Assembly: GCA_003021905.1 (NCBI GenBank)
Contig: PXPI01000117.1
Span: 1 to 53,486 of the forward strand
DNA: 53,486 nt
Reading direction: 5' to 3'
Source: Cyanobacteria bacterium SW_9_44_58
GTDB lineage: Bacteria > Cyanobacteriota > Cyanobacteriia > Cyanobacteriales > Rubidibacteraceae
Positions 1 to 53,486 of the stretch are shown here, piece by piece; position 1 is the stretch's first letter; the number at the start of each line of letters is the position of its first letter. The notes beneath the pieces were generated by a model, which searched no databases, was not told the origin of the DNA, and saw only the letters and a list, made by a program, of their open reading frames with translations. A program made the position numbers and the translations under genes.

Positions 1-98
1 ATAAGGTTAGTGTTCGTTGATGAGGAGCGGTGTGATGGGAAACTATCACGCACCGTTCTGGAGCCGAGTCAGTAGGGCAACCTACTGGCTTAGGTAAC
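1..98 (+). mobile_element. 3' end of a group II intron (domains V and VI)
   Basis: Bases 25-58 form a canonical 34-nt domain V: the lower stem GAGCGGTG pairs with CACCGTTC, a two-base CG bulge sits at 49-50, and the upper stem TGATGG/CTATCA is capped by a GAAA tetraloop. The catalytic triad AGC is at 26-28. Bases 63-94 fold as domain VI (CAGTAGG, GCAA loop, CCTACTG) with an unpaired branch-point-like A at 92. The intron therefore ends near 98 with the typical terminal AC. The rest of the intron and any reverse transcriptase lie to the left of the window. The intron interrupts the M3 peptidase gene that resumes at once downstream. Confidence 0.85.
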
Positions 99-780
99 TG
101 AAGAAGTGGAAACACTGTTCCATGAGTTTGGACACGGCTTGCAGCATATGCTAACGCAAGTGAATTATCCCAACGCTGCCGGCATTAATAATGTGGAATG
201 GGATGCTGTGGAATTGCCCAGTCAATTCATGGAAAATTGGTGTTATCATCGCCCCACCTTCTTTTCCATGGCAAAACATTATGAAACCGGGGAACCCTTA
301 CCGGAACCATACTATCAGAAACTTCTCGCGGCGCGGAACTATCGCAGCGGTTCCATGATGTTGCGTCAACTGCATTTCAGTTTCCTGGATTTAGAACTCC
401 ATGCCCGCTATGATCCCGATAGCGAGGAAAGCCCGCGACAAGTGCGCGATCGAATTGTTCCCAGCACTACAGTTTTGCCGCCGCTTGCTGAAGACGCTTT
501 CCTATGCAGTTTTGGGCATATTTTCGCCGGTGCCTACGCTGCGGGATATTATAGCTATATTTGGGCAGAAGTCCTCAGTGCCGATTCCTTTGCTGCCTTT
601 GAAGAAGCCGTTTTGGAAGATGACACGGCTTTAACCCAAGTGGGCCAAAAATTTCGGGATACTGTGTTAGCCTTAGGCGGTTCTGTTCCGCCCATGGAAG
701 TATTCAAACAATTCCGGGGACGAGAACCTAAAACCGACCCCTTGTTAAGACATAGCGGCTTAGCTGAAAGCGAACAATAA
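99..780 (+). CDS. prlC: M3 family oligopeptidase A-type metallopeptidase, C-terminal exon (partial)
   Basis: This is the C-terminal third of a zinc oligopeptidase that degrades short peptides in the cytoplasm. The zinc-binding motif HEFGH lies just inside the exon, followed by the conserved block [14 protein letters not shown] that is typical of oligopeptidase A. Codons GAA GAA at 100-105 continue the family consensus upstream of the GTG at 106, so no start codon is expected here. The 5' exon lies beyond the group II intron and outside the window; M3 enzymes are normally about 680-700 residues. Production of an intact enzyme would require splicing of the intron. The visible part shows no internal stop. 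Confidence 0.85.
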
Positions 781-896
781 TCGGTTCTCCGCTGTTATTT
801 GTCCTTGGCAAACCCATGACGAATGACCAATGGCCAAGACATCGCCGCGTTGGTCGCCGGGCAGGGGAGCGCCGGCAGACCGCGGCCCATCTGGGA

Positions 897-2027
897 TTAG
901 CCGCCCATCACTGACTGGGCGAGTGCAATGTAGAGCGGTATTCCCAAAGCAATCGCAATCGGCGTGCCTAGGGCTGTAGAAGCGCCGATGTAGGCGGAGG
1001 GATTAGCCGAGGGGATACCGGCTCGCAGCGTGGGCGGCCCTGAGATGTCTGAATTGGAGGAGGCGATCACGGCTAGAACCACAACGCCGCCGGGGCTGAA
1101 TCCCGTAGCGAGGTGGGCAATATAGCCGAAACCGAACCCAATAAGCCCATGCAGCAGCGGCGCTACAAAAGCATAGAGGGCATACCACTGGGCTACCTTG
1201 AACAACTCGTTGAGCCTTGCCCAGGCCTCCATCCCCATTACCAGCATCAGGATGGAAAGCAGGCCGCTGAAGAGAGGATCGTAGAACTCTTCAAAGACAC
1301 TTCCCGGTTTGGTTAGCAACCCGAGAGCGATGCCGAGCAGCAGTGCCGATAGGGCATAGCCCTGGAGACTTTCCTTCACAATGGGCCATATTTGAACCGA
1401 CTTGCCTTGCTGGCGGCGATATTCCTGTCTGGTAGCGGGATACTCCTGTCCGGTGCTTGGAGACCCCTGTTCACTGGGAGAGCCCCCTGCGGCAACCGCC
1501 TGCTTGCTGAGAGACTCCTCCTTGCTGAGATGCTTGTCGCCTTGATTGCTGAGATAAATGCTGGCCAAGACGATGGCAGTTACCAGTGCTGGGATATCCA
1601 TGAAGGGATAGAGTGCCGGGGACCAGGCCTCGTATGACATGCCTTCTGAGTCCATTGATGCCAGGGCGGCGGCAAGGGTAGAGCCGCTGACAGCACCGAA
1701 CAAGCCGCCGGTGGCAATCCCATCCACGGGTTTGACGCCCGGCATTTTGGCCAGCGTATTGCGCCCAATGAACGCGATCAGGATCCCTGTTGCCACAGCA
1801 AACGCCGCCGGCAACGCCATCTCGCCGAGATTGGCGTCGCGGATTTCAATGCCACCTTCTAGGCCGACAGTCATCAGCAGCATGAAGACGATCCACTTAT
1901 AGATCGGCTCTGGAATTTGCAGTTCGCTGCCAAGGGCGGCAACGATCACACCGCCAAGCAGAAAGCCCAGCGTCGGAGACCGCAACTGCTCCACAAAGCG
2001 CGTCAAAAATTCGGATAATAACTCCAA
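897..2027 (-). CDS. sbtA: SbtA, sodium-dependent bicarbonate transporter
   Basis: This 376-residue membrane protein is the single-subunit, high-affinity Na+/HCO3- symporter of the cytoplasmic membrane. It aligns along its length with Synechocystis SbtA (about 374 residues): the N-terminal helices, FMLLMTVGLEGG, GGLFGAVSGST, PFMDIPALVTAIV, and the substrate/Na+ region SDISGPPTLRAG followed by NPSAYIGAST. A hydrophilic cytoplasmic loop at about residues 165-215 carries a TRQEY segment. The start is TTG at 2025-2027, set by an AAAGGAGG ribosome site six bases upstream. The gene points away from sbtB rather than preceding it in an operon. By eye it is richer in GC than many neighbours. Induction by low CO2 is known for the family; no operator was identified here. 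Confidence 0.95.
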   Translation of the reverse strand: MELLSEFLTRFVEQLRSPTLGFLLGGVIVAALGSELQIPEPIYKWIVFMLLMTVGLEGGIEIRDANLGEMALPAAFAVATGILIAFIGRNTLAKMPGVKPVDGIATGGLFGAVSGSTLAAALASMDSEGMSYEAWSPALYPFMDIPALVTAIVLASIYLSNQGDKHLSKEESLSKQAVAAGGSPSEQGSPSTGQEYPATRQEYRRQQGKSVQIWPIVKESLQGYALSALLLGIALGLLTKPGSVFEEFYDPLFSGLLSILMLVMGMEAWARLNELFKVAQWYALYAFVAPLLHGLIGFGFGYIAHLATGFSPGGVVVLAVIASSNSDISGPPTLRAGIPSANPSAYIGASTALGTPIAIALGIPLYIALAQSVMGG

Positions 2028-2979
<952 letters not shown>

Positions 2980-3102
2980 CAATGAAGGGAGAAGCAACGT
3001 CCAGCAACAACAAGCGTTATTGAAACCGGTTTTTCACCAAAGTGAGCAAGAAGTCCCCATTCTCAGTTGAGCGGAATGGGGATGATAGCGAATTTGAACA
3101 AA

Positions 3103-3587
3103 AGCGCGACAGTCCCTAACCGAACGCGTTAGCGGATTAGGGAACGGGGCGTTCCTTCGGTTCGGGCTTCTTACGTTTGGAGGAAATCCTCACTCTCCTC
3201 ACTTCCTCACTTCGTTGCGTCGCTACGGTCGTTGCGTCGCTACGGTCGTCGCTTCGCTCTTGCGTCGCTGCGGTCCGAATTAGACCCTCACAAGGTGCGG
3301 AATTCGATTCCGCACTCAGCCCCTCAGGATAGCGCAGAAATTAGCGGGTTCGATGCCCGATCATTTCTAAATATGCTATAATGATTTGTATACTCAGTCA
3401 CTTAACCGCTAACAGGAAGGGCTGATTGATTTCAAAAAAATAGAATTTCATTCTATCGGGGCTGGGAACCCGCCTCGTCAGACGCAGAGCTATCCACCTC
3501 TGGTTGTTTCGGAAGAGATGATTAAGTGAAAGCGATGAAGCGTCAGAAACCGCAATCTCAGCGGAAGGCGACTTGCGAGTAGTTCAT
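3103..3587 (+). mobile_element. Composite non-autonomous IS200/IS605-type remnant (copy A)
   Basis: The left boundary has AGCGCGACAG followed by a hairpin (CCCTAACCG.../...CGGATTAGGG, 3114-3142). The right end (3469-3587) matches base for base over most of its length a block at 28788-28905 and ends in GTAGTTCA (3579-3586), as do copy B and the right end of the tnpB element at 5683-5690. Inside it, a perfect hairpin GTGCGGAAT-TCG-ATTCCGCAC (3295-3315) followed by CAGCCCCTCA (3317-3326) resembles the left end of the tnpB element at 26.2 kb. No transposase or TnpB frame is present. The element stops three bases before the ATG of the alpha/beta hydrolase. Confidence 0.6.
3213..3274. repeat. 17-bp tandem repeat
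   Basis: The unit CGTTGCGTCGCTACGGT occurs twice without change (3213-3229 and 3230-3246). A third, diverged copy ends at about 3274 and is interrupted by GCTTCGCTC. It lies inside the composite IS-like remnant and has no coding role that I can see. Confidence 0.75.
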
Positions 3588-3590
3588 AAC

Positions 3591-4364
3591 ATGGAAATCA
3601 GTTATAGCAAACATACGGATGGCACTCAATTGGCCTATCGCCATCATCCTGCCTCATCCCAGCAGATGGATAAGCCGGGAATACTCTTTTTGCCTGGCTA
3701 TGGCTCAGATATGGAGGGGACGAAAGCGACAAAGCTTTTTAATTGGGCAAGGGAACAGGGTCTTCAGGCTACCTTAATGGACTATGGCGGTCATGGCAGT
3801 TCCAGCGGTCGATTTACAAACGGGACTTTGGGTCAGTGGCGCGATCATGCCAGTCATATCTTGGAAACGATTGCATCAGGACCGCAAATCTTAGTGGGGT
3901 CCTCAATGGGAGGCTGGATCATGATGTTGTTAGCGCTTCAATGGCCGCAACGGGTCTCTGGTTTAATGGGTCTCGCCACTGCCACCGACTTTCCATCGCG
4001 ATTAATTTTGCCTTCTCTAACGAATGAGCAAAAGCAAGAGCTCAGGAGAAAAGGCGAAACTATCCTCACTTATAGTTCTTTACCGATAACGGAACACTAT
4101 ATCCAAGAGTCGGTTAATCATCATCTCTTTGATACAGGGCATTTGCGCAACTTAACTTGCCCTGTAGCGTTAATTCACGGTGTGCAAGATAGTGTTGTTC
4201 CTTGGATGTGGAGTTGTCAATTACAGCAAGAATTGGGAAGCGATTCTGTTACTGTTATTTTGATCAAAAATGATGGCCACCGGCTTTCTGAGCCTCAAAG
4301 CTTAGATATTGCTATCAATAATTTAGCAAGAATGTGCAAAGAATCCTACGACTACAGCCTTTAG
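3591..4364 (+). CDS. Alpha/beta hydrolase, ABHD10-like
   Basis: This protein of about 257 residues has an alpha/beta-hydrolase fold. Its landmarks are LFLPGYGSDM (oxyanion-hole region), the nucleophile elbow GSSMGG, and late acid and histidine candidates in HGVQDSVVPW and NDGHRLS. The overall pattern resembles ABHD10-type thioesterase/esterases; the substrate cannot be told. I chose ATG 3591, the first codon outside the preceding IS-like remnant, rather than the TTG at 3573, which lies within the repeat. The stop codon (4362-4364) lies inside the left-end hairpin of the following tnpB element, so the last few residues are probably element-derived. The native promoter may have been displaced. 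Confidence 0.8.
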   Translation: MEISYSKHTDGTQLAYRHHPASSQQMDKPGILFLPGYGSDMEGTKATKLFNWAREQGLQATLMDYGGHGSSSGRFTNGTLGQWRDHASHILETIASGPQILVGSSMGGWIMMLLALQWPQRVSGLMGLATATDFPSRLILPSLTNEQKQELRRKGETILTYSSLPITEHYIQESVNHHLFDTGHLRNLTCPVALIHGVQDSVVPWMWSCQLQQELGSDSVTVILIKNDGHRLSEPQSLDIAINNLARMCKESYDYSL

Positions 4365-4521
4365 GCTTAGTCGATAGATGAATTTGCACCAACCAACAAA
4401 AGCCCGACAGGGCAACCGATTCCTACTACTTTGTGCTATACTAATTTATAGCGTTGGTTAATTTGCTCTAATATTAAACGTTGCTAAGATCAGGCTCTAT
4501 CCTAATTCCCAACAGAAGCAG

Positions 4522-5643
4522 TTGCTAGAACAGTCCTTCGGCAACTGCCGTTGGGTTTGGAATTACTGCCTGAATCTGATTAATCAGGCTTACAAAAAGA
4601 CAGGGAAAGGACTTTCCGGGTATGAAGTCAAGAAACAGCTTCCTGCCTTGAAGAAAAAACATGAGTGGTTAAGACTTACCTATTCCCAATGTCTCCAACA
4701 GACCTGTCTCAATCTAGGTGTTGCTTTTAACAATTTCTTCGAGAAAAGAGCAAAATACCCACGCTTCAAGTCCAAACACGGGTTACAATCTATCCAGTAC
4801 CCTCAAAACGTTCAACTTAAGGATCGTGGGATTTATCTCCCTAAAATCGGGGAAGTTAAAGCAATAATTCATCGACCAATTGAGGGCAAGGTAAAAACAG
4901 TTACTGTATCTCGGAACCCGTCAGGGCGATATCACGCTTCTATCCTTTTTGAAGATGGTAAAGACAAACCCGAACCTTCAACAGAGGGTAAAGCAGTTGG
5001 TATTGATCTTGGGTTGAATCACTTCGCCATAACCAGTGATGGGAGTAAGTTTGATAACCCGCGTTGGATGGACAGACATGATAAAAACCTTAAGACTAAG
5101 CAACGCCAACTGTCTCGAAAAGAGAAAGGTTCTAATAATCGAAACAAGGCTCGGAAAAAGGTAGCCAAAGTTCATAACAAAGTCACTCGTTGCAGAGAGG
5201 ACTTCCTGCACAAGCTCAGTCGCAAGCTAGTGGACGAGAACCAAGTCATCGCAGTGGAGAACCTTAATGTGAAAGGAATGGTCAAAAATCATAATCTCGC
5301 CCGTGCCATAAGCCAAGTGGGTTGGGGAGGGTTCTGCACCATGTTGAAATACAAAGCAGAACAGGAAGGCAAGATGTATGTGGAAGTTGACCGTTTCTTT
5401 CCCAGTTCTAAAACCTGCAACGTTTGTCTAAACCAAGTTGATGGTCTCCCACTAGATATTCGGAGTTGGACTTGTTCTAACTGTGGAACAAAACACGATA
5501 GAGATATTAATGCCTCACGGAATATCAGAGACGAGGCACTGCGACTGATTTCCTGCGGAACGCGGGATGAAGCCTATCGCCCAGGTGTAAGACCTAACCG
5601 TGGAGGACGTAAGAAATCCACGATTGGGTATTCTGTTGGGTAG
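4522..5643 (+). CDS. tnpB: TnpB, RNA-guided nuclease of an IS200/IS605 element
   Basis: TnpB proteins are omega-RNA-guided DNA nucleases that help retain their element. The RuvC-like catalytic residues are all present: Asp in GIDLGLNHFA, Glu in AVENLNVKG, and Asp in KHDRDINAS. A zinc ribbon with CNVC and CSNC pairs lies between the last two. The first conventional start, TTG 4522, removes the first beta strand of the family. The frame is open further upstream and encodes LNVAKIRLYPNSQQKQ, where relatives begin with Met; an ATA stands at 4471-4473. The start codon may be lost or non-standard. The protein has 373 residues from TTG and about 390 with the upstream part. Confidence 0.85.
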   Translation: MLEQSFGNCRWVWNYCLNLINQAYKKTGKGLSGYEVKKQLPALKKKHEWLRLTYSQCLQQTCLNLGVAFNNFFEKRAKYPRFKSKHGLQSIQYPQNVQLKDRGIYLPKIGEVKAIIHRPIEGKVKTVTVSRNPSGRYHASILFEDGKDKPEPSTEGKAVGIDLGLNHFAITSDGSKFDNPRWMDRHDKNLKTKQRQLSRKEKGSNNRNKARKKVAKVHNKVTRCREDFLHKLSRKLVDENQVIAVENLNVKGMVKNHNLARAISQVGWGGFCTMLKYKAEQEGKMYVEVDRFFPSSKTCNVCLNQVDGLPLDIRSWTCSNCGTKHDRDINASRNIRDEALRLISCGTRDEAYRPGVRPNRGGRKKSTIGYSVG

Positions 5644-5690
5644 GAACCCCCCTTCTACATCGCGGAGCGCGATTAGAAGCGGGTAGTTCA
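5560..5690 (+). ncRNA. Candidate omega RNA (reRNA) of tnpB copy 1
   Basis: In the TnpB family the guide RNA scaffold overlaps the 3' part of tnpB and runs to the element's right end, with the guide taken from flanking DNA. Here the terminal stem-loop at 5652-5679 and the end GGGTAGTTCA at 5681-5690 fit that layout. The guide would then start at about 5691. The 5' limit given is arbitrary. Expression is inferred, not seen. Confidence 0.4.
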
Positions 5691-5761
5691 CCACGGCTTT
5701 ATGAGGCGGTTTGAACTGCTCCGTTCAGATTGATATGGGGTTCGGTTTTGCTCTCCCTAGC

Positions 5762-7192
5762 CTACAAACTGGTTACCGCTGACTGGTTGCTTTTGAACAA
5801 TCGCGCTTTTTCCTGCTGCATTAAATGCTTTAGTAACGCGGTACGTTGGTTGTTTTGGAATACTTGCTGCAGTTTCTCTTGCAATCGGTTAAGATTTAGT
5901 TCTTCTCCAGCTGCCTGACTAATCTCCTGTTCTTCAAAGTATTCAATGAGACTTAAACCAGCAATGCGAGTCAGGTAAGCCGCACTTAATCCTTGTACCG
6001 TTCCGCCAGCTAAATAGGTCATGGCATTGGTTTTTAAAAGACTGGTCATGGTTTGGGTGGAAAATTCCACTAATCCCAATTGCACCATTTGCTTCCCTAA
6101 CGTGCCGGCTACAGTTTGGGCTTTTTGCCAAGAAACTTTTTGTTGGTAAATTTGTCCTAAATCAAACACGAGTTGGGTATTGATAGCAGCGGTGGCGAGT
6201 AAATCCAAACTGCTAACCGGATTGGCAAATGCGGTTCCCGCCGCCACCCATTGGTATTGTTCAATGTAGGGAAGGGCGCGCTGACGACGAATTTGGTTGA
6301 GAATGGTTTTGGCTTCTCGTTTCAGGAAATAGGTTTTGCGCCAGGTGCTTTGATAAAGGAGTATTTGTTTTTGCTCATTGAGCAGTGTATTCAATCGAGT
6401 TTCTAGGGCCTCGGTTTGAGCAGGGGGGGTTTCTTGCCATTCTTCGCAGCTATTATCCTCTTGGAATTTTCGTACCTTAATGGGGGCTGGAGCGGCACTA
6501 GCGCTAATAATATCGGCTTCAGGAACAAGTTTGCTGAGGCGGGTTTGCAGTTGCTTGAAGATGACAGCTTGTTGTTCAGCAGAGTAATGATCTTGTTTGT
6601 TAAAGACGACTAAGAGTTTTTGTTGCAGTTGATGCCACTGTTGCAGGGTTTGATATTCCGAGTCGGTGAGGTCGCCATTGACAACAAAAATAACAATTTC
6701 ACAAGGGAGGGCGGCAGCTTCTACCAATTGGCTATCGCTGGTGTTTTGATACAGTGCAGGGGTTTCTATCAGGTGGTGTGAAGAAACTGTAAGGGCTTGT
6801 TTCAGGGAGGTTTTTCCAACACTTTTGCCGCCGACAACTGCAATGTTGAGAATTTCGCGGTTAAGGTTTTCCAAAAGTTGGCTGAGCCGGTTTTTTAGCT
6901 CGGAAATTTCCGTTTCTGGGGCTTCGGCAACAATTTGATCCAGCACTGTCTGGGCTTGTTTAATTTCGGTTTCCACCGCTTGTTGATCAATAGCCGGCAA
7001 CGTCGCTATTTCCGAGGCTGTCGATTGTTGGGATTTTCGCCACCACCATAAGCCCGTTCCAAGCGCGATCGCGCCTGGAATTCCCCATTCTCCTAAGCTG
7101 AGGATGGAGTCTTGAATGGTGGAACCAATCCATAGCAAAAAGGATAAACTCACCCCAGTTACTAAAATTGGCTTTCGTCGTTGCACCGCCAT
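5762..7192 (-). CDS. Membrane-anchored GTP-binding protein with DUF697-type C-terminus
   Basis: This 476-residue protein has an N-terminal hydrophobic segment (about 12-50, ending in WWWR), then a coiled region and a GTPase domain. The P-loop is GGKSVGKTS (about residues 120-128), and a hydrophobic strand FVVNGD is followed by the G4 motif NKQD. The G3 region (IETPALY) is degenerate compared with DxxG. The C-terminal 170 residues, with FANPVSSLDLLATAA and the later hydrophobic stretches, are typical of the DUF697 family attached to Era/Obg-like GTPases in cyanobacteria. The cellular role is unknown. It lies downstream of accD on the same strand, 122 bases away. Confidence 0.8.
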   Translation of the reverse strand: MAVQRRKPILVTGVSLSFLLWIGSTIQDSILSLGEWGIPGAIALGTGLWWWRKSQQSTASEIATLPAIDQQAVETEIKQAQTVLDQIVAEAPETEISELKNRLSQLLENLNREILNIAVVGGKSVGKTSLKQALTVSSHHLIETPALYQNTSDSQLVEAAALPCEIVIFVVNGDLTDSEYQTLQQWHQLQQKLLVVFNKQDHYSAEQQAVIFKQLQTRLSKLVPEADIISASAAPAPIKVRKFQEDNSCEEWQETPPAQTEALETRLNTLLNEQKQILLYQSTWRKTYFLKREAKTILNQIRRQRALPYIEQYQWVAAGTAFANPVSSLDLLATAAINTQLVFDLGQIYQQKVSWQKAQTVAGTLGKQMVQLGLVEFSTQTMTSLLKTNAMTYLAGGTVQGLSAAYLTRIAGLSLIEYFEEQEISQAAGEELNLNRLQEKLQQVFQNNQRTALLKHLMQQEKARLFKSNQSAVTSL

Positions 7193-7314
7193 AATTCCTT
7201 CTCCCTTAGCAGTTTAAACACACTTTATTAATATCCTAAGCTATTTTTGTTATAAACTCCCAAGCCTTCCTTTCCTATTAAAATGATTTCAGCAGAAGCA
7301 GATTTAAATGCCGC

Positions 7315-8205
7315 CTATGCTGTGGCTTGTTGGGGAAATGTTGGGAAATAGGGTTGATGGAGGCAAATCAACTGCGCGATCGTCTTTTTCAATTGAAACC
7401 GATTGACAATGGCATCAACAAAGCCGTGTTGCAATAAATATTCCGACGTTTGAAATCCTTCCGGCAATTTTTCCCGCAAGGTTTGTTCAATGACTCGTTT
7501 TCCGGCAAATCCAATTGTTGCTTTGGGTTCGGCAAGGGTGACATCTCCCAACATGGCAAAGCTGGCTGTAACGCCGCCTGTTGTGGGATGAGTCAATACC
7601 GGAATATAGAGCAATCCTGCTTCCCGGTGACGTTGCAAAGCCCCGGAAATTTTTGCCATCTGCATGAGACTCAGCATGCCTTCCTGCATTCTCGCGCCTC
7701 CCGAAGCGCAAACCATGACAAGAGGAAAGGCTTGTTCTGTTGCGTATTCTACTAGGCGACAAATTTTTTCACCGACAACCGATCCCATGCTGCCTCCCAT
7801 AAAGCGGAAGTCCATAATTCCTAGAGCTACGGGCAGTCCATCGATTAAGCCCACGCCCGTTTGTACCCCTTCGGTGAGATTGGTTTTTTCTTGGGCTTCT
7901 TTGAGGCGATCCGCGTAGGGTTTGCGATCGCTAAAATTAAGCGGATCGCTGGGATGCAGTTGTTCATTAAGCGGTTGCCAAGTGCTGGGATCGACTAATT
8001 GGCGCTTGCGCTCATCACTATCAACGCGCAGATGATGATTGCATTCACTACAGACAAAATGATTGGCCTGTAAGTCTTTGGTGTAAGCTAAGACCCCGCA
8101 AGATTCACACTTGGTCCATAACCCATCGGCAATTTCCCGCTCTGGGGTTTGTTTGAGATCCGGTTCCGATTTTCGACGATTGGCAAACCAGTCAAATAAG
8201 GACAT
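7315..8205 (-). CDS. accD: Acetyl-CoA carboxylase carboxyltransferase subunit beta
   Basis: AccD and AccA form the carboxyltransferase half of acetyl-CoA carboxylase, which makes malonyl-CoA for fatty acid synthesis in the cytoplasm. The N-terminus has the C4 zinc ribbon CESCG...CSECN. The crotonase-like core follows with [25 protein letters not shown] and [15 protein letters not shown]. The length of 296 residues is normal. The gene is divergent from recA, with a gap of about 190 bases in which I see no clear LexA-type operator. Confidence 0.96.
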
Positions 8206-8399
8206 AAAACGTTTCTTGCTTGTTTCAGTGAGCTTGTTGCTACCGCAGTATTATACCCTACATGTGTTATGAGAGCCTTGGATCGGGCTGAACAATACCT
8301 GAGCAGGGGGTTGCCCAACTTGATAATAATTCATCACCTCTAGCAAAAGCAGATACAATGAAACTACTGCTTAAACAACTCAGAGAGAGAGTTACCGCA

Positions 8400-9515
8400 A
8401 TGGCTTCAACCACGACAATTACCAATAATCCTGATAAAGAAAAAGCTCTAAATCTGGTTCTCAACCAAATCGAGCGCAATTTTGGCAAAGGGTCCATTAT
8501 GCGCCTTGGGGATGCAGCGCAGATGAAAGTGGAAACCATCCCCACTGGGGCTTATACCTTAGATATTGCCTTAGGCGGCGGATTGCCCAAAGGAAGAGTG
8601 ATCGAAATCTACGGCCCGGAAAGTTCAGGAAAGACAACCTTAGCCTTGCACGCGATCGCGGAAGCCCAAAAAGCAGGAGGCGTTGCCGCCTTTGTGGATG
8701 CGGAACACGCGCTTGATCCCACTTATTCCGGCGATGTTGGCGTCGATATCGAAAACCTGCTAGTCTCCCAACCGGATACAGGAGAATCAGCCCTAGAAAT
8801 TGTCGATCAATTGGTTCGTTCCGCAGCCGTTGATATTGTCGTCGTTGACTCCGTGGCTGCCTTAACCCCCCGTGCCGAAATTGAAGGAGAGATGGGAGAT
8901 ACCCAAGTGGGGTTGCAAGCCCGTCTCATGAGTAAGGCGTTGCGGAAAATTGCCGGCAATATTGGTAAATCCGGTTGCACAGTTGTTTTCCTCAACCAGT
9001 TGCGGCAAAAAATTGGGGTTAGTTATGGCAGCCCAGAAACAACCACTGGCGGCAATGCCCTCAAATTCTATTGTTCCGTTCGTCTTGACATTCGACGCAT
9101 CCAAACCCTGAAAAAAGGGAGTGAAGGAGAGTATGGCATTCGGGCGAAAGTGAAAGTCGCGAAAAATAAAGTTGCCCCACCCTTTCGCATTGCTGAATTT
9201 GACATTATTTTCGGCCACGGCATTTCTCAGTTAGGGTGTTTAGTCGATGTCGCGGAACAAACCGATGTTATTAATCGCAAAGGCGCGTGGTACAGCTACA
9301 ATGGCGAAAATATTGCCCAAGGACGAGATAACACTATTAAATATTTAGAAGACAACCCGGAAAAAGTGACCGAAATTGAAGCAGCAGTTCATGAAAAAAT
9401 TGAAATGGGCGCTTTAGTGCCCGGCAGTTCTTCCAATAAAAAATCGAAGAAAAACAACAATTCTGCTGAAGCCGAATCTGACTCTGAGATGGAAATGGAA
9501 ACAGAAGAGGAATAA
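8400..9515 (+). CDS. recA: RecA recombinase
   Basis: RecA forms ATP-dependent filaments on single-stranded DNA for homologous recombination and repair. Landmarks are the N-terminal [13 protein letters not shown], Walker [19 protein letters not shown], Walker [11 protein letters not shown], the L2 region with [10 protein letters not shown], and a C-terminal acidic, Ser/Asn/Lys-rich tail. I prefer ATG 8400 (371 residues, [10 protein letters not shown]) over ATG 8358. The earlier start adds 14 basic residues not usual for the family, and a GAGAGAGAG stretch just before 8400 could act as a ribosome site. It converges on cupB. Confidence 0.95.
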
Positions 9516-9537
9516 GGCAAGGGCGCGATCGCGCGTC

Positions 9538-9572
9538 GTCCCCACCCAACTTTATCCAGTGTGGATGGGGAC
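9538..9572. terminator. Stem-loop between convergent recA and cupB
   Basis: GTCCCCACCC (9538-9547) pairs with GGATGGGGAC (9563-9572) with one mismatch, giving a 10-bp stem with a 15-nt loop. It lies in the 84-base gap between two convergent genes. There is no strong T-run, so function as a bidirectional terminator is inferred. Confidence 0.45.
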
Positions 9573-9599
9573 TTCTCGGCAGTTTCGTTAAAATCTGAT

Positions 9600-10733
9600 T
9601 TAATCGGAATTTGCCATTTGCAAACGAGTATTGACCATTTTATCCATCCATTGCTCTAAATAACGGCGATTTTCTCGTTTTTCCTCAATGTTTGCTGTAT
9701 CAAAGGGATGCGGCGCCATTCCTTTCACCGCTGCCGTGGTGACACAAAACATGGATTTTTGGAAACTGTTGCAAATTTTGACTAATAGGTCTCCTTCTCC
9801 CCGTCCTGACTGTTGATAAAATTGCCGTAAATAATCGGGGAGATAATGTCTCATATCCTGCATTAACAAGGTTGGCGGGACCCCTGCTGTGCCTGTTGCC
9901 ACAACATCGGCATGGAGAGCGCCATAGCTAAATTCTTCCTGTTGCGCTGGAATTTGATAGGCCTGAGCATTAAAAGACACTAATCCGGGGAAGGGAGCTC
10001 CTCGGAAGAAAATCGACTCCACATAGGGAACCGCCGTATCAGGAAGGAACTTTAATCCTGCTGATTCGGGAATCAGGTTATAAACTTCGCCATTGAGTTC
10101 AACGCTGTAAGTAATAGGGGTATTGGCATCAGCCACTAATCCCTGTTGAATATGATCCACCACATCCGGAATCGACTTAATTTCGCCGTTTAAGTAGCGA
10201 TCGCTGAGTTCTAGAAAAATTTTACTCATAATCGTCCAGAACTCCCCCAATCCCTTATAATAGGCCATTTGACGCATATGTTCCGGTAAAAAATCGTCAA
10301 ACACAGCATGAAAGGCCCGCATTAAGGGATTAAACTTAAATTTAGCCCGAATTAATTGATCCGCTGCCTCTCGAAACTCAGGGGTATCCAAGTAGGCATC
10401 CAAGCCACCGCCGCCATGCCACATCATGGCTCGCATGGTATATTCGGCATACTCATAATTAATGCGATCATGCCACCAATGGCGCAGCAATTTATTAAGG
10501 GTAACTTCTCCATTGAAATACTTAAAAAAGTTAAAAAAGATCAAACATTGTTCCTGGGAAATATAAATTAAGTTTTTGGCATAGGTGTCTAATACCACAC
10601 CATAACTTTTCAAAATTCCCACCACTTCTATTAAATTGCTTGGGGAATCTTTTAAAAGCGCCTCTCCTGCCTCTAGCCGATAAATATCTTGGGCAAGACG
10701 ATGTTGTGAGGGTTCAAATTGTGTAACAACCAT
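9600..10733 (-). CDS. cupB: CO2 hydration protein of the NDH-1 CO2-uptake complex, CupB (ChpX) type
   Basis: Cup proteins sit on specialised thylakoid NDH-1 complexes and convert CO2 to bicarbonate in an energised, one-way reaction. The 377-residue protein carries family blocks such as LRHWWHDRINYEYAEY, TMRAMMWHGGGGLDAYL, FHAVFDDFLPEHMRQMAYYK and GEGDLLVKICNSFQKSMFC. I favour the CupB type over CupA for three reasons: the length is close to what I recall for CupB and shorter than CupA, no cupS follows, and the ndhF-ndhD-cup set is divergent from ccmK, as I recall for the ndhF4-ndhD4-cupB set of Nostoc. It ends an operon with ndhD 47 bases upstream. The A/B assignment is inference. Confidence 0.85.
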   Translation of the reverse strand: MVVTQFEPSQHRLAQDIYRLEAGEALLKDSPSNLIEVVGILKSYGVVLDTYAKNLIYISQEQCLIFFNFFKYFNGEVTLNKLLRHWWHDRINYEYAEYTMRAMMWHGGGGLDAYLDTPEFREAADQLIRAKFKFNPLMRAFHAVFDDFLPEHMRQMAYYKGLGEFWTIMSKIFLELSDRYLNGEIKSIPDVVDHIQQGLVADANTPITYSVELNGEVYNLIPESAGLKFLPDTAVPYVESIFFRGAPFPGLVSFNAQAYQIPAQQEEFSYGALHADVVATGTAGVPPTLLMQDMRHYLPDYLRQFYQQSGRGEGDLLVKICNSFQKSMFCVTTAAVKGMAPHPFDTANIEEKRENRRYLEQWMDKMVNTRLQMANSD

Positions 10734-10780
10734 AGTTCCTAAATTGAGTTTTTAAATCTTCACATTTGGAGAAAAACTGT

Positions 10781-12325
10781 CTAAAGGCTCCTCCACCATT
10801 GCGATTCTTTGATTGATTGCCCCGGCTGTAGCAGGGAACGACTTGCTGGTCTGACTTCTGCGAGAGTTTCGGTATCAAAATTTGATAAAGACGCAGTTTG
10901 GGTTTCACTCCAACGCACTAACCAATTGGGTTGTAGCCCCAAGGTAACGATTAAAATTGCTAAAACAATGGCAGGAACATGATCTGACCAGGGAACTGCC
11001 GGTAAATTGCTAAAGGCAAGCGGTAAACGCCCAAAAAAGACACGATTGATCATCAGTAAGAAGTAAACTGCTGTTAATCCTGTTCCCACTAAGCACAATA
11101 AGGTTGCAATGGGAAAAACTGAGAAACTGCCGCGAAAGACGATAAATTCGGAAATAAACCCGGCCATTCCCGGAATACCGGCACTGGCCATGACGCCCAA
11201 AATTAACAAGCTGCCAATAATCGGCAATCCCCGTTCCGGGTTCAGTAAGCCCCGCAAGGTATCCACATCTCGGGTGCCAGTTTTCTTGCCGACGACGCCC
11301 ACTAATAGGAATAATAAGGCGGAAATTAAACCGTGACTAATCATTTGGGCAACTGCTGCTGTGAGACTAAGAGGCGTTGCCGCTGCTGCTGCCAATAAAA
11401 TATAAGCCATGTGAGCAATGGAAGAATAGGCGACCACTCGCTTCATATCTTTTTGCGCAATGGCGGCTAAGGCCCCAAATAAGGCACTCACTGCAGCCCA
11501 AATCGCCAGATAGGGAGCAAGCAGATTCCAAGCATCAGGGAATAGTCCAATCCCAAAACGCAATAAGCCATAAGTGCCCAGTTTTAGCAGCACCCCTGCT
11601 AGCAATACTGAAATCGGGGTCGATGCTTCCACGTGAGCGTCGGGAAGCCAAGTATGGAAGGGGAAAAAGGGAATTTTGATGGCAAACCCAGCCAAAAGAA
11701 TCAGCAACAGGATAATTTGACTGCTCAGAGGAAGAACTTGGGAACGTAAAACGTCGTAGTCAAAACTGGAAGCCCCAGTTAACCAAACAATGCCTAGGAA
11801 AGAGGCAAGGACTAATGCCCCCGAAATCGCTGTATAAAGTAAGAATTTAGTGGCGGCATAGCCTCGATTGGTTCCCCCCCAAATGGCAATTAGAAAATAC
11901 AGGGGGATTAACTCAACTTCATAAAACAGGAAGAATAAGAGAACATTTTGCGCTAAAAATGCCCCTGCTGTTCCTGCGGATAAAAAGAGCAATAACGCGT
12001 AATAAAAACGCGGCCGCGCCAGTTTGGTACTGCTGGTATAGATGGCAATTAACGTCAGAAAGCTATTGATAAAAATTAAGGGCAACGCTAAGCCATCGAC
12101 GCCGAGATAGTAGGTTAGTCCTAATTGGTCTAACCAGGAAAATGATTCAGAAAGAAATAACCCGCTTTGGTTGGGGTCAAATTGCAGGCCAATGGCTAGG
12201 GTGAAAGCCAGAATAATACTGCCGATGACCAAAGCTAGAGAACGGGATTTTTCTGCGAGTTGGTTGGGTAAAAAACCGATGATGATACCACCGATAACGG
12301 GTATCCAAATTAAGGCGCTAAGCAT
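10781..12325 (-). CDS. ndhD: NDH-1 subunit NdhD of the CO2-uptake type (probably NdhD4)
   Basis: This 514-residue, NuoM-like, proton-pumping antiporter subunit has about 14 membrane segments. Family marks are the Glu in FFLFYEVELIPLYFLIAIWGG, the Lys-containing helix GFAIKIPFFPFHTWLPDAH, VLLAGVLLKLGTYGLLRFG and KDMKRVVAYSSIAHM. It lies between ndhF and cupB on the same strand. That context makes it the NdhD of a CO2-uptake NDH-1 complex rather than the respiratory NdhD1/D2. The number 4 rather than 3 follows from the cupB argument and is not certain. Confidence 0.9.
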   Translation of the reverse strand: MLSALIWIPVIGGIIIGFLPNQLAEKSRSLALVIGSIILAFTLAIGLQFDPNQSGLFLSESFSWLDQLGLTYYLGVDGLALPLIFINSFLTLIAIYTSSTKLARPRFYYALLLFLSAGTAGAFLAQNVLLFFLFYEVELIPLYFLIAIWGGTNRGYAATKFLLYTAISGALVLASFLGIVWLTGASSFDYDVLRSQVLPLSSQIILLLILLAGFAIKIPFFPFHTWLPDAHVEASTPISVLLAGVLLKLGTYGLLRFGIGLFPDAWNLLAPYLAIWAAVSALFGALAAIAQKDMKRVVAYSSIAHMAYILLAAAAATPLSLTAAVAQMISHGLISALLFLLVGVVGKKTGTRDVDTLRGLLNPERGLPIIGSLLILGVMASAGIPGMAGFISEFIVFRGSFSVFPIATLLCLVGTGLTAVYFLLMINRVFFGRLPLAFSNLPAVPWSDHVPAIVLAILIVTLGLQPNWLVRWSETQTASLSNFDTETLAEVRPASRSLLQPGQSIKESQWWRSL

Positions 12326-12427
12326 ATTGATGTCTCATTCCATAATTGACGGTTAACAACAGTTGATTCATTAATGGTTTGATTAGGGTCTAGAGACATT
12401 CCAGAGAACATCTCTACTGAACAGGGG

Positions 12428-14287
12428 TTAAAACGACCAGTTAATCATCAGCATGAGTAATAATGCCCCACCAATCAAAATCGTGAGCAAGTAAAATTGG
12501 GATTGACCGGAAGCGCTATATTTCAAGCTTTGACCGCTAAAGAGAGTTCCAAAACCAACTAAATTGACAGCACCGTCAATGATGTAGCGATCGAGCCAAG
12601 CACTGAATTTTGAAGCAAGTTCCACCATTAAGACGACACTCCACCGATAAAGCCGATCTAAATAAAGGTCATAGGCCAAGAAATCTTGTAAAAATCGAGA
12701 ACTGCTCCGTACCGGTCTAACCCAAGTCCGAGGCAGGGCAATGGTGCCTCCTAAAATAACCCCGACAATGCCTGATAAAACCAAAAGGATCATTTCGGGT
12801 TGTTGCAAGACTTCTGCTGTGGTCGCTAAAGATCCGGTGCCGGCAAACCACAATTGCCAACGTTGCGGAATTAATGGGGCAAGCAGGGCAATAATAATGA
12901 CAGCGACCATGGGAAACGCCATGGGCCAGTTAACTTCGGGAGCGCGTCGGGTTTTCGGTTGCGGTTCCCCCAAAAAGACGAGGCGGAACACTCGGGTTAA
13001 GTTAATGGCACTGAGAGCATTAATAATTAAGACAAAGGCAAGCAGCCATTGCGGCAAACTATTGAAACTCTGAATCCATTGTCCCATGACCCAAAAGTTC
13101 CCCAACGGCAGTAAGACGACTAATCCAGATGCGCCTACGATATAGGAGATGGTAGTGACTGGCATTTTGGACCAGAGTCCCCCCATTTGGGTAATATTTT
13201 GGTCGTTGGTGGTGAGAATAATGGAACCGACACTCATAAACATGAGGGTTTTCGCGATCGCGTGAATTAACAGCAGTAACAGGGCTATATCCAACCGCCC
13301 CAATCCCACTGCAACAAAGACTAAGCCTAAATAAGCGCTAGTGGAGTGAGAAAGCGCCCGTTTCAGGTCAATCTGCGCGATCGCGACGAAAGAAGCGCCA
13401 ATGGCGGTCACTAAACCAATCGCCATCAAGACTTCTTTAACAATCGGCGATAGTTCAAAAATGGGGTGCAGTTTAATTAAGACATAGGCCCCAGAGGTAA
13501 CCACAATGGAATTTCGCATTAAAGAAGCCGGACTGGGTGCTTCCATAGCTTCATCCAGCCACAAATTGAGGGGGAATTGGGCGCATTTGCCCACAGGCCC
13601 AGCAATTAATGCCAATCCTAATAACGTAGCGCTCCAGGGGGCTAAATTGGCGGTTTCAGTCCATTCCCCGATTTCGGTAAAGGTCAAGCCAACGCCATAA
13701 CTGGAAAGGGCAACCACTCCCATCAGTAAAATAATGTCGCCAACGCGCTTGGTTAGAAATGCATCTCGCGCGGCAGTCACCACTAAAGGCTGAGCATACC
13801 AAAACCCAACCAATAAGTAGGTGGAAAGGGTTAATAATTCCAGCAAGCCATAACTTAAGAGTAAGGAATCACTGAGAGCAATCCCGGATAAGGCGGCCTC
13901 AAAAAAGCCCATTAAGCCAAAAAATCGCGCGAGGGACCAATCTTTTTCCATGTACCCCAAGCCATAAATTAGGGTCACCAGACTTACACTTGTCACTAAT
14001 GCTAATGCCCCTAAACTAACTGGGGAAATTTCCATCGCTAAGGTCAGGTCTAGGTCAGCCACGTTTAACCAATGCCAAACCATTTGCTGCGGCGCTTTGC
14101 CCCACGTGAGGATAAAGACCAGCGATCCATGGAGGAACGCGATCGCGCTCATTAATAAATTGATATAAGCCGCCGGTCTCGGACCTGTACGACGAATGAG
14201 CCGCATTGCCCAAGGCAGGGTCAGCATTGCGCCGATTAATCCATAGAACGGAATAAACCAAGTTGTTTGTACTAATAAATTACCCAT
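12428..14287 (-). CDS. ndhF: NDH-1 subunit NdhF of the CO2-uptake type (probably NdhF4)
   Basis: This 619-residue, NuoL-like subunit is the first gene of the ndhF-ndhD-cupB operon. Marks are LLSYGLLELLTLSTYLLVGF, FLTKRVGDIILLMG, KCAQFPLNLWLDEAMEAPS and DLKRALSHSTSAYLGL, with many membrane helices to the C-terminus. The NdhF3/F4 family is shorter at the C-terminus than NdhF1. ATG 14287 gives MGNLLVQTTWF. Its 777-base upstream region is shared with ccmK2, so the CO2-uptake and carboxysome operons start back to back. Confidence 0.9.
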   Translation of the reverse strand: MGNLLVQTTWFIPFYGLIGAMLTLPWAMRLIRRTGPRPAAYINLLMSAIAFLHGSLVFILTWGKAPQQMVWHWLNVADLDLTLAMEISPVSLGALALVTSVSLVTLIYGLGYMEKDWSLARFFGLMGFFEAALSGIALSDSLLLSYGLLELLTLSTYLLVGFWYAQPLVVTAARDAFLTKRVGDIILLMGVVALSSYGVGLTFTEIGEWTETANLAPWSATLLGLALIAGPVGKCAQFPLNLWLDEAMEAPSPASLMRNSIVVTSGAYVLIKLHPIFELSPIVKEVLMAIGLVTAIGASFVAIAQIDLKRALSHSTSAYLGLVFVAVGLGRLDIALLLLLIHAIAKTLMFMSVGSIILTTNDQNITQMGGLWSKMPVTTISYIVGASGLVVLLPLGNFWVMGQWIQSFNSLPQWLLAFVLIINALSAINLTRVFRLVFLGEPQPKTRRAPEVNWPMAFPMVAVIIIALLAPLIPQRWQLWFAGTGSLATTAEVLQQPEMILLVLSGIVGVILGGTIALPRTWVRPVRSSSRFLQDFLAYDLYLDRLYRWSVVLMVELASKFSAWLDRYIIDGAVNLVGFGTLFSGQSLKYSASGQSQFYLLTILIGGALLLMLMINWSF

Positions 14288-15064
14288 ACAAAAAAGTTCC
14301 CTTTACTAGTCGTATTAATTTTCATTAATTTTTGTTGGCTTACTTTGTCATTTTGATGTCTTTGCCTAAAACTCCTTTGATAGTTTTAATCCCATTCTTA
14401 AAAATAAGTAGCAGATTATTCACTACTTTTTGATATTAATTGCTCTATTTTCCTAATATTTTTTAGGGAAAATAAAAAATAATAATTCTTCTTGTAAACA
14501 TTGATAAAAATAATACTAGAAATAATGAGTTTTTCGATTAAATTGTATTTAATATCCTCTCATTGCCTCATTGTAAACAGCATTTAGTCATTTAGGATAA
14601 CACTTTCTTAATAATTCAATTGGCACCAGCTAAGTTGTTGATAACTTAAATTTGGATTGGTTTCGAGCTCAATGAGCAATTGGTCCTCCACGACTTAGTC
14701 TTCCTTAAGGAATTATAAAACAGTTCTGTGTCGATCAATCACCCCCTATATCCTAGTAAGGATTGTCATAACCTATCACCATTAAAAGATATTAAACTGA
14801 CCAATTGGAAAAAATTATAATCGTTTATATTGTCAAAAGCGACAATGTCATTTATGCTTTTTTCTGGTAGGGCAAATAACCTACCCGTCAAGACTGAGTG
14901 CACCAAGTTGTTTGAAGAGAGCTTAGTGTTGCCTCATATAAGGGGGAATTCCCGTATTCCAGAGAACTGGAGACAGCATCTGGGATCAACTTCCTCTAGT
15001 TCGGTGCTAGTTTTTGACGTCTTATATAAACAAATGTATAGCTTGAGAATCGAGGAAAACAAAA
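14288..15064. promoter_or_regulatory. Divergent ndhF-ccmK2 intergenic region
   Basis: This 777-base, AT-rich region lies between two divergent CO2-concentrating operons and must hold promoters for both. A candidate sigma-70 promoter for the ccm operon is TTGACG (15014-15019), a 17-base spacer, and TATAGC (15037-15042). It would give a very short leader before the GAGGA site at 15052-15056. Part of the region (about 14380-14560) is extremely AT-rich. No clear CcmR or CmpR operator and no credible gene was seen; a frame opening at 14830 overlaps ccmK2 and looks spurious. Confidence 0.45.
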
Positions 15065-15370
15065 ATGCCAATTGCGGTTGGAATGATAGAAACCCTCGGC
15101 TTTCCCGCAGTCGTGGAAGCAGCCGATGCGATGGTCAAAGCAGCCCGAGTAACATTAGTGGGCTATGAAAAAATTGGAACCGGCCGGGTCACCGTAATTG
15201 TTCGCGGTGATGTTTCGGAAGTGCAAGCCTCGGTGACTGCTGGTGTCGATTCTGCAAACCGAGTTAATGGGGGTGAAGTGCTATCAACGCATATTATTGC
15301 CCGTCCACACGAAAACTTAGAGTACGTCCTACCCATTCGCTATACCGAGGCAGTGGAACAATTCCGATAG
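15065..15370 (+). CDS. ccmK2: Carboxysome shell hexamer protein CcmK2
   Basis: This 101-residue, single-BMC-domain protein forms hexamers that tile the facets of the beta-carboxysome shell. The start [20 protein letters not shown], the central-pore motif KIGT and the conserved [16 protein letters not shown] are all present. The short length and first position match ccmK2 of the Synechocystis-type ccmK2-ccmK1-ccmL-ccmM-ccmN operon. A GAGGA ribosome site precedes ATG 15065. Long stretches are identical at DNA level to the following ccmK1. Confidence 0.95.
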
Positions 15371-15538
15371 AATAAGGGGGGCATTTCAATTTGAATAATC
15401 ATCGTTAGTCAAGCCAACTCCTCAATCCCTTGAGTCAGAGCGCTTGAGATGTCCCCCGATGGATGATTAAATTAATGTAGTAAATCGATAATGATCATCC
15501 CAAAGTGATCCCACAATTCCCAGGAGGAAATTTATTTT
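15371..15538 (+). promoter_or_regulatory. ccmK2-ccmK1 spacer with stem structures
   Basis: In this 168-base spacer GGGGGGCAT (15376-15384) can pair with ATGTCCCCC (15449-15457) around a smaller hairpin CTCAA-TCCC-TTGAG (15421-15434). It may be an RNA processing, stability or attenuation site that sets the CcmK2:CcmK1 ratio. A clear AGGAGG site for ccmK1 lies at about 15522-15527. Confidence 0.4.
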
Positions 15539-15886
15539 ATGGCAGTTGCAGTAGGAATGATAGAAACCCTCGGCTTTCCCGCAGTTGTGGAAGCAGCCGA
15601 CGCCATGGTTAAGGCCGCCCGAGTAACATTAGTGGGCTATGAAAAAATTGGAACCGGTCGGGTCACGGTAATCGTGCGCGGCGATGTTTCAGAAGTACAA
15701 GCCTCGATAAGTGCCGGTACCGAATCCGTTAAGCGAGTCAATGGCGGTCAGGTGTTATCAACGCACATTATTGCTCGTCCTCACGAGAACTTGGAATATG
15801 TTCTGCCCATCCGTTATACCGAAGAAGTAGAACAATTCCGAGAAGGCATGGGGACACCGCGTAACATAACTCGTACTAGCCAGTAA
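15539..15886 (+). CDS. ccmK1: Carboxysome shell hexamer protein CcmK1
   Basis: This 115-residue BMC-domain shell protein is nearly identical to CcmK2 through the core, including the KIGT pore motif. It has an added C-terminal tail ([15 protein letters not shown]) as is known for CcmK1. It diverges from CcmK2 mainly in the segment after DVSEVQAS and in the tail. The shared core suggests a recent duplication or gene conversion. It is 13 bases upstream of ccmL. Confidence 0.95.
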
Positions 15887-15899
15887 GCCGCAGCGAGTT

Positions 15900-16190
15900 A
15901 TGCAAATGGCTCAAGTTCGCGGGACAGTCGTGGGCACCCAAAAGTTGTCCAGTCTCACGGGTGTAAAATTGCTTTTATTGCAGTTTATTGATGAAAACGG
16001 CGAACTGCTTCCAAAATATGAAGTAGCCGCCGATCCAGTCGGTGCAGGACTAGGGGAATGGGTATTAGTGAACCGAGGCAGTGCTGCGCGTCAAGAAGAT
16101 CGTCATCAAAACCGTCCCCTTGATGCCATGGTTGTTGCCATCATTGATACCGTTACAGTCAATAATCGCCGACTATATGATGGATCGTAA
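15900..16190 (+). CDS. ccmL: Carboxysome vertex protein CcmL
   Basis: This 96-residue protein of the EutN/CcmL family forms pentamers that cap the vertices of the icosahedral shell. The N-terminus MQMAQVRGTVVGTQKLSSL and the core TGVKLLLLQFIDENGE are diagnostic, followed by DPVGAGLGEWVLVNRGSAAR. ATG 15900 fits the family pattern (MQ-A-V-GTVV); the ATG at 15906 is two codons in. It is translated closely behind ccmK1. Confidence 0.95.
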   Translation: MQMAQVRGTVVGTQKLSSLTGVKLLLLQFIDENGELLPKYEVAADPVGAGLGEWVLVNRGSAARQEDRHQNRPLDAMVVAIIDTVTVNNRRLYDGS

Positions 16191-16268
16191 TAAATTAGGC
16201 AAGTAAAAATTATTAACGTTTTGTCGCTATCTAAAAACGAAGCGTTTATCTGTTAGGAGGAATAGACA

Positions 16269-18371
16269 ATGGTAGTCCGCAGTCAAGCGGCTCCCCCCAC
16301 TCCTTGGTCAAAAGCTCTTGCTGAACCTCAAATTGACGAAAGTGCTTATGTTCATTCTTTCTCCAATATTATTGGCGATGTCCGAGTCGGACCAGAGGTG
16401 CTGGTAGCGCCAGGAACCTCAATTCGGGCTGATGAAGGATCGCCGTTTTCCATTGGGGAAAGTACGAATATCCAAGACGGCGTCGTCATTCACGGTTTAG
16501 AGAAAGGGCGTGTGGTGGGGGATGACCAACAAAAATATTCGGTTTGGATTGGAGAAGATACCTGTATTACTCACATGGCTCTGATTCATGGGCCTTGTTA
16601 TATTGGCAATCATTGCTTTATCGGCTTCCGTTCCACCGTCTTTAATGCTCGGGTTGGCAATGATTGCATTGTGATGATGCATGCCCTGATTCAAGACGTG
16701 GAAATTCCACAGGGGAAGTATATCCCGTCTGGAACAGTTATCACCAATCAACAGCAAGCGGATCGCTTACCCGATGTACAAGAATCGGATCGGCAATTTG
16801 CTCACCATGTGGTTGAGATTAATGAAGCCCTGCGCGCTGGTTATCAATGTGCCACTGATGCTAGTTGCATTACGCAAGTGAGAAATGAAGTCCATGGCAC
16901 GCAAGCTAATGGTAACGGGAATGGGGCAAAGGCAAATCAGCAAACTCGTTCAGCTCAGTCCAACAAGCAAGGGCCAAGGAGTAGGAGCAATCAACAACAG
17001 GAGGGAACTAAGTTGAAACAAGAAGCGATCGATCAAGTCCGATGGCTGTTGCAAGAAGGGTATCAAATTGGAACGGAACATGCCGATGAACGTCGTTTCC
17101 GTCGCAATTCCTGGCAAGGTTGCGCTCCGATTAAAGATCAGCAAGAAAACAAGGTCATTGCCGATCTCGAAGCATGCTTAGCCGAACATGAAGGAGAATA
17201 TGTCAGGTTAATCGGCATTGATCCGAAAGCACGGCGGCGCGTGTTGGAAACAACCATTCAGACACCGCAAGACAAGCCTAGTCAAAATCGAAGCTATCGT
17301 GCCGGGAATGATGCTCGTCAGCAACAAGCCGGCAGAAATCAAGGCAATCAAAATTATCAATCCGGCCAAGTTTCCAGCCAAACGTTAAACAGTTCGACAA
17401 CGGAACAAGTTCGTTCCTTACTGGCGCAAAGATATCACATTGGCGTCGAACATGCCGATGAACGCCGTTTCCGTCGCAATTCCTGGCAAAACGGCGCTCC
17501 TATTCAAAGCCAGCGTGTTAATGATGCCATTTCAGAATTAGAAGCTTGCTTGGCGGAATATCACAACGAGTATGTTCGTTTAATCGGCATTGACCCGAAA
17601 GCCAAACGGCGCGTATTGGAAACCCTCATTCAGGAACCGTCGCAAAATGGCGCCTCTGGAAGCAATAAGGGAAGTCGTCAAGGCTCCTCTCAAAGCAATG
17701 CCAACCGCAGTCAACAACAAAGCCAACAACTCAAAAAGGAAATTGATCAACAAGTGCGATCCCTGTTGAGCCAAGGTTACAGTATTGGTGTGGAACATGC
17801 CAATAAGCGCCGTTTCCGTCTGAATTCCTGGCAAAATGGCGGGTTGCTGGAAGGCAATGCCAATCAAGTTCTTTCAGAATTGAAAGCTCGTTTAGCCCAA
17901 CACAGCAACGAGTATGTCCGTTTGGTGGGGATTGACACCAAAGCCAAGCGTCGCGTGGTAGAAACCTTAATTCAGCAACCGGATCAAGAAGCTAGTTCCA
18001 ATCAGCAGTCTCAGGGCAGTTCCAGCTCCCAAAGCAGTAACCGCAGTTCTAATAATAGCAACAGCCAACAACGCTCTAAGCAACATAATGGGGGCAAAGC
18101 GAGCAGCAGTTTAGACCAAAATACGGTGGAACAAGTGCGATCGCTGCTCCAGCAAGGCTATAAAATCGGAACCGAACATGCCAATAAGCGACGTTTCAGT
18201 CTCAACTCTTGGCAAAATTGCGCTCCCATTGAAAGCACCCGTGAAGGAGAAGTGCTATCAGCCTTAGAAGACTGTTTAGCTGAGCATCAAGGAGAATATG
18301 TCCGCTTAGTGGGCATTGATCCCAAAGCGAAACGACGGGTGTTAGAAACAACCATTCAGCACCCGGCTTAA
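16269..18371 (+). CDS. ccmM: Carboxysome scaffold CcmM with gamma-carbonic anhydrase domain and four SSUL repeats
   Basis: CcmM condenses Rubisco and links it to the shell. Residues 1-210 form a left-handed beta-helix gamma-carbonic anhydrase domain. The zinc ligands are His75, His102 and His107, and Cys194 and Cys200 form the pair known to be needed as a disulfide for activity, so the domain is probably active. Four Rubisco-small-subunit-like (SSUL) modules follow at about 250-334, 376-457, 490-577 and 617-700, each ending in a YVRL-GID-KA-RRV-ET pattern and joined by Gln/Ser/Asn-rich linkers. An internal start at Leu249 probably gives a short form. The length of 700 residues fits four-repeat CcmM proteins. 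An AGGAGG site precedes ATG 16269. Confidence 0.96.
16999..17015 (+). promoter_or_regulatory. Internal ribosome site and TTG start for the short CcmM form
   Basis: Within ccmM, AGGAGGG (16999-17005) is followed after seven bases by an in-frame TTG (17013-17015, codon 249), just before the first SSUL module. It would yield a 452-residue protein with only the four SSUL modules. This matches the known short CcmM (M35 in Synechococcus, M52-like in Synechocystis), made by internal translation initiation. Confidence 0.75.
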
Positions 18372-18480
18372 GTAGATTCGCCATCGGGAGGCTACTTGCC
18401 ATAAGCCGGTAGCGAACTCCTGATTGCTGAATTTAGATTTTTTGTAAACCTCTATGGAAGCCATTTAGTGGCTGAGTGCC

Positions 18481-19338
18481 ATGTCTGTGCTTTCCGTGCC
18501 TGCAACCGGTCACACACACGTTTATGTCAATGGTGATGTCAGTATTGAAGAAACCGCCGCGATCGCGCCTGGCGTCATTCTCCAAGCCTGCGGCGAAGGA
18601 CGCATCATCATTAAAGCAGGGGCTTGCCTTGGAATGGGAACGGTTTTAACCGCCAATCAAGGAACCATTGAAATTGGTGAAGGCGCCATTTTAGGAGCAG
18701 GGGTGTTAATTGTCGGTTATGGCAAAATCAGCGATCGCGTTTGTATTGGTTCGGCAAGTACAATCATTGAAACGTCTGTCGAGAACACGCAACTCATTTC
18801 TCCAGGCAGCCTCCTAGGAGACTCCTCCCGGCAAGAAACGCTCGCTAGGGGAGAAACTGAACAGCAACAGCCAAGCAGCAATACTTCCCCCTCCCCATCT
18901 GAACAGAAAGAACGATCAAGCAGTAACTCTGTCTCGGCAGGAAATGGGAGGCGCGATCGTCCTCAGCCCGATTATTGGGCTAGTTTTCCCTCAACGGGGA
19001 CTGCGGGGCAAAGCAACAGCAGTAAGTCTGCTGGGGCGTCAACGCCGAGTCAAAATCAAACCTATGGCAATGGCTACCCGGAAAAAGCCTCTGGAGAAAA
19101 CGCGCCTTCTTCCCAATCAGCAAGCAACCCCAATCCGGAACCGAATGCCAATACTAATCAAAATGGGAATCCAACTTCCTCTAATCAGGATTCCGCTTCC
19201 GGGAAGCAATATCCCTCAACCGGATCAAATGGAAAAATTTATGGTCAAACCCATATTGAACGGTTGATGGTTACCTTATTTCCGCACAAGGAACATTTCA
19301 AAGACAACAATGATAATCGCAATAATACCGTCGAATAA
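18481..19338 (+). CDS. ccmN: Carboxysome adaptor protein CcmN
   Basis: CcmN bridges CcmM in the core with CcmK in the shell. Residues 1-120 carry hexapeptide-repeat beta-helix turns (IAPGVILQ, AILGAGVLIVGYG, CIGSASTII). Next come about 110 residues of Ser/Asn/Pro/Gln-rich linker, and a C-terminal encapsulation peptide around IYGQTHIERLMVTLFPHKEH. That amphipathic helix is the known shell-binding signal. The linker is long. It is the last gene of the ccm operon, 109 bases after ccmM. Confidence 0.93.
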   Translation: MSVLSVPATGHTHVYVNGDVSIEETAAIAPGVILQACGEGRIIIKAGACLGMGTVLTANQGTIEIGEGAILGAGVLIVGYGKISDRVCIGSASTIIETSVENTQLISPGSLLGDSSRQETLARGETEQQQPSSNTSPSPSEQKERSSSNSVSAGNGRRDRPQPDYWASFPSTGTAGQSNSSKSAGASTPSQNQTYGNGYPEKASGENAPSSQSASNPNPEPNANTNQNGNPTSSNQDSASGKQYPSTGSNGKIYGQTHIERLMVTLFPHKEHFKDNNDNRNNTVE

Positions 19339-19906
19339 TAATCAAAAAACTGTTCTCGCTTAAATCAAGCAATGGAAGCAGTCACAAAAAATGGCTGGCA
19401 ATGAGATGTCAAAATTGCAACTGTAGCGTTAAAACAATTACGAATGTAAAGAAACGTAAAAAGTTAAAAAAAATAGTCTACCCGTTCTCAAAATATTCCT
19501 CTGCCATCCCTTAAAAATACGAGGAAGAGCGGGTTGATTGACTTATTTTGAAATAAAAGCCGGTGTCATTTGTTTCGAGAGAGAATCAATCCAGTTTTGC
19601 CACAAAAATAAGTAAAAGTAATTTAACTCAAAATGAATTTAAATGGCGAAAATGTCATCTATTCATGTTAGAGTTAGAAAATAGAAAAGGTAAATGGAAG
19701 AGCCGAGAGTACAAAACTCTCTTGCTAATTCCTCCGGAACAAAATTGGTATGGCCAAGCCTTGCTTTTCGGAAGCGTGATAAAAATCGCTAACCACAACA
19801 TCTGAACTGGTCGCAGATTAGGCCTTTTTAAACCGCGGAAAGCGGCACAGAAGATGCCTGCTGCAATCGTTGGTGAGCTGAAGACCTCAAAACTCAGGAG
19901 ATAGAT
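19339..19906 (+). promoter_or_regulatory. ccmN-rbcL intergenic region with the rbcL leader
   Basis: These 568 bases are AT-rich at first. The last part contains a small hairpin (CCGC-GGAAA-GCGG near 19833) and an AGGAG ribosome site just before ATG 19907. No convincing terminator for the ccm operon was seen, so read-through into rbcL is possible, but the gap is large enough for an own rbc promoter. A frame at 19563-19805 has no recognisable product and I do not call it. Confidence 0.4.
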
Positions 19907-21328
19907 ATGGTACAAACACAACAATCAGCTAGTAGCTTTCAGGCTGGTGTCGCAGATTACGCCCTAAGTTACTATACCCCAGACTACACGCCAAAAGATA
20001 CTGACATTCTCGCTGCTTTCCGAGTAACACCGCAGCCTGGTGTTCCCGCTGAAGAGGCAGGAGCAGCGGTAGCGGCAGAATCTTCCACCGGAACTTGGAC
20101 AACCGTTTGGACTGACCATCTGACAGACATTGAACGGTATAAAGGACGTTGCTACGAAATTGAAGAGGTTCCTGGGGAAGACAACCAATACTTTGTTTTT
20201 GTTGCCTACCCCATGGATTTATTTGAAGAAGGGTCAGTCACCAACCTGCTCACTTCCATTGTTGGCAACGTTTTTGGATTCAAAGCATTACGGGCGCTAC
20301 GTTTAGAAGACCTGCGGATTCCCGTTGCTTATCTGAAAAGTTTCCAAGGGCCGCCTCACGGCATCACAGTAGAACGGGATAAGCTCAATAAATATGGCCG
20401 TCCCTTACTCGGTTGCACCCTCAAGCCCAAATTAGGCTTGTCCGCGAAAAACTATGGTCGTGCCGCTTATGAATGTCTCCGCGGGGGCTTAGACTTCACC
20501 AAGGATGACGAAAACGTTAACTCGCAGCCATTTATGCGGTGGCGCGATCGCTACCTATTTGTGGCAGAAGCAATTAATAAAGCCCAAGCCGAAACCAACG
20601 AAATCAAAGGGCACTATCTCAATGTTACCGCTCCCACCTGCGAGGAAATGCTCAAGCGGGCTGAGTTCGCTAAAGAACTAGGTATGCCCATCATTATGCA
20701 CGACTTCTTCACTGGCGGTTTCACTGCCAACACAACACTTTCTAAGTGGTGTCGCGACAATGGCATGCTCCTACACGTCCACCGTGCCATGCACGCCGTA
20801 GTTGACCGTCAGAAAAATCATGGGATGCACTTCCGCACCCTTGCTAAGTGCTTGCGGATGTCTGGCGGCGACCACCTTCACGCAGGGACCGTTGTCGGTA
20901 AATTAGAAGGGGACCGGGCCTTAACCCTAGGCTTTGTTGACCTAATGCGGGAAGATCACATTGAAGAAGACCGTTCCCGCGGTATTTTCTTCACCCAAGA
21001 TTGGGCTTCCATGCCATCGGTTATGCCCGTTGCCTCCGGCGGTATTCACGTTTGGCACATGCCAGCTCTCGTTGATATCTTTGGCGACGATTCCTGCTTA
21101 CAATTCGGTGGCGGAACACTGGGACACCCCTGGGGCAATGCGCCTGGTGCTACTGCCAACCGGGTTGCGCTTGAGGCTTGCGTTCAAGCTCGCAATGAAG
21201 GCCGCAACTTGGCTCGCGAAGGCAACGAAGTCCTTAAAGAAGCCGCTCGCTGGTCTCCCGAGCTAAAAGAAGCTACCGAACTTTGGGAAGAAATCAAGTT
21301 CGAATACGACACTGTCGATACGCTCTAA
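19907..21328 (+). CDS. rbcL: Ribulose-1,5-bisphosphate carboxylase/oxygenase large subunit, form IB
   Basis: This 473-residue catalytic subunit fixes CO2 onto RuBP inside the carboxysome. All key motifs are intact: TLKPKLGLS with the catalytic Lys, [17 protein letters not shown] with the carbamylated Lys, Asp and Glu, HVHRAMHAV, the loop-6 segment [11 protein letters not shown] and [19 protein letters not shown]. The sequence is of cyanobacterial and plant form IB type. It starts the rbcL-rbcX-rbcS operon, directly downstream of the ccm genes. Confidence 0.98.
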
Positions 21329-21376
21329 ATTTGAGAAAATACCGTTTTTATTCGGGTTGGGAAAGGTTAAATTGTC

Positions 21377-21766
21377 ATGAACTCCAAACGAGTGGCTCAG
21401 GAAACAGCCAATCTTCTCCAAGATTATCTAACGTACCAAGCAGTACGAACCATTCTGGATCAATTAGCGGAAACCGATCCCAACCAAGCCCTCTGGTTGC
21501 GCAAGTTTTCCCGGCAATATAATTTGCGAGACAGCGAAGCTTACCTCCAGGCGTTAATGGCCCAAAGGAAAGACTTAGTCATGCGAATTATGAAGGTGCG
21601 GGAAGCACTTGCGGCGGAGGTAGTTGATTCTTTGCCGGAAATGGTTCGTTCTGGAATAGAACAATCGAATCTAAGTTATCGTTGTCAAATTTTGGAACGT
21701 TTAACCCAAACCCAACCCGAAAACACGGATAATTCCCATCCTGATGAGAGCGATTCTAGTGAATAA
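21377..21766 (+). CDS. rbcX: Rubisco assembly chaperone RbcX
   Basis: This 129-residue, dimeric helical chaperone binds the C-terminal tail of RbcL during assembly of the RbcL8 core. The helices around YLTYQAVRTILDQL and EAYLQALMAQRKDLVMRIMKVREALA match the family. The acidic, Asn/Ser-rich C-terminal tail is variable among cyanobacteria. It lies 48 bases after rbcL and 32 bases before rbcS, the usual place. Confidence 0.93.
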   Translation: MNSKRVAQETANLLQDYLTYQAVRTILDQLAETDPNQALWLRKFSRQYNLRDSEAYLQALMAQRKDLVMRIMKVREALAAEVVDSLPEMVRSGIEQSNLSYRCQILERLTQTQPENTDNSHPDESDSSE

Positions 21767-21798
21767 GTTCCTTGTAAACATCTCAATAAAACCAAACT

Positions 21799-22137
21799 AT
21801 GAAAACCACACCAAAACAACCTCATTACGAGACACTATCTTACTTGCCGCCTTTAACTGACCAGCAAATTTCCAACCAAATCCAGTATATGCTGGATCAA
21901 GGGTTTATTCCGGCAGTTGAGTTTGAAGAATCCCCTCGTCCCCAAGATCACCATTGGACTCTCTGGAAACTGCCTTTATTTAATGCCAATTCTCCTAAAG
22001 ATGTGTTGAATGAAGTGCGGGAATGCCGTTCCGAATATTCCAATTCCTATATTCGGGTTATTGGTTTTGACAATATTCGTCAGTGTCAAATGATTAGCTT
22101 TATTGTTTACAAACCGGACGGTAATGTCCGCTATTAA
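21799..22137 (+). CDS. rbcS: Ribulose-1,5-bisphosphate carboxylase/oxygenase small subunit
   Basis: This 112-residue subunit completes the L8S8 holoenzyme. [41 protein letters not shown] and [15 protein letters not shown] are standard small-subunit blocks. It is related to the SSUL modules of CcmM encoded upstream. It is the last gene of the rbc operon, with a clear terminator about 150 bases downstream. Confidence 0.97.
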
Positions 22138-22151
22138 AGTGACGTAGTCCC

Positions 22152-22280
22152 GACGCTCCGCTTCGGGATACCGGAGCCAAGCCGGAGTTTAGTGAGCAAT
22201 TCTGGATTCTTTAAGGTGGGTCGATGAACCAACAATTTCCTCACGCTTTGCTTCGGTTCTTTCTAGGAAGGCGGAGCGTC
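22152..22280. repeat. 129-bp segment bounded by a perfect 10-bp inverted repeat
   Basis: GACGCTCCGC at 22152-22161 and its exact reverse complement GCGGAGCGTC at 22271-22280 bound a non-coding segment between rbcS and its terminator. It could be a small MITE-like insertion or a long-range mRNA stem protecting the 3' end. No reading frame is present inside. Confidence 0.5.
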
Positions 22281-22286
22281 AAAATG

Positions 22287-22314
22287 CCTCCACTGTTTTC
22301 GGTGGAGGTTTTTT
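22287..22314 (+). terminator. Rho-independent terminator of the rbcL-rbcX-rbcS operon
   Basis: CCTCCAC (22287-22293) and GTGGAGG (22302-22308) form a perfect seven-base stem with an eight-base loop, followed directly by six T residues (22309-22314). It lies downstream of rbcS on the same strand. Confidence 0.88.
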
Positions 22315-22417
22315 GTATCGCCAAAAATCTGAGCGGAACGGTTAAATTAGAAAAAAGGAATCTTTAACGGTTGGTTAGAGATGATCTTCTCTTGGCAACA
22401 TTTGTCTAGCATGGCTT

Positions 22418-23035
22418 ATGACTACTAATACCGCTCAAACTGAATTTTTTACTCCGGCAGGGGATAGCGACTTATTAAAACAGCTCCCTTTTTTGCCTGG
22501 GCTAAAAGAGTTATTAATGTTGCGTCAAGTTCATGCCCTGGAACATGCAACAGTCTGGGTACTGAGCGAAACCGCTTCTTCCCGCAATTACAGCAGCTTT
22601 GCTCCCACTCGCGCCGATAACGAAACTTTGGGCGGCCTTTCCACAGAAAAAGGATTCTATCTCTATGGGGAAGTTCCGCCAGAACAACTGCGACGAGGCG
22701 TTATGACTGCTTTACAACGCTTTCGTCAAGGAGAATGGGATTTAGCCGTTCATCCCCGTTGCGGCACTAATGTTTCTGTTGCCTTACTTCTGACAGCGGG
22801 ATTTACCTTGGGATCTCATTTAATTTTACCGAAAGACCCCATTGCTCAGTTATTTGGGATGGGAATCGGCGCAAGTGTTGCTTCCTCTGTGGCACCGGAT
22901 GTTGGCGAGTGGACGCAGAAATATTTAACAACAGCGGTACCGTTTAATTTGGAGTTGGAAAAAATTTATTCAACCACTGACTTTGAGGGACGTTCAGCGC
23001 ATTTCGTCCAATTACAGTGGCACAATTTGCAATAA
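22418..23035 (+). CDS. DUF6391-like cyanobacterial protein
   Basis: I recognise this 205-residue protein only as a conserved cyanobacterial family, probably DUF6391. It has LLMLRQVHALEHATVWVLSE, then GGLSTEKGFYLYGEV and HPRCGTNVSVALLLTAGFTLG. The last of these starts a hydrophobic stretch (about 125-165) that could cross or enter the membrane. The histidines in HALEHAT and the Cys-containing HPRCGTN are striking, but no catalytic role is established. It starts its own unit after the rbc terminator and precedes psaE by 79 bases. Confidence 0.65.
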   Translation: MTTNTAQTEFFTPAGDSDLLKQLPFLPGLKELLMLRQVHALEHATVWVLSETASSRNYSSFAPTRADNETLGGLSTEKGFYLYGEVPPEQLRRGVMTALQRFRQGEWDLAVHPRCGTNVSVALLLTAGFTLGSHLILPKDPIAQLFGMGIGASVASSVAPDVGEWTQKYLTTAVPFNLELEKIYSTTDFEGRSAHFVQLQWHNLQ

Positions 23036-23114
23036 AACTTAAAATCAAAAGACCCCAAGACCCCCCATATTAATAGTACGCTTGGATTTAAAGGTTATTT
23101 TTCAGAAATTTATC

Positions 23115-23525
23115 ATGGCAGACGTTAATCGCAAAGACAAAGTTAGAATCCTCCGTAAAGAATCCTATTGGTATGGCGACGTCGGTACAGTTGCCAGTGT
23201 CGATCAAAGCGGGATTATCTATCCCGTCATTGTTCGCTTTGATAAAGTCAATTATTCCGGTGTCAATACGAACAACTTCGGCTTAGAAGAAGTAGAGGTT
23301 GTAGAAGCTGCACCCAAGAAAAAATCAAAATCTTCTTCAAGAAAAAGCGGCGGCAGCAAAACTGGTGCCAGCGCAAGTGCCAGTTCCGGTTCCAGTAAAA
23401 GCGCCAATAGCGGCAGTACCAGCTCCAGCTCTAATTCCGGTTCCAGTTCTAGTTCTAGTTCCGGTTCCAGTTCCAGTCAGGGGCAAAGCCAAGGCGGCCA
23501 AAGCTCTTCTAGCACAAGTCAATAA
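23115..23525 (+). CDS. psaE: Photosystem I subunit IV (PsaE) with a long Ser/Gly-rich tail
   Basis: PsaE is a small stromal-side subunit of photosystem I that helps dock ferredoxin. Residues 1-65 are a standard SH3-like Psa[36 protein letters not shown] and NFGLEEVE. The family normally ends near 70-75 residues. Here about 65 further residues follow: a basic stretch [10 protein letters not shown], then almost only Ser, Gly, Ala, Asn and Gln. I start at ATG 23115 (136 residues) because [12 protein letters not shown] fits the family; the frame opens 33 bases earlier. It lies nine bases upstream of mutM. Confidence 0.92.
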
Positions 23526-23534
23526 GGCAAATTT

Positions 23535-24377
23535 GTGCCGGAGTTACCAGAAGTCGAAACAGTTTGTCGCGGGTTAAATGAATTAACCCTAGGACAATGT
23601 TTTCAGGGTGGGGAAGTGTTGCTGCCTCGCAGTATTGCTCACCCTGTTTCTATTGCCGAATTTTGGCAAGGAGTAAAAAACACAAAGATTCAACAATGGC
23701 AACGGCGAGGAAAGTATTTATTAGCTAAACTTGACTCCAATGGCTGGTTAGGGATCCATCTTCGCATGAGCGGTCAACTGTTATGGGTGAAACAAAGCGA
23801 GCCTCTTGCCAAGCATACTCGGTTGCGCTTCTTTTTTCCTGAGCAATGGGAACTTCGTTTTATTGATTTGCGAACCTTTGGCCGCGTTTGGCAGGTTCCG
23901 CCCCATGTTCCTCCAGAAAAGATTATTACTGGATTAAAAAAATTAGGAGCAGAGCCTTTTTCTGCTCAGTTTACCCCTCAATATTTGGAAAAGAAGCTTA
24001 AAAACCGTCGTTGTGCCATTAAAACGGCTCTGTTAGATCAAAAAGTGGTGGCGGGAATGGGGAATATTTATGCTGATGAAGCGCTGTTTTTAGGAGGAAT
24101 TTCTCCGTTTCGAGAAGCAGCTAGTATCAGTTATGGGGAAATTGAACAGTTACACCAAGCGATTGTTTCTGTATTAAAAACAGGAATTGAGGAAGGAGGG
24201 ACGACTTTTAACAGCTTTCTCAATTTATTCGGGGTTAATGGCAATTATATGGGACAAGCTTGGGTATATGGTCGAGAGGGAAAACCTTGTCATTGTTGCG
24301 AAACGCTCATTCAACGACAGAAAATTAATGGACGTTCTTCTCACTTTTGTTGCCAATGTCAAAGCAACGATCAATGA
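23535..24377 (+). CDS. mutM: Formamidopyrimidine-DNA glycosylase
   Basis: This 280-residue glycosylase/lyase removes 8-oxoguanine and other oxidised bases. It begins PELPEVETVCRGL, where Pro2 is the nucleophile and Glu3 is catalytic, with a GTG start at 23535. Lys in GIHLRMSGQ and the helix-two-turn-helix region around GMGNIYADEALF are present. A C-terminal zinc finger (CHCC...CCQC) is present. The short gap after psaE suggests cotranscription. Confidence 0.95.
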   Translation: MPELPEVETVCRGLNELTLGQCFQGGEVLLPRSIAHPVSIAEFWQGVKNTKIQQWQRRGKYLLAKLDSNGWLGIHLRMSGQLLWVKQSEPLAKHTRLRFFFPEQWELRFIDLRTFGRVWQVPPHVPPEKIITGLKKLGAEPFSAQFTPQYLEKKLKNRRCAIKTALLDQKVVAGMGNIYADEALFLGGISPFREAASISYGEIEQLHQAIVSVLKTGIEEGGTTFNSFLNLFGVNGNYMGQAWVYGREGKPCHCCETLIQRQKINGRSSHFCCQCQSNDQ

Positions 24378-24430
24378 GAGGGAGACGAATTGTTAATCAA
24401 CAATCACGATCTATCAAGGAGTCTCCCTCT
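24377..24430. terminator. Inverted repeat between convergent mutM and the DUF4168 gene
   Basis: AGAGGGAGAC (24377-24386) and GTCTCCCTCT (24421-24430) are a perfect 10-bp inverted repeat with a 34-base loop, in the gap between two convergent genes. It probably acts as a shared terminator or 3' stabilising structure. There is no long T-run. Confidence 0.5.
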
Positions 24431-24441
24431 AAGCCACCTGG

Positions 24442-24966
24442 CTATTGTTTTGAGTTTTCAATAATTTGTTGGACTTGTTGTTGGAGATCAGGTTGTTCCC
24501 GAACCGCCGATAAAATTTGTTGGAAGCGAGAAACTTTTAATCCTTGAGATTCCACTGCTTCTTTCATATCTGATTGTGTTTCCTTCTGAATTTGAGCTAG
24601 TTCTTCGGTGGCACTATCAAATTTTTGAAGTTCTTCTTCTGAGGCATCAGATTCAGCTTCAGGATTTTGTTTTGCTTGTAAAATTTCTCGGAACAGTTCT
24701 GGGCTTAATCCGATTTCCTCAAGTGCTTGGCTCATTTCATCTCGAGATTCCATACGAATCGATCGCAACTGTTGGATGACAGTTGCAAATTTTTCTAATT
24801 CTTGATCGCTAACTTCTATTTGAGAGGCTTCTTCTTGGCTTTCTTGAGAAGGTTGAACTTGTGCTTGAGCCACTAATAGGGAAGACTCAGCTAAGGCAGG
24901 AGTAGATAGACTCAAGAAAATTAAAAGGCTTGCACTACCGGCGTATAGAAACTTTAACACTGACAT
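24442..24966 (-). CDS. DUF4168 domain protein, exported
   Basis: This 174-residue protein has a signal peptide of about 26 residues (positive N-terminus, hydrophobic LLIFLSLST, cleavage after ALA). The mature part holds two copies of a helical pattern, ELEKFATVIQQLRSI and ELQKFDSATEELAQIQ, each followed by a Met-containing helix. This is typical of DUF4168, a periplasmic family common in cyanobacteria. The function is not established. Confidence 0.8.
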   Translation of the reverse strand: MSVLKFLYAGSASLLIFLSLSTPALAESSLLVAQAQVQPSQESQEEASQIEVSDQELEKFATVIQQLRSIRMESRDEMSQALEEIGLSPELFREILQAKQNPEAESDASEEELQKFDSATEELAQIQKETQSDMKEAVESQGLKVSRFQQILSAVREQPDLQQQVQQIIENSKQ

Positions 24967-25061
24967 TTCTCCGATTTTTTGTTCGTATTAGATGTTACCA
25001 GTTAAAACTAATATCAAGACATTAGTTTGAATTTTCTCCCCTATACTAACAGCACAATTTG

Positions 25062-26170
25062 TTACCGAATACGCTGATAACGCATTCCTGGTGCTTGAGA
25101 AATCAATCCCAACAATTCTAATTGCAACAGCCCAGCAGAGATAGAATTGGCATCTTGTTCTACCTTTTGAACAATGACATCAAAGGCAGTGGGTTCAGGC
25201 GCGATCACGCTTAAAAATTTCCTTTAGATTGGCTTCAATCTCGGGTAAGGCAGGGGGCGTTTCTTCTACTAAATCCAGTTGGGGCATAGTTCCCAGCATT
25301 TCCAGCAAATGAGTCTCACTTAAAATCATATTGGCCCCTTGATTTAATAATCCCAAACACCCGATCGCGTTTTTTATTGTCTAAGGAACCCGGTAAAATA
25401 TAGACATCTCGCCCAAACTCGTTGGCATATCTTGCTGTAATTAAGGCACCGGATGTTTCTGGGGCTTCTGTAATGATAACTGCCCGAGATACCCCTGCAA
25501 TAATGCGATTTCTTGCCGGAAAATTGCCACGATCCGGCTTGGTTCCCACCGGATATTCGGTTAAAAGCGCCCCCTGCTGTGGAATGTCTTGATAGAGTTG
25601 GCGATTTTGGGGAGGGTAAACTGTATCTAACCCCGTTCCTAAAATCGCAAGGGTGCGTCCTCCTGCTTCCAGGCAACTGCGATGGGCGCAGGCATCGATT
25701 CCTGCCGCTAAACCGGAGACAATGGTGTAACCATGTTTAGCAAGGGCAGCGCTGATTTTTTGCGTCCAACGTTTTCCATAGTCGCTAGGCGATCGCGTTC
25801 CCACAATGCTGATTAAAGGTTGGGTGCCCTGCATTTCTTGCGGGTCAATTTTTCCTTGATAATAAAGAACCGGAGGAGGGCTGGGGGTTTCTAACAGTAA
25901 ACGGGGATAATTGGCATCGGCGGGAGTCCAAAATTGTGGATTTTTTTTGAGATGTTCACTTAAAAGGGTTTCTGGAGAAAAGCGCGATCGCTGTTCCAAA
26001 ATTTGCTGAATATTTTTATTGCCTAATCCCGCAATTTTTTGTAATTCTTGTTGACTGGCATACCAGGCTTTTTCTAAACTCGAAAACTGTTTGTGCAACC
26101 GTTGCAGTGTTACGGCACCGACACCAGAAATTTGCGACCAACCTAACCAATAGGCTTTTTCTGATGACAT
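25062..26170 (-). pseudogene. dprA: dprA, DNA-processing protein A, with two frameshifts
   Basis: DprA loads RecA onto incoming single-stranded DNA in natural transformation. The first 270 codons (from 26170) are intact: an N-terminal SAM-like domain, then a Rossmann domain with ISIVGTRSPSDYGKRW, IVSGLAAGIDACAHR and NRIIAGVSRAVIITEA. At a run of six T (25370-25375; A on the coding strand) the frame shifts. Removal of one base restores NAIGCLGLLNQGANMILSE. A second shift near 25211-25220 must be undone to reach VIAPEPTAFDVIVQK and the winged-helix end LLGLISQAPGMRYQRIR, which stops at 25062. As read, a 284-residue protein truncated after the Rossmann fold would be made. Either the gene is decaying or the base calls are wrong. 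Confidence 0.85.
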
Positions 26171-26246
26171 TTGATTCCTTTTACCTTAAATGTGACGAGA
26201 ATGCCCTCATTATACCGTTAGGTTAATGGGGGACCGGGCTTTTAAA

Positions 26247-27625
26247 GGTCGGAGGAAACCTCCGATCCCAGCCCCTCATGAATCGTCACCAAAATAAATA
26301 GAAGCGCGGTAGCGCAACCTTAATCGTGTTGTGTTAGGCTTTAGAAAGCAACGGTCAATTTCTAAAATGCTTAGTCTGAACTACCAGTATAAACTTAAAG
26401 TAACCAAGTCACAAGCCTCTACCATTAACGAATGGTTAGATGTTTGTAAAACAGTTTATAACTTTGCTTTGAGAGAACGTAAAGACTGGGTTAACTCTAG
26501 AAAATGTCCCATTGACCGTTGTTCTATAGACTCTGAGTATATTATTCCTGCTGATGCTGCTAGACCCACTTACGCAAATCAATGTAAAAGTTTAGGAAAG
26601 GCTAAGAAAGAATTTCCCCGACTGAACATTCCACAATCTCAGGTGCTTCAACAAACCCTAAAAACTTTAGATGAAGCATTTTGCAATATGTGGAAAAAGG
26701 GTTTCGGCTTCCCCCGCTTTAAGAAAAAGATGCGGTCTTTTGTTCTTCCACAAGTTAAGTCAGACTGCATTCAGGGGAAAACAATCACTGTTCCTAAACT
26801 GGGGAAACTTAAATTAGTCTTTTCTCGAAAGGTTCCTGAAGGCTTCATCCCTAAGCAGGTAAGAGTCATTAAAAAAGCAAGTGGGTACTATGTTAATCTC
26901 ACGCTTCAATGTAATGTAGAAGTTCCTGAAATACCTACTCATGGATACCCGATTGGTATTGATTTAGGATTAAATCAGTTTTTAGCAACCAGTGAAGGTG
27001 AACTAATTAAAGATCATAAGTTCTTAAAGAAGTACCAAGGCAAGCTGAAATTGCTACAACAGAAACTTAAGAACAAGAAAAAAGGTTCTCGTCGCTGGAG
27101 AGACATTAGTCGTCGTATTGCCAGAACCTATGAAAAGATAACTAACTGTCGTAAAGATTTCTTCTACAAAATAGCTCATCACCTTTGTAACCAAGCTGGG
27201 ATGATCTTTGTAGAAGACTTAAACCTAAAAGCATTAGCAAGGTCTGCCTTAAGGAAAGCCTGTCTAGATGTGGCTTGGGGAACATTTGTTAATATCTTGT
27301 CTTATGTCTGTTGGAAACGAGATATCTATTTTGCCAAGGTTAAGGCTAATGGGACAAGTCAAATTTGCCCTGAATGTGGTGTTAACTGTGGCAAGAAAAA
27401 ACTATCTCAAAGAGTACATAAGTGCTCTGACTGTGGATATCAACAGGACAGAGATATTGCGGCGGTAATGGTAGTTAAAAAACGAGGAGAAAGTACCCTC
27501 GGAACGAGGGGAAGAAAGCTCGCTGAGGGCAATGGTTTCGGGGATGAGGCTGAGGTCTTATCTAGAGCCACCTGATGACACGAGAATTTCCCATCATATT
27601 CTTTGAATTGATGGGAGAGGTTCAA
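26247..27625 (+). mobile_element. IS200/IS605-family element carrying only tnpB (copy 2)
   Basis: The left end has a hairpin GGTCGGAGG-AAA-CCTCCGATCC (26247-26268) followed by CAGCCCCTCA, the motif also found in copy A at 3317-3326. The right end has the stem TCCCATCA/TGATGGGA (27589-27616) and finishes with GAGGTTCAA (27617-27625). No tnpA is present. The element sits between the 5' end of dprA and the 3' end of rsmI, and its last bases supply the stop codon of rsmI. Its omega RNA, if made, would cover the right end. Confidence 0.75.
26367..27575 (+). CDS. tnpB: TnpB, RNA-guided nuclease of an IS200/IS605 element (second lineage)
   Basis: This 402-residue TnpB starts at ATG 26367 (MLSLNYQYKLKVTKSQ), which fits relatives better than GTG 26331. 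The RuvC-like residues are intact: Asp in IGIDLGLNQFLATSEG, Glu in IFVEDLNLKAL and Asp in QQDRDIAAV. The zinc ribbon has CPEC and CSDC pairs. It is clearly a different lineage from the copy at 4.5 kb, with a different N-terminus and different element ends. Base composition is AT-rich compared with rsmI and accD. It looks functional. Confidence 0.9.
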   Translation: MLSLNYQYKLKVTKSQASTINEWLDVCKTVYNFALRERKDWVNSRKCPIDRCSIDSEYIIPADAARPTYANQCKSLGKAKKEFPRLNIPQSQVLQQTLKTLDEAFCNMWKKGFGFPRFKKKMRSFVLPQVKSDCIQGKTITVPKLGKLKLVFSRKVPEGFIPKQVRVIKKASGYYVNLTLQCNVEVPEIPTHGYPIGIDLGLNQFLATSEGELIKDHKFLKKYQGKLKLLQQKLKNKKKGSRRWRDISRRIARTYEKITNCRKDFFYKIAHHLCNQAGMIFVEDLNLKALARSALRKACLDVAWGTFVNILSYVCWKRDIYFAKVKANGTSQICPECGVNCGKKKLSQRVHKCSDCGYQQDRDIAAVMVVKKRGESTLGTRGRKLAEGNGFGDEAEVLSRAT

Positions 27626-28470
27626 TCTAACTCGATGGATAATTGATAAATCTCTTGACGAGATAACGAAGTGACTTTTGCTAACTGACGGCTGGCCTGC
27701 GATCGCGTGACGCCTTGGGCTAACAATTGTTTTAGTTCTTGTTTGACTTGTTCTGAAGAAAGACTTAATGTTTCCGCTTCTTCTTTTCCAGCAATCACTA
27801 GGGTATATTCTCCCTTGGGAATCGTTTTTTGATAAAAAGCGATTGCTTCTTCTATTTTGCAATAATAACATTTTTCATATAATTTGGTTAATTCTTTTCC
27901 TAACATTAGGGAACGATCTTGACCTAAAGCCTGAGCTAAATCTTGTAAAGTTTGTCTTAATTTATGTGGCGATTCGTATAAAATAATAGTTCGCCTTTCT
28001 TCTGCAATTTCCTTTAAACGATCTTGTCGCGCTTTGCCTTTCGTGGGAAGAAATCCTTCAAAAACAAACCGATTACTGGGCAACCCGGAAACGGCTAAGG
28101 CAGTAATCGCAGCCGTCACCCCAGGAATCGCAATTACAGCAATATTAGCTTCCACACAGCCTCTTACTAAATCATACCCTGGATCGGAAATGCCAGGCAT
28201 CCCAGCATCCGTCACCAGGGCAATATTTTCTCCTTGTTGCAATCGTTTAAGAATTTCGGATTCCCGTTGTTTGCGGTTATGTTCGTGATAACTAATTTGA
28301 GGGGTAGCAATCTCATACTGTTGCAACAATTTGCCAGTATGACGTGTATCCTCAGCAGCAATTAAATCAACGGTTTTTAAGGTATTGATTGCCCGGAACG
28401 TGATATCTTCTAAATTCCCAATCGGCGTTCCCACTAAATAAAGCGTTCCGATTGTTATCTGATTTGCCAT
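27622..28470 (-). CDS. rsmI: 16S rRNA (cytidine1402-2'-O)-methyltransferase
   Basis: RsmI methylates C1402 in the decoding centre of 16S rRNA using S-adenosylmethionine. The 282-residue protein begins LYLVGTPIGNLEDITFRA and carries AAEDTRHTGKLL, VTDAGMPGISDPGYDLV and VSGLPSNRFVFEGFLPTKG, all diagnostic of the tetrapyrrole-methylase-like RsmI fold. The last codons end in ELD and then a TGA formed by the right end of the adjoining tnpB element, so the native last residues may have been changed. Confidence 0.94.
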   Translation of the reverse strand: MANQITIGTLYLVGTPIGNLEDITFRAINTLKTVDLIAAEDTRHTGKLLQQYEIATPQISYHEHNRKQRESEILKRLQQGENIALVTDAGMPGISDPGYDLVRGCVEANIAVIAIPGVTAAITALAVSGLPSNRFVFEGFLPTKGKARQDRLKEIAEERRTIILYESPHKLRQTLQDLAQALGQDRSLMLGKELTKLYEKCYYCKIEEAIAFYQKTIPKGEYTLVIAGKEEAETLSLSSEQVKQELKQLLAQGVTRSQASRQLAKVTSLSRQEIYQLSIELD

Positions 28471-28491
28471 TATTTGCTTGCATTCATTTTA

Positions 28492-28617
28492 TGTCACAGT
28501 TATTGGAAACATCCAAAACCCGTTATCCTATCTAATAAAGATGGAAATGATGCTAAATCATATCAAGAAAAACAGGTTGCTAAAGCAATTGAAGCAGTAA
28601 AAAGGAAAGAGAAATGA
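28492..28617 (+). pseudogene. hicA: hicA toxin remnant (3' end only)
   Basis: An open frame without a start reads SYWKHPKPVILSNKDG and then DAKSYQEKQVAKAIEAV before a TGA at 28615-28617. The HSYW-HP pattern followed by KSYQ resembles the C-terminal half of HicA-type mRNA interferases. The stop overlaps the ATG of the next frame (ATGA at 28614-28617), the coupling usual for hicAB. The N-terminal half, with the catalytic region, is missing where rsmI begins. Confidence 0.55.
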
Positions 28618-28697
28618 TTGGCAAATATAAAGTGGTAATTGAGTGGTCACAACAAGATAACTGCTATGTTGTCAGTTTACCTGATTTTGAACGATAG
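28614..28697 (+). pseudogene. hicB: hicB antitoxin remnant, interrupted by an IS-like remnant
   Basis: The frame starts MIGKYKVVIEWSQQDNCYVV and reaches SLPDF, the start of a HicB-type antitoxin with its partial RNase H fold. It then runs into copy B of the IS200/IS605-type remnant and stops after 27 residues. Directly after the remnant's end the codons for HAKGD (from about 28904) resume the HicB pattern (LPDF..CHAKGD). The sequence then becomes unrelated. The antitoxin cannot be intact. Confidence 0.6.
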
Positions 28698-28905
28698 CGC
28701 GGCAGTCCCTAATCGAGCGCGAAGCGGATTAGGGAAGGTGATTCGCGGTGTTGACGAGTTGCATCAAGCGAGGGGATGTCTGAAGCACCCGCCTCGTTAG
28801 ACGCAGAGCGATCCACCTCTGACCATCCTGGAAAGGATAATTAAGTGGAAGCGATGAAGCGTCAGAAACCGCAAGCTCACTACATGTGGCTTGTGCGTAG
28901 TTCAT
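28696..28905 (+). mobile_element. Non-autonomous IS200/IS605-type remnant (copy B)
   Basis: AGCGCGGCAG and a hairpin CCCTAATCG/CGGATTAGGG (28707-28734) form the left end. The right end (28788-28905) matches copy A at 3469-3587 and ends GTAGTTCA (28897-28904). A stem of CGCAAGC with GCTTG-GCG lies just before the end, with paired changes compared with copy A. At about 210 bp it has no coding content. It is inserted in the hicB remnant. Confidence 0.65.
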
Positions 28906-28959
28906 GCTAAGGGCGACCAGCAGTTGGATTGGCATTATTGCAGTTCCATATCTAACTGT

Positions 28960-29844
28960 TTAAGGAATAATTACTTGCAAAGCTTGGGGCACCACCTCAA
29001 ATTTTGCCGGTGTTTCAACGGTAATTTCACCATCGGTATTAATGGGATAAGGCTTTTTCGTTTCAATGAAAAATTCTTGTCCTTCCAATAACCGCACTTT
29101 TTTTTGAGGATAGCGTCCTGATCGCAAACTGGGCAATAATTTAATCATCTCCCACCAATGGCGAATTTCTAAACTATATAAATCCAGCCGTTGGTCATGA
29201 ATTGCCGCATCATGAACAATAGTCATGCCGCCTCCGTAATGACGGCCATTGCCAATAGCAATTTGGACAGTTTTTACTTTAGCAACATGCCATTCTCCTT
29301 GCTCACTCTCTGTTTTATAATAGATTCTTGTCGAAAAAGGACGGGATTTCCATAAAACTTTGCAGGCAGTTACTGCATAAGCAAAAATTCCCCAACGTTG
29401 CTTTGCGACTTTGGTGAGTTGATTGGTAATATCGACACTTAACCCTAAACTCGCGACATTAAAAAAGTATTGTTCATTGACTTTTCCCAAGTCAATTGCT
29501 TGGCGTTTTCCCTTCATAATGACCTTACAGGCTTCTGAGAGAGTAAAGGGAACGCCTAAGGTGCGTGCTAAGTCATTGGCAGTTCCCAGCGGTAAAATGC
29601 CGAGAGGAAGTTGGGTATCAACCAACCCTGCGATCGCGGCATTTAGGGTGCCATCGCCGCCGCCAATAATGACAAAATCAACTTCATGTTGATAAGTTCG
29701 AATTAATTCTGAAAGTTGGCCGGGATGTTCACTGCTTTTTTGCAGCAGGTTAATCCCCATAGCTTGCAAATACCGTTGAAGAATAGGAAGGCTTTTTTTC
29801 CCCTGGCGAGAATGAGGATTAATCAACAATAAGGCAGAAGGCAT
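28960..29844 (-). CDS. Diacylglycerol/lipid kinase family protein (YegS-like)
   Basis: This protein of about 294 residues has a DAGK catalytic domain. The N-terminal ALLLINPHSRQGKK, the nucleotide-binding GGGDGTLNAA and LGILPLGTANDLART are typical of YegS/DgkB-like lipid kinases that phosphorylate diacylglycerol or related lipids at the membrane. GNGRHYGGGM and LDLYSL are also conserved. I start at ATG 29844 (MPSALLLIN), because starting at 29868 would overlap the divergent photolyase start. Confidence 0.88.
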   Translation of the reverse strand: MPSALLLINPHSRQGKKSLPILQRYLQAMGINLLQKSSEHPGQLSELIRTYQHEVDFVIIGGGDGTLNAAIAGLVDTQLPLGILPLGTANDLARTLGVPFTLSEACKVIMKGKRQAIDLGKVNEQYFFNVASLGLSVDITNQLTKVAKQRWGIFAYAVTACKVLWKSRPFSTRIYYKTESEQGEWHVAKVKTVQIAIGNGRHYGGGMTIVHDAAIHDQRLDLYSLEIRHWWEMIKLLPSLRSGRYPQKKVRLLEGQEFFIETKKPYPINTDGEITVETPAKFEVVPQALQVIIP

Positions 29845-29856
29845 AGGAAAAAAATA

Positions 29857-31314
29857 ATGAGTCAACAAAGAATTTTAGTTTGGTATCGCAATGATTTAAG
29901 GGTACATGATCACGAGCCATTGTTTCGGGCTTATCAGACGCAAGGACAAGTAATTCCCTTCTATTGTTTCGATGTTAGACAATTTGGAAAAACCGAATTT
30001 GGGTTTCCCAAAACAGGTAAATTTCGGGCTAAGTTTTTAGTAGAAAGTGTTGCGAATTTACAAAAAAATCTGGAAGCAAAAGGCAGCAATTTAATTATTC
30101 GTTGCGGCAAACCGGAAAAGATTATCCCTGATTTAGCAAACGCATTACATATCACCGATGTTTTCTTTCACTCAGAAGTAACTGCAGAAGAAACGGGAGT
30201 GGAACAAGCGCTCTCTTCTAATTTAAACTCCCTAGGGGTCAATGCAACCTCATTTTGGGGAGGAACTTTGCATCTGTTAGAAGATTTGCCGATAACGATT
30301 CCCAATCTTCCCGATGTTTTTACCCAATATCGCAAGCGCGTGGAAAAATACTCCCATATTCGCCCCAGTTTTCCCACACCGGATTGTTTACCGTCTCTGC
30401 CTCAAGAAATTGCTATCGGTGAGATTCCCAGTTTGGAAACCCTAAAAGTGCCGACGCCTTATCCTGATGAACGAGGCGCGATGATATTTCGGGGCGGCGA
30501 AACCCCAGGCATAGAGAGATTAAGTGAGTATATTTGGGAAGAAGACTGTTTAAAAACATATAAACAAACGCGCAATGGGATGTTAGGGGCTAATTATTCT
30601 TCTAAGTTTTCTCCTTGGTTAGCAAAAGGATGTTTATCCCCGCGTTATATTTATGAACAAGTGCAGACTTACGAGCAAGCACGAGTCAAAAATGACTCTA
30701 CCTATTGGTTGATTTTTGAGTTGATGTGGCGCGATTACTTCCGTTTTGTGTGTTTGAAATATGGCAATGCTGTTTTCTATCAAACAGGCTTGCAAGGGGT
30801 AAATATTCCGTGGAAACAAGATTGGGAACAATTTCAACGTTGGCAGGAAGGAAAAACTGGCTATCCGTTAGTGGATGCCAATATGCGGGAAATTGCAACA
30901 ACGGGCTTTATGTCGAATCGCGGTCGTCAAAATGTTGCCAGTTTCTTAACCAAAAATTTAGGAATTGATTGGCGGATGGGGGCAGAATGGTTTGAGTCGT
31001 TGTTAATTGATTATGATGTTTGCAGTAATTGGGGAAATTGGAACTATACGGCAGGAGTTGGAAATGATGCCAGAGAGTTCCGCTATTTTAATATACCGAA
31101 ACAATCAAAAACTTATGATCCTAAGGGGAATTATTTACGGCATTGGCTTCCTGAGTTAAGGAATATTCCAGGAGATTTGATTCATGAACCCTGGAAATTG
31201 TCACAAGATAAACAAAGGGAGTATGGGGTAATTTTAGGGAGAGATTATCCGCAACCTATGGTAGACTTTATGAAGTCGATTAAAGCCAATCAATCCTTGA
31301 TGAAAGGTTTCTAA
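29857..31314 (+). CDS. Cryptochrome DASH / photolyase family protein
   Basis: This 485-residue flavoprotein uses blue light. The N-terminal alpha/beta domain starts ILVWYRNDLRVHDHEP. The FAD domain has LMWRDYFRFVCLKYG, GKTGYPLVDANMRE and TGFMSNRGRQNVASFL, then DYDVCSNWGNWNY and GVGNDAREFRYFN. These are signatures of the DASH clade, known to repair cyclobutane dimers in single-stranded or looped DNA. It is divergent from the lipid kinase gene with a 12-base gap. Confidence 0.92.
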   Translation: MSQQRILVWYRNDLRVHDHEPLFRAYQTQGQVIPFYCFDVRQFGKTEFGFPKTGKFRAKFLVESVANLQKNLEAKGSNLIIRCGKPEKIIPDLANALHITDVFFHSEVTAEETGVEQALSSNLNSLGVNATSFWGGTLHLLEDLPITIPNLPDVFTQYRKRVEKYSHIRPSFPTPDCLPSLPQEIAIGEIPSLETLKVPTPYPDERGAMIFRGGETPGIERLSEYIWEEDCLKTYKQTRNGMLGANYSSKFSPWLAKGCLSPRYIYEQVQTYEQARVKNDSTYWLIFELMWRDYFRFVCLKYGNAVFYQTGLQGVNIPWKQDWEQFQRWQEGKTGYPLVDANMREIATTGFMSNRGRQNVASFLTKNLGIDWRMGAEWFESLLIDYDVCSNWGNWNYTAGVGNDAREFRYFNIPKQSKTYDPKGNYLRHWLPELRNIPGDLIHEPWKLSQDKQREYGVILGRDYPQPMVDFMKSIKANQSLMKGF

Positions 31315-31367
31315 TACGATGTTATTAATTAATTGAACAAATTTAAAATGAAAAAATAATTAATCTT

Positions 31368-32459
31368 ATGAAAGATCATGCTACGCTTCTCATTGTTGAT
31401 GATCAACCGAGCAATTTTGATGTCATTGAGGCACTTTTAGAAGGTGAAAATTACCAACTCTATTATGCAGGGAATGCAACTCATGCTCTGCGAACATTGG
31501 AGAAAAATCCGGTTGATGTCATTTTATTGGATGTCATGATGCCGGAAGTGGATGGCATTACCCTCTGTTCTCATCTCAAAAATCATTCCGACTATAAGTA
31601 TATTCCCATCATCATGGTAACTGCTTTACAGGAAAAGAAAGATTTAGCCCGGTGTTTAGAAGCAGGGGCAGATGATTTTATTAGTAAACCGTTAAATTCC
31701 ATTGAATTGCAATCGCGCATTCATTCCATGTTGCGGATTAAACAACAGTATGATCATCTGCAATTACTCCTGCAGCGCCGTGAAGAAATGGCGGAAATTA
31801 TTGTTCACGATTTGCAAAATCCAGTTACCAGTATTGTTTTTTCCTGTGACACTTTAAAATTAACGGATTTAAATAATCAGCAAAGTAAGAAAGTCGAACA
31901 AATTCGAGTAGCGGGAAAACGCCTAGAAGAGCAAATTCAAACCTTGCTCACCATGGTAAAATTGGAAACAGGGCGCTTAGTCTTAAATCCAGTCTCTCTA
32001 CAACTCAAGCCGTTACTGGAGAAATTAATTCAAGAATTTAGCGCGATCGCGACCGCAAAAAATATTAAAATTATTCCCAATCTAGAGGTAGAAAATGACT
32101 GGGCAGCTGTCGATTCTCATTTATTTTCGCGAATTGTGAATAACCTGTTGTCTAATGCTTTGAAATACTCGCCCCGAGGAAAAGAAATTGAAGTGCAACT
32201 GGCAGAAATGCCAGATAAAATAATCCTTAAAGTAATTGATCAAGGAAAAGGCATTAGCGATTCTTTTAAAAAAACGATTTTCAAAAAATATGAAACCGGA
32301 ACCCACTATACCAACGTCAACCAAACCGGCTTAGGATTAGCCTTTTGTCAAATGGCAATTTTAGCCCATCAAGGAAACATTTATGTTGAAGATAATAAGC
32401 CCCAAGGTTCCATTTTTACTGTCGAAATTCCTCGGGAAGCCAACGCTGAATCTCATTAA
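31368..32459 (+). CDS. Hybrid two-component protein: receiver, then histidine kinase
   Basis: This 363-residue protein starts with a receiver domain (acid pair in LIVDDQPS, phospho-acceptor Asp in ILLDVMMPEVDG, Lys in ISKPL). A HisKA domain with the H-box IVHDLQNPVTS and a HATPase domain (N-box NNLLSNALKYSP, G-box DQGKGIS and GLGLAFCQ) follow. It has no membrane segment, so it is cytoplasmic. The signal is unknown. Its 3' end overlaps the convergent sensor kinase gene by 44 bases. Confidence 0.9.
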   Translation: MKDHATLLIVDDQPSNFDVIEALLEGENYQLYYAGNATHALRTLEKNPVDVILLDVMMPEVDGITLCSHLKNHSDYKYIPIIMVTALQEKKDLARCLEAGADDFISKPLNSIELQSRIHSMLRIKQQYDHLQLLLQRREEMAEIIVHDLQNPVTSIVFSCDTLKLTDLNNQQSKKVEQIRVAGKRLEEQIQTLLTMVKLETGRLVLNPVSLQLKPLLEKLIQEFSAIATAKNIKIIPNLEVENDWAAVDSHLFSRIVNNLLSNALKYSPRGKEIEVQLAEMPDKIILKVIDQGKGISDSFKKTIFKKYETGTHYTNVNQTGLGLAFCQMAILAHQGNIYVEDNKPQGSIFTVEIPREANAESH

Positions 32460-34062
32460 GCAAATGGCGCATACGCACCGGTTTCGTTAAACAACGATTA
32501 GCCCCTAAAGCCAAAATATCTTCTTGTTGACGGTTTGAAGCCAAAGCAATAATGGGAATGTCATTGAAGGAAGGAATGTCTCGCAGTTGCTGAATGATCT
32601 TTTCTCCTACTGAGTTTAGGGTTTGCAGATCAATGACAATAACTTGCGGCGTAACTTCTTCCAAGGTGGATAATAACGTCTCTTGTTGGATGACAGTTAA
32701 AACGTCATACCCATAAGCTTCCAAATAACTTGCTGTTGTATCAAGGCTTGCTTGATCAGCGTTAATTAATGCAATTAAAGGCGAAGTATTAAAGTGAGCA
32801 ACATTATCAGAGGAAAAATTGAGAGTATCTTGATTAGCAATTACACAGACTTCCGTATAAGGAATTTTGACATAAAATGTGCTTCCTTTGCCGAGTTCAC
32901 TTTCTACAAAAACATTGCCGCCATGCAGTTCACTCAAGTGGCGAACTAAACATAATCCTAAACCAGTTCCTGAATACTGGCGGTTGAATTGACTATCCAG
33001 TTGCACAAAGGGTTCAAATAGTTGATGAATTTGATCGGAAGCAATCCCAATTCCAGTATCGCTAACCGTAAAAATAATATGTTCTCGCAGAGAGTCTTCA
33101 GTTACAGTTAAGGTAACTTGCCCTCCTTCTGGTGTAAATTTCACCGCATTATTCAGTAAATTGATTAAAATTTGTCGAATACGCAATTCATCGACATTAA
33201 GGGCAGAACAAGATGTATTAATGTAAGTTTTTAATTCAATTTGTTTTTGCGCAGCGGTTTGACGGACAAACGTTAAACTGTTTTCACATAGTGATTGAAT
33301 ATTGGCTTGTGTAAAATTTAAGGTGACTTTTCCGGACTGTAATTTCGAAAAATCTAGAATATCATTAATTAGATCCAATAAATGGACGGCACTGGTACTA
33401 ATGGTTTCTACAGCTTGTTGTTGCTGCTCATTAATCGCTTCAAACGATCCTTCTTTTAATCCTTCCGACATTCCCAAAATCGTATTGAGAGGCGTTTTTA
33501 ATTCGTGACTTATACTAGCCAGAAATTCATCTTTTAAGCGCGTCGCACGAGTTAACTCTTGGTTCGTCAGTTCTAGAGATTCATTAACTGTTTGCAATTC
33601 TCTTTCAAAGGCTTTTCTTTCACTAATATCAGTGACACGTACTAAGCAAAGATTTTTTTCAGCAACAGTGATTTTTTTCCAAACAACATCTCCGTAAAAT
33701 TGATTATCTTGGAAGGTTTGCAATATCGTTTCTTCGTTCCAACTCCCTTTTTTTTCCAGAATTGGCTTAAGTTTTGAAACAGGTTTTTCATGTAGAAAAT
33801 CAGCTTTAAGATTAATGAGAGATTGTTTGTTTGGCGCGTCTGATAATTCGACAGCTCGGCGATTGCAATCGATAATAGTTAACGTTTCAGGTTCAATTAA
33901 ATATAGGGCATCCGTGGCTTCATTAAAAATGACTTCTCGCAGCTCTTGATTCCAAGCAATTTTGGCTTGCGCCTCTTTTTCTTCAGTAATATCTTGGGCA
34001 ATTCCGGCAATGCGATAAGGCTCTCCTTTTTCATTCGTAACAGGAAAGGCGCGATCGCGCAC
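32416..34062 (-). CDS. C-terminal part of a split PAS hybrid histidine kinase
   Basis: The frame runs from the tail of one PAS domain (RIAGIAQDITEEKEAQ) through another PAS domain and a HisKA H-box (SISHELKTPLNTILG). A HATPase domain (NLLNNAVKFTPEGG, DTGIGIA, GTGLGLCLV) and a C-terminal receiver-like domain (VIVIDLQ, CLTKPV; acid pair only partly kept) follow. The open frame extends upstream past GTG 34062 and encodes DYDIEYRIIRSDGEIRW, which belongs to the PAS domain begun in the upstream frame. One missing base in an A/T run at about 34127-34137 separates the halves. With that base the two form one protein of about 916 residues. Confidence 0.8.
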   Translation of the reverse strand: MRDRAFPVTNEKGEPYRIAGIAQDITEEKEAQAKIAWNQELREVIFNEATDALYLIEPETLTIIDCNRRAVELSDAPNKQSLINLKADFLHEKPVSKLKPILEKKGSWNEETILQTFQDNQFYGDVVWKKITVAEKNLCLVRVTDISERKAFERELQTVNESLELTNQELTRATRLKDEFLASISHELKTPLNTILGMSEGLKEGSFEAINEQQQQAVETISTSAVHLLDLINDILDFSKLQSGKVTLNFTQANIQSLCENSLTFVRQTAAQKQIELKTYINTSCSALNVDELRIRQILINLLNNAVKFTPEGGQVTLTVTEDSLREHIIFTVSDTGIGIASDQIHQLFEPFVQLDSQFNRQYSGTGLGLCLVRHLSELHGGNVFVESELGKGSTFYVKIPYTEVCVIANQDTLNFSSDNVAHFNTSPLIALINADQASLDTTASYLEAYGYDVLTVIQQETLLSTLEEVTPQVIVIDLQTLNSVGEKIIQQLRDIPSFNDIPIIALASNRQQEDILALGANRCLTKPVRMRHLLNEIQRWLPEEFRQ

Positions 34063-34115
34063 CCAACGAATTTCTCCATCACTTCGGATAATTCGATATT
34101 CAATATCATAGTCTC

Positions 34116-35165
34116 CTATCCTAAAAATTTTTTAGGAGTTGCGTTTTTAACCCTAGCGCGATCTTCAGGATGAATGGTATTTAGAAAAAAATTATGAAAA
34201 TCTTGCCTTAATTCCTGACAAGAGTAACCCCAAACGCATTCAAAACTGGGACTAATATAAATTAATTCCGTAATATCTGCATTGAGCATCCAAAACACGT
34301 CATCCAGATTTTCAGCAAATTGACGAAATATTTCTTCACTTTCCCGTAAGGCTAATTCAGCTTGTTTTTGTTTTGTAATATCTAAGAAAACACCATTGCG
34401 AATGATGGAACCATCTGCTTGTTTTTTAGGTTCTGATTGTACTTGTATCCAAATAATTTGATTAGAAGATGTAATGATTCGCTCTTCCCAAAAAAACGGC
34501 GTTAATTGATTGAGACTCTTATCCCTAGTTTCAATAAAATTCGCATAATCTTCTTCATGAATTAACTGTAAGAAATTATTCAAATCGTCATAAATTTTTT
34601 GCTTGGGAAAATTTAGGAATTGCTCAATCTTATCGCTAACATAGGTACATTGCCATGTCCCATCATTTAAATACTGAACTTGAAAAATAATGCCAGGCAA
34701 ATTATCAGCAATATCCTCCAACTGAGCGACGGTATTTTGTAAGCGATTTTCTCTCTGTTGACGCTCACTAATATCAATAACAATTGCAAAAAATCGAGAT
34801 CTCGATTCTTCTCGGATTCGTTGTAAATAAACCTCTACCGGATAAGTACTGCCATCAGCTCGACGATGAATGGTTTCCAAATTAATTTGGGTTTCTTCCC
34901 CATTGATGAGAGGCGCCACTAACGCTTTGATAGCTTTTTCCGTTAATTGCGGCTTTAAGTCAAGCGCCGTCATTTGTTGCAATTGTTCTAGAGAATAACC
35001 GAGGTTCTCTACCGCCTGAGGATTAGCATATTCAATTTGTAACGTTTCCCCATCAAAAATATAAATTTCGTTCGGGCTTGCTTCTAAAATCTGGGCGAGA
35101 TTAACCGCATTTAAGTCCGTAATTTCTCTTCGATTGTCTTTCTTGCTAGCAAACTTGTCATCCAT
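34116..35165 (-). CDS. N-terminal part of a split PAS hybrid histidine kinase
   Basis: This 349-residue frame encodes PAS domains at about 25-140 and 150-295 (each ending in DISERQ or DITKQKQ PAC-like patterns) and the start of a third (ENLDDVFWMLNADITELIYI). It ends in KNATPKKFLG and a stop just after six A and five T. Adding one T gives PKKFFRIGDYDIEYRI, joining the downstream frame. Alone it would be a PAS-only protein without a kinase. No membrane segment is seen, so sensing is probably cytoplasmic. Confidence 0.8.
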   Translation of the reverse strand: MDDKFASKKDNRREITDLNAVNLAQILEASPNEIYIFDGETLQIEYANPQAVENLGYSLEQLQQMTALDLKPQLTEKAIKALVAPLINGEETQINLETIHRRADGSTYPVEVYLQRIREESRSRFFAIVIDISERQQRENRLQNTVAQLEDIADNLPGIIFQVQYLNDGTWQCTYVSDKIEQFLNFPKQKIYDDLNNFLQLIHEEDYANFIETRDKSLNQLTPFFWEERIITSSNQIIWIQVQSEPKKQADGSIIRNGVFLDITKQKQAELALRESEEIFRQFAENLDDVFWMLNADITELIYISPSFECVWGYSCQELRQDFHNFFLNTIHPEDRARVKNATPKKFLG

Positions 35166-35362
35166 TTTTTACAGATTGCCGATTGCAACTGATATCTAAT
35201 GATCAAATTAACAGGTAATCGCTCAAAACTACTGTCATGGAAACTTATCCTTATTTTCCGCCAATGTAGCGTTTCTTTTCATCCACTTTTCGCTGGTATT
35301 GACGCTCTAGGTTAAAATCAGGTTAAGACGCAATAAAGGTTTAGTAAAATCCCAAGATCCCT

Positions 35363-35590
35363 ATGAAACTTAACAGTTTTTTATACCCGCACGCCTCTTA
35401 TCGTGGCTCTGTCAAGCCGGAAAATCTTGTTTTTAATGCCAACTTGCAAGAGTTTGCCCAACGAATTAGCTATATTTCGAATCTAGAGACAGCGGGAAAA
35501 AAGTCTCCGCAAGAGGCATATCAAGAAATTCAAGAGCTCTGGGAAAGTTTAAAGTCTTCTTATTATCAACTCGGAATCAATGAGCGATAA
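35363..35590 (+). CDS. Small conserved cyanobacterial protein (DUF7219-like)
   Basis: This 75-residue soluble protein has a recognisable conserved core (SYRGSVKPENLVFNANLQEF, ISNLETAGKKSPQEAY) that I associate with the cyanobacterial family DUF7219. It has no membrane segment or known catalytic motif. It is predicted to be helical, and no function is known. It is monocistronic. Confidence 0.65.
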   Translation: MKLNSFLYPHASYRGSVKPENLVFNANLQEFAQRISYISNLETAGKKSPQEAYQEIQELWESLKSSYYQLGINER

Positions 35591-35661
35591 TCAAGAGCAT
35601 TCCATAACCCACCGTAAGGAGAGAATTTAAATTGGTTCTTCCTATTCGGTGGGATCTCAAT

Positions 35662-36174
35662 TCACTTTTCAAGCAAGGAGGGGATCAAATTCTGATGCCA
35701 GTTTTGGCTTGTGTCAATGGTAACCGCATACATTTGTTCCGTTTCGGTAAAAGATTCGGCATTAGCTTGTTGTTGGGTTAGCAAATCCGCCGTAGCGTCA
35801 GAAATGTCGCTTTTTCGCTCTGTGACGCGATCGCGCAATACTTCCATTGGGGCATCGCAATGAATAATTTGTAGCGGTAAATTATGAGCGTTGGCGGGTG
35901 CCATTACTGCTTTTCTAAACTGCTGTTTGTCGTATTTCGCATCTAAAATAACCCGCCATCCCTGGGAGGCTAAATGCATTCCGATTTCTAACAATTTGTC
36001 ATAGGTTTTTTCGCTCATGTCAGGATGATAAATGTCTTCCGGTCCTTCTTGTTCGATATCAATGCCGGCTAAATGTTTGCGTACTGCATCAGACCGTAAA
36101 TGAATGACATTGAACTGTTTCGCAATTTCTCGGGCAACTGTGGTTTTGCCGGAACCGGATAACCCTGACATCAT
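35662..36174 (-). CDS. P-loop kinase domain, C-terminal half of a bifunctional protein split by an amber codon
   Basis: This 170-residue AAA_33/zeta-toxin-like kinase domain has a Walker A GLSGSGKTTVA at its very start, then HLRSDAVRKHLAG and an arginine-rich lid (LRDRVTERKSDISDA). The frame is open upstream to a TAG at 36247-36249 and encodes ASDQASKYYHLAWQY and QPQQGRFWM. Those residues link it directly to the aminoglycoside-phosphotransferase-like gene in the same frame. ATG 36174 gives almost no sequence before the P-loop, so independent translation is doubtful. Confidence 0.8.
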   Translation of the reverse strand: MMSGLSGSGKTTVAREIAKQFNVIHLRSDAVRKHLAGIDIEQEGPEDIYHPDMSEKTYDKLLEIGMHLASQGWRVILDAKYDKQQFRKAVMAPANAHNLPLQIIHCDAPMEVLRDRVTERKSDISDATADLLTQQQANAESFTETEQMYAVTIDTSQNWHQNLIPSLLEK

Positions 36175-36246
36175 CCAGAAACGACCCTGTTGAGGCTGTG
36201 TATATTGCCATGCTAGATGATAGTATTTGCTTGCTTGGTCACTGGC

Positions 36247-37203
36247 CTACTGTTTTTCTTCCTCAGCAACATTCGTATCATCTAACAATAAAGAATTAAC
36301 TTTCGCTCGCACATAAGCCTGTCGCGTTAAATATAAAGGGAGTACCGGTACCCCTTCCCAGTCGCCGGTATATTCTAAATAGTTATTCAGAAAAACATTG
36401 CCTAAATGAGAACAGCCGCGAAATTGTAAGTCCATTACCGTAAACGCAACATCATACATGACATCGACAAATCGAAAGGGTTCGTTAAATTCAATGCGAT
36501 CAAACAGTTGAATTTTATCTTGCCACCAACAGATATTTTTTAAGTGTAGATCGCCGTGGCATTCGCGAATAAAGTGATTATTTTTGCGTTTATTAAGAAG
36601 AGAATGGTAGATTTGAAAAAACTGATCGGTGAAAGCTTTTGTTTCCGTAAACTGTTGTTGGGTTTGAGCAATACCAATATATTTTTCGGTTTGTTGATAG
36701 TTATTATGGATCGCTTCTTTAATCGTTTCAGGGTCCCCAAATTGACGAATATAATCATTGGTTTTAGCGTTTTGATGAAACCGAGCTACTTTTTTTCCTA
36801 ATTGCGCCAACAATGATTCAGTTAATTGTCCCGCTTTTTCCATTTCACTGAAGAGTGCCGATTGGGGAAATTGACGCATCTTTAAAAGATAGTCTATCGG
36901 TTTCCCTTGGCCATTGAGTTCTAAAGTGTCATTTTGTTGGGTAATGGGAAAGACATCTAAATAAATATCAGGCGCGATCGGTTGATTTAATTCTAATTCC
37001 TGATAACAATAATACTGTCGTTTTTCCAAACTTGAAAAATCTAAAAAACCTAAATCAAGCGGCTTTTTGAGTTTATAGGCATATTCTCCTGTTAAAAAAA
37101 TATACGAGATATGCGTTTGTAACACTTCAATTGGTTGCTCAACAGGATGAGGATAAAAATCAGCTTGGCTCAGGCACTCTATCAAAGAATTATGATTGAT
37201 CAT
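36247..37203 (-). CDS. Aminoglycoside-phosphotransferase-like domain, N-terminal half of the split bifunctional protein
   Basis: This part of about 318 residues has the kinase-like fold of APH enzymes: TGEYAYKLKKPLDLGFLDFS near the N-terminus, the catalytic HGDLHLKNICWW, and LFDRIEFNEPFRFVDVMYD. In many cyanobacteria this domain is fused to a C-terminal P-loop kinase in one protein of about 520 residues. Here an in-frame TAG (36247-36249) lies between them, after AEEEKQ. I start at ATG 37203 (MINHNSLIEC) rather than TTG 37227. The substrate is unknown. Confidence 0.8.
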   Translation of the reverse strand: MINHNSLIECLSQADFYPHPVEQPIEVLQTHISYIFLTGEYAYKLKKPLDLGFLDFSSLEKRQYYCYQELELNQPIAPDIYLDVFPITQQNDTLELNGQGKPIDYLLKMRQFPQSALFSEMEKAGQLTESLLAQLGKKVARFHQNAKTNDYIRQFGDPETIKEAIHNNYQQTEKYIGIAQTQQQFTETKAFTDQFFQIYHSLLNKRKNNHFIRECHGDLHLKNICWWQDKIQLFDRIEFNEPFRFVDVMYDVAFTVMDLQFRGCSHLGNVFLNNYLEYTGDWEGVPVLPLYLTRQAYVRAKVNSLLLDDTNVAEEEKQ

Positions 37204-37366
37204 TATGTTAATCTCGGAGCACGACAATTATTATCCTAACAATCTAAAAAATCCGCTTGTTTCCTTATCCCCCACTTTTTCCGAGTAATCTGCAGCAAAC
37301 ATTAATCCATTTGATATTAGTTAGAAATATAGAGACTTGCTTACCAAATTATTCATAATTGTTATT

Positions 37367-38164
37367 TTAACAAGCACCTTTTGTCTTGAAAACAACGACG
37401 ATTGTTTTTAAAATTAAGTTTAAATCATAAGCCACAGACCACTTCCGCTGATAAGCAATATCCATTTTAACCATCTCTTCAAAATCCTTAATCTCAGAGC
37501 GTCCATTCACTTGCCATTCTCCAGTTAACCCCGGCTTAACCCGAAGTCGCTGCAAGTGATGAGGAAAATATTCAGATACTTCATTGGGCGTAGGAGGGCG
37601 GGTTTCCACTAAACTCATTTCTCCTTCGAGAATATTAAAAAACTGAGGAAATTCGTCTAAGCTGGTACGACGAAGAAACTTGCCAACGCGAGTCACGCGG
37701 GGATCATTTTGATTTTTAAAGATATATCCTGTCGCTTCATTTTCCACTAGATGTTTGTAGTTGTCTGCATCTTTAATCATGGAACGAAACTTCCAGATAC
37801 GAAATGTTCTACCATGTAAGCCGACGCGAGTTTGGCTAAAAAGAATGGGCCCCGGATTGTCCAGGTAAATCGCTGCAGCAAGGGGAATATAGATAATGGC
37901 AGTTATACTCAGCCCCACTAACGCTCCGACAATATCAATAATGCGCTTGGCTTTACTATTCACACAAGGTAATTCATAGCAATCAGCATCTGCTGGCAAT
38001 GAGGTTAATTGCTCTTGAGGAATTGCTTGGATGAAGTGTTGTCGTTCCAGAGAAAAACGATTCGCGATTTGGTTATTGGATTGTTGAGACGCTGATGTTA
38101 CTTGGATAGAACTCAATATTCGCGATATTGCCTGTATTTTATGTAAGTATGTATCAAGCTTCAC
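37367..38164 (-). CDS. Sugar transferase (polyprenyl-phosphate glycosyl-1-phosphate transferase)
   Basis: This 265-residue protein has about 65 variable N-terminal residues, one strong membrane helix (IVGALVGLSITAIIYIPLAA), and the catalytic domain of the bacterial sugar transferase (WcaJ/PglC) family: GPILFSQTRVGLHGRTFRIW, KFRSMIKDAD, RTSLDEFPQFFNIL, VKPGLTGEWQVNGRS. It starts exopolysaccharide units by putting sugar-1-phosphate on undecaprenyl phosphate. The usual SLVGTRPP motif reads SLVETRPP here. It stands alone, not in an exopolysaccharide cluster. Confidence 0.9.
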   Translation of the reverse strand: MKLDTYLHKIQAISRILSSIQVTSASQQSNNQIANRFSLERQHFIQAIPQEQLTSLPADADCYELPCVNSKAKRIIDIVGALVGLSITAIIYIPLAAAIYLDNPGPILFSQTRVGLHGRTFRIWKFRSMIKDADNYKHLVENEATGYIFKNQNDPRVTRVGKFLRRTSLDEFPQFFNILEGEMSLVETRPPTPNEVSEYFPHHLQRLRVKPGLTGEWQVNGRSEIKDFEEMVKMDIAYQRKWSVAYDLNLILKTIVVVFKTKGAC

Positions 38165-38333
38165 CGATTATTCCCTCAGTTCTTTTAAATGAATATAGCT
38201 AAATACTAGGACAATACCATGGATATGTCAAGGAGGAAAAGGGAATTTCACAAATTAGCTCCAAGATATCCTGTACATATTTAGATATCACAGTTATTCT
38301 ATGTTAAAAGTACCGTAATGCCACTGATTTTTC

Positions 38334-39320
38334 TTAATCTTCAAACAGATCATCAAATTCCGACTTTAATTCCCGTGCCATCAATGCTTGTACCGCTTGC
38401 TGCGGTGTTGATTTTCCCTTCAATAGCCGATACACTTGCGCCGAGATGGGAATCGGGATTTGTTCATGGCGGGCGAGCTTAACCAAGACTTGGGTCGTGT
38501 TAATGCCTTCTGCTGTTCCTTCTAAGCTGTCAACAATTTCTTCTAAGGTTTCCCCTTGAGCTAAGCGATAACCCACTTGATAATTCCGGGAAAGAGGACT
38601 GTCACAGGTGGCGAGTAAGTCGCCCAAACCGGATAAACCGAAGAACGTTTCTGTGGATGCACCAAGGGTTGTTCCCACGCGAATCATTTCCGGCAGGGCG
38701 CGCGTGAGGAGACCGGCTTTCGCGTTGGTTCCCAGACTTAAACCATCGCAAACCCCCGCCGCGATCGCGATAACATTCTTTAAAGTTCCGCCCAATTCCG
38801 TGCCAATGGGATCATTATTAATATAGACCCGAAAGGTTTCACAGGCAAACATTTCTTGCACCGCTTCGGCCGCTTCTTGATTTTCGCTAGCCATGACCGT
38901 TGCGGCGGGCAGGTTTTGTTGAATTTCTTTGGCTAAATTGGGACCCGATAAGACCACAATGCGGTGATTGGGAAACGCTTCTTGCCACAGTTGCGAGGGG
39001 GTGTGGGTGGTTTCGGAATCTAAGCCTTTAGTAGCAGTGACAATAATGGCAGACTCGGGAAGCCCAATGGTTTTAACGCGATCGATAATGGAATTGACGC
39101 CTTTCATAGACACGGCAGAGAGGAGAATTTCGGCGTCTTGAATTACCGATTCCAGAGTTGCTTCACCATGTCTTGACCACAAACGAACATGATGATCGCT
39201 GCGTTCAGCCACATCGGCAAGGGTTGATCCCCAAGCCCCAGCACCAATCACTGTGGCAATTTTTTGGGAATTTGGATTCACTTCGGTAAAATCAGTTTGT
39301 TGAGTGTTCGCGTTAACCAT
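38334..39320 (-). CDS. gpsA: NAD(P)-dependent glycerol-3-phosphate dehydrogenase
   Basis: This 328-residue enzyme reduces dihydroxyacetone phosphate to sn-glycerol-3-phosphate for membrane lipids. The Rossmann motif VIGAGAWGSTLA, SGPNLAKEI, GTELGGTLKNVIAIAAG with the catalytic Lys, and GLGDLLATC are family signatures. The N-terminal 20 residues are variable. It is divergent from the Nudix gene with a 17-base gap. Confidence 0.95.
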   Translation of the reverse strand: MVNANTQQTDFTEVNPNSQKIATVIGAGAWGSTLADVAERSDHHVRLWSRHGEATLESVIQDAEILLSAVSMKGVNSIIDRVKTIGLPESAIIVTATKGLDSETTHTPSQLWQEAFPNHRIVVLSGPNLAKEIQQNLPAATVMASENQEAAEAVQEMFACETFRVYINNDPIGTELGGTLKNVIAIAAGVCDGLSLGTNAKAGLLTRALPEMIRVGTTLGASTETFFGLSGLGDLLATCDSPLSRNYQVGYRLAQGETLEEIVDSLEGTAEGINTTQVLVKLARHEQIPIPISAQVYRLLKGKSTPQQAVQALMARELKSEFDDLFED

Positions 39321-39337
39321 TGGTTTAATCCGTAATT

Positions 39338-39787
39338 ATGTCTTATCGCAATCCAGTACCGACGGTTGATATTATTATTGAGTTGCGCGATCGCGCCCAT
39401 CGACCGATTATTTTAATTGAACGAAAAAATCCCCCCTTGGGTTGGGCTTTACCAGGCGGTTTTGTTGACTATGGAGAATCAGTAGAAACCGCTGCCAAAC
39501 GGGAAGCCTATGAAGAAACCAGTTTAGACGTGGAACTCATGGAACAGTTTCAAGTTTACTCGGATCCACAGCGAGATGCGCGTAAACATACCCTTAGCAT
39601 CGTTTTCTTAGCTGCAGCAGTTGGAACTCCTCAAGCTGCGGATGATGCCAAAAATTTAAGGGTTTTTTCTCTTTGGGAACTTCCCGAAAACTTATGTTTC
39701 GATCATCATCAAATTCTAACAGATTATCGCCATTATCGAGATTACGGCTTCCGTCCCAACTTAATTGGTTCTTCTATTGGCCGATAA
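39338..39787 (+). CDS. Nudix hydrolase
   Basis: This 149-residue protein has a full Nudix box: [20 protein letters not shown] and then ETSLDV, with all the metal-binding glutamates. The preceding [16 protein letters not shown] suggests a sub-family acting on sugar nucleotides or ADP-ribose-type substrates. The substrate is not decided by sequence. Its last 46 bases overlap the 3' end of the convergent GH57 gene. Confidence 0.9.
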
Positions 39788-41361
39788 ACCTGATAGTCAA
39801 TATTGGGAAAAATATTGTCAATTTTTTCCAGTTTTTCTAGCCAATTGCGATCCAGCGTTCCTTGGGCAAGATCATGATAAATTTTATTAAACCGCTTTAA
39901 ATGAGAACGCGTTCGCCGGTTTGCATAGGGAACCATCGTCCCCGTTCGCATAATAAACGCCCAATCTGAAGACTGTGCCAACAGCAACTCTCTAGCCGCT
40001 TGATTCAATGCCCGTTTTTCCCACTCGTCTTGAGCATTGCGCTGACTCAGCTCAATCATCCGTTCCGTCGCTTCATGCAAATGGGGATAAATCCAAGCAT
40101 TGGCCTCATTTACCCAATACTCATGAAACCCTTTATACCCCCAACTCGACTGCGAGGGCTTACAGACCTGCTGCATCGGCTGCTGACGCAAATAATCCGC
40201 TAAATGGGTCATTTGATACGTGTTTTGGTCATACCAGCACTTGCGGATTACATAATCTAAAAACCATGGCCCCTCATACCACCAATGACCGAACAATTCC
40301 GCATCATAAGGAGACACCACCAAGGGCTTGCGTTGCATTATCCCTGCTAAATGCTCAATTTGCCGCTCGCGGTTAAAGACAAAATTCCCGGCATGTTCCG
40401 CTGCTTTCTCCCGGGCCCAATAGGGATCGTATAACTTCTTCTCCCCAAGCCCAGCATTGCGGCTGGTAATTTTATGATATTTAATTCCGGTATTTTTCCG
40501 TTGCCCATTGGGCAAAATATAGGGGTTAATATACTCATATTCCGCTTCCCAGCCTAAGTCCTTATAAAACTCCCGATAGACCGGATCGCCGGGATAACCC
40601 ACTTGCGATGACCAAACTTGCTGGGAAGACTCATGATCGCGCCCAAAGGCAGCAACGCCGGTTTCGGTATAAATAGGCGCATAGGTGCCATAGCGAGGGC
40701 GAGGACTGGCATACAGCAAGCCATGGCCATCCATTAGAAAATAGCGTAACCCTGCATCGGCTAAGAATCGTTCCAAGCCATCATAATAGGCACATTCCGG
40801 CAGCCAAATTCCCCTGGGGCGACAACCGAAATTTTCTTCATGGTGTTGGCAGGCGATATTAATTTGCGCCCGCACGGCTTCCGGATACATCTTCATTAAG
40901 GGAAGATAGCCATGAGTCGCCGCCGAAGTAATCAGGTCAATGTTTTGGCTGTCTTGAAATTGTTTAAAAGCGCTAACCAAATCGCCTTGATACTTTTCCC
41001 AAGTCTGGCGCACTCGGGCAAACTGATCAACATAATGTTGGGCTAAATACTGAAGATGGCCATGATTCCGGTTATTGTCAATTTCTTTGGCCGCCAGTTC
41101 TTGCAATTGCGCTAAGTGTTTGTCATAGCGTTCTTGCAAAAACGAATCCCGCAACATTGACACCAAAGGCGGTGTCAGACTCATGCTGAGTTTAAACTCA
41201 ATGCCATCCTGCTTTAACGTCTCAAACGTTTGCAACAGAGGAATATAGGTTTCGGTAATTGCTTCAAAAAGCCATTCTTCCTCTAACACATAGTCGCTTT
41301 CGGGATGTCTAACAAAAGGTAAATGAGCGTGTAAAACCAGGGCAAGGTAACCAAGAGCCAT
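39742..41361 (-). CDS. Glycoside hydrolase family 57, probable 1,4-alpha-glucan branching enzyme
   Basis: This 539-residue protein begins [19 protein letters not shown], the start of the GH57/DUF1957 branching-enzyme family. The nucleophile Glu in [12 protein letters not shown] and the acid Asp in [16 protein letters not shown] are present. The C-terminal helical domain ([15 protein letters not shown]) is usual. The family is known to add alpha-1,6 branches to glucans and may act in glycogen metabolism beside GlgB. Confidence 0.92.
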
Positions 41362-41483
41362 AAGTAATTGATTGTTCGGATAACGAGTCGGGATAACACT
41401 ACAATTCTATCTTTAATGCTGCCCATGGATAGGTTATCCTTGCCGAAATTTCAATGGGGAGAAGCGCTCCCCTCCTGAACCCC

Positions 41484-42155
41484 TTAATAAGATAAAGCAA
41501 GACGGGAATTGAGGGTAATGTCCAAGTCTTGATTGGGATCAATGGAGATTACTTCCGCTTGTTCTTTGCCCAGCAGCAATCCGCCTAATGCGCCCAAACC
41601 AGCGCCTCCCAATACTTCTTCAGTAGCAATTGCTTTATCGCCGGTAATTGCGGCAATGACGCTGGCTGCGGCTGCGCCGATGGCTGCTCCCTCTAAAATA
41701 TCGCCAGCGCTGGCGCCTTTATCAATGGTTTCCCGGCGGGTGATCACTTGGGAACTGGCATTAATACTTTGAGAAGAGGCTCCCGGGATTTTTAATTCTT
41801 GGGCGACAAAGCGCGATCCATTCCCAGCCGGGCGAATTTCTCCCACTAATTCACTGCCGTAAGGAATCAAGATTCTGCCGGAGCGATCTTTGACATTAGC
41901 AGCAATTTTGAGGGTAACCGGAGCCGTTTCATCCGGTAAGACGACAATTTTTTCCGCTTCGTCATATCGTACCGGCAACGACACCCCAGAGGGAATGGCA
42001 ACGCGGCGTTGAGCTTGTACAAATTCATCATCGCTGCCCAAGAGTTGAGCGGATGCGGGCGTCGATGATAAAAGCAGAGGCGTTGTTATCCCCATCCCTA
42101 GCAAAAGTGAGAGAACCGTTGAGGTTCCTCGTTTAAGCAAAGACAATTGAACCAT
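41484..42155 (-). CDS. Exported protein with a TrbI-like glycine-rich C-terminus
   Basis: This protein of about 223 residues starts at ATG 42155, placed by a GGAGG site eight bases upstream. A signal peptide (LLSLLLGMGITTPLLLSSTPASA) is followed by a beta-rich part (SGVSLPVRYDEAEKIVVLPD, GRILIPYGSELVGEIRP). A Gly/Ala-rich stretch (GDILEGAAIGAAAASVIAA, GGAGLGALGGLLLG) comes next. In cyanobacteria such proteins are often labelled conjugal transfer TrbI-like, by similarity of the fold. No transfer genes are nearby, and the role is unknown, probably periplasmic or envelope. Confidence 0.65.
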   Translation of the reverse strand: MVQLSLLKRGTSTVLSLLLGMGITTPLLLSSTPASAQLLGSDDEFVQAQRRVAIPSGVSLPVRYDEAEKIVVLPDETAPVTLKIAANVKDRSGRILIPYGSELVGEIRPAGNGSRFVAQELKIPGASSQSINASSQVITRRETIDKGASAGDILEGAAIGAAAASVIAAITGDKAIATEEVLGGAGLGALGGLLLGKEQAEVISIDPNQDLDITLNSRLALSY

Positions 42156-42215
42156 TTTATATTTCCTCCAATCTCTCACTTGCTAAAGACAGGGAATGGT
42201 TGATTAAAGTTCCTG

Positions 42216-42410
42216 TTAGACTAAACCGGCACGGTGGCAAATGACAGTAAATGTGGTAGCAATTGCGGTAATCAGCAGCGCCATCCAGGGAGATTGCCCT
42301 TGACTCACGGCAAAAGAGGTTACGGTTCCGGCACCAATGCCAGCGATGGCGATTGTACTTAACAGGTCATTATTAGAAGAACGATTCATTTTTTTAAAAA
42401 AGGAATTCAT
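42216..42410 (-). CDS. Small membrane protein of unknown function
   Basis: The 64 residues hold a basic Asn/Ser-rich start and two hydrophobic segments (LLSTIAIAGIGAGTVTSFAV and WMALLITAIATTFTVI). I do not recognise the family. There is no strong ribosome site before ATG 42410. It lies between the exported protein gene and the carotenoid-type oxidoreductase, on the same strand as both. Confidence 0.5.
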   Translation of the reverse strand: MNSFFKKMNRSSNNDLLSTIAIAGIGAGTVTSFAVSQGQSPWMALLITAIATTFTVICHRAGLV

Positions 42411-42498
42411 ATACTGGTTTCAAATTAGCAACAGAAGCTTGCTTTCCTAAGAAAAGGGGACTTATTCTTAACTAAGTTTTAGTCTTTCTATACGTTTT

Positions 42499-44019
42499 TT
42501 AATATTTTTTTAAAGTTTCTGCCAAGATTTTTTGGGTTTGTTGCGGCGAAACGAAACTATTGGCGCATAAAATGCCTGAGGCGGCAACAGCGGGAACGCC
42601 AATCCCAGGCAGGGTACTGTCGCCAACCCGGTAAAGTCTGGAAATGGGAGTTTTATAACCGGGAAACAGCCCTTCTCCCGCAGGAATAGCAGGTCCATAC
42701 GTTCCCTGATACCGTCGCAGGTAATGGGCGTGAGTCAGGGGAGAACCAATGAGTTCTAAGGTCACGCGATCGCGCACATCGGGAATAATTTTTTCCAGTG
42801 CTTGATACAAGGATGCTACTTTGGCTTGTTTTTTCTCCTGATAAGTGTCATCCCGTTGCCATCCCGAATACGGTTCTAAGGTATAGGCATGAATCAAATG
42901 CTGCCCGGCAGGGGCAAGACTGGCATCCCAAACGGTGGGAATGGAAATCATGCAAGTATTGCCGGGGGCAGCAATATCTTGATTGCTATCGTGAACCACC
43001 ACATGATGACCATTTAAATGTTCCAATCCCTCAGCGCGAATGCCCAAATGCAGGTGCATGAAACTATCAACCGCAGGGGTTTTAAGACTCGCTTTCCGGT
43101 AAGATGAGGGTAAATCCTCAGGTTGCAATAATTGGCCGTAGGTATCCCAAATACTGGCATTGGAGATGACAATGGGGGCTTGCAGGGTCTCGCCGTTTCG
43201 CAGTCGCACTCCCTGGGCTTGGTTATTGGAAACTAAAATCTTTTCCACATGGGCATTGAGCCGCAATTTCCCGCCCCAGCGCTTAAGCCCCCGAACTAAG
43301 CCATTAACAATGGCACCGCTGCCTCCAACCGGGTATTCCACCCCCACACGGGCGCGTTCCCCCAACATAAACGCGACTTCCGGCGCGATCGTGCCGTCTG
43401 CCTTTAACCCGGAAAGCAAGAAACATTCTAAATCAATTAATCGTTTCACCCAAGGATCTTGTACTGTTTTGTTTCGAATATCTCCCACCGAAGCACCCAA
43501 TTGGGGCAATTTTGGCAGTGCTTGCAACAAAGCAGGGAAATACTTGGGGAATAACACTTGTAACAGTTTCCAATCAGCCCGCAATTCGATTGGGGGAATC
43601 CCGTTTAGGCTCTCATAGAGACCTAGCATTTGGGCAACAAAGGCTTGATATTCTTTTGCCCCTTGCGGTGTTATTCTGGCAATTTCCTGACAATAGCGCT
43701 CATTCTCTTGATAGGCTCGAAACGTGCCTTCTGGGAAATGAAATTCTCCAAGGGGATCATAGGGAACGGTTTCTAAAGACTCGCCCAGCACTGTTAAAAT
43801 TTGTTGCAGCGGATTTAAACTAGCAGTATGAGACCCAATGCCAGCATAAAAAGAAGGCCCTGAATCAAAGGCAAATCCCTTGCGCGTGAAACTGTGGGCC
43901 GCCCCGCCGGGAATGCCGTGACTTTCACAAATCAAAACATTATAGCCATAGCGGGCTAATAAACTGCCAGCAGTGAGTCCGCCAATGCCACTGCCCACGA
44001 TAATCACATCTAGCGTCAT
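42499..44019 (-). CDS. FAD-dependent oxidoreductase of the phytoene desaturase/carotenoid isomerase family
   Basis: This 506-residue protein has the FAD-binding VIIVGSGIGGLTAGSLLARY and PGGAAHSFTRKGFAFDSGPS. A C-terminal GDSTLPGIGVPAVAASG, the second flavin region, marks the CrtI/CrtISO/CrtD superfamily. In cyanobacteria, members act as CrtH isomerase or CrtD desaturase, or have unknown roles. This sequence could not be assigned to either with confidence. It is divergent from the protease gene, with 28 bases between the starts. Confidence 0.85.
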   Translation of the reverse strand: MTLDVIIVGSGIGGLTAGSLLARYGYNVLICESHGIPGGAAHSFTRKGFAFDSGPSFYAGIGSHTASLNPLQQILTVLGESLETVPYDPLGEFHFPEGTFRAYQENERYCQEIARITPQGAKEYQAFVAQMLGLYESLNGIPPIELRADWKLLQVLFPKYFPALLQALPKLPQLGASVGDIRNKTVQDPWVKRLIDLECFLLSGLKADGTIAPEVAFMLGERARVGVEYPVGGSGAIVNGLVRGLKRWGGKLRLNAHVEKILVSNNQAQGVRLRNGETLQAPIVISNASIWDTYGQLLQPEDLPSSYRKASLKTPAVDSFMHLHLGIRAEGLEHLNGHHVVVHDSNQDIAAPGNTCMISIPTVWDASLAPAGQHLIHAYTLEPYSGWQRDDTYQEKKQAKVASLYQALEKIIPDVRDRVTLELIGSPLTHAHYLRRYQGTYGPAIPAGEGLFPGYKTPISRLYRVGDSTLPGIGVPAVAASGILCANSFVSPQQTQKILAETLKKY

Positions 44020-44047
44020 TGTTCACTCTCTTTTTTTGCCAAGTCTG

Positions 44048-44998
44048 ATGCAACGACAACAAATTTCCAGTTGGGCTTTGTTCCTTGCGATCGCGATTGC
44101 GGGCGGTTTCCAAGCTCCTGTGGAAGCAACGCCGGTTCCCGCCTCTTCCGATTCTAATGCAGAAACCGTTGCTTGGTCGCTCAGCCCAGAACATGAGTCT
44201 GCTGTAGTCACTTTACATGGGGCAGGGGGCAAAGGCACCGGCAGCATTATCAAAGCCAGCGGCGTTGTTCTTACCAGTGCCCATATTATTACTGATGCTC
44301 ATGGCAAAAAAGTGAGCGTGGTAATGAAAGATGGCACCCAATATCCCGGTAAAGTCATTGCAACCGATAAAAAGCGCGATCTGGCCCTAGTCAAAATCCT
44401 TGCTCGCAAAACTTTCGCGACGTTACCTCTAGCCGATAGCAACAGTTTAGATCAGGGAGAAACCGTTTATGCCCTGGCGGATCCCTTTGCGTCCTTAGAA
44501 GACTTTACAACCGGGAAACTCCGCAACATCAAAGAATCGCAGAATCTCTATACTGATATTGTCCTGAGTCCTGGGGATTCTGGAGGACCTTTGCTCAATT
44601 CCCAGGGAGAAATCATTGGCGTCAATCGCGCCACCCTAAGCTTGCAAAGTTCCCATCAAAAAACAACTTTGGGATTAGCGACGCATATTGCTGTCGTCTA
44701 TCAGTTTCTGCAACAAGCCCAATCGCAGAGCAATACTCAGAGGCAAGAAAATACCACCGCCAACAGCGTCAACTTAGGCATTACCGTTGCCCCTGATACC
44801 TTAGAAATTATTAAAATTGAACCGAATTCCTTAGCCGATCAATGGGGATTGCAACCCGGCGATCAATTAGTCGCTTATAATTATCGCCATTTGGATAGTT
44901 TAGAACCCCTAAAAGAATTTCTAGCCACCAATCCCTCAGAAGTTTTATTATTTTTGCGACGAAATGATTATTTAGTGCGGGTGCGACGGAAACTGTAA
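44048..44998 (+). CDS. HtrA-like trypsin-fold serine protease with a PDZ-like end
   Basis: From ATG 44048 the protein has 316 residues with a signal peptide (SSWALFLAIAIAGGFQAPVEA). The catalytic triad is visible: His in LTSAHII, Asp in KRDLALVKI and Ser in SPGDSGGPL. The C-terminal part (LEIIKIEPNSLADQWGLQPG) is PDZ-like. It probably acts in periplasmic protein quality control or processing. The start at 43973 would overlap the divergent oxidoreductase gene, so it was rejected. Confidence 0.87.
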   Translation: MQRQQISSWALFLAIAIAGGFQAPVEATPVPASSDSNAETVAWSLSPEHESAVVTLHGAGGKGTGSIIKASGVVLTSAHIITDAHGKKVSVVMKDGTQYPGKVIATDKKRDLALVKILARKTFATLPLADSNSLDQGETVYALADPFASLEDFTTGKLRNIKESQNLYTDIVLSPGDSGGPLLNSQGEIIGVNRATLSLQSSHQKTTLGLATHIAVVYQFLQQAQSQSNTQRQENTTANSVNLGITVAPDTLEIIKIEPNSLADQWGLQPGDQLVAYNYRHLDSLEPLKEFLATNPSEVLLFLRRNDYLVRVRRKL

Positions 44999-45060
44999 TC
45001 GACTCTCTAGACAGGTTTGCGATAAATTAGTGATGAAACGCTTAGCATTGGCGCCCTAAC

Positions 45061-45624
45061 TCAAGATAAAGATTCCAACTGTTCCACAACTTGAGTTAAC
45101 TCCTCAACAATTGGAGTGACTTCCCGTTGACGGAACGCATTGGTCAAGGCGCGATAATACCAGAGTGTACCCTGCTTTTTCCCTTGAAACCGCTGCCAAA
45201 TTTCCTCTCCCATGACGCGATAATCTTTAATGATGGAACTGGCATTATGCACTTTATCCGCAACGGAAACTAAAGTCGCTTCCGAAGACATCTTTGGAAT
45301 GTGGGCAATATAAGCCTCTTTGCGTTCTCGCCACGGCGGTTTGGGAATTTCATCGGCATCGGTGCAGGCTTCCACGATGGCAGTTACTCTCTCGCCGAAA
45401 TCGCGGAAAATTTTGTCTCGGGTCGCAATCCCGCCTTGATCTTCGATCGCGTCGTGAAGCAAGGCCGCGATCGCGCAATCTTCATCGCCCCCATATTCCA
45501 GCACCAAACTGCACACCCCTAGTAAATGAGTCATGTAAGGAACATTGGAACCTTTGCGCACTTGTTCTCGGTGTAACTCGCTGGCAAAGGTCAGGGCGCG
45601 ATCAAAACGAAAAGAGAGTTGCAT
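45061..45624 (-). CDS. HD-domain hydrolase related to the RelA/SpoT hydrolase domain (small alarmone hydrolase type)
   Basis: This 187-residue, single-domain protein has the HD-type metal site: His in PYMTHLLGV, His-Asp in ALLHDAIED and Asp in VSVADKVHN. An Arg in EQVRKG is placed as in MESH1/SpoT hydrolases. No synthetase, TGS or ACT domain is present. It may cleave (p)ppGpp or a related nucleotide; this is inference. It starts two bases after the stop of the TspO-family gene and is probably cotranscribed with it. Confidence 0.8.
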   Translation of the reverse strand: MQLSFRFDRALTFASELHREQVRKGSNVPYMTHLLGVCSLVLEYGGDEDCAIAALLHDAIEDQGGIATRDKIFRDFGERVTAIVEACTDADEIPKPPWRERKEAYIAHIPKMSSEATLVSVADKVHNASSIIKDYRVMGEEIWQRFQGKKQGTLWYYRALTNAFRQREVTPIVEELTQVVEQLESLS

Positions 45625-45626
45625 AC

Positions 45627-46406
45627 TTATCGACGTCTAAGATTTCGAGATTGCTGGTCTTTCAATAAGGTAACCCCTGCCAAAATCACTGACAAGATAA
45701 TGCCGGCGACAGAGATTAAGGGAATTTCCCAATGACGGATAGCAATGGCAACTAATGCCCAAACAAAGACTGCGGTAAAAGCAATATCTTGTTTGGCAAA
45801 AGCAATTGCCAGCGCGATCGCGCTTCCGACGCCCATCATAATGACTGTCCAGACTTCTGGGGAGAGTCCCCACCCTTGCCAGCCCAGATCACTTAGAGAA
45901 ACGGCACCATTGACAATTGTTGCGACACTAATCCAAGCACAATAGATGGTTAGAGGGGTATAAACAAACCATCGTTCTCGCTTGGAAATCCTTCTGGGAT
46001 TGCTCTTGAACTGAGAATAAATTCGAATCAAAGGGACTAGAATAAGTAACATGGCCACAAACGACCATAGAAAAAATCGCAATTGGAACAGAAACACCCA
46101 AGCAATTTGTGCCAAACTCGCAAAAACCATCCCATAGCCAATGGTATAACGAAATAAGGGTTTTTCTTGTTGGCTCGGCAAGGCCTGATAGATAGCAAAA
46201 CTAAACAGTCCAAGATAAATCAAGCCCCAAATGGCAAACGCATAGTTAGCGGGGGTAATCAGAACGTTCTCAAAAAGCTGATTGGAAATCTCACCAAGGG
46301 TTAATCCGCCGATTGGTCTAACATTTGCCAGCATATTCACGCCAAATGCAGCGAAAACGGCGATAAGATTCAGGGCTTGGCGTATAAAATCTTGGTTCAA
46401 TTTCAT
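45627..46406 (-). CDS. TspO/MBR-related tryptophan-rich membrane protein
   Basis: This 259-residue protein has about seven hydrophobic segments. ITPANYAFAIWGLIYLGLF near the N-terminus and the Trp-rich helices LAQIAWVFLFQLRFFLW and IYCAWISVATIVN match the cyanobacterial, longer TspO-like tryptophan-rich sensory protein family. TspO proteins bind tetrapyrroles and respond to stress; for this longer version the role is not set. It is the first gene of a two-gene unit with the HD hydrolase. Confidence 0.75.
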   Translation of the reverse strand: MKLNQDFIRQALNLIAVFAAFGVNMLANVRPIGGLTLGEISNQLFENVLITPANYAFAIWGLIYLGLFSFAIYQALPSQQEKPLFRYTIGYGMVFASLAQIAWVFLFQLRFFLWSFVAMLLILVPLIRIYSQFKSNPRRISKRERWFVYTPLTIYCAWISVATIVNGAVSLSDLGWQGWGLSPEVWTVIMMGVGSAIALAIAFAKQDIAFTAVFVWALVAIAIRHWEIPLISVAGIILSVILAGVTLLKDQQSRNLRRR

Positions 46407-46501
46407 CGCTTGACTATGATATGTTTTGGGTTTGGGTAATCAGTTGATTTCAATTTTATCCCATTTCTTGCTATCTCTTTTAAACCTCTAATTGTCAAAT
46501 T

Positions 46502-46851
46502 TTAACGTTTAACAAACATTTCAAATACTTGACCAAAATCTTTTTGCATCAATATGCTCCTAGAACTTTTCATCCAAGCAAAAACATATTGATTAATCAA
46601 GTTGAATTGCTCTTCTGGATTAATATCAGCTTATTAATCGATTGCATCACTTCAGAAGCGGTTTTTAAGCTATGATTAGCATCCTCATAAAGTTTTTGAT
46701 TTTGGTCTTGCATCTCTGATATTTTAACCAGTGCTTTATATAGACCTTGAACCTGATTTAAATATTCTTTTTTAACATCAATGGAAAAGTCTTTATTATT
46801 GATTTTGAAGTTAATTTCAAGATCCGCATCAATCCAAGAGGTTCTACCCAT
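46502..46851 (-). pseudogene. Small protein of unknown family, one frameshift
   Basis: The frame from ATG 46851 gives 84 residues (MGRTSWIDADLEINFKINNK at the start; a helical, Gln/Lys-rich middle). It shifts near 46631, where a run of A on the coding strand seems one base short. In the other frame the protein-like sequence continues ADINPEEQFNLINQYVFAWM and reaches MQKDFGQVFEMFVKR before a stop at 46502-46504. The joined product would have about 116 residues. I do not recognise the family. It is AT-rich and has no good ribosome site. Confidence 0.5.
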
Positions 46852-46916
46852 TGTTTTGTATCTATTTTAAACGGTTCATTTGTTTCTTGCCTTGTGGAAG
46901 TTGAGCTCTTGATAAT

Positions 46917-46956
46917 AAAAAATCCCTGCTAACCATGAAGCGTTTCGGCAGCAGGA
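46917..46956 (-). terminator. Intrinsic terminator downstream of SRP RNA
   Basis: On the minus strand CCTGCT pairs with AGCAGG and is followed by GA and six T (46917-46922 on the plus strand as A). It lies just beyond the 3' end of the SRP RNA gene, consistent with ending its transcript. Confidence 0.6.
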
Positions 46957-46981
46957 TAGAACCGGAATTTTAACCGGACGA

Positions 46982-47072
46982 CCCGGAGGCTTGCGCCTAT
47001 CATAAGCATCCCTTATTGCTGCTACCTTCCGGTCCTGACAAGGTTCGGGCGTTACGATCGCGCAACTCCGGA
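46982..47072 (-). ncRNA. ffs: Signal recognition particle RNA, small bacterial type (4.5S-like)
   Basis: On the minus strand the apical core GTCAGGACCGGAAGGTAGCA matches the conserved SRP RNA loop that binds Ffh. The ends close a long stem: CCGGAG and TTGCGC near the 5' end pair with GCGCAA and CTCCGG near the 3' end. The length is about 90-97 nt. It guides cotranslational targeting of membrane proteins with Ffh and FtsY. Confidence 0.92.
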
Positions 47073-47110
47073 TCAGTTAACACCATAACATAATTTTTCG
47101 GCAAAGGCGA

Positions 47111-47377
47111 CTACCCGACAACAATACGCCACTCATGGAGTTCATAAGTAACACAGCCATCTTTAACCAGGGGATCGTTTTCCACAATCTCCTGGGCTTG
47201 TTCCAAGCTGTCGGCTTCAAATAATAGCATTCCCCCGCCCAAGTCTGCCCAGTAGCCGCTGCGAGCATTATGCCCGTTTTCATTTAATTCTTTGACATAA
47301 GCCACATGGGCCGGCACTGACTGATCAAAGGTGGGTTTATCAACAATTCCTTGTTCGATTTTGACAAATAACGGCAT
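47111..47377 (-). CDS. YciI family protein
   Basis: This 88-residue protein has the YCII-like ferredoxin fold, with VPAHVAYVKEL, GYWADLGGGMLLFEADS and a conserved DPLVKDG turn. The His and Asp residues in HVAY and NDPLV are positions usual for the family. Members are small dimeric enzymes of uncertain reaction. It is transcribed toward the SRP RNA. Confidence 0.88.
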   Translation of the reverse strand: MPLFVKIEQGIVDKPTFDQSVPAHVAYVKELNENGHNARSGYWADLGGGMLLFEADSLEQAQEIVENDPLVKDGCVTYELHEWRIVVG

Positions 47378-47378
47378 T

Positions 47379-47413
47379 GGGACAATTGATCATTGATAAT
47401 GGACAATTGATAG
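47379..47413. repeat. ACAATTGAT-type AT-rich repeat motifs
   Basis: Variants of GGACAATTGATCATTGATAA and GGACAATTGATAG lie here. Related pieces (TTGACAATGGACAAA, AATGGACAATTTAG, TTGTCAATTATCAATA) occur at 50973-51005 and 51119-51135. All are in intergenic gaps. They look like a dispersed intergenic repeat of unknown role. Confidence 0.4.
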
Positions 47414-47434
47414 CTAGAAATTGAAACAGGAAAA

Positions 47435-47989
47435 GTGAGTAATCAGCAACTCTGCTTAATTGCCCTGCTTCCTCCGCAAAGGGTTCAAGACGAGGCAAAT
47501 GCCATTAAAGATCATTTTGCTGAAGTTTATGAGAGTTCCCACGCCAAAAAATCTCCTCCTCATATTACCCTGCAACCGCCTTTCCAATGGGCAAAAGACC
47601 AAATTCCTCAACTAAAAACGACCCTTAAGCAATTTTCCCATCGCCAACCCGCTATTCCTGTTACTTTATCAGGTTTTGGCGCATTTCCGCCTCGTGTCAT
47701 TTACATTCATGTGGAGAAAACCCTAGAAATTCTGGCTGTCCAGAAAGCCCTCATGGACGATCTGGAACAGGAATTGGATTTGGTGGATTCTACTGCTAAG
47801 TCTCGTCCCTTTGTTCCCCATATGACAGTCGCGTTCAAAGATTTAACTAAGTCCAATTTTCGCAAAGCTTGGCCGGTTTATGAGGATAAGCCCTTTAATT
47901 ATGAATTTACGATTCATGAGTTAACCCTGCTGCTACACAACGGAAAACGTTGGGAAATTGAAGAAGGGTTTCCCTTTAAGGGCAATTGA
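47435..47989 (+). CDS. 2H phosphoesterase (2'-5' RNA ligase family)
   Basis: This 184-residue protein has two H-x-T/S motifs, PHITLQPPF and PHMTVAF, at the usual spacing of the LigT/2H phosphoesterase fold. It may act on cyclic phosphates of RNA or nucleotides. The start is GTG 47435 (MSNQQLCLIALLPP). Its end is five bases from the convergent sppA gene. Confidence 0.88.
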   Translation: MSNQQLCLIALLPPQRVQDEANAIKDHFAEVYESSHAKKSPPHITLQPPFQWAKDQIPQLKTTLKQFSHRQPAIPVTLSGFGAFPPRVIYIHVEKTLEILAVQKALMDDLEQELDLVDSTAKSRPFVPHMTVAFKDLTKSNFRKAWPVYEDKPFNYEFTIHELTLLLHNGKRWEIEEGFPFKGN

Positions 47990-47994
47990 GAACG

Positions 47995-49791
47995 TCATTC
48001 GATCCAAAACTCAAAGGGCAGACGGGCATAAGCTTGATTGGGATCATTGAGAACTTTGAAATTGTCCCAAGCAGTACGAAGTTTTTGGACGCGGTTGTCC
48101 ACTGGATTATCTGAATTTCGACTGAGGCGGGTTTCTCCAATTAGTTGTCTAAGGAAGCGATCTTCAAAGGGATTGAATTTCGGATATTCTTGCAATTCCC
48201 AATTGTTTCCCAATTCGGCGGCTTCTGCTGCGTGCGCGATCGCGCTTTCTAAGCCGCCCAACTCATCCACCAAACCGATTTCTTGGGCCTGTTTTCCTGA
48301 CCAAACGCGGCCTTGGGCAATTTCAGCAACCTGTTGTTGGGAAAGGTCTCTTGATTTGGAAACTTTGGCCAAAAACTGATCATAAATCCGATTGACTGCA
48401 TCTTCATATATTGCTAATTCTTGTTCTGTTTTCGGGCGAGAAATGGTATTTAAACCTGCTAAATCGCCAGTGGCTACCTCATCCCAAGTAATGCCGTTAT
48501 TATTGGCTAATTCTTGGATATTGGGCAAAACCCCAAAAACACCAATGGAACCGGTTACGGTATTGGGTTGGGCAAAAATGCGACTCCCGCCTAGCGCGAT
48601 CCAATAGCCTCCCGAAGCAGCAACATTGCCCATGGAAACAATGACCGGTTTTTTCTCGCGGGTTAATTGCAGTTCCCGTAAAATAACATCGGAAGCAGTA
48701 GCACTGCCGCCGGGGCTATTAATTCTTAAAACCACTGCTTTGACGTTTTCATCCTTCCGCAATTTGCGAATTTCTTCACTGAAGCGTTCACTGCCGACAT
48801 TATCCAAAGCGCCTTCGCCGCCGACAATATTGCCTTGGGCATAAAGTACGGCAATTTTATTTTCCGAAACCTGTTCATTGCCATTTCCTTGATTGACGTT
48901 ACGATAACGAAATAAAGAAACATTGCGATCAGAGGGGTCTTGTTCAGAATTGCCTGCTATTTTTTTGAGCTGTTCTTGAACTTGGTCATCATAGGCCAAT
49001 TGATCAACCAATCCCAATTCTTTCGCTTCATTCGCTAACAAAAATCCTTCGTTATCCGCAATTTGTTGAAGACGACGATTTTCCAAATCACGTCCTTTTC
49101 CAACACCGTTTAAATATTCGGCCCACAGATCATCTAAAAGGGCGGTCATTTGTTGCTCATTGGCTTCGCTAAACGATTGACGGGTAAATGGTTCCACTGC
49201 CGACTTATATTGGCCTACGCGAACCACTTGAATGCCAATGCCGTATTGATCCAATGCCCCGGCAAAAAAGGTTTGTTCGGAACGAAAGCCATTCATTTCT
49301 AAATTGCCTAAGGGGTTCAAAACAACGTTATCAGCAACTGACCCCAGATAGTATTCTCGTTCACTCCAATCCACATCATAGGCAATAATTTTTTTACCGC
49401 TTTCTTGAAACTCAACTAGGGCTTCACGAATTTCTTTTAAAGCGGCATAGCCGTTGTTGCTGGTTCCGTCGCTGCCATCCAGATAGATCCCGTTAATGCG
49501 ATCATCAGTTTTGGCTTTTTCTATTGAATTAACAACCGTTTGTAGGGTCAGCGGACGAGCTTCTTCTTCTAGGAATTTTTCCGCAAAACTTAAAGGAGGA
49601 TTGGTATCTTGAATGGGTTTTGATAAGTCAAAAACTAAAATGGAATTTGATGAAATTTGGGGCTGTTGATCGCGGCTTCCAATCAGGAAAAATAACAGCA
49701 CTAAACTGCCGGTTCCAATTGCGGAAAATAAAACTAATCCGGTAAAACTGCCAATTAAGGTGGCTAAAACTTGCTTTAAAAAATTGCGCAT
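47995..49791 (-). CDS. sppA: Signal peptide peptidase SppA, 67-kDa type
   Basis: This 598-residue membrane-bound protease degrades cleaved signal peptides. It has an N-terminal membrane helix (LVLFSAIGTGSLVLLFFLIG) and two tandem SppA domains. The catalytic Lys lies in VGQYKSAVEPFTR and the Ser in NVAASGGYWIALGG. INSPGGSATASDVILRE and PNTVTGSIGVFG flank the active site. SppA of cyanobacteria has been linked to light acclimation. Confidence 0.94.
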   Translation of the reverse strand: MRNFLKQVLATLIGSFTGLVLFSAIGTGSLVLLFFLIGSRDQQPQISSNSILVFDLSKPIQDTNPPLSFAEKFLEEEARPLTLQTVVNSIEKAKTDDRINGIYLDGSDGTSNNGYAALKEIREALVEFQESGKKIIAYDVDWSEREYYLGSVADNVVLNPLGNLEMNGFRSEQTFFAGALDQYGIGIQVVRVGQYKSAVEPFTRQSFSEANEQQMTALLDDLWAEYLNGVGKGRDLENRRLQQIADNEGFLLANEAKELGLVDQLAYDDQVQEQLKKIAGNSEQDPSDRNVSLFRYRNVNQGNGNEQVSENKIAVLYAQGNIVGGEGALDNVGSERFSEEIRKLRKDENVKAVVLRINSPGGSATASDVILRELQLTREKKPVIVSMGNVAASGGYWIALGGSRIFAQPNTVTGSIGVFGVLPNIQELANNNGITWDEVATGDLAGLNTISRPKTEQELAIYEDAVNRIYDQFLAKVSKSRDLSQQQVAEIAQGRVWSGKQAQEIGLVDELGGLESAIAHAAEAAELGNNWELQEYPKFNPFEDRFLRQLIGETRLSRNSDNPVDNRVQKLRTAWDNFKVLNDPNQAYARLPFEFWIE

Positions 49792-49821
49792 GGTTAATTC
49801 AATGACTGAGCAGCTTACATT

Positions 49822-50928
49822 TTAACGCGGGTCAAGGGCATCTCTTAAACCATCCCCTAATAAATTAAACGCTAAAACGGTTAAAACAATCATCATTGCC
49901 GGCGGCCAAACTAACCAAGGTTGCAGTACTAAAATGGAGGCATTCGTTCCCACTGACAGTAAATTTCCCCAAGAGGGATCCGGTTGTTGAATCCCTAAAC
50001 CAATTAAACTTAAAACTGATTCGGCTAGAATAAAACTGGGAATTGCCAATGTTGCAGAAATAATTACATAAGTTGCGGTTTGAGGGAGAATATGACGCAC
50101 AATAATATAAAAAGAACTCCCCCCTAGGGCACGGGCCGCTTCCACAAATTCCCGTTCTTTAATGGATAGAACTTGTCCGCGAACCACCCTTGCCAACCCC
50201 GACCAACTTACAAACGAGGTAATCAGAATAATTAATAAAAAGCGTTGCGAACTGCTTAAGGTTGGCGGCAAAACCGCTGCCAGCGCTACTAATAAATAGA
50301 TGGTGGGAATTGTCATCAGGACTTCCACAAAACGCATAACAATGGCATCAATCCAACCGCCAAAGTAGCCTGATAATCCCCCAAAAAATAGTCCTAAGGG
50401 GAAAGAAATCGCAATGCCGAATAAACCAATAAATAAACTAATTCTTCCCCCGTGAACTAACCGAGAAAATTGATCGCGTCCCTGTTGGTCAGTGCCTAAA
50501 AGATGAAATTTTGCAGGACCGGTTGTTCCAAATAAATGGCGGTTGACTTCCCAACCTGGAAATAATTCCACTGTTTGAAAATTCGGAGGGAGGGGAATGC
50601 TGACTTTAAAAAGATCATAAGAAGGACCGGAAACAAATAATCGAATCGGAGACGGTTCCTTATAGTTGACAAGCAGCTCTCGTTCTCCTGTTTCTAAATT
50701 CATTTCCCCTTGCTCGGTCGGATAAACATGAGGACCAATAAATTCGCCGCTTTGTTGATCGTTCCAATAAATTTCTGTCGGGGGAAGCAATGACCCATTT
50801 ACTTGAGATTGGTAAGGATCATAAGGAGCAACAAAGTCAGCGGCAATTACGATCAAATAAAAGAGGAGAAGTAACGCTGCGCCAAATCGAGCTAAGGAAT
50901 TCTTTTTCAGTTTATGCCACCAGTTCAT
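49822..50928 (-). CDS. ABC transporter permease, dipeptide/oligopeptide type (OppC/DppC)
   Basis: This 368-residue inner-membrane permease has the EAA loop (FVEAARALGGSSFYIIVRHILP) that contacts the ATPase. It has a first membrane helix (LLLLFYLIVIAADFVAPYDPY), then a long periplasmic stretch of about 110 residues before the five-helix core. LGTDQQGRDQFSRLVHGGRI is typical of the OppC branch. Its partner permease and ATPases are not in the window. Confidence 0.88.
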   Translation of the reverse strand: MNWWHKLKKNSLARFGAALLLLFYLIVIAADFVAPYDPYQSQVNGSLLPPTEIYWNDQQSGEFIGPHVYPTEQGEMNLETGERELLVNYKEPSPIRLFVSGPSYDLFKVSIPLPPNFQTVELFPGWEVNRHLFGTTGPAKFHLLGTDQQGRDQFSRLVHGGRISLFIGLFGIAISFPLGLFFGGLSGYFGGWIDAIVMRFVEVLMTIPTIYLLVALAAVLPPTLSSSQRFLLIILITSFVSWSGLARVVRGQVLSIKEREFVEAARALGGSSFYIIVRHILPQTATYVIISATLAIPSFILAESVLSLIGLGIQQPDPSWGNLLSVGTNASILVLQPWLVWPPAMMIVLTVLAFNLLGDGLRDALDPR

Positions 50929-51134
50929 GAGACTTAATAATTACTAATTAATCAATCATTTAGGAGAATTGACAATGGACAAAAAATAATGGACAATTTA
51001 GAAATAGGGAAACAGTATTAATGTTATTCTAGAGTGGCTTCCAACCGACAACTTAGCATCCAACATCGATATAATAAAAGCCAACAACTAATAAAAAATT
51101 ATCAGTTATTAATTATAAGTTGTCAATTATCAAT

Positions 51135-51734
51135 ATGCTTTCTTCAATCTGGCCCTATAAAAGTCCTGGCATTCCTGACGATCTGTTTGAACGCTTGCCA
51201 GGTATTCCCCTCACTAAGCGAGAGGTGAGACTATTACTAATTTCTTATTTGCGCTTAGAACCGGACTCAGTGTTTTGGGATGTGGGGGCGGGAACCGGTA
51301 CGATTCCTGTGGAGTCAGGCTTGTTGTGTCCCAATGCCAAAATTTTCGCAGTGGAACGAGATGAAGAAGTCGTTGATTTAATCCGCCACAATTGTACCCG
51401 CTTTGGGGTGAAAAATGTGCAAGTGATTCAGGGGATTGCCCCGGACTGCTTAGCCCAATTGCCGGAATACCCCAATCGCGTCTGTTTGGAAGGCGGACGG
51501 GATGTGCATAAAAACTTAGAACAGGTCTGGGACTATCTGCAGCCAAAAGGACGAGTGGTCGCGATCGCGAATAATTTAGAAAGTTTATATCGCCTCTCAG
51601 AAACCTTTGCCAACTTACACGCCCGTAACATTGAAGTTGTCCAATCCTCGGTGAATCGCTTGGAAAATCGAGGCCCCATGCAAGTTTTTGCCGCCGTCGA
51701 TCCCATTTTTGTGTTAAGCGGCGAAAAACTCTAA
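51135..51734 (+). CDS. cbiT: Precorrin-6B/cobalt-precorrin methyltransferase subunit CbiT
   Basis: This protein of about 200 residues methylates and decarboxylates the corrin ring at C15 in cobalamin synthesis, using S-adenosylmethionine. VFWDVGAGTGTIPVESG is the SAM-binding motif; GIPLTKREVRLL and LEGGRDVHKNLEQVWDYL are CbiT features. I choose ATG 51135 (MLSSIWPYKS) over TTG 51120. The CbiE half is not adjacent, and the upstream AT-rich repeat region gives no clear ribosome site. Confidence 0.9.
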   Translation: MLSSIWPYKSPGIPDDLFERLPGIPLTKREVRLLLISYLRLEPDSVFWDVGAGTGTIPVESGLLCPNAKIFAVERDEEVVDLIRHNCTRFGVKNVQVIQGIAPDCLAQLPEYPNRVCLEGGRDVHKNLEQVWDYLQPKGRVVAIANNLESLYRLSETFANLHARNIEVVQSSVNRLENRGPMQVFAAVDPIFVLSGEKL

Positions 51735-51849
51735 TAATGGAAATCTCCCAAAAGTAGACGTGCGATCACTCGTATTATTGCTAGGATAAATTAGTAATCT
51801 AGACAACATAATTAACTGCCACCCTCAACCGGCCATCTAGATAGCAAGT

Positions 51850-51967
51850 GATATTCTAGTAGGTTCGGGTCGGACATAATCGTGTCAGACCTCAGTAGGG
51901 GCGACCCCAAAGGGCAGTGATTAGCTCAAGAATCCAACTCCTTCAGGTGTTGGAGCGTCAATAGAAG
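51850..51967 (+). mobile_element. Relic of an IS200/IS605-type right end
   Basis: The segment ends AAGAATCCAACTCC, a short loop, then GTGTTGGAGCGTCAA (51930-51966). Its stem CCAAC/GTTGG resembles the terminal hairpin (AAGAATCCCC...GGGGAGTGTCAA) seen at the right end of many cyanobacterial tnpB elements. No left end or tnpB frame was found. It lies directly in front of the GGDEF-EAL gene. Confidence 0.4.
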
Positions 51968-51987
51968 AGACCTTCCATCAACAAGAA

Positions 51988-53421
51988 TTGAGTACTAATC
52001 TTGCTTCCCAAGACAACTATCATTCCCTAACACAATTGCCCAATCGCAATGTCTTTAGTGAAAAAGTGAATCTGGTTTGCCAGGAAATTAACGACAGCAA
52101 TGAATTATTTGCGGTGGTGTTTCTGGATTTAGACCGCTTCCAACAGGTGAATAACACCTTAGGCCACGGGGCAGGGGATGAACTGCTGAAATTTGTGGCA
52201 CAACGGCTGCAAAACAGTTTAGCGGATCAAGACTGCTTTCTCGCCCATTGGCATGGGGACAAATTTGTCATTTTGCTGTGGCATCTTACCCATTTGGATA
52301 GTGCTGCCATGGAAGAAAAATTTCGCGCGATCGGGCAACAATTACAAGCCCCCTTTTCCCTTTTCGGCCATGACGTGTATGTGAAAGCCAGTTGGGGCAT
52401 TGCCATCAGTCCTTATGACGGCACCGATGCCGAAACGCTGTTATTAAATGCTGAAACGGCAATGTATAGCGCCAAAGAACAAGGCAGAAACCGCTATCAA
52501 GTCTATTCTCCCTCCCTGCGATCTCCCCTGAATCCCATCACCTTAGAAGCAGAAATTCGCAATTCCCTGCAAAATGATGATTTCCGCCTCTATTACCAAC
52601 CCCAAATGAATTTTCAGACAGGAGAAATCACAGGCGTGGAAGCGTTAATTCGGTGGCAACATCCGAAACGCGGATTACTCTCCCCCAAACATTTTATTTG
52701 CTTTGCTGAAGAAAGCGATCTCATCTGTGACATTGGGGACTGGGTATTAAAGACGGCTTGCGAACAATTGGCCCAGTGGCGAAAACAAGGCATTGATCGA
52801 ATTCGAATGGCGGTGAATGTTTCCGGTCGTCAGTTTCAACAAATTGATTTTGTTGACAAAATCCAACAGATTTTAGAAGAAACCAATCTCCCAAGTTCGG
52901 CATTAGAAATTGAAATTACTGAAACCACCGTTGCGCAAAATATTGATCGCACCCATTGGATTTTAAACCAACTGCAACAAATGGGAGTCAGTGTCGCCTT
53001 AGACGATTTTGGCATAGGCTATTCCTCCCTCAATGCCATTAAAAACTTTCCCCTGAACACTCTCAAAATCGATCGGACCTTTATTGAGAAAATTGAAAGC
53101 AACGCGATTGATGCTGCGATTGTTAATAGTATCGTCAGCCTGGGGCAAGGTTTAAACCTGCGGGTGGTTGCCGAAGGCGTGGAAACCTTCCAACAGTTGG
53201 AAACGTTGCGTTCTTTGACGGTTTCTCCAAACGCAGAGACATTTCCTCAAGAAATACAAGGTTACTTTATTAGCGAACCCCTTTCTGCTGATAAGGCTGT
53301 CGAGTTTCTGAAGGGCAGCAATTCTGAAACCGGTTTCTTTTGTTGGCAAGTTGCCTCTGCCGATGAGAATCAGCATGATACGGTTTTCCTTCAACGACTC
53401 CCGTTAAATCAAAGATTATAA
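51988..53421 (+). CDS. GGDEF-EAL protein with degenerate GGDEF, probable c-di-GMP phosphodiesterase
   Basis: This 477-residue protein begins directly at a GGDEF domain (SLTQLPNRNVFSEK, VVFLDLDRFQQVNNTLGH). The signature reads HGDKF instead of GGDEF, so cyclase activity is unlikely. The EAL domain (residues 185-430) has EALIRWQHP, NVSGRQFQ, EITETTVAQN, DDFGIGYSSL and KIDRTFI, the set needed for c-di-GMP hydrolysis. No sensor domain precedes it. The only start is TTG 51988, without a clear ribosome site, and the frame stays open upstream into an IS-like relic, so it may be a 5'-truncated gene. Confidence 0.82.
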   Translation: MSTNLASQDNYHSLTQLPNRNVFSEKVNLVCQEINDSNELFAVVFLDLDRFQQVNNTLGHGAGDELLKFVAQRLQNSLADQDCFLAHWHGDKFVILLWHLTHLDSAAMEEKFRAIGQQLQAPFSLFGHDVYVKASWGIAISPYDGTDAETLLLNAETAMYSAKEQGRNRYQVYSPSLRSPLNPITLEAEIRNSLQNDDFRLYYQPQMNFQTGEITGVEALIRWQHPKRGLLSPKHFICFAEESDLICDIGDWVLKTACEQLAQWRKQGIDRIRMAVNVSGRQFQQIDFVDKIQQILEETNLPSSALEIEITETTVAQNIDRTHWILNQLQQMGVSVALDDFGIGYSSLNAIKNFPLNTLKIDRTFIEKIESNAIDAAIVNSIVSLGQGLNLRVVAEGVETFQQLETLRSLTVSPNAETFPQEIQGYFISEPLSADKAVEFLKGSNSETGFFCWQVASADENQHDTVFLQRLPLNQRL

Positions 53422-53486
53422 CGGGAGATTGAGTCTACCAATAGGCTCCTAAATAGTTGAATAGCGCATAGAGCCTAACTCTGGTA

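Follow-up and report, generated by a model that had tools for sequence, protein, structure and literature searches.

The psaE gene of Cyanobacteria bacterium SW_9_44_58, a salt-lake-type cyanobacterium, encodes a 63-residue PsaE domain that is followed, in the same reading frame, by 73 extra residues (residues 64-136) in which Ser predominates. The product is probably an ordinary PsaE whose unconstrained C-terminus has been lengthened by slippage of in-frame repeats, with nearly neutral consequences. The gene lies on a contig of 53,486 nucleotides; this whole stretch of DNA was analysed and is referred to here as the window.

The psaE gene and the composition of its tail

Residues 4-63 of the predicted protein match the full length of the Pfam family PSI_PsaE (PF02427, photosystem I subunit IV) with a score of 115.4 bits against a cut-off of 27, and the protein also matches NCBIfam model NF002745 (105.8 bits, cut-off 88). 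The core was modelled by AlphaFold as five strands forming the PsaE barrel, with block means of pLDDT between 70 and 90. When this model was compared with solved structures using Foldseek, only PsaE chains were present among the matches listed (best E-value 3.6e-08). Both the fold and the closest solved chains are those of PsaE, and the product would be expected to assemble into photosystem I (PSI) and to assist ferredoxin docking. Most solved cyanobacterial PsaE proteins stop at about residue 70, whereas that of the window continues to residue 136.

The coordinates of psaE, its segments and its neighbours are collected in Table 1. The mechanical list of open reading frames offers a longer frame from a TTG codon at position 23082, but this start has no support from relatives and the ATG used here does. 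The GTG start of mutM lies nine bases past the psaE stop codon, as the preliminary description had stated. The psaE-mutM order is conserved in the congeners and in two further relatives (L031 and L019). The protein encoded upstream of psaE was found by tblastn in the same place in five congeners, with 72-79% identity, and at 55-60% identity in L019, L031 and a member of the wider family (G006). A few kb upstream of psaE are rbcL, ccmM (16269-18371, with repeated RbcS-like domains) and ccmN (18481-19338); the linkers of the ccmM and ccmN products are rich in Ser, Asn and Gln.

Table 1. Features of the psaE locus (positions in the window)
Feature	Position	Strand	Remarks
205-aa conserved cyanobacterial protein	22418..23035	+	upstream of psaE; marker of the orthologous locus; tblastn
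psaE	23115-23525	+	136 aa from ATG 23115
psaE core, residues 1-63	23115..23303	+	PsaE domain, SH3-like barrel
Lys-rich junction, residues 64-77	23304..23345	+	opening half matches the common PsaE ending
Ser/Gly-rich low-complexity tail, residues 78-136	23346..23522	+	composition; predicted to be disordered
Tandem array within the tail	23414..23477	+	Tandem Repeats Finder
psaE stop codon TAA	23523..23525	+	sequence
mutM (formamidopyrimidine-DNA glycosylase)	23535..24377	+	GTG start; open reading frame list

The long Ser/Gly-rich tail in a clean frame that had been noted in the preliminary description was confirmed. The last 70 residues, from P67 to the end, consist mainly of Ser (37) and Gly (10), together with Lys (7), Gln (5), Ala (4), Thr (3) and Asn (2). 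A basic stretch, which had been described as following the fold, is indeed present, but it is largely the ordinary Lys-rich C-terminus of PsaE. The sequence EAAPKKK at the start of the tail is common to all congeners, and endings of the form xAPxKK are widespread among the PsaE proteins sampled. Given that the Lys-rich AAPKKK is the usual PsaE ending, the unusual part of the protein is only what comes after it.

At the DNA level, the tandem array has a period of 6 (CAGTTC, 10.7 copies) and a period of 24 (2.4 copies), and codes for Ser-Ser and Ser-Gly. The Ser codons of the tail as a whole are mixed (AGC, 10; AGT, 10; TCC, 8; TCT, 7; TCA, 2), and therefore much of the tail is not fresh repeat. 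The tail is predicted to be disordered, in agreement with what had been proposed, since the AlphaFold block means of pLDDT are 42-47 over residues 71-130 and most of the tail lies below 50. With its repeat, its predicted disorder and its variability in length, the segment has the properties of a tandem-repeat-coded low-complexity disordered region.

Among the open reading frames of at least 60 codons in the window, no other 40-residue stretch is as rich in Ser as the PsaE tail (65%); the second richest (42%) lies in CcmM. The linkers of CcmM and CcmN are polar low-complexity sequence of the same kind; these linkers are, however, internal to larger proteins, whereas the tail of PsaE stands at the end of its chain and contains a much larger share of Ser. 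When the tail was used as a query against its own genome (2.94 Mb in 136 contigs, 99.7% complete), psaE alone was matched. A genome-wide habit of Ser-rich tails was rejected on this basis, the polar linkers of CcmM and CcmN notwithstanding.

Variation among relatives and origin of the tail

Five sampled congeners carry the same locus, comprising the gene for the 205-aa protein, psaE and mutM. Their PsaE cores are 90-97% identical and their tails are 14, 24, 16, 58 and 17 residues long, such that tail length in the genus, window included, ranges from 14 to 73 residues. In the six congeneric genomes the DNA can be aligned on both flanks of the tail, and the tail itself is the variable part, always in frame. 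Given that frame and flanks are kept while tail length varies, a frameshift, which the preliminary description had considered as a possible error after residue 70, is ruled out, and a fast-changing segment is indicated.

It is scarcely credible that the extension is some other artefact of assembly or annotation, with misassembly of the repeat setting the tail length or the real stop lying earlier. The genome is a draft of 136 contigs and the region does contain short repeats, but the contig continues without a break from psaE into mutM, frame and flanks are as in the congeners, and a separate assembly, that of congener G004, also contains a Ser-rich tail, distinct from that of the window. An error could conceivably affect the repeat count only, and not the presence of the tail.

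The tandem array inside the tail makes repeat slippage in an unconstrained C-terminus the best explanation of its origin. By this mechanism, short in-frame DNA repeats of 6 and 24 bp, coding for Ser-Ser and Ser-Gly, would have been lengthened by slippage at an exposed, cytosol-facing chain end on which the fold imposes no constraint. The tail is presumably made at full length and kept, and the product would then be a stromal subunit of PSI bearing, after its usual Lys-rich end, a flexible, uncharged and hydrophilic brush of ~60 residues. Its effect would be expected to be nearly neutral or, at most, weak and non-specific, for example on solubility or, in a salt-adapted cell, through steric shielding of the stromal face. 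Beyond the array itself, slippage is favoured by the aligned flanks, by the varying lengths over near-identical cores, by the different repeat found in G004, by the low pLDDT of the modelled tail and by tail lengths that span 8 to 93 residues in the family as a whole.

This congener is the only one of the five with a Ser-rich tail. At the same locus (L054/L160) its PsaE has a 58-residue tail of S, G, Q and K, similar in composition to the window tail, but the underlying 24-bp repeat is a different one (unit SQSSGSSS, 3.2 copies). The tail DNA of the window genome (G000) and that of G004 show no significant similarity, 199 of 1000 codon shuffles being as good, and shared ancestry of the two repeats was accordingly rejected. 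A tree of flanking proteins has support of only 22-44 at the base of the genus and so gives no firm placing of one genome relative to the other. Relatives L019 and L031, whose PsaE cores are close to that of the window, have short tails. The Ser-rich tail is lineage-specific.

Two observations argue against slippage, namely the mixed Ser codons, from which much of the tail is not fresh repeat, and the nearly identical composition (S, G, Q and a few K) that the window genome and G004 reach from different DNA repeats. Each of the nine genomes of the family has one PsaE; three further members have tails of 86 and 93 residues, both polar, and of 8 residues. The two long examples, G006 and G008, are rich in Q, S and G. 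In both genomes (L056 and L058) psaE lies beside mutM and the core contains a loop insertion. Core identity to the window is only 65-69%, which suggests a possible replacement of psaE in one of the lineages. Similar composition over different repeats, taken with the polar tails of G006 and G008, would also fit with selection for a hydrophilic disordered tail.

Such a selected, functional region would be a hydrophilic and possibly phosphorylated brush that tunes the access of ferredoxin or ferredoxin-NADP reductase (FNR) or spaces the stromal faces of PSI in a salt-adapted cell. The involvement of PsaE in ferredoxin docking and cyclic flow is consistent with this, and Ser31 of PsaE carries a phosphate in Synechocystis, at a reduced level in a SpkB mutant (PMC10651672). 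However, this phosphosite, the one encountered in the literature, belongs to the folded core and not to the tail, no conserved motif is present in the tail, and proteomic or kinetic data on it were not found in the open-access literature. In addition, the tail that follows the nearly identical core is just 14-24 residues long in four of the five congeners, which implies that PSI can function normally in this genus when no long tail is present. A selected role is considered unlikely, what favours it being the similar composition over different repeats and the recurrence of long polar tails in the family. The effects on ferredoxin docking, crowding and phosphorylation put forward in the preliminary description are possible but found no support here. 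Slippage in an unconstrained chain end is the preferred reading.

A conserved C-terminal module in other PsaE proteins

The preliminary description, which regarded a tail of this length as unusual, had proposed that PsaE tails be searched for among cyanobacteria. In a set of 119 PsaE sequences from the loci at hand, which is a biased sample, long tails proved not to be rare and to be of several unrelated kinds. A homologous C-terminal tail of ~60 residues is present in 34 of the 119, which represent at least 17 GTDB families, with the named strain ESFC-1 among them. Its consensus is SGGKQT.(I/L)....R.TG.G ... G(D/S)PNQGT(E/D)xR, ending at the very C-terminus, and it is termed here the NQGT tail; examples are found at L071, L079, L103, L020 and L032 (ESFC-1). 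An NQGT tail occurs in 0 of 36 sequences with an FSGSASG-type loop insertion and in 34 of 83 without it, an exclusion that may reflect ancestry only. Neither Pfam nor NCBIfam has a model for the segment. An NQGT-tailed PsaE was modelled poorly by AlphaFold (mean pLDDT 46).

Several genomes (G210, G212, G074, G323 and G287) have two psaE genes, one with a long frame that would accommodate a tail and the other shorter, and the two copies may differ in role. At L111 (G157:C123) a psaE pair lies side by side, the second gene having a 108-residue tail rich in A, K, Q and S and distinct from the NQGT tail.

The best whole-length match to the window protein in the PDB is 7qco_V (126 aa), a PsaE with a C-terminal tail of ~60 residues. 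The deposited sequence carries the NQGT tail (profile E-value 6.1e-24), of the form GGKQT...NQGTESR, whereas the window tail consists of Ser/Gly repeats. We take 7qco to be the entry for PSI of Chroococcidiopsis TS-821. The article on the structure from TS-821 mentions PsaE a single time, where it enumerates the subunits resolved (PMC8760143). Searches of open-access papers found neither NQGT C-terminal peptides nor any description of PsaE tails. A conserved portion of PsaE seems to have gone undiscussed in structure papers.

It is highly unlikely that the window tail is a decayed remnant of this NQGT tail. The PsaE core of ESFC-1 is 81% identical to that of the window and is followed by an NQGT tail, and against the tail profile the window sequence obtains a score a little higher than most of its shuffles do (19 of 500 being at least as good). 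However, GGKQT, R.TG, GDPNQGT and the terminal R are all missing from it, the tail profile has no match in the window genome, and a combined profile gives 21 of 500 shuffles an equal or better score; the short tails of L019 and L031, with their close cores, also count against a remnant. Membership of the window tail in the NQGT family was rejected, because shuffled versions of it can reach its score, whereas the two genuine tails taken as positive controls outscored every shuffle.

A profile (A1) built from the NQGT tails of PsaE only also matches short open reading frames of ~60-103 aa located far from psaE, with E-values down to 2.4e-19. Such matches include genomes in which PsaE is short-tailed, among them G170, G161, G042 and G137. 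The free-standing proteins are 55-80 residues long and similar to the PsaE tail nearly throughout, and the sequence comparison provides strong grounds for homology between the two. Their genes lie at loci L137-L156, for example L137:1979-2233 (+ strand), L144:2032-2238 (- strand) and L146:1962-2270 (+ strand), and the host genomes are Nostocales-like or belong to other families.

Among 60 relatives of the window, the fused form was found in 15 and the free form in 9, 3 of these having both, and neither was found in 39, the last including all nine genomes of the window's own family. Of 291 genomes drawn from across the class, 90 had at least one A1 match. Mutual exclusion of the fused and free forms was considered and rejected, the 3 genomes with both comparing with ~2 expected by chance. 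No constant neighbours of the free-standing gene were seen beyond a few related Nostocales-like loci, and a plasmid search with the free-standing protein gave no match.

The fusion to PsaE suggests a link between the NQGT protein and PSI; if the link is real, the free-standing protein would be hinted to act at the stromal face. More broadly, and tentatively, the PsaE C-terminus may be a recurrent site of disordered PSI extensions, of which the window would hold a freely evolving Ser-rich version and at least 17 families a conserved module of ~60 residues that is also made as a separate small protein.

For the window itself, the finding is a modest curiosity, namely that the C-terminus of PsaE tolerates 70 extra, probably disordered, residues. 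The NQGT tail and its free homologue matter more than the Ser-rich tail and merit separate study. The sharing of a PsaE tail with an unnamed, free-standing small protein yields a testable prediction of a possible PSI-associated factor.
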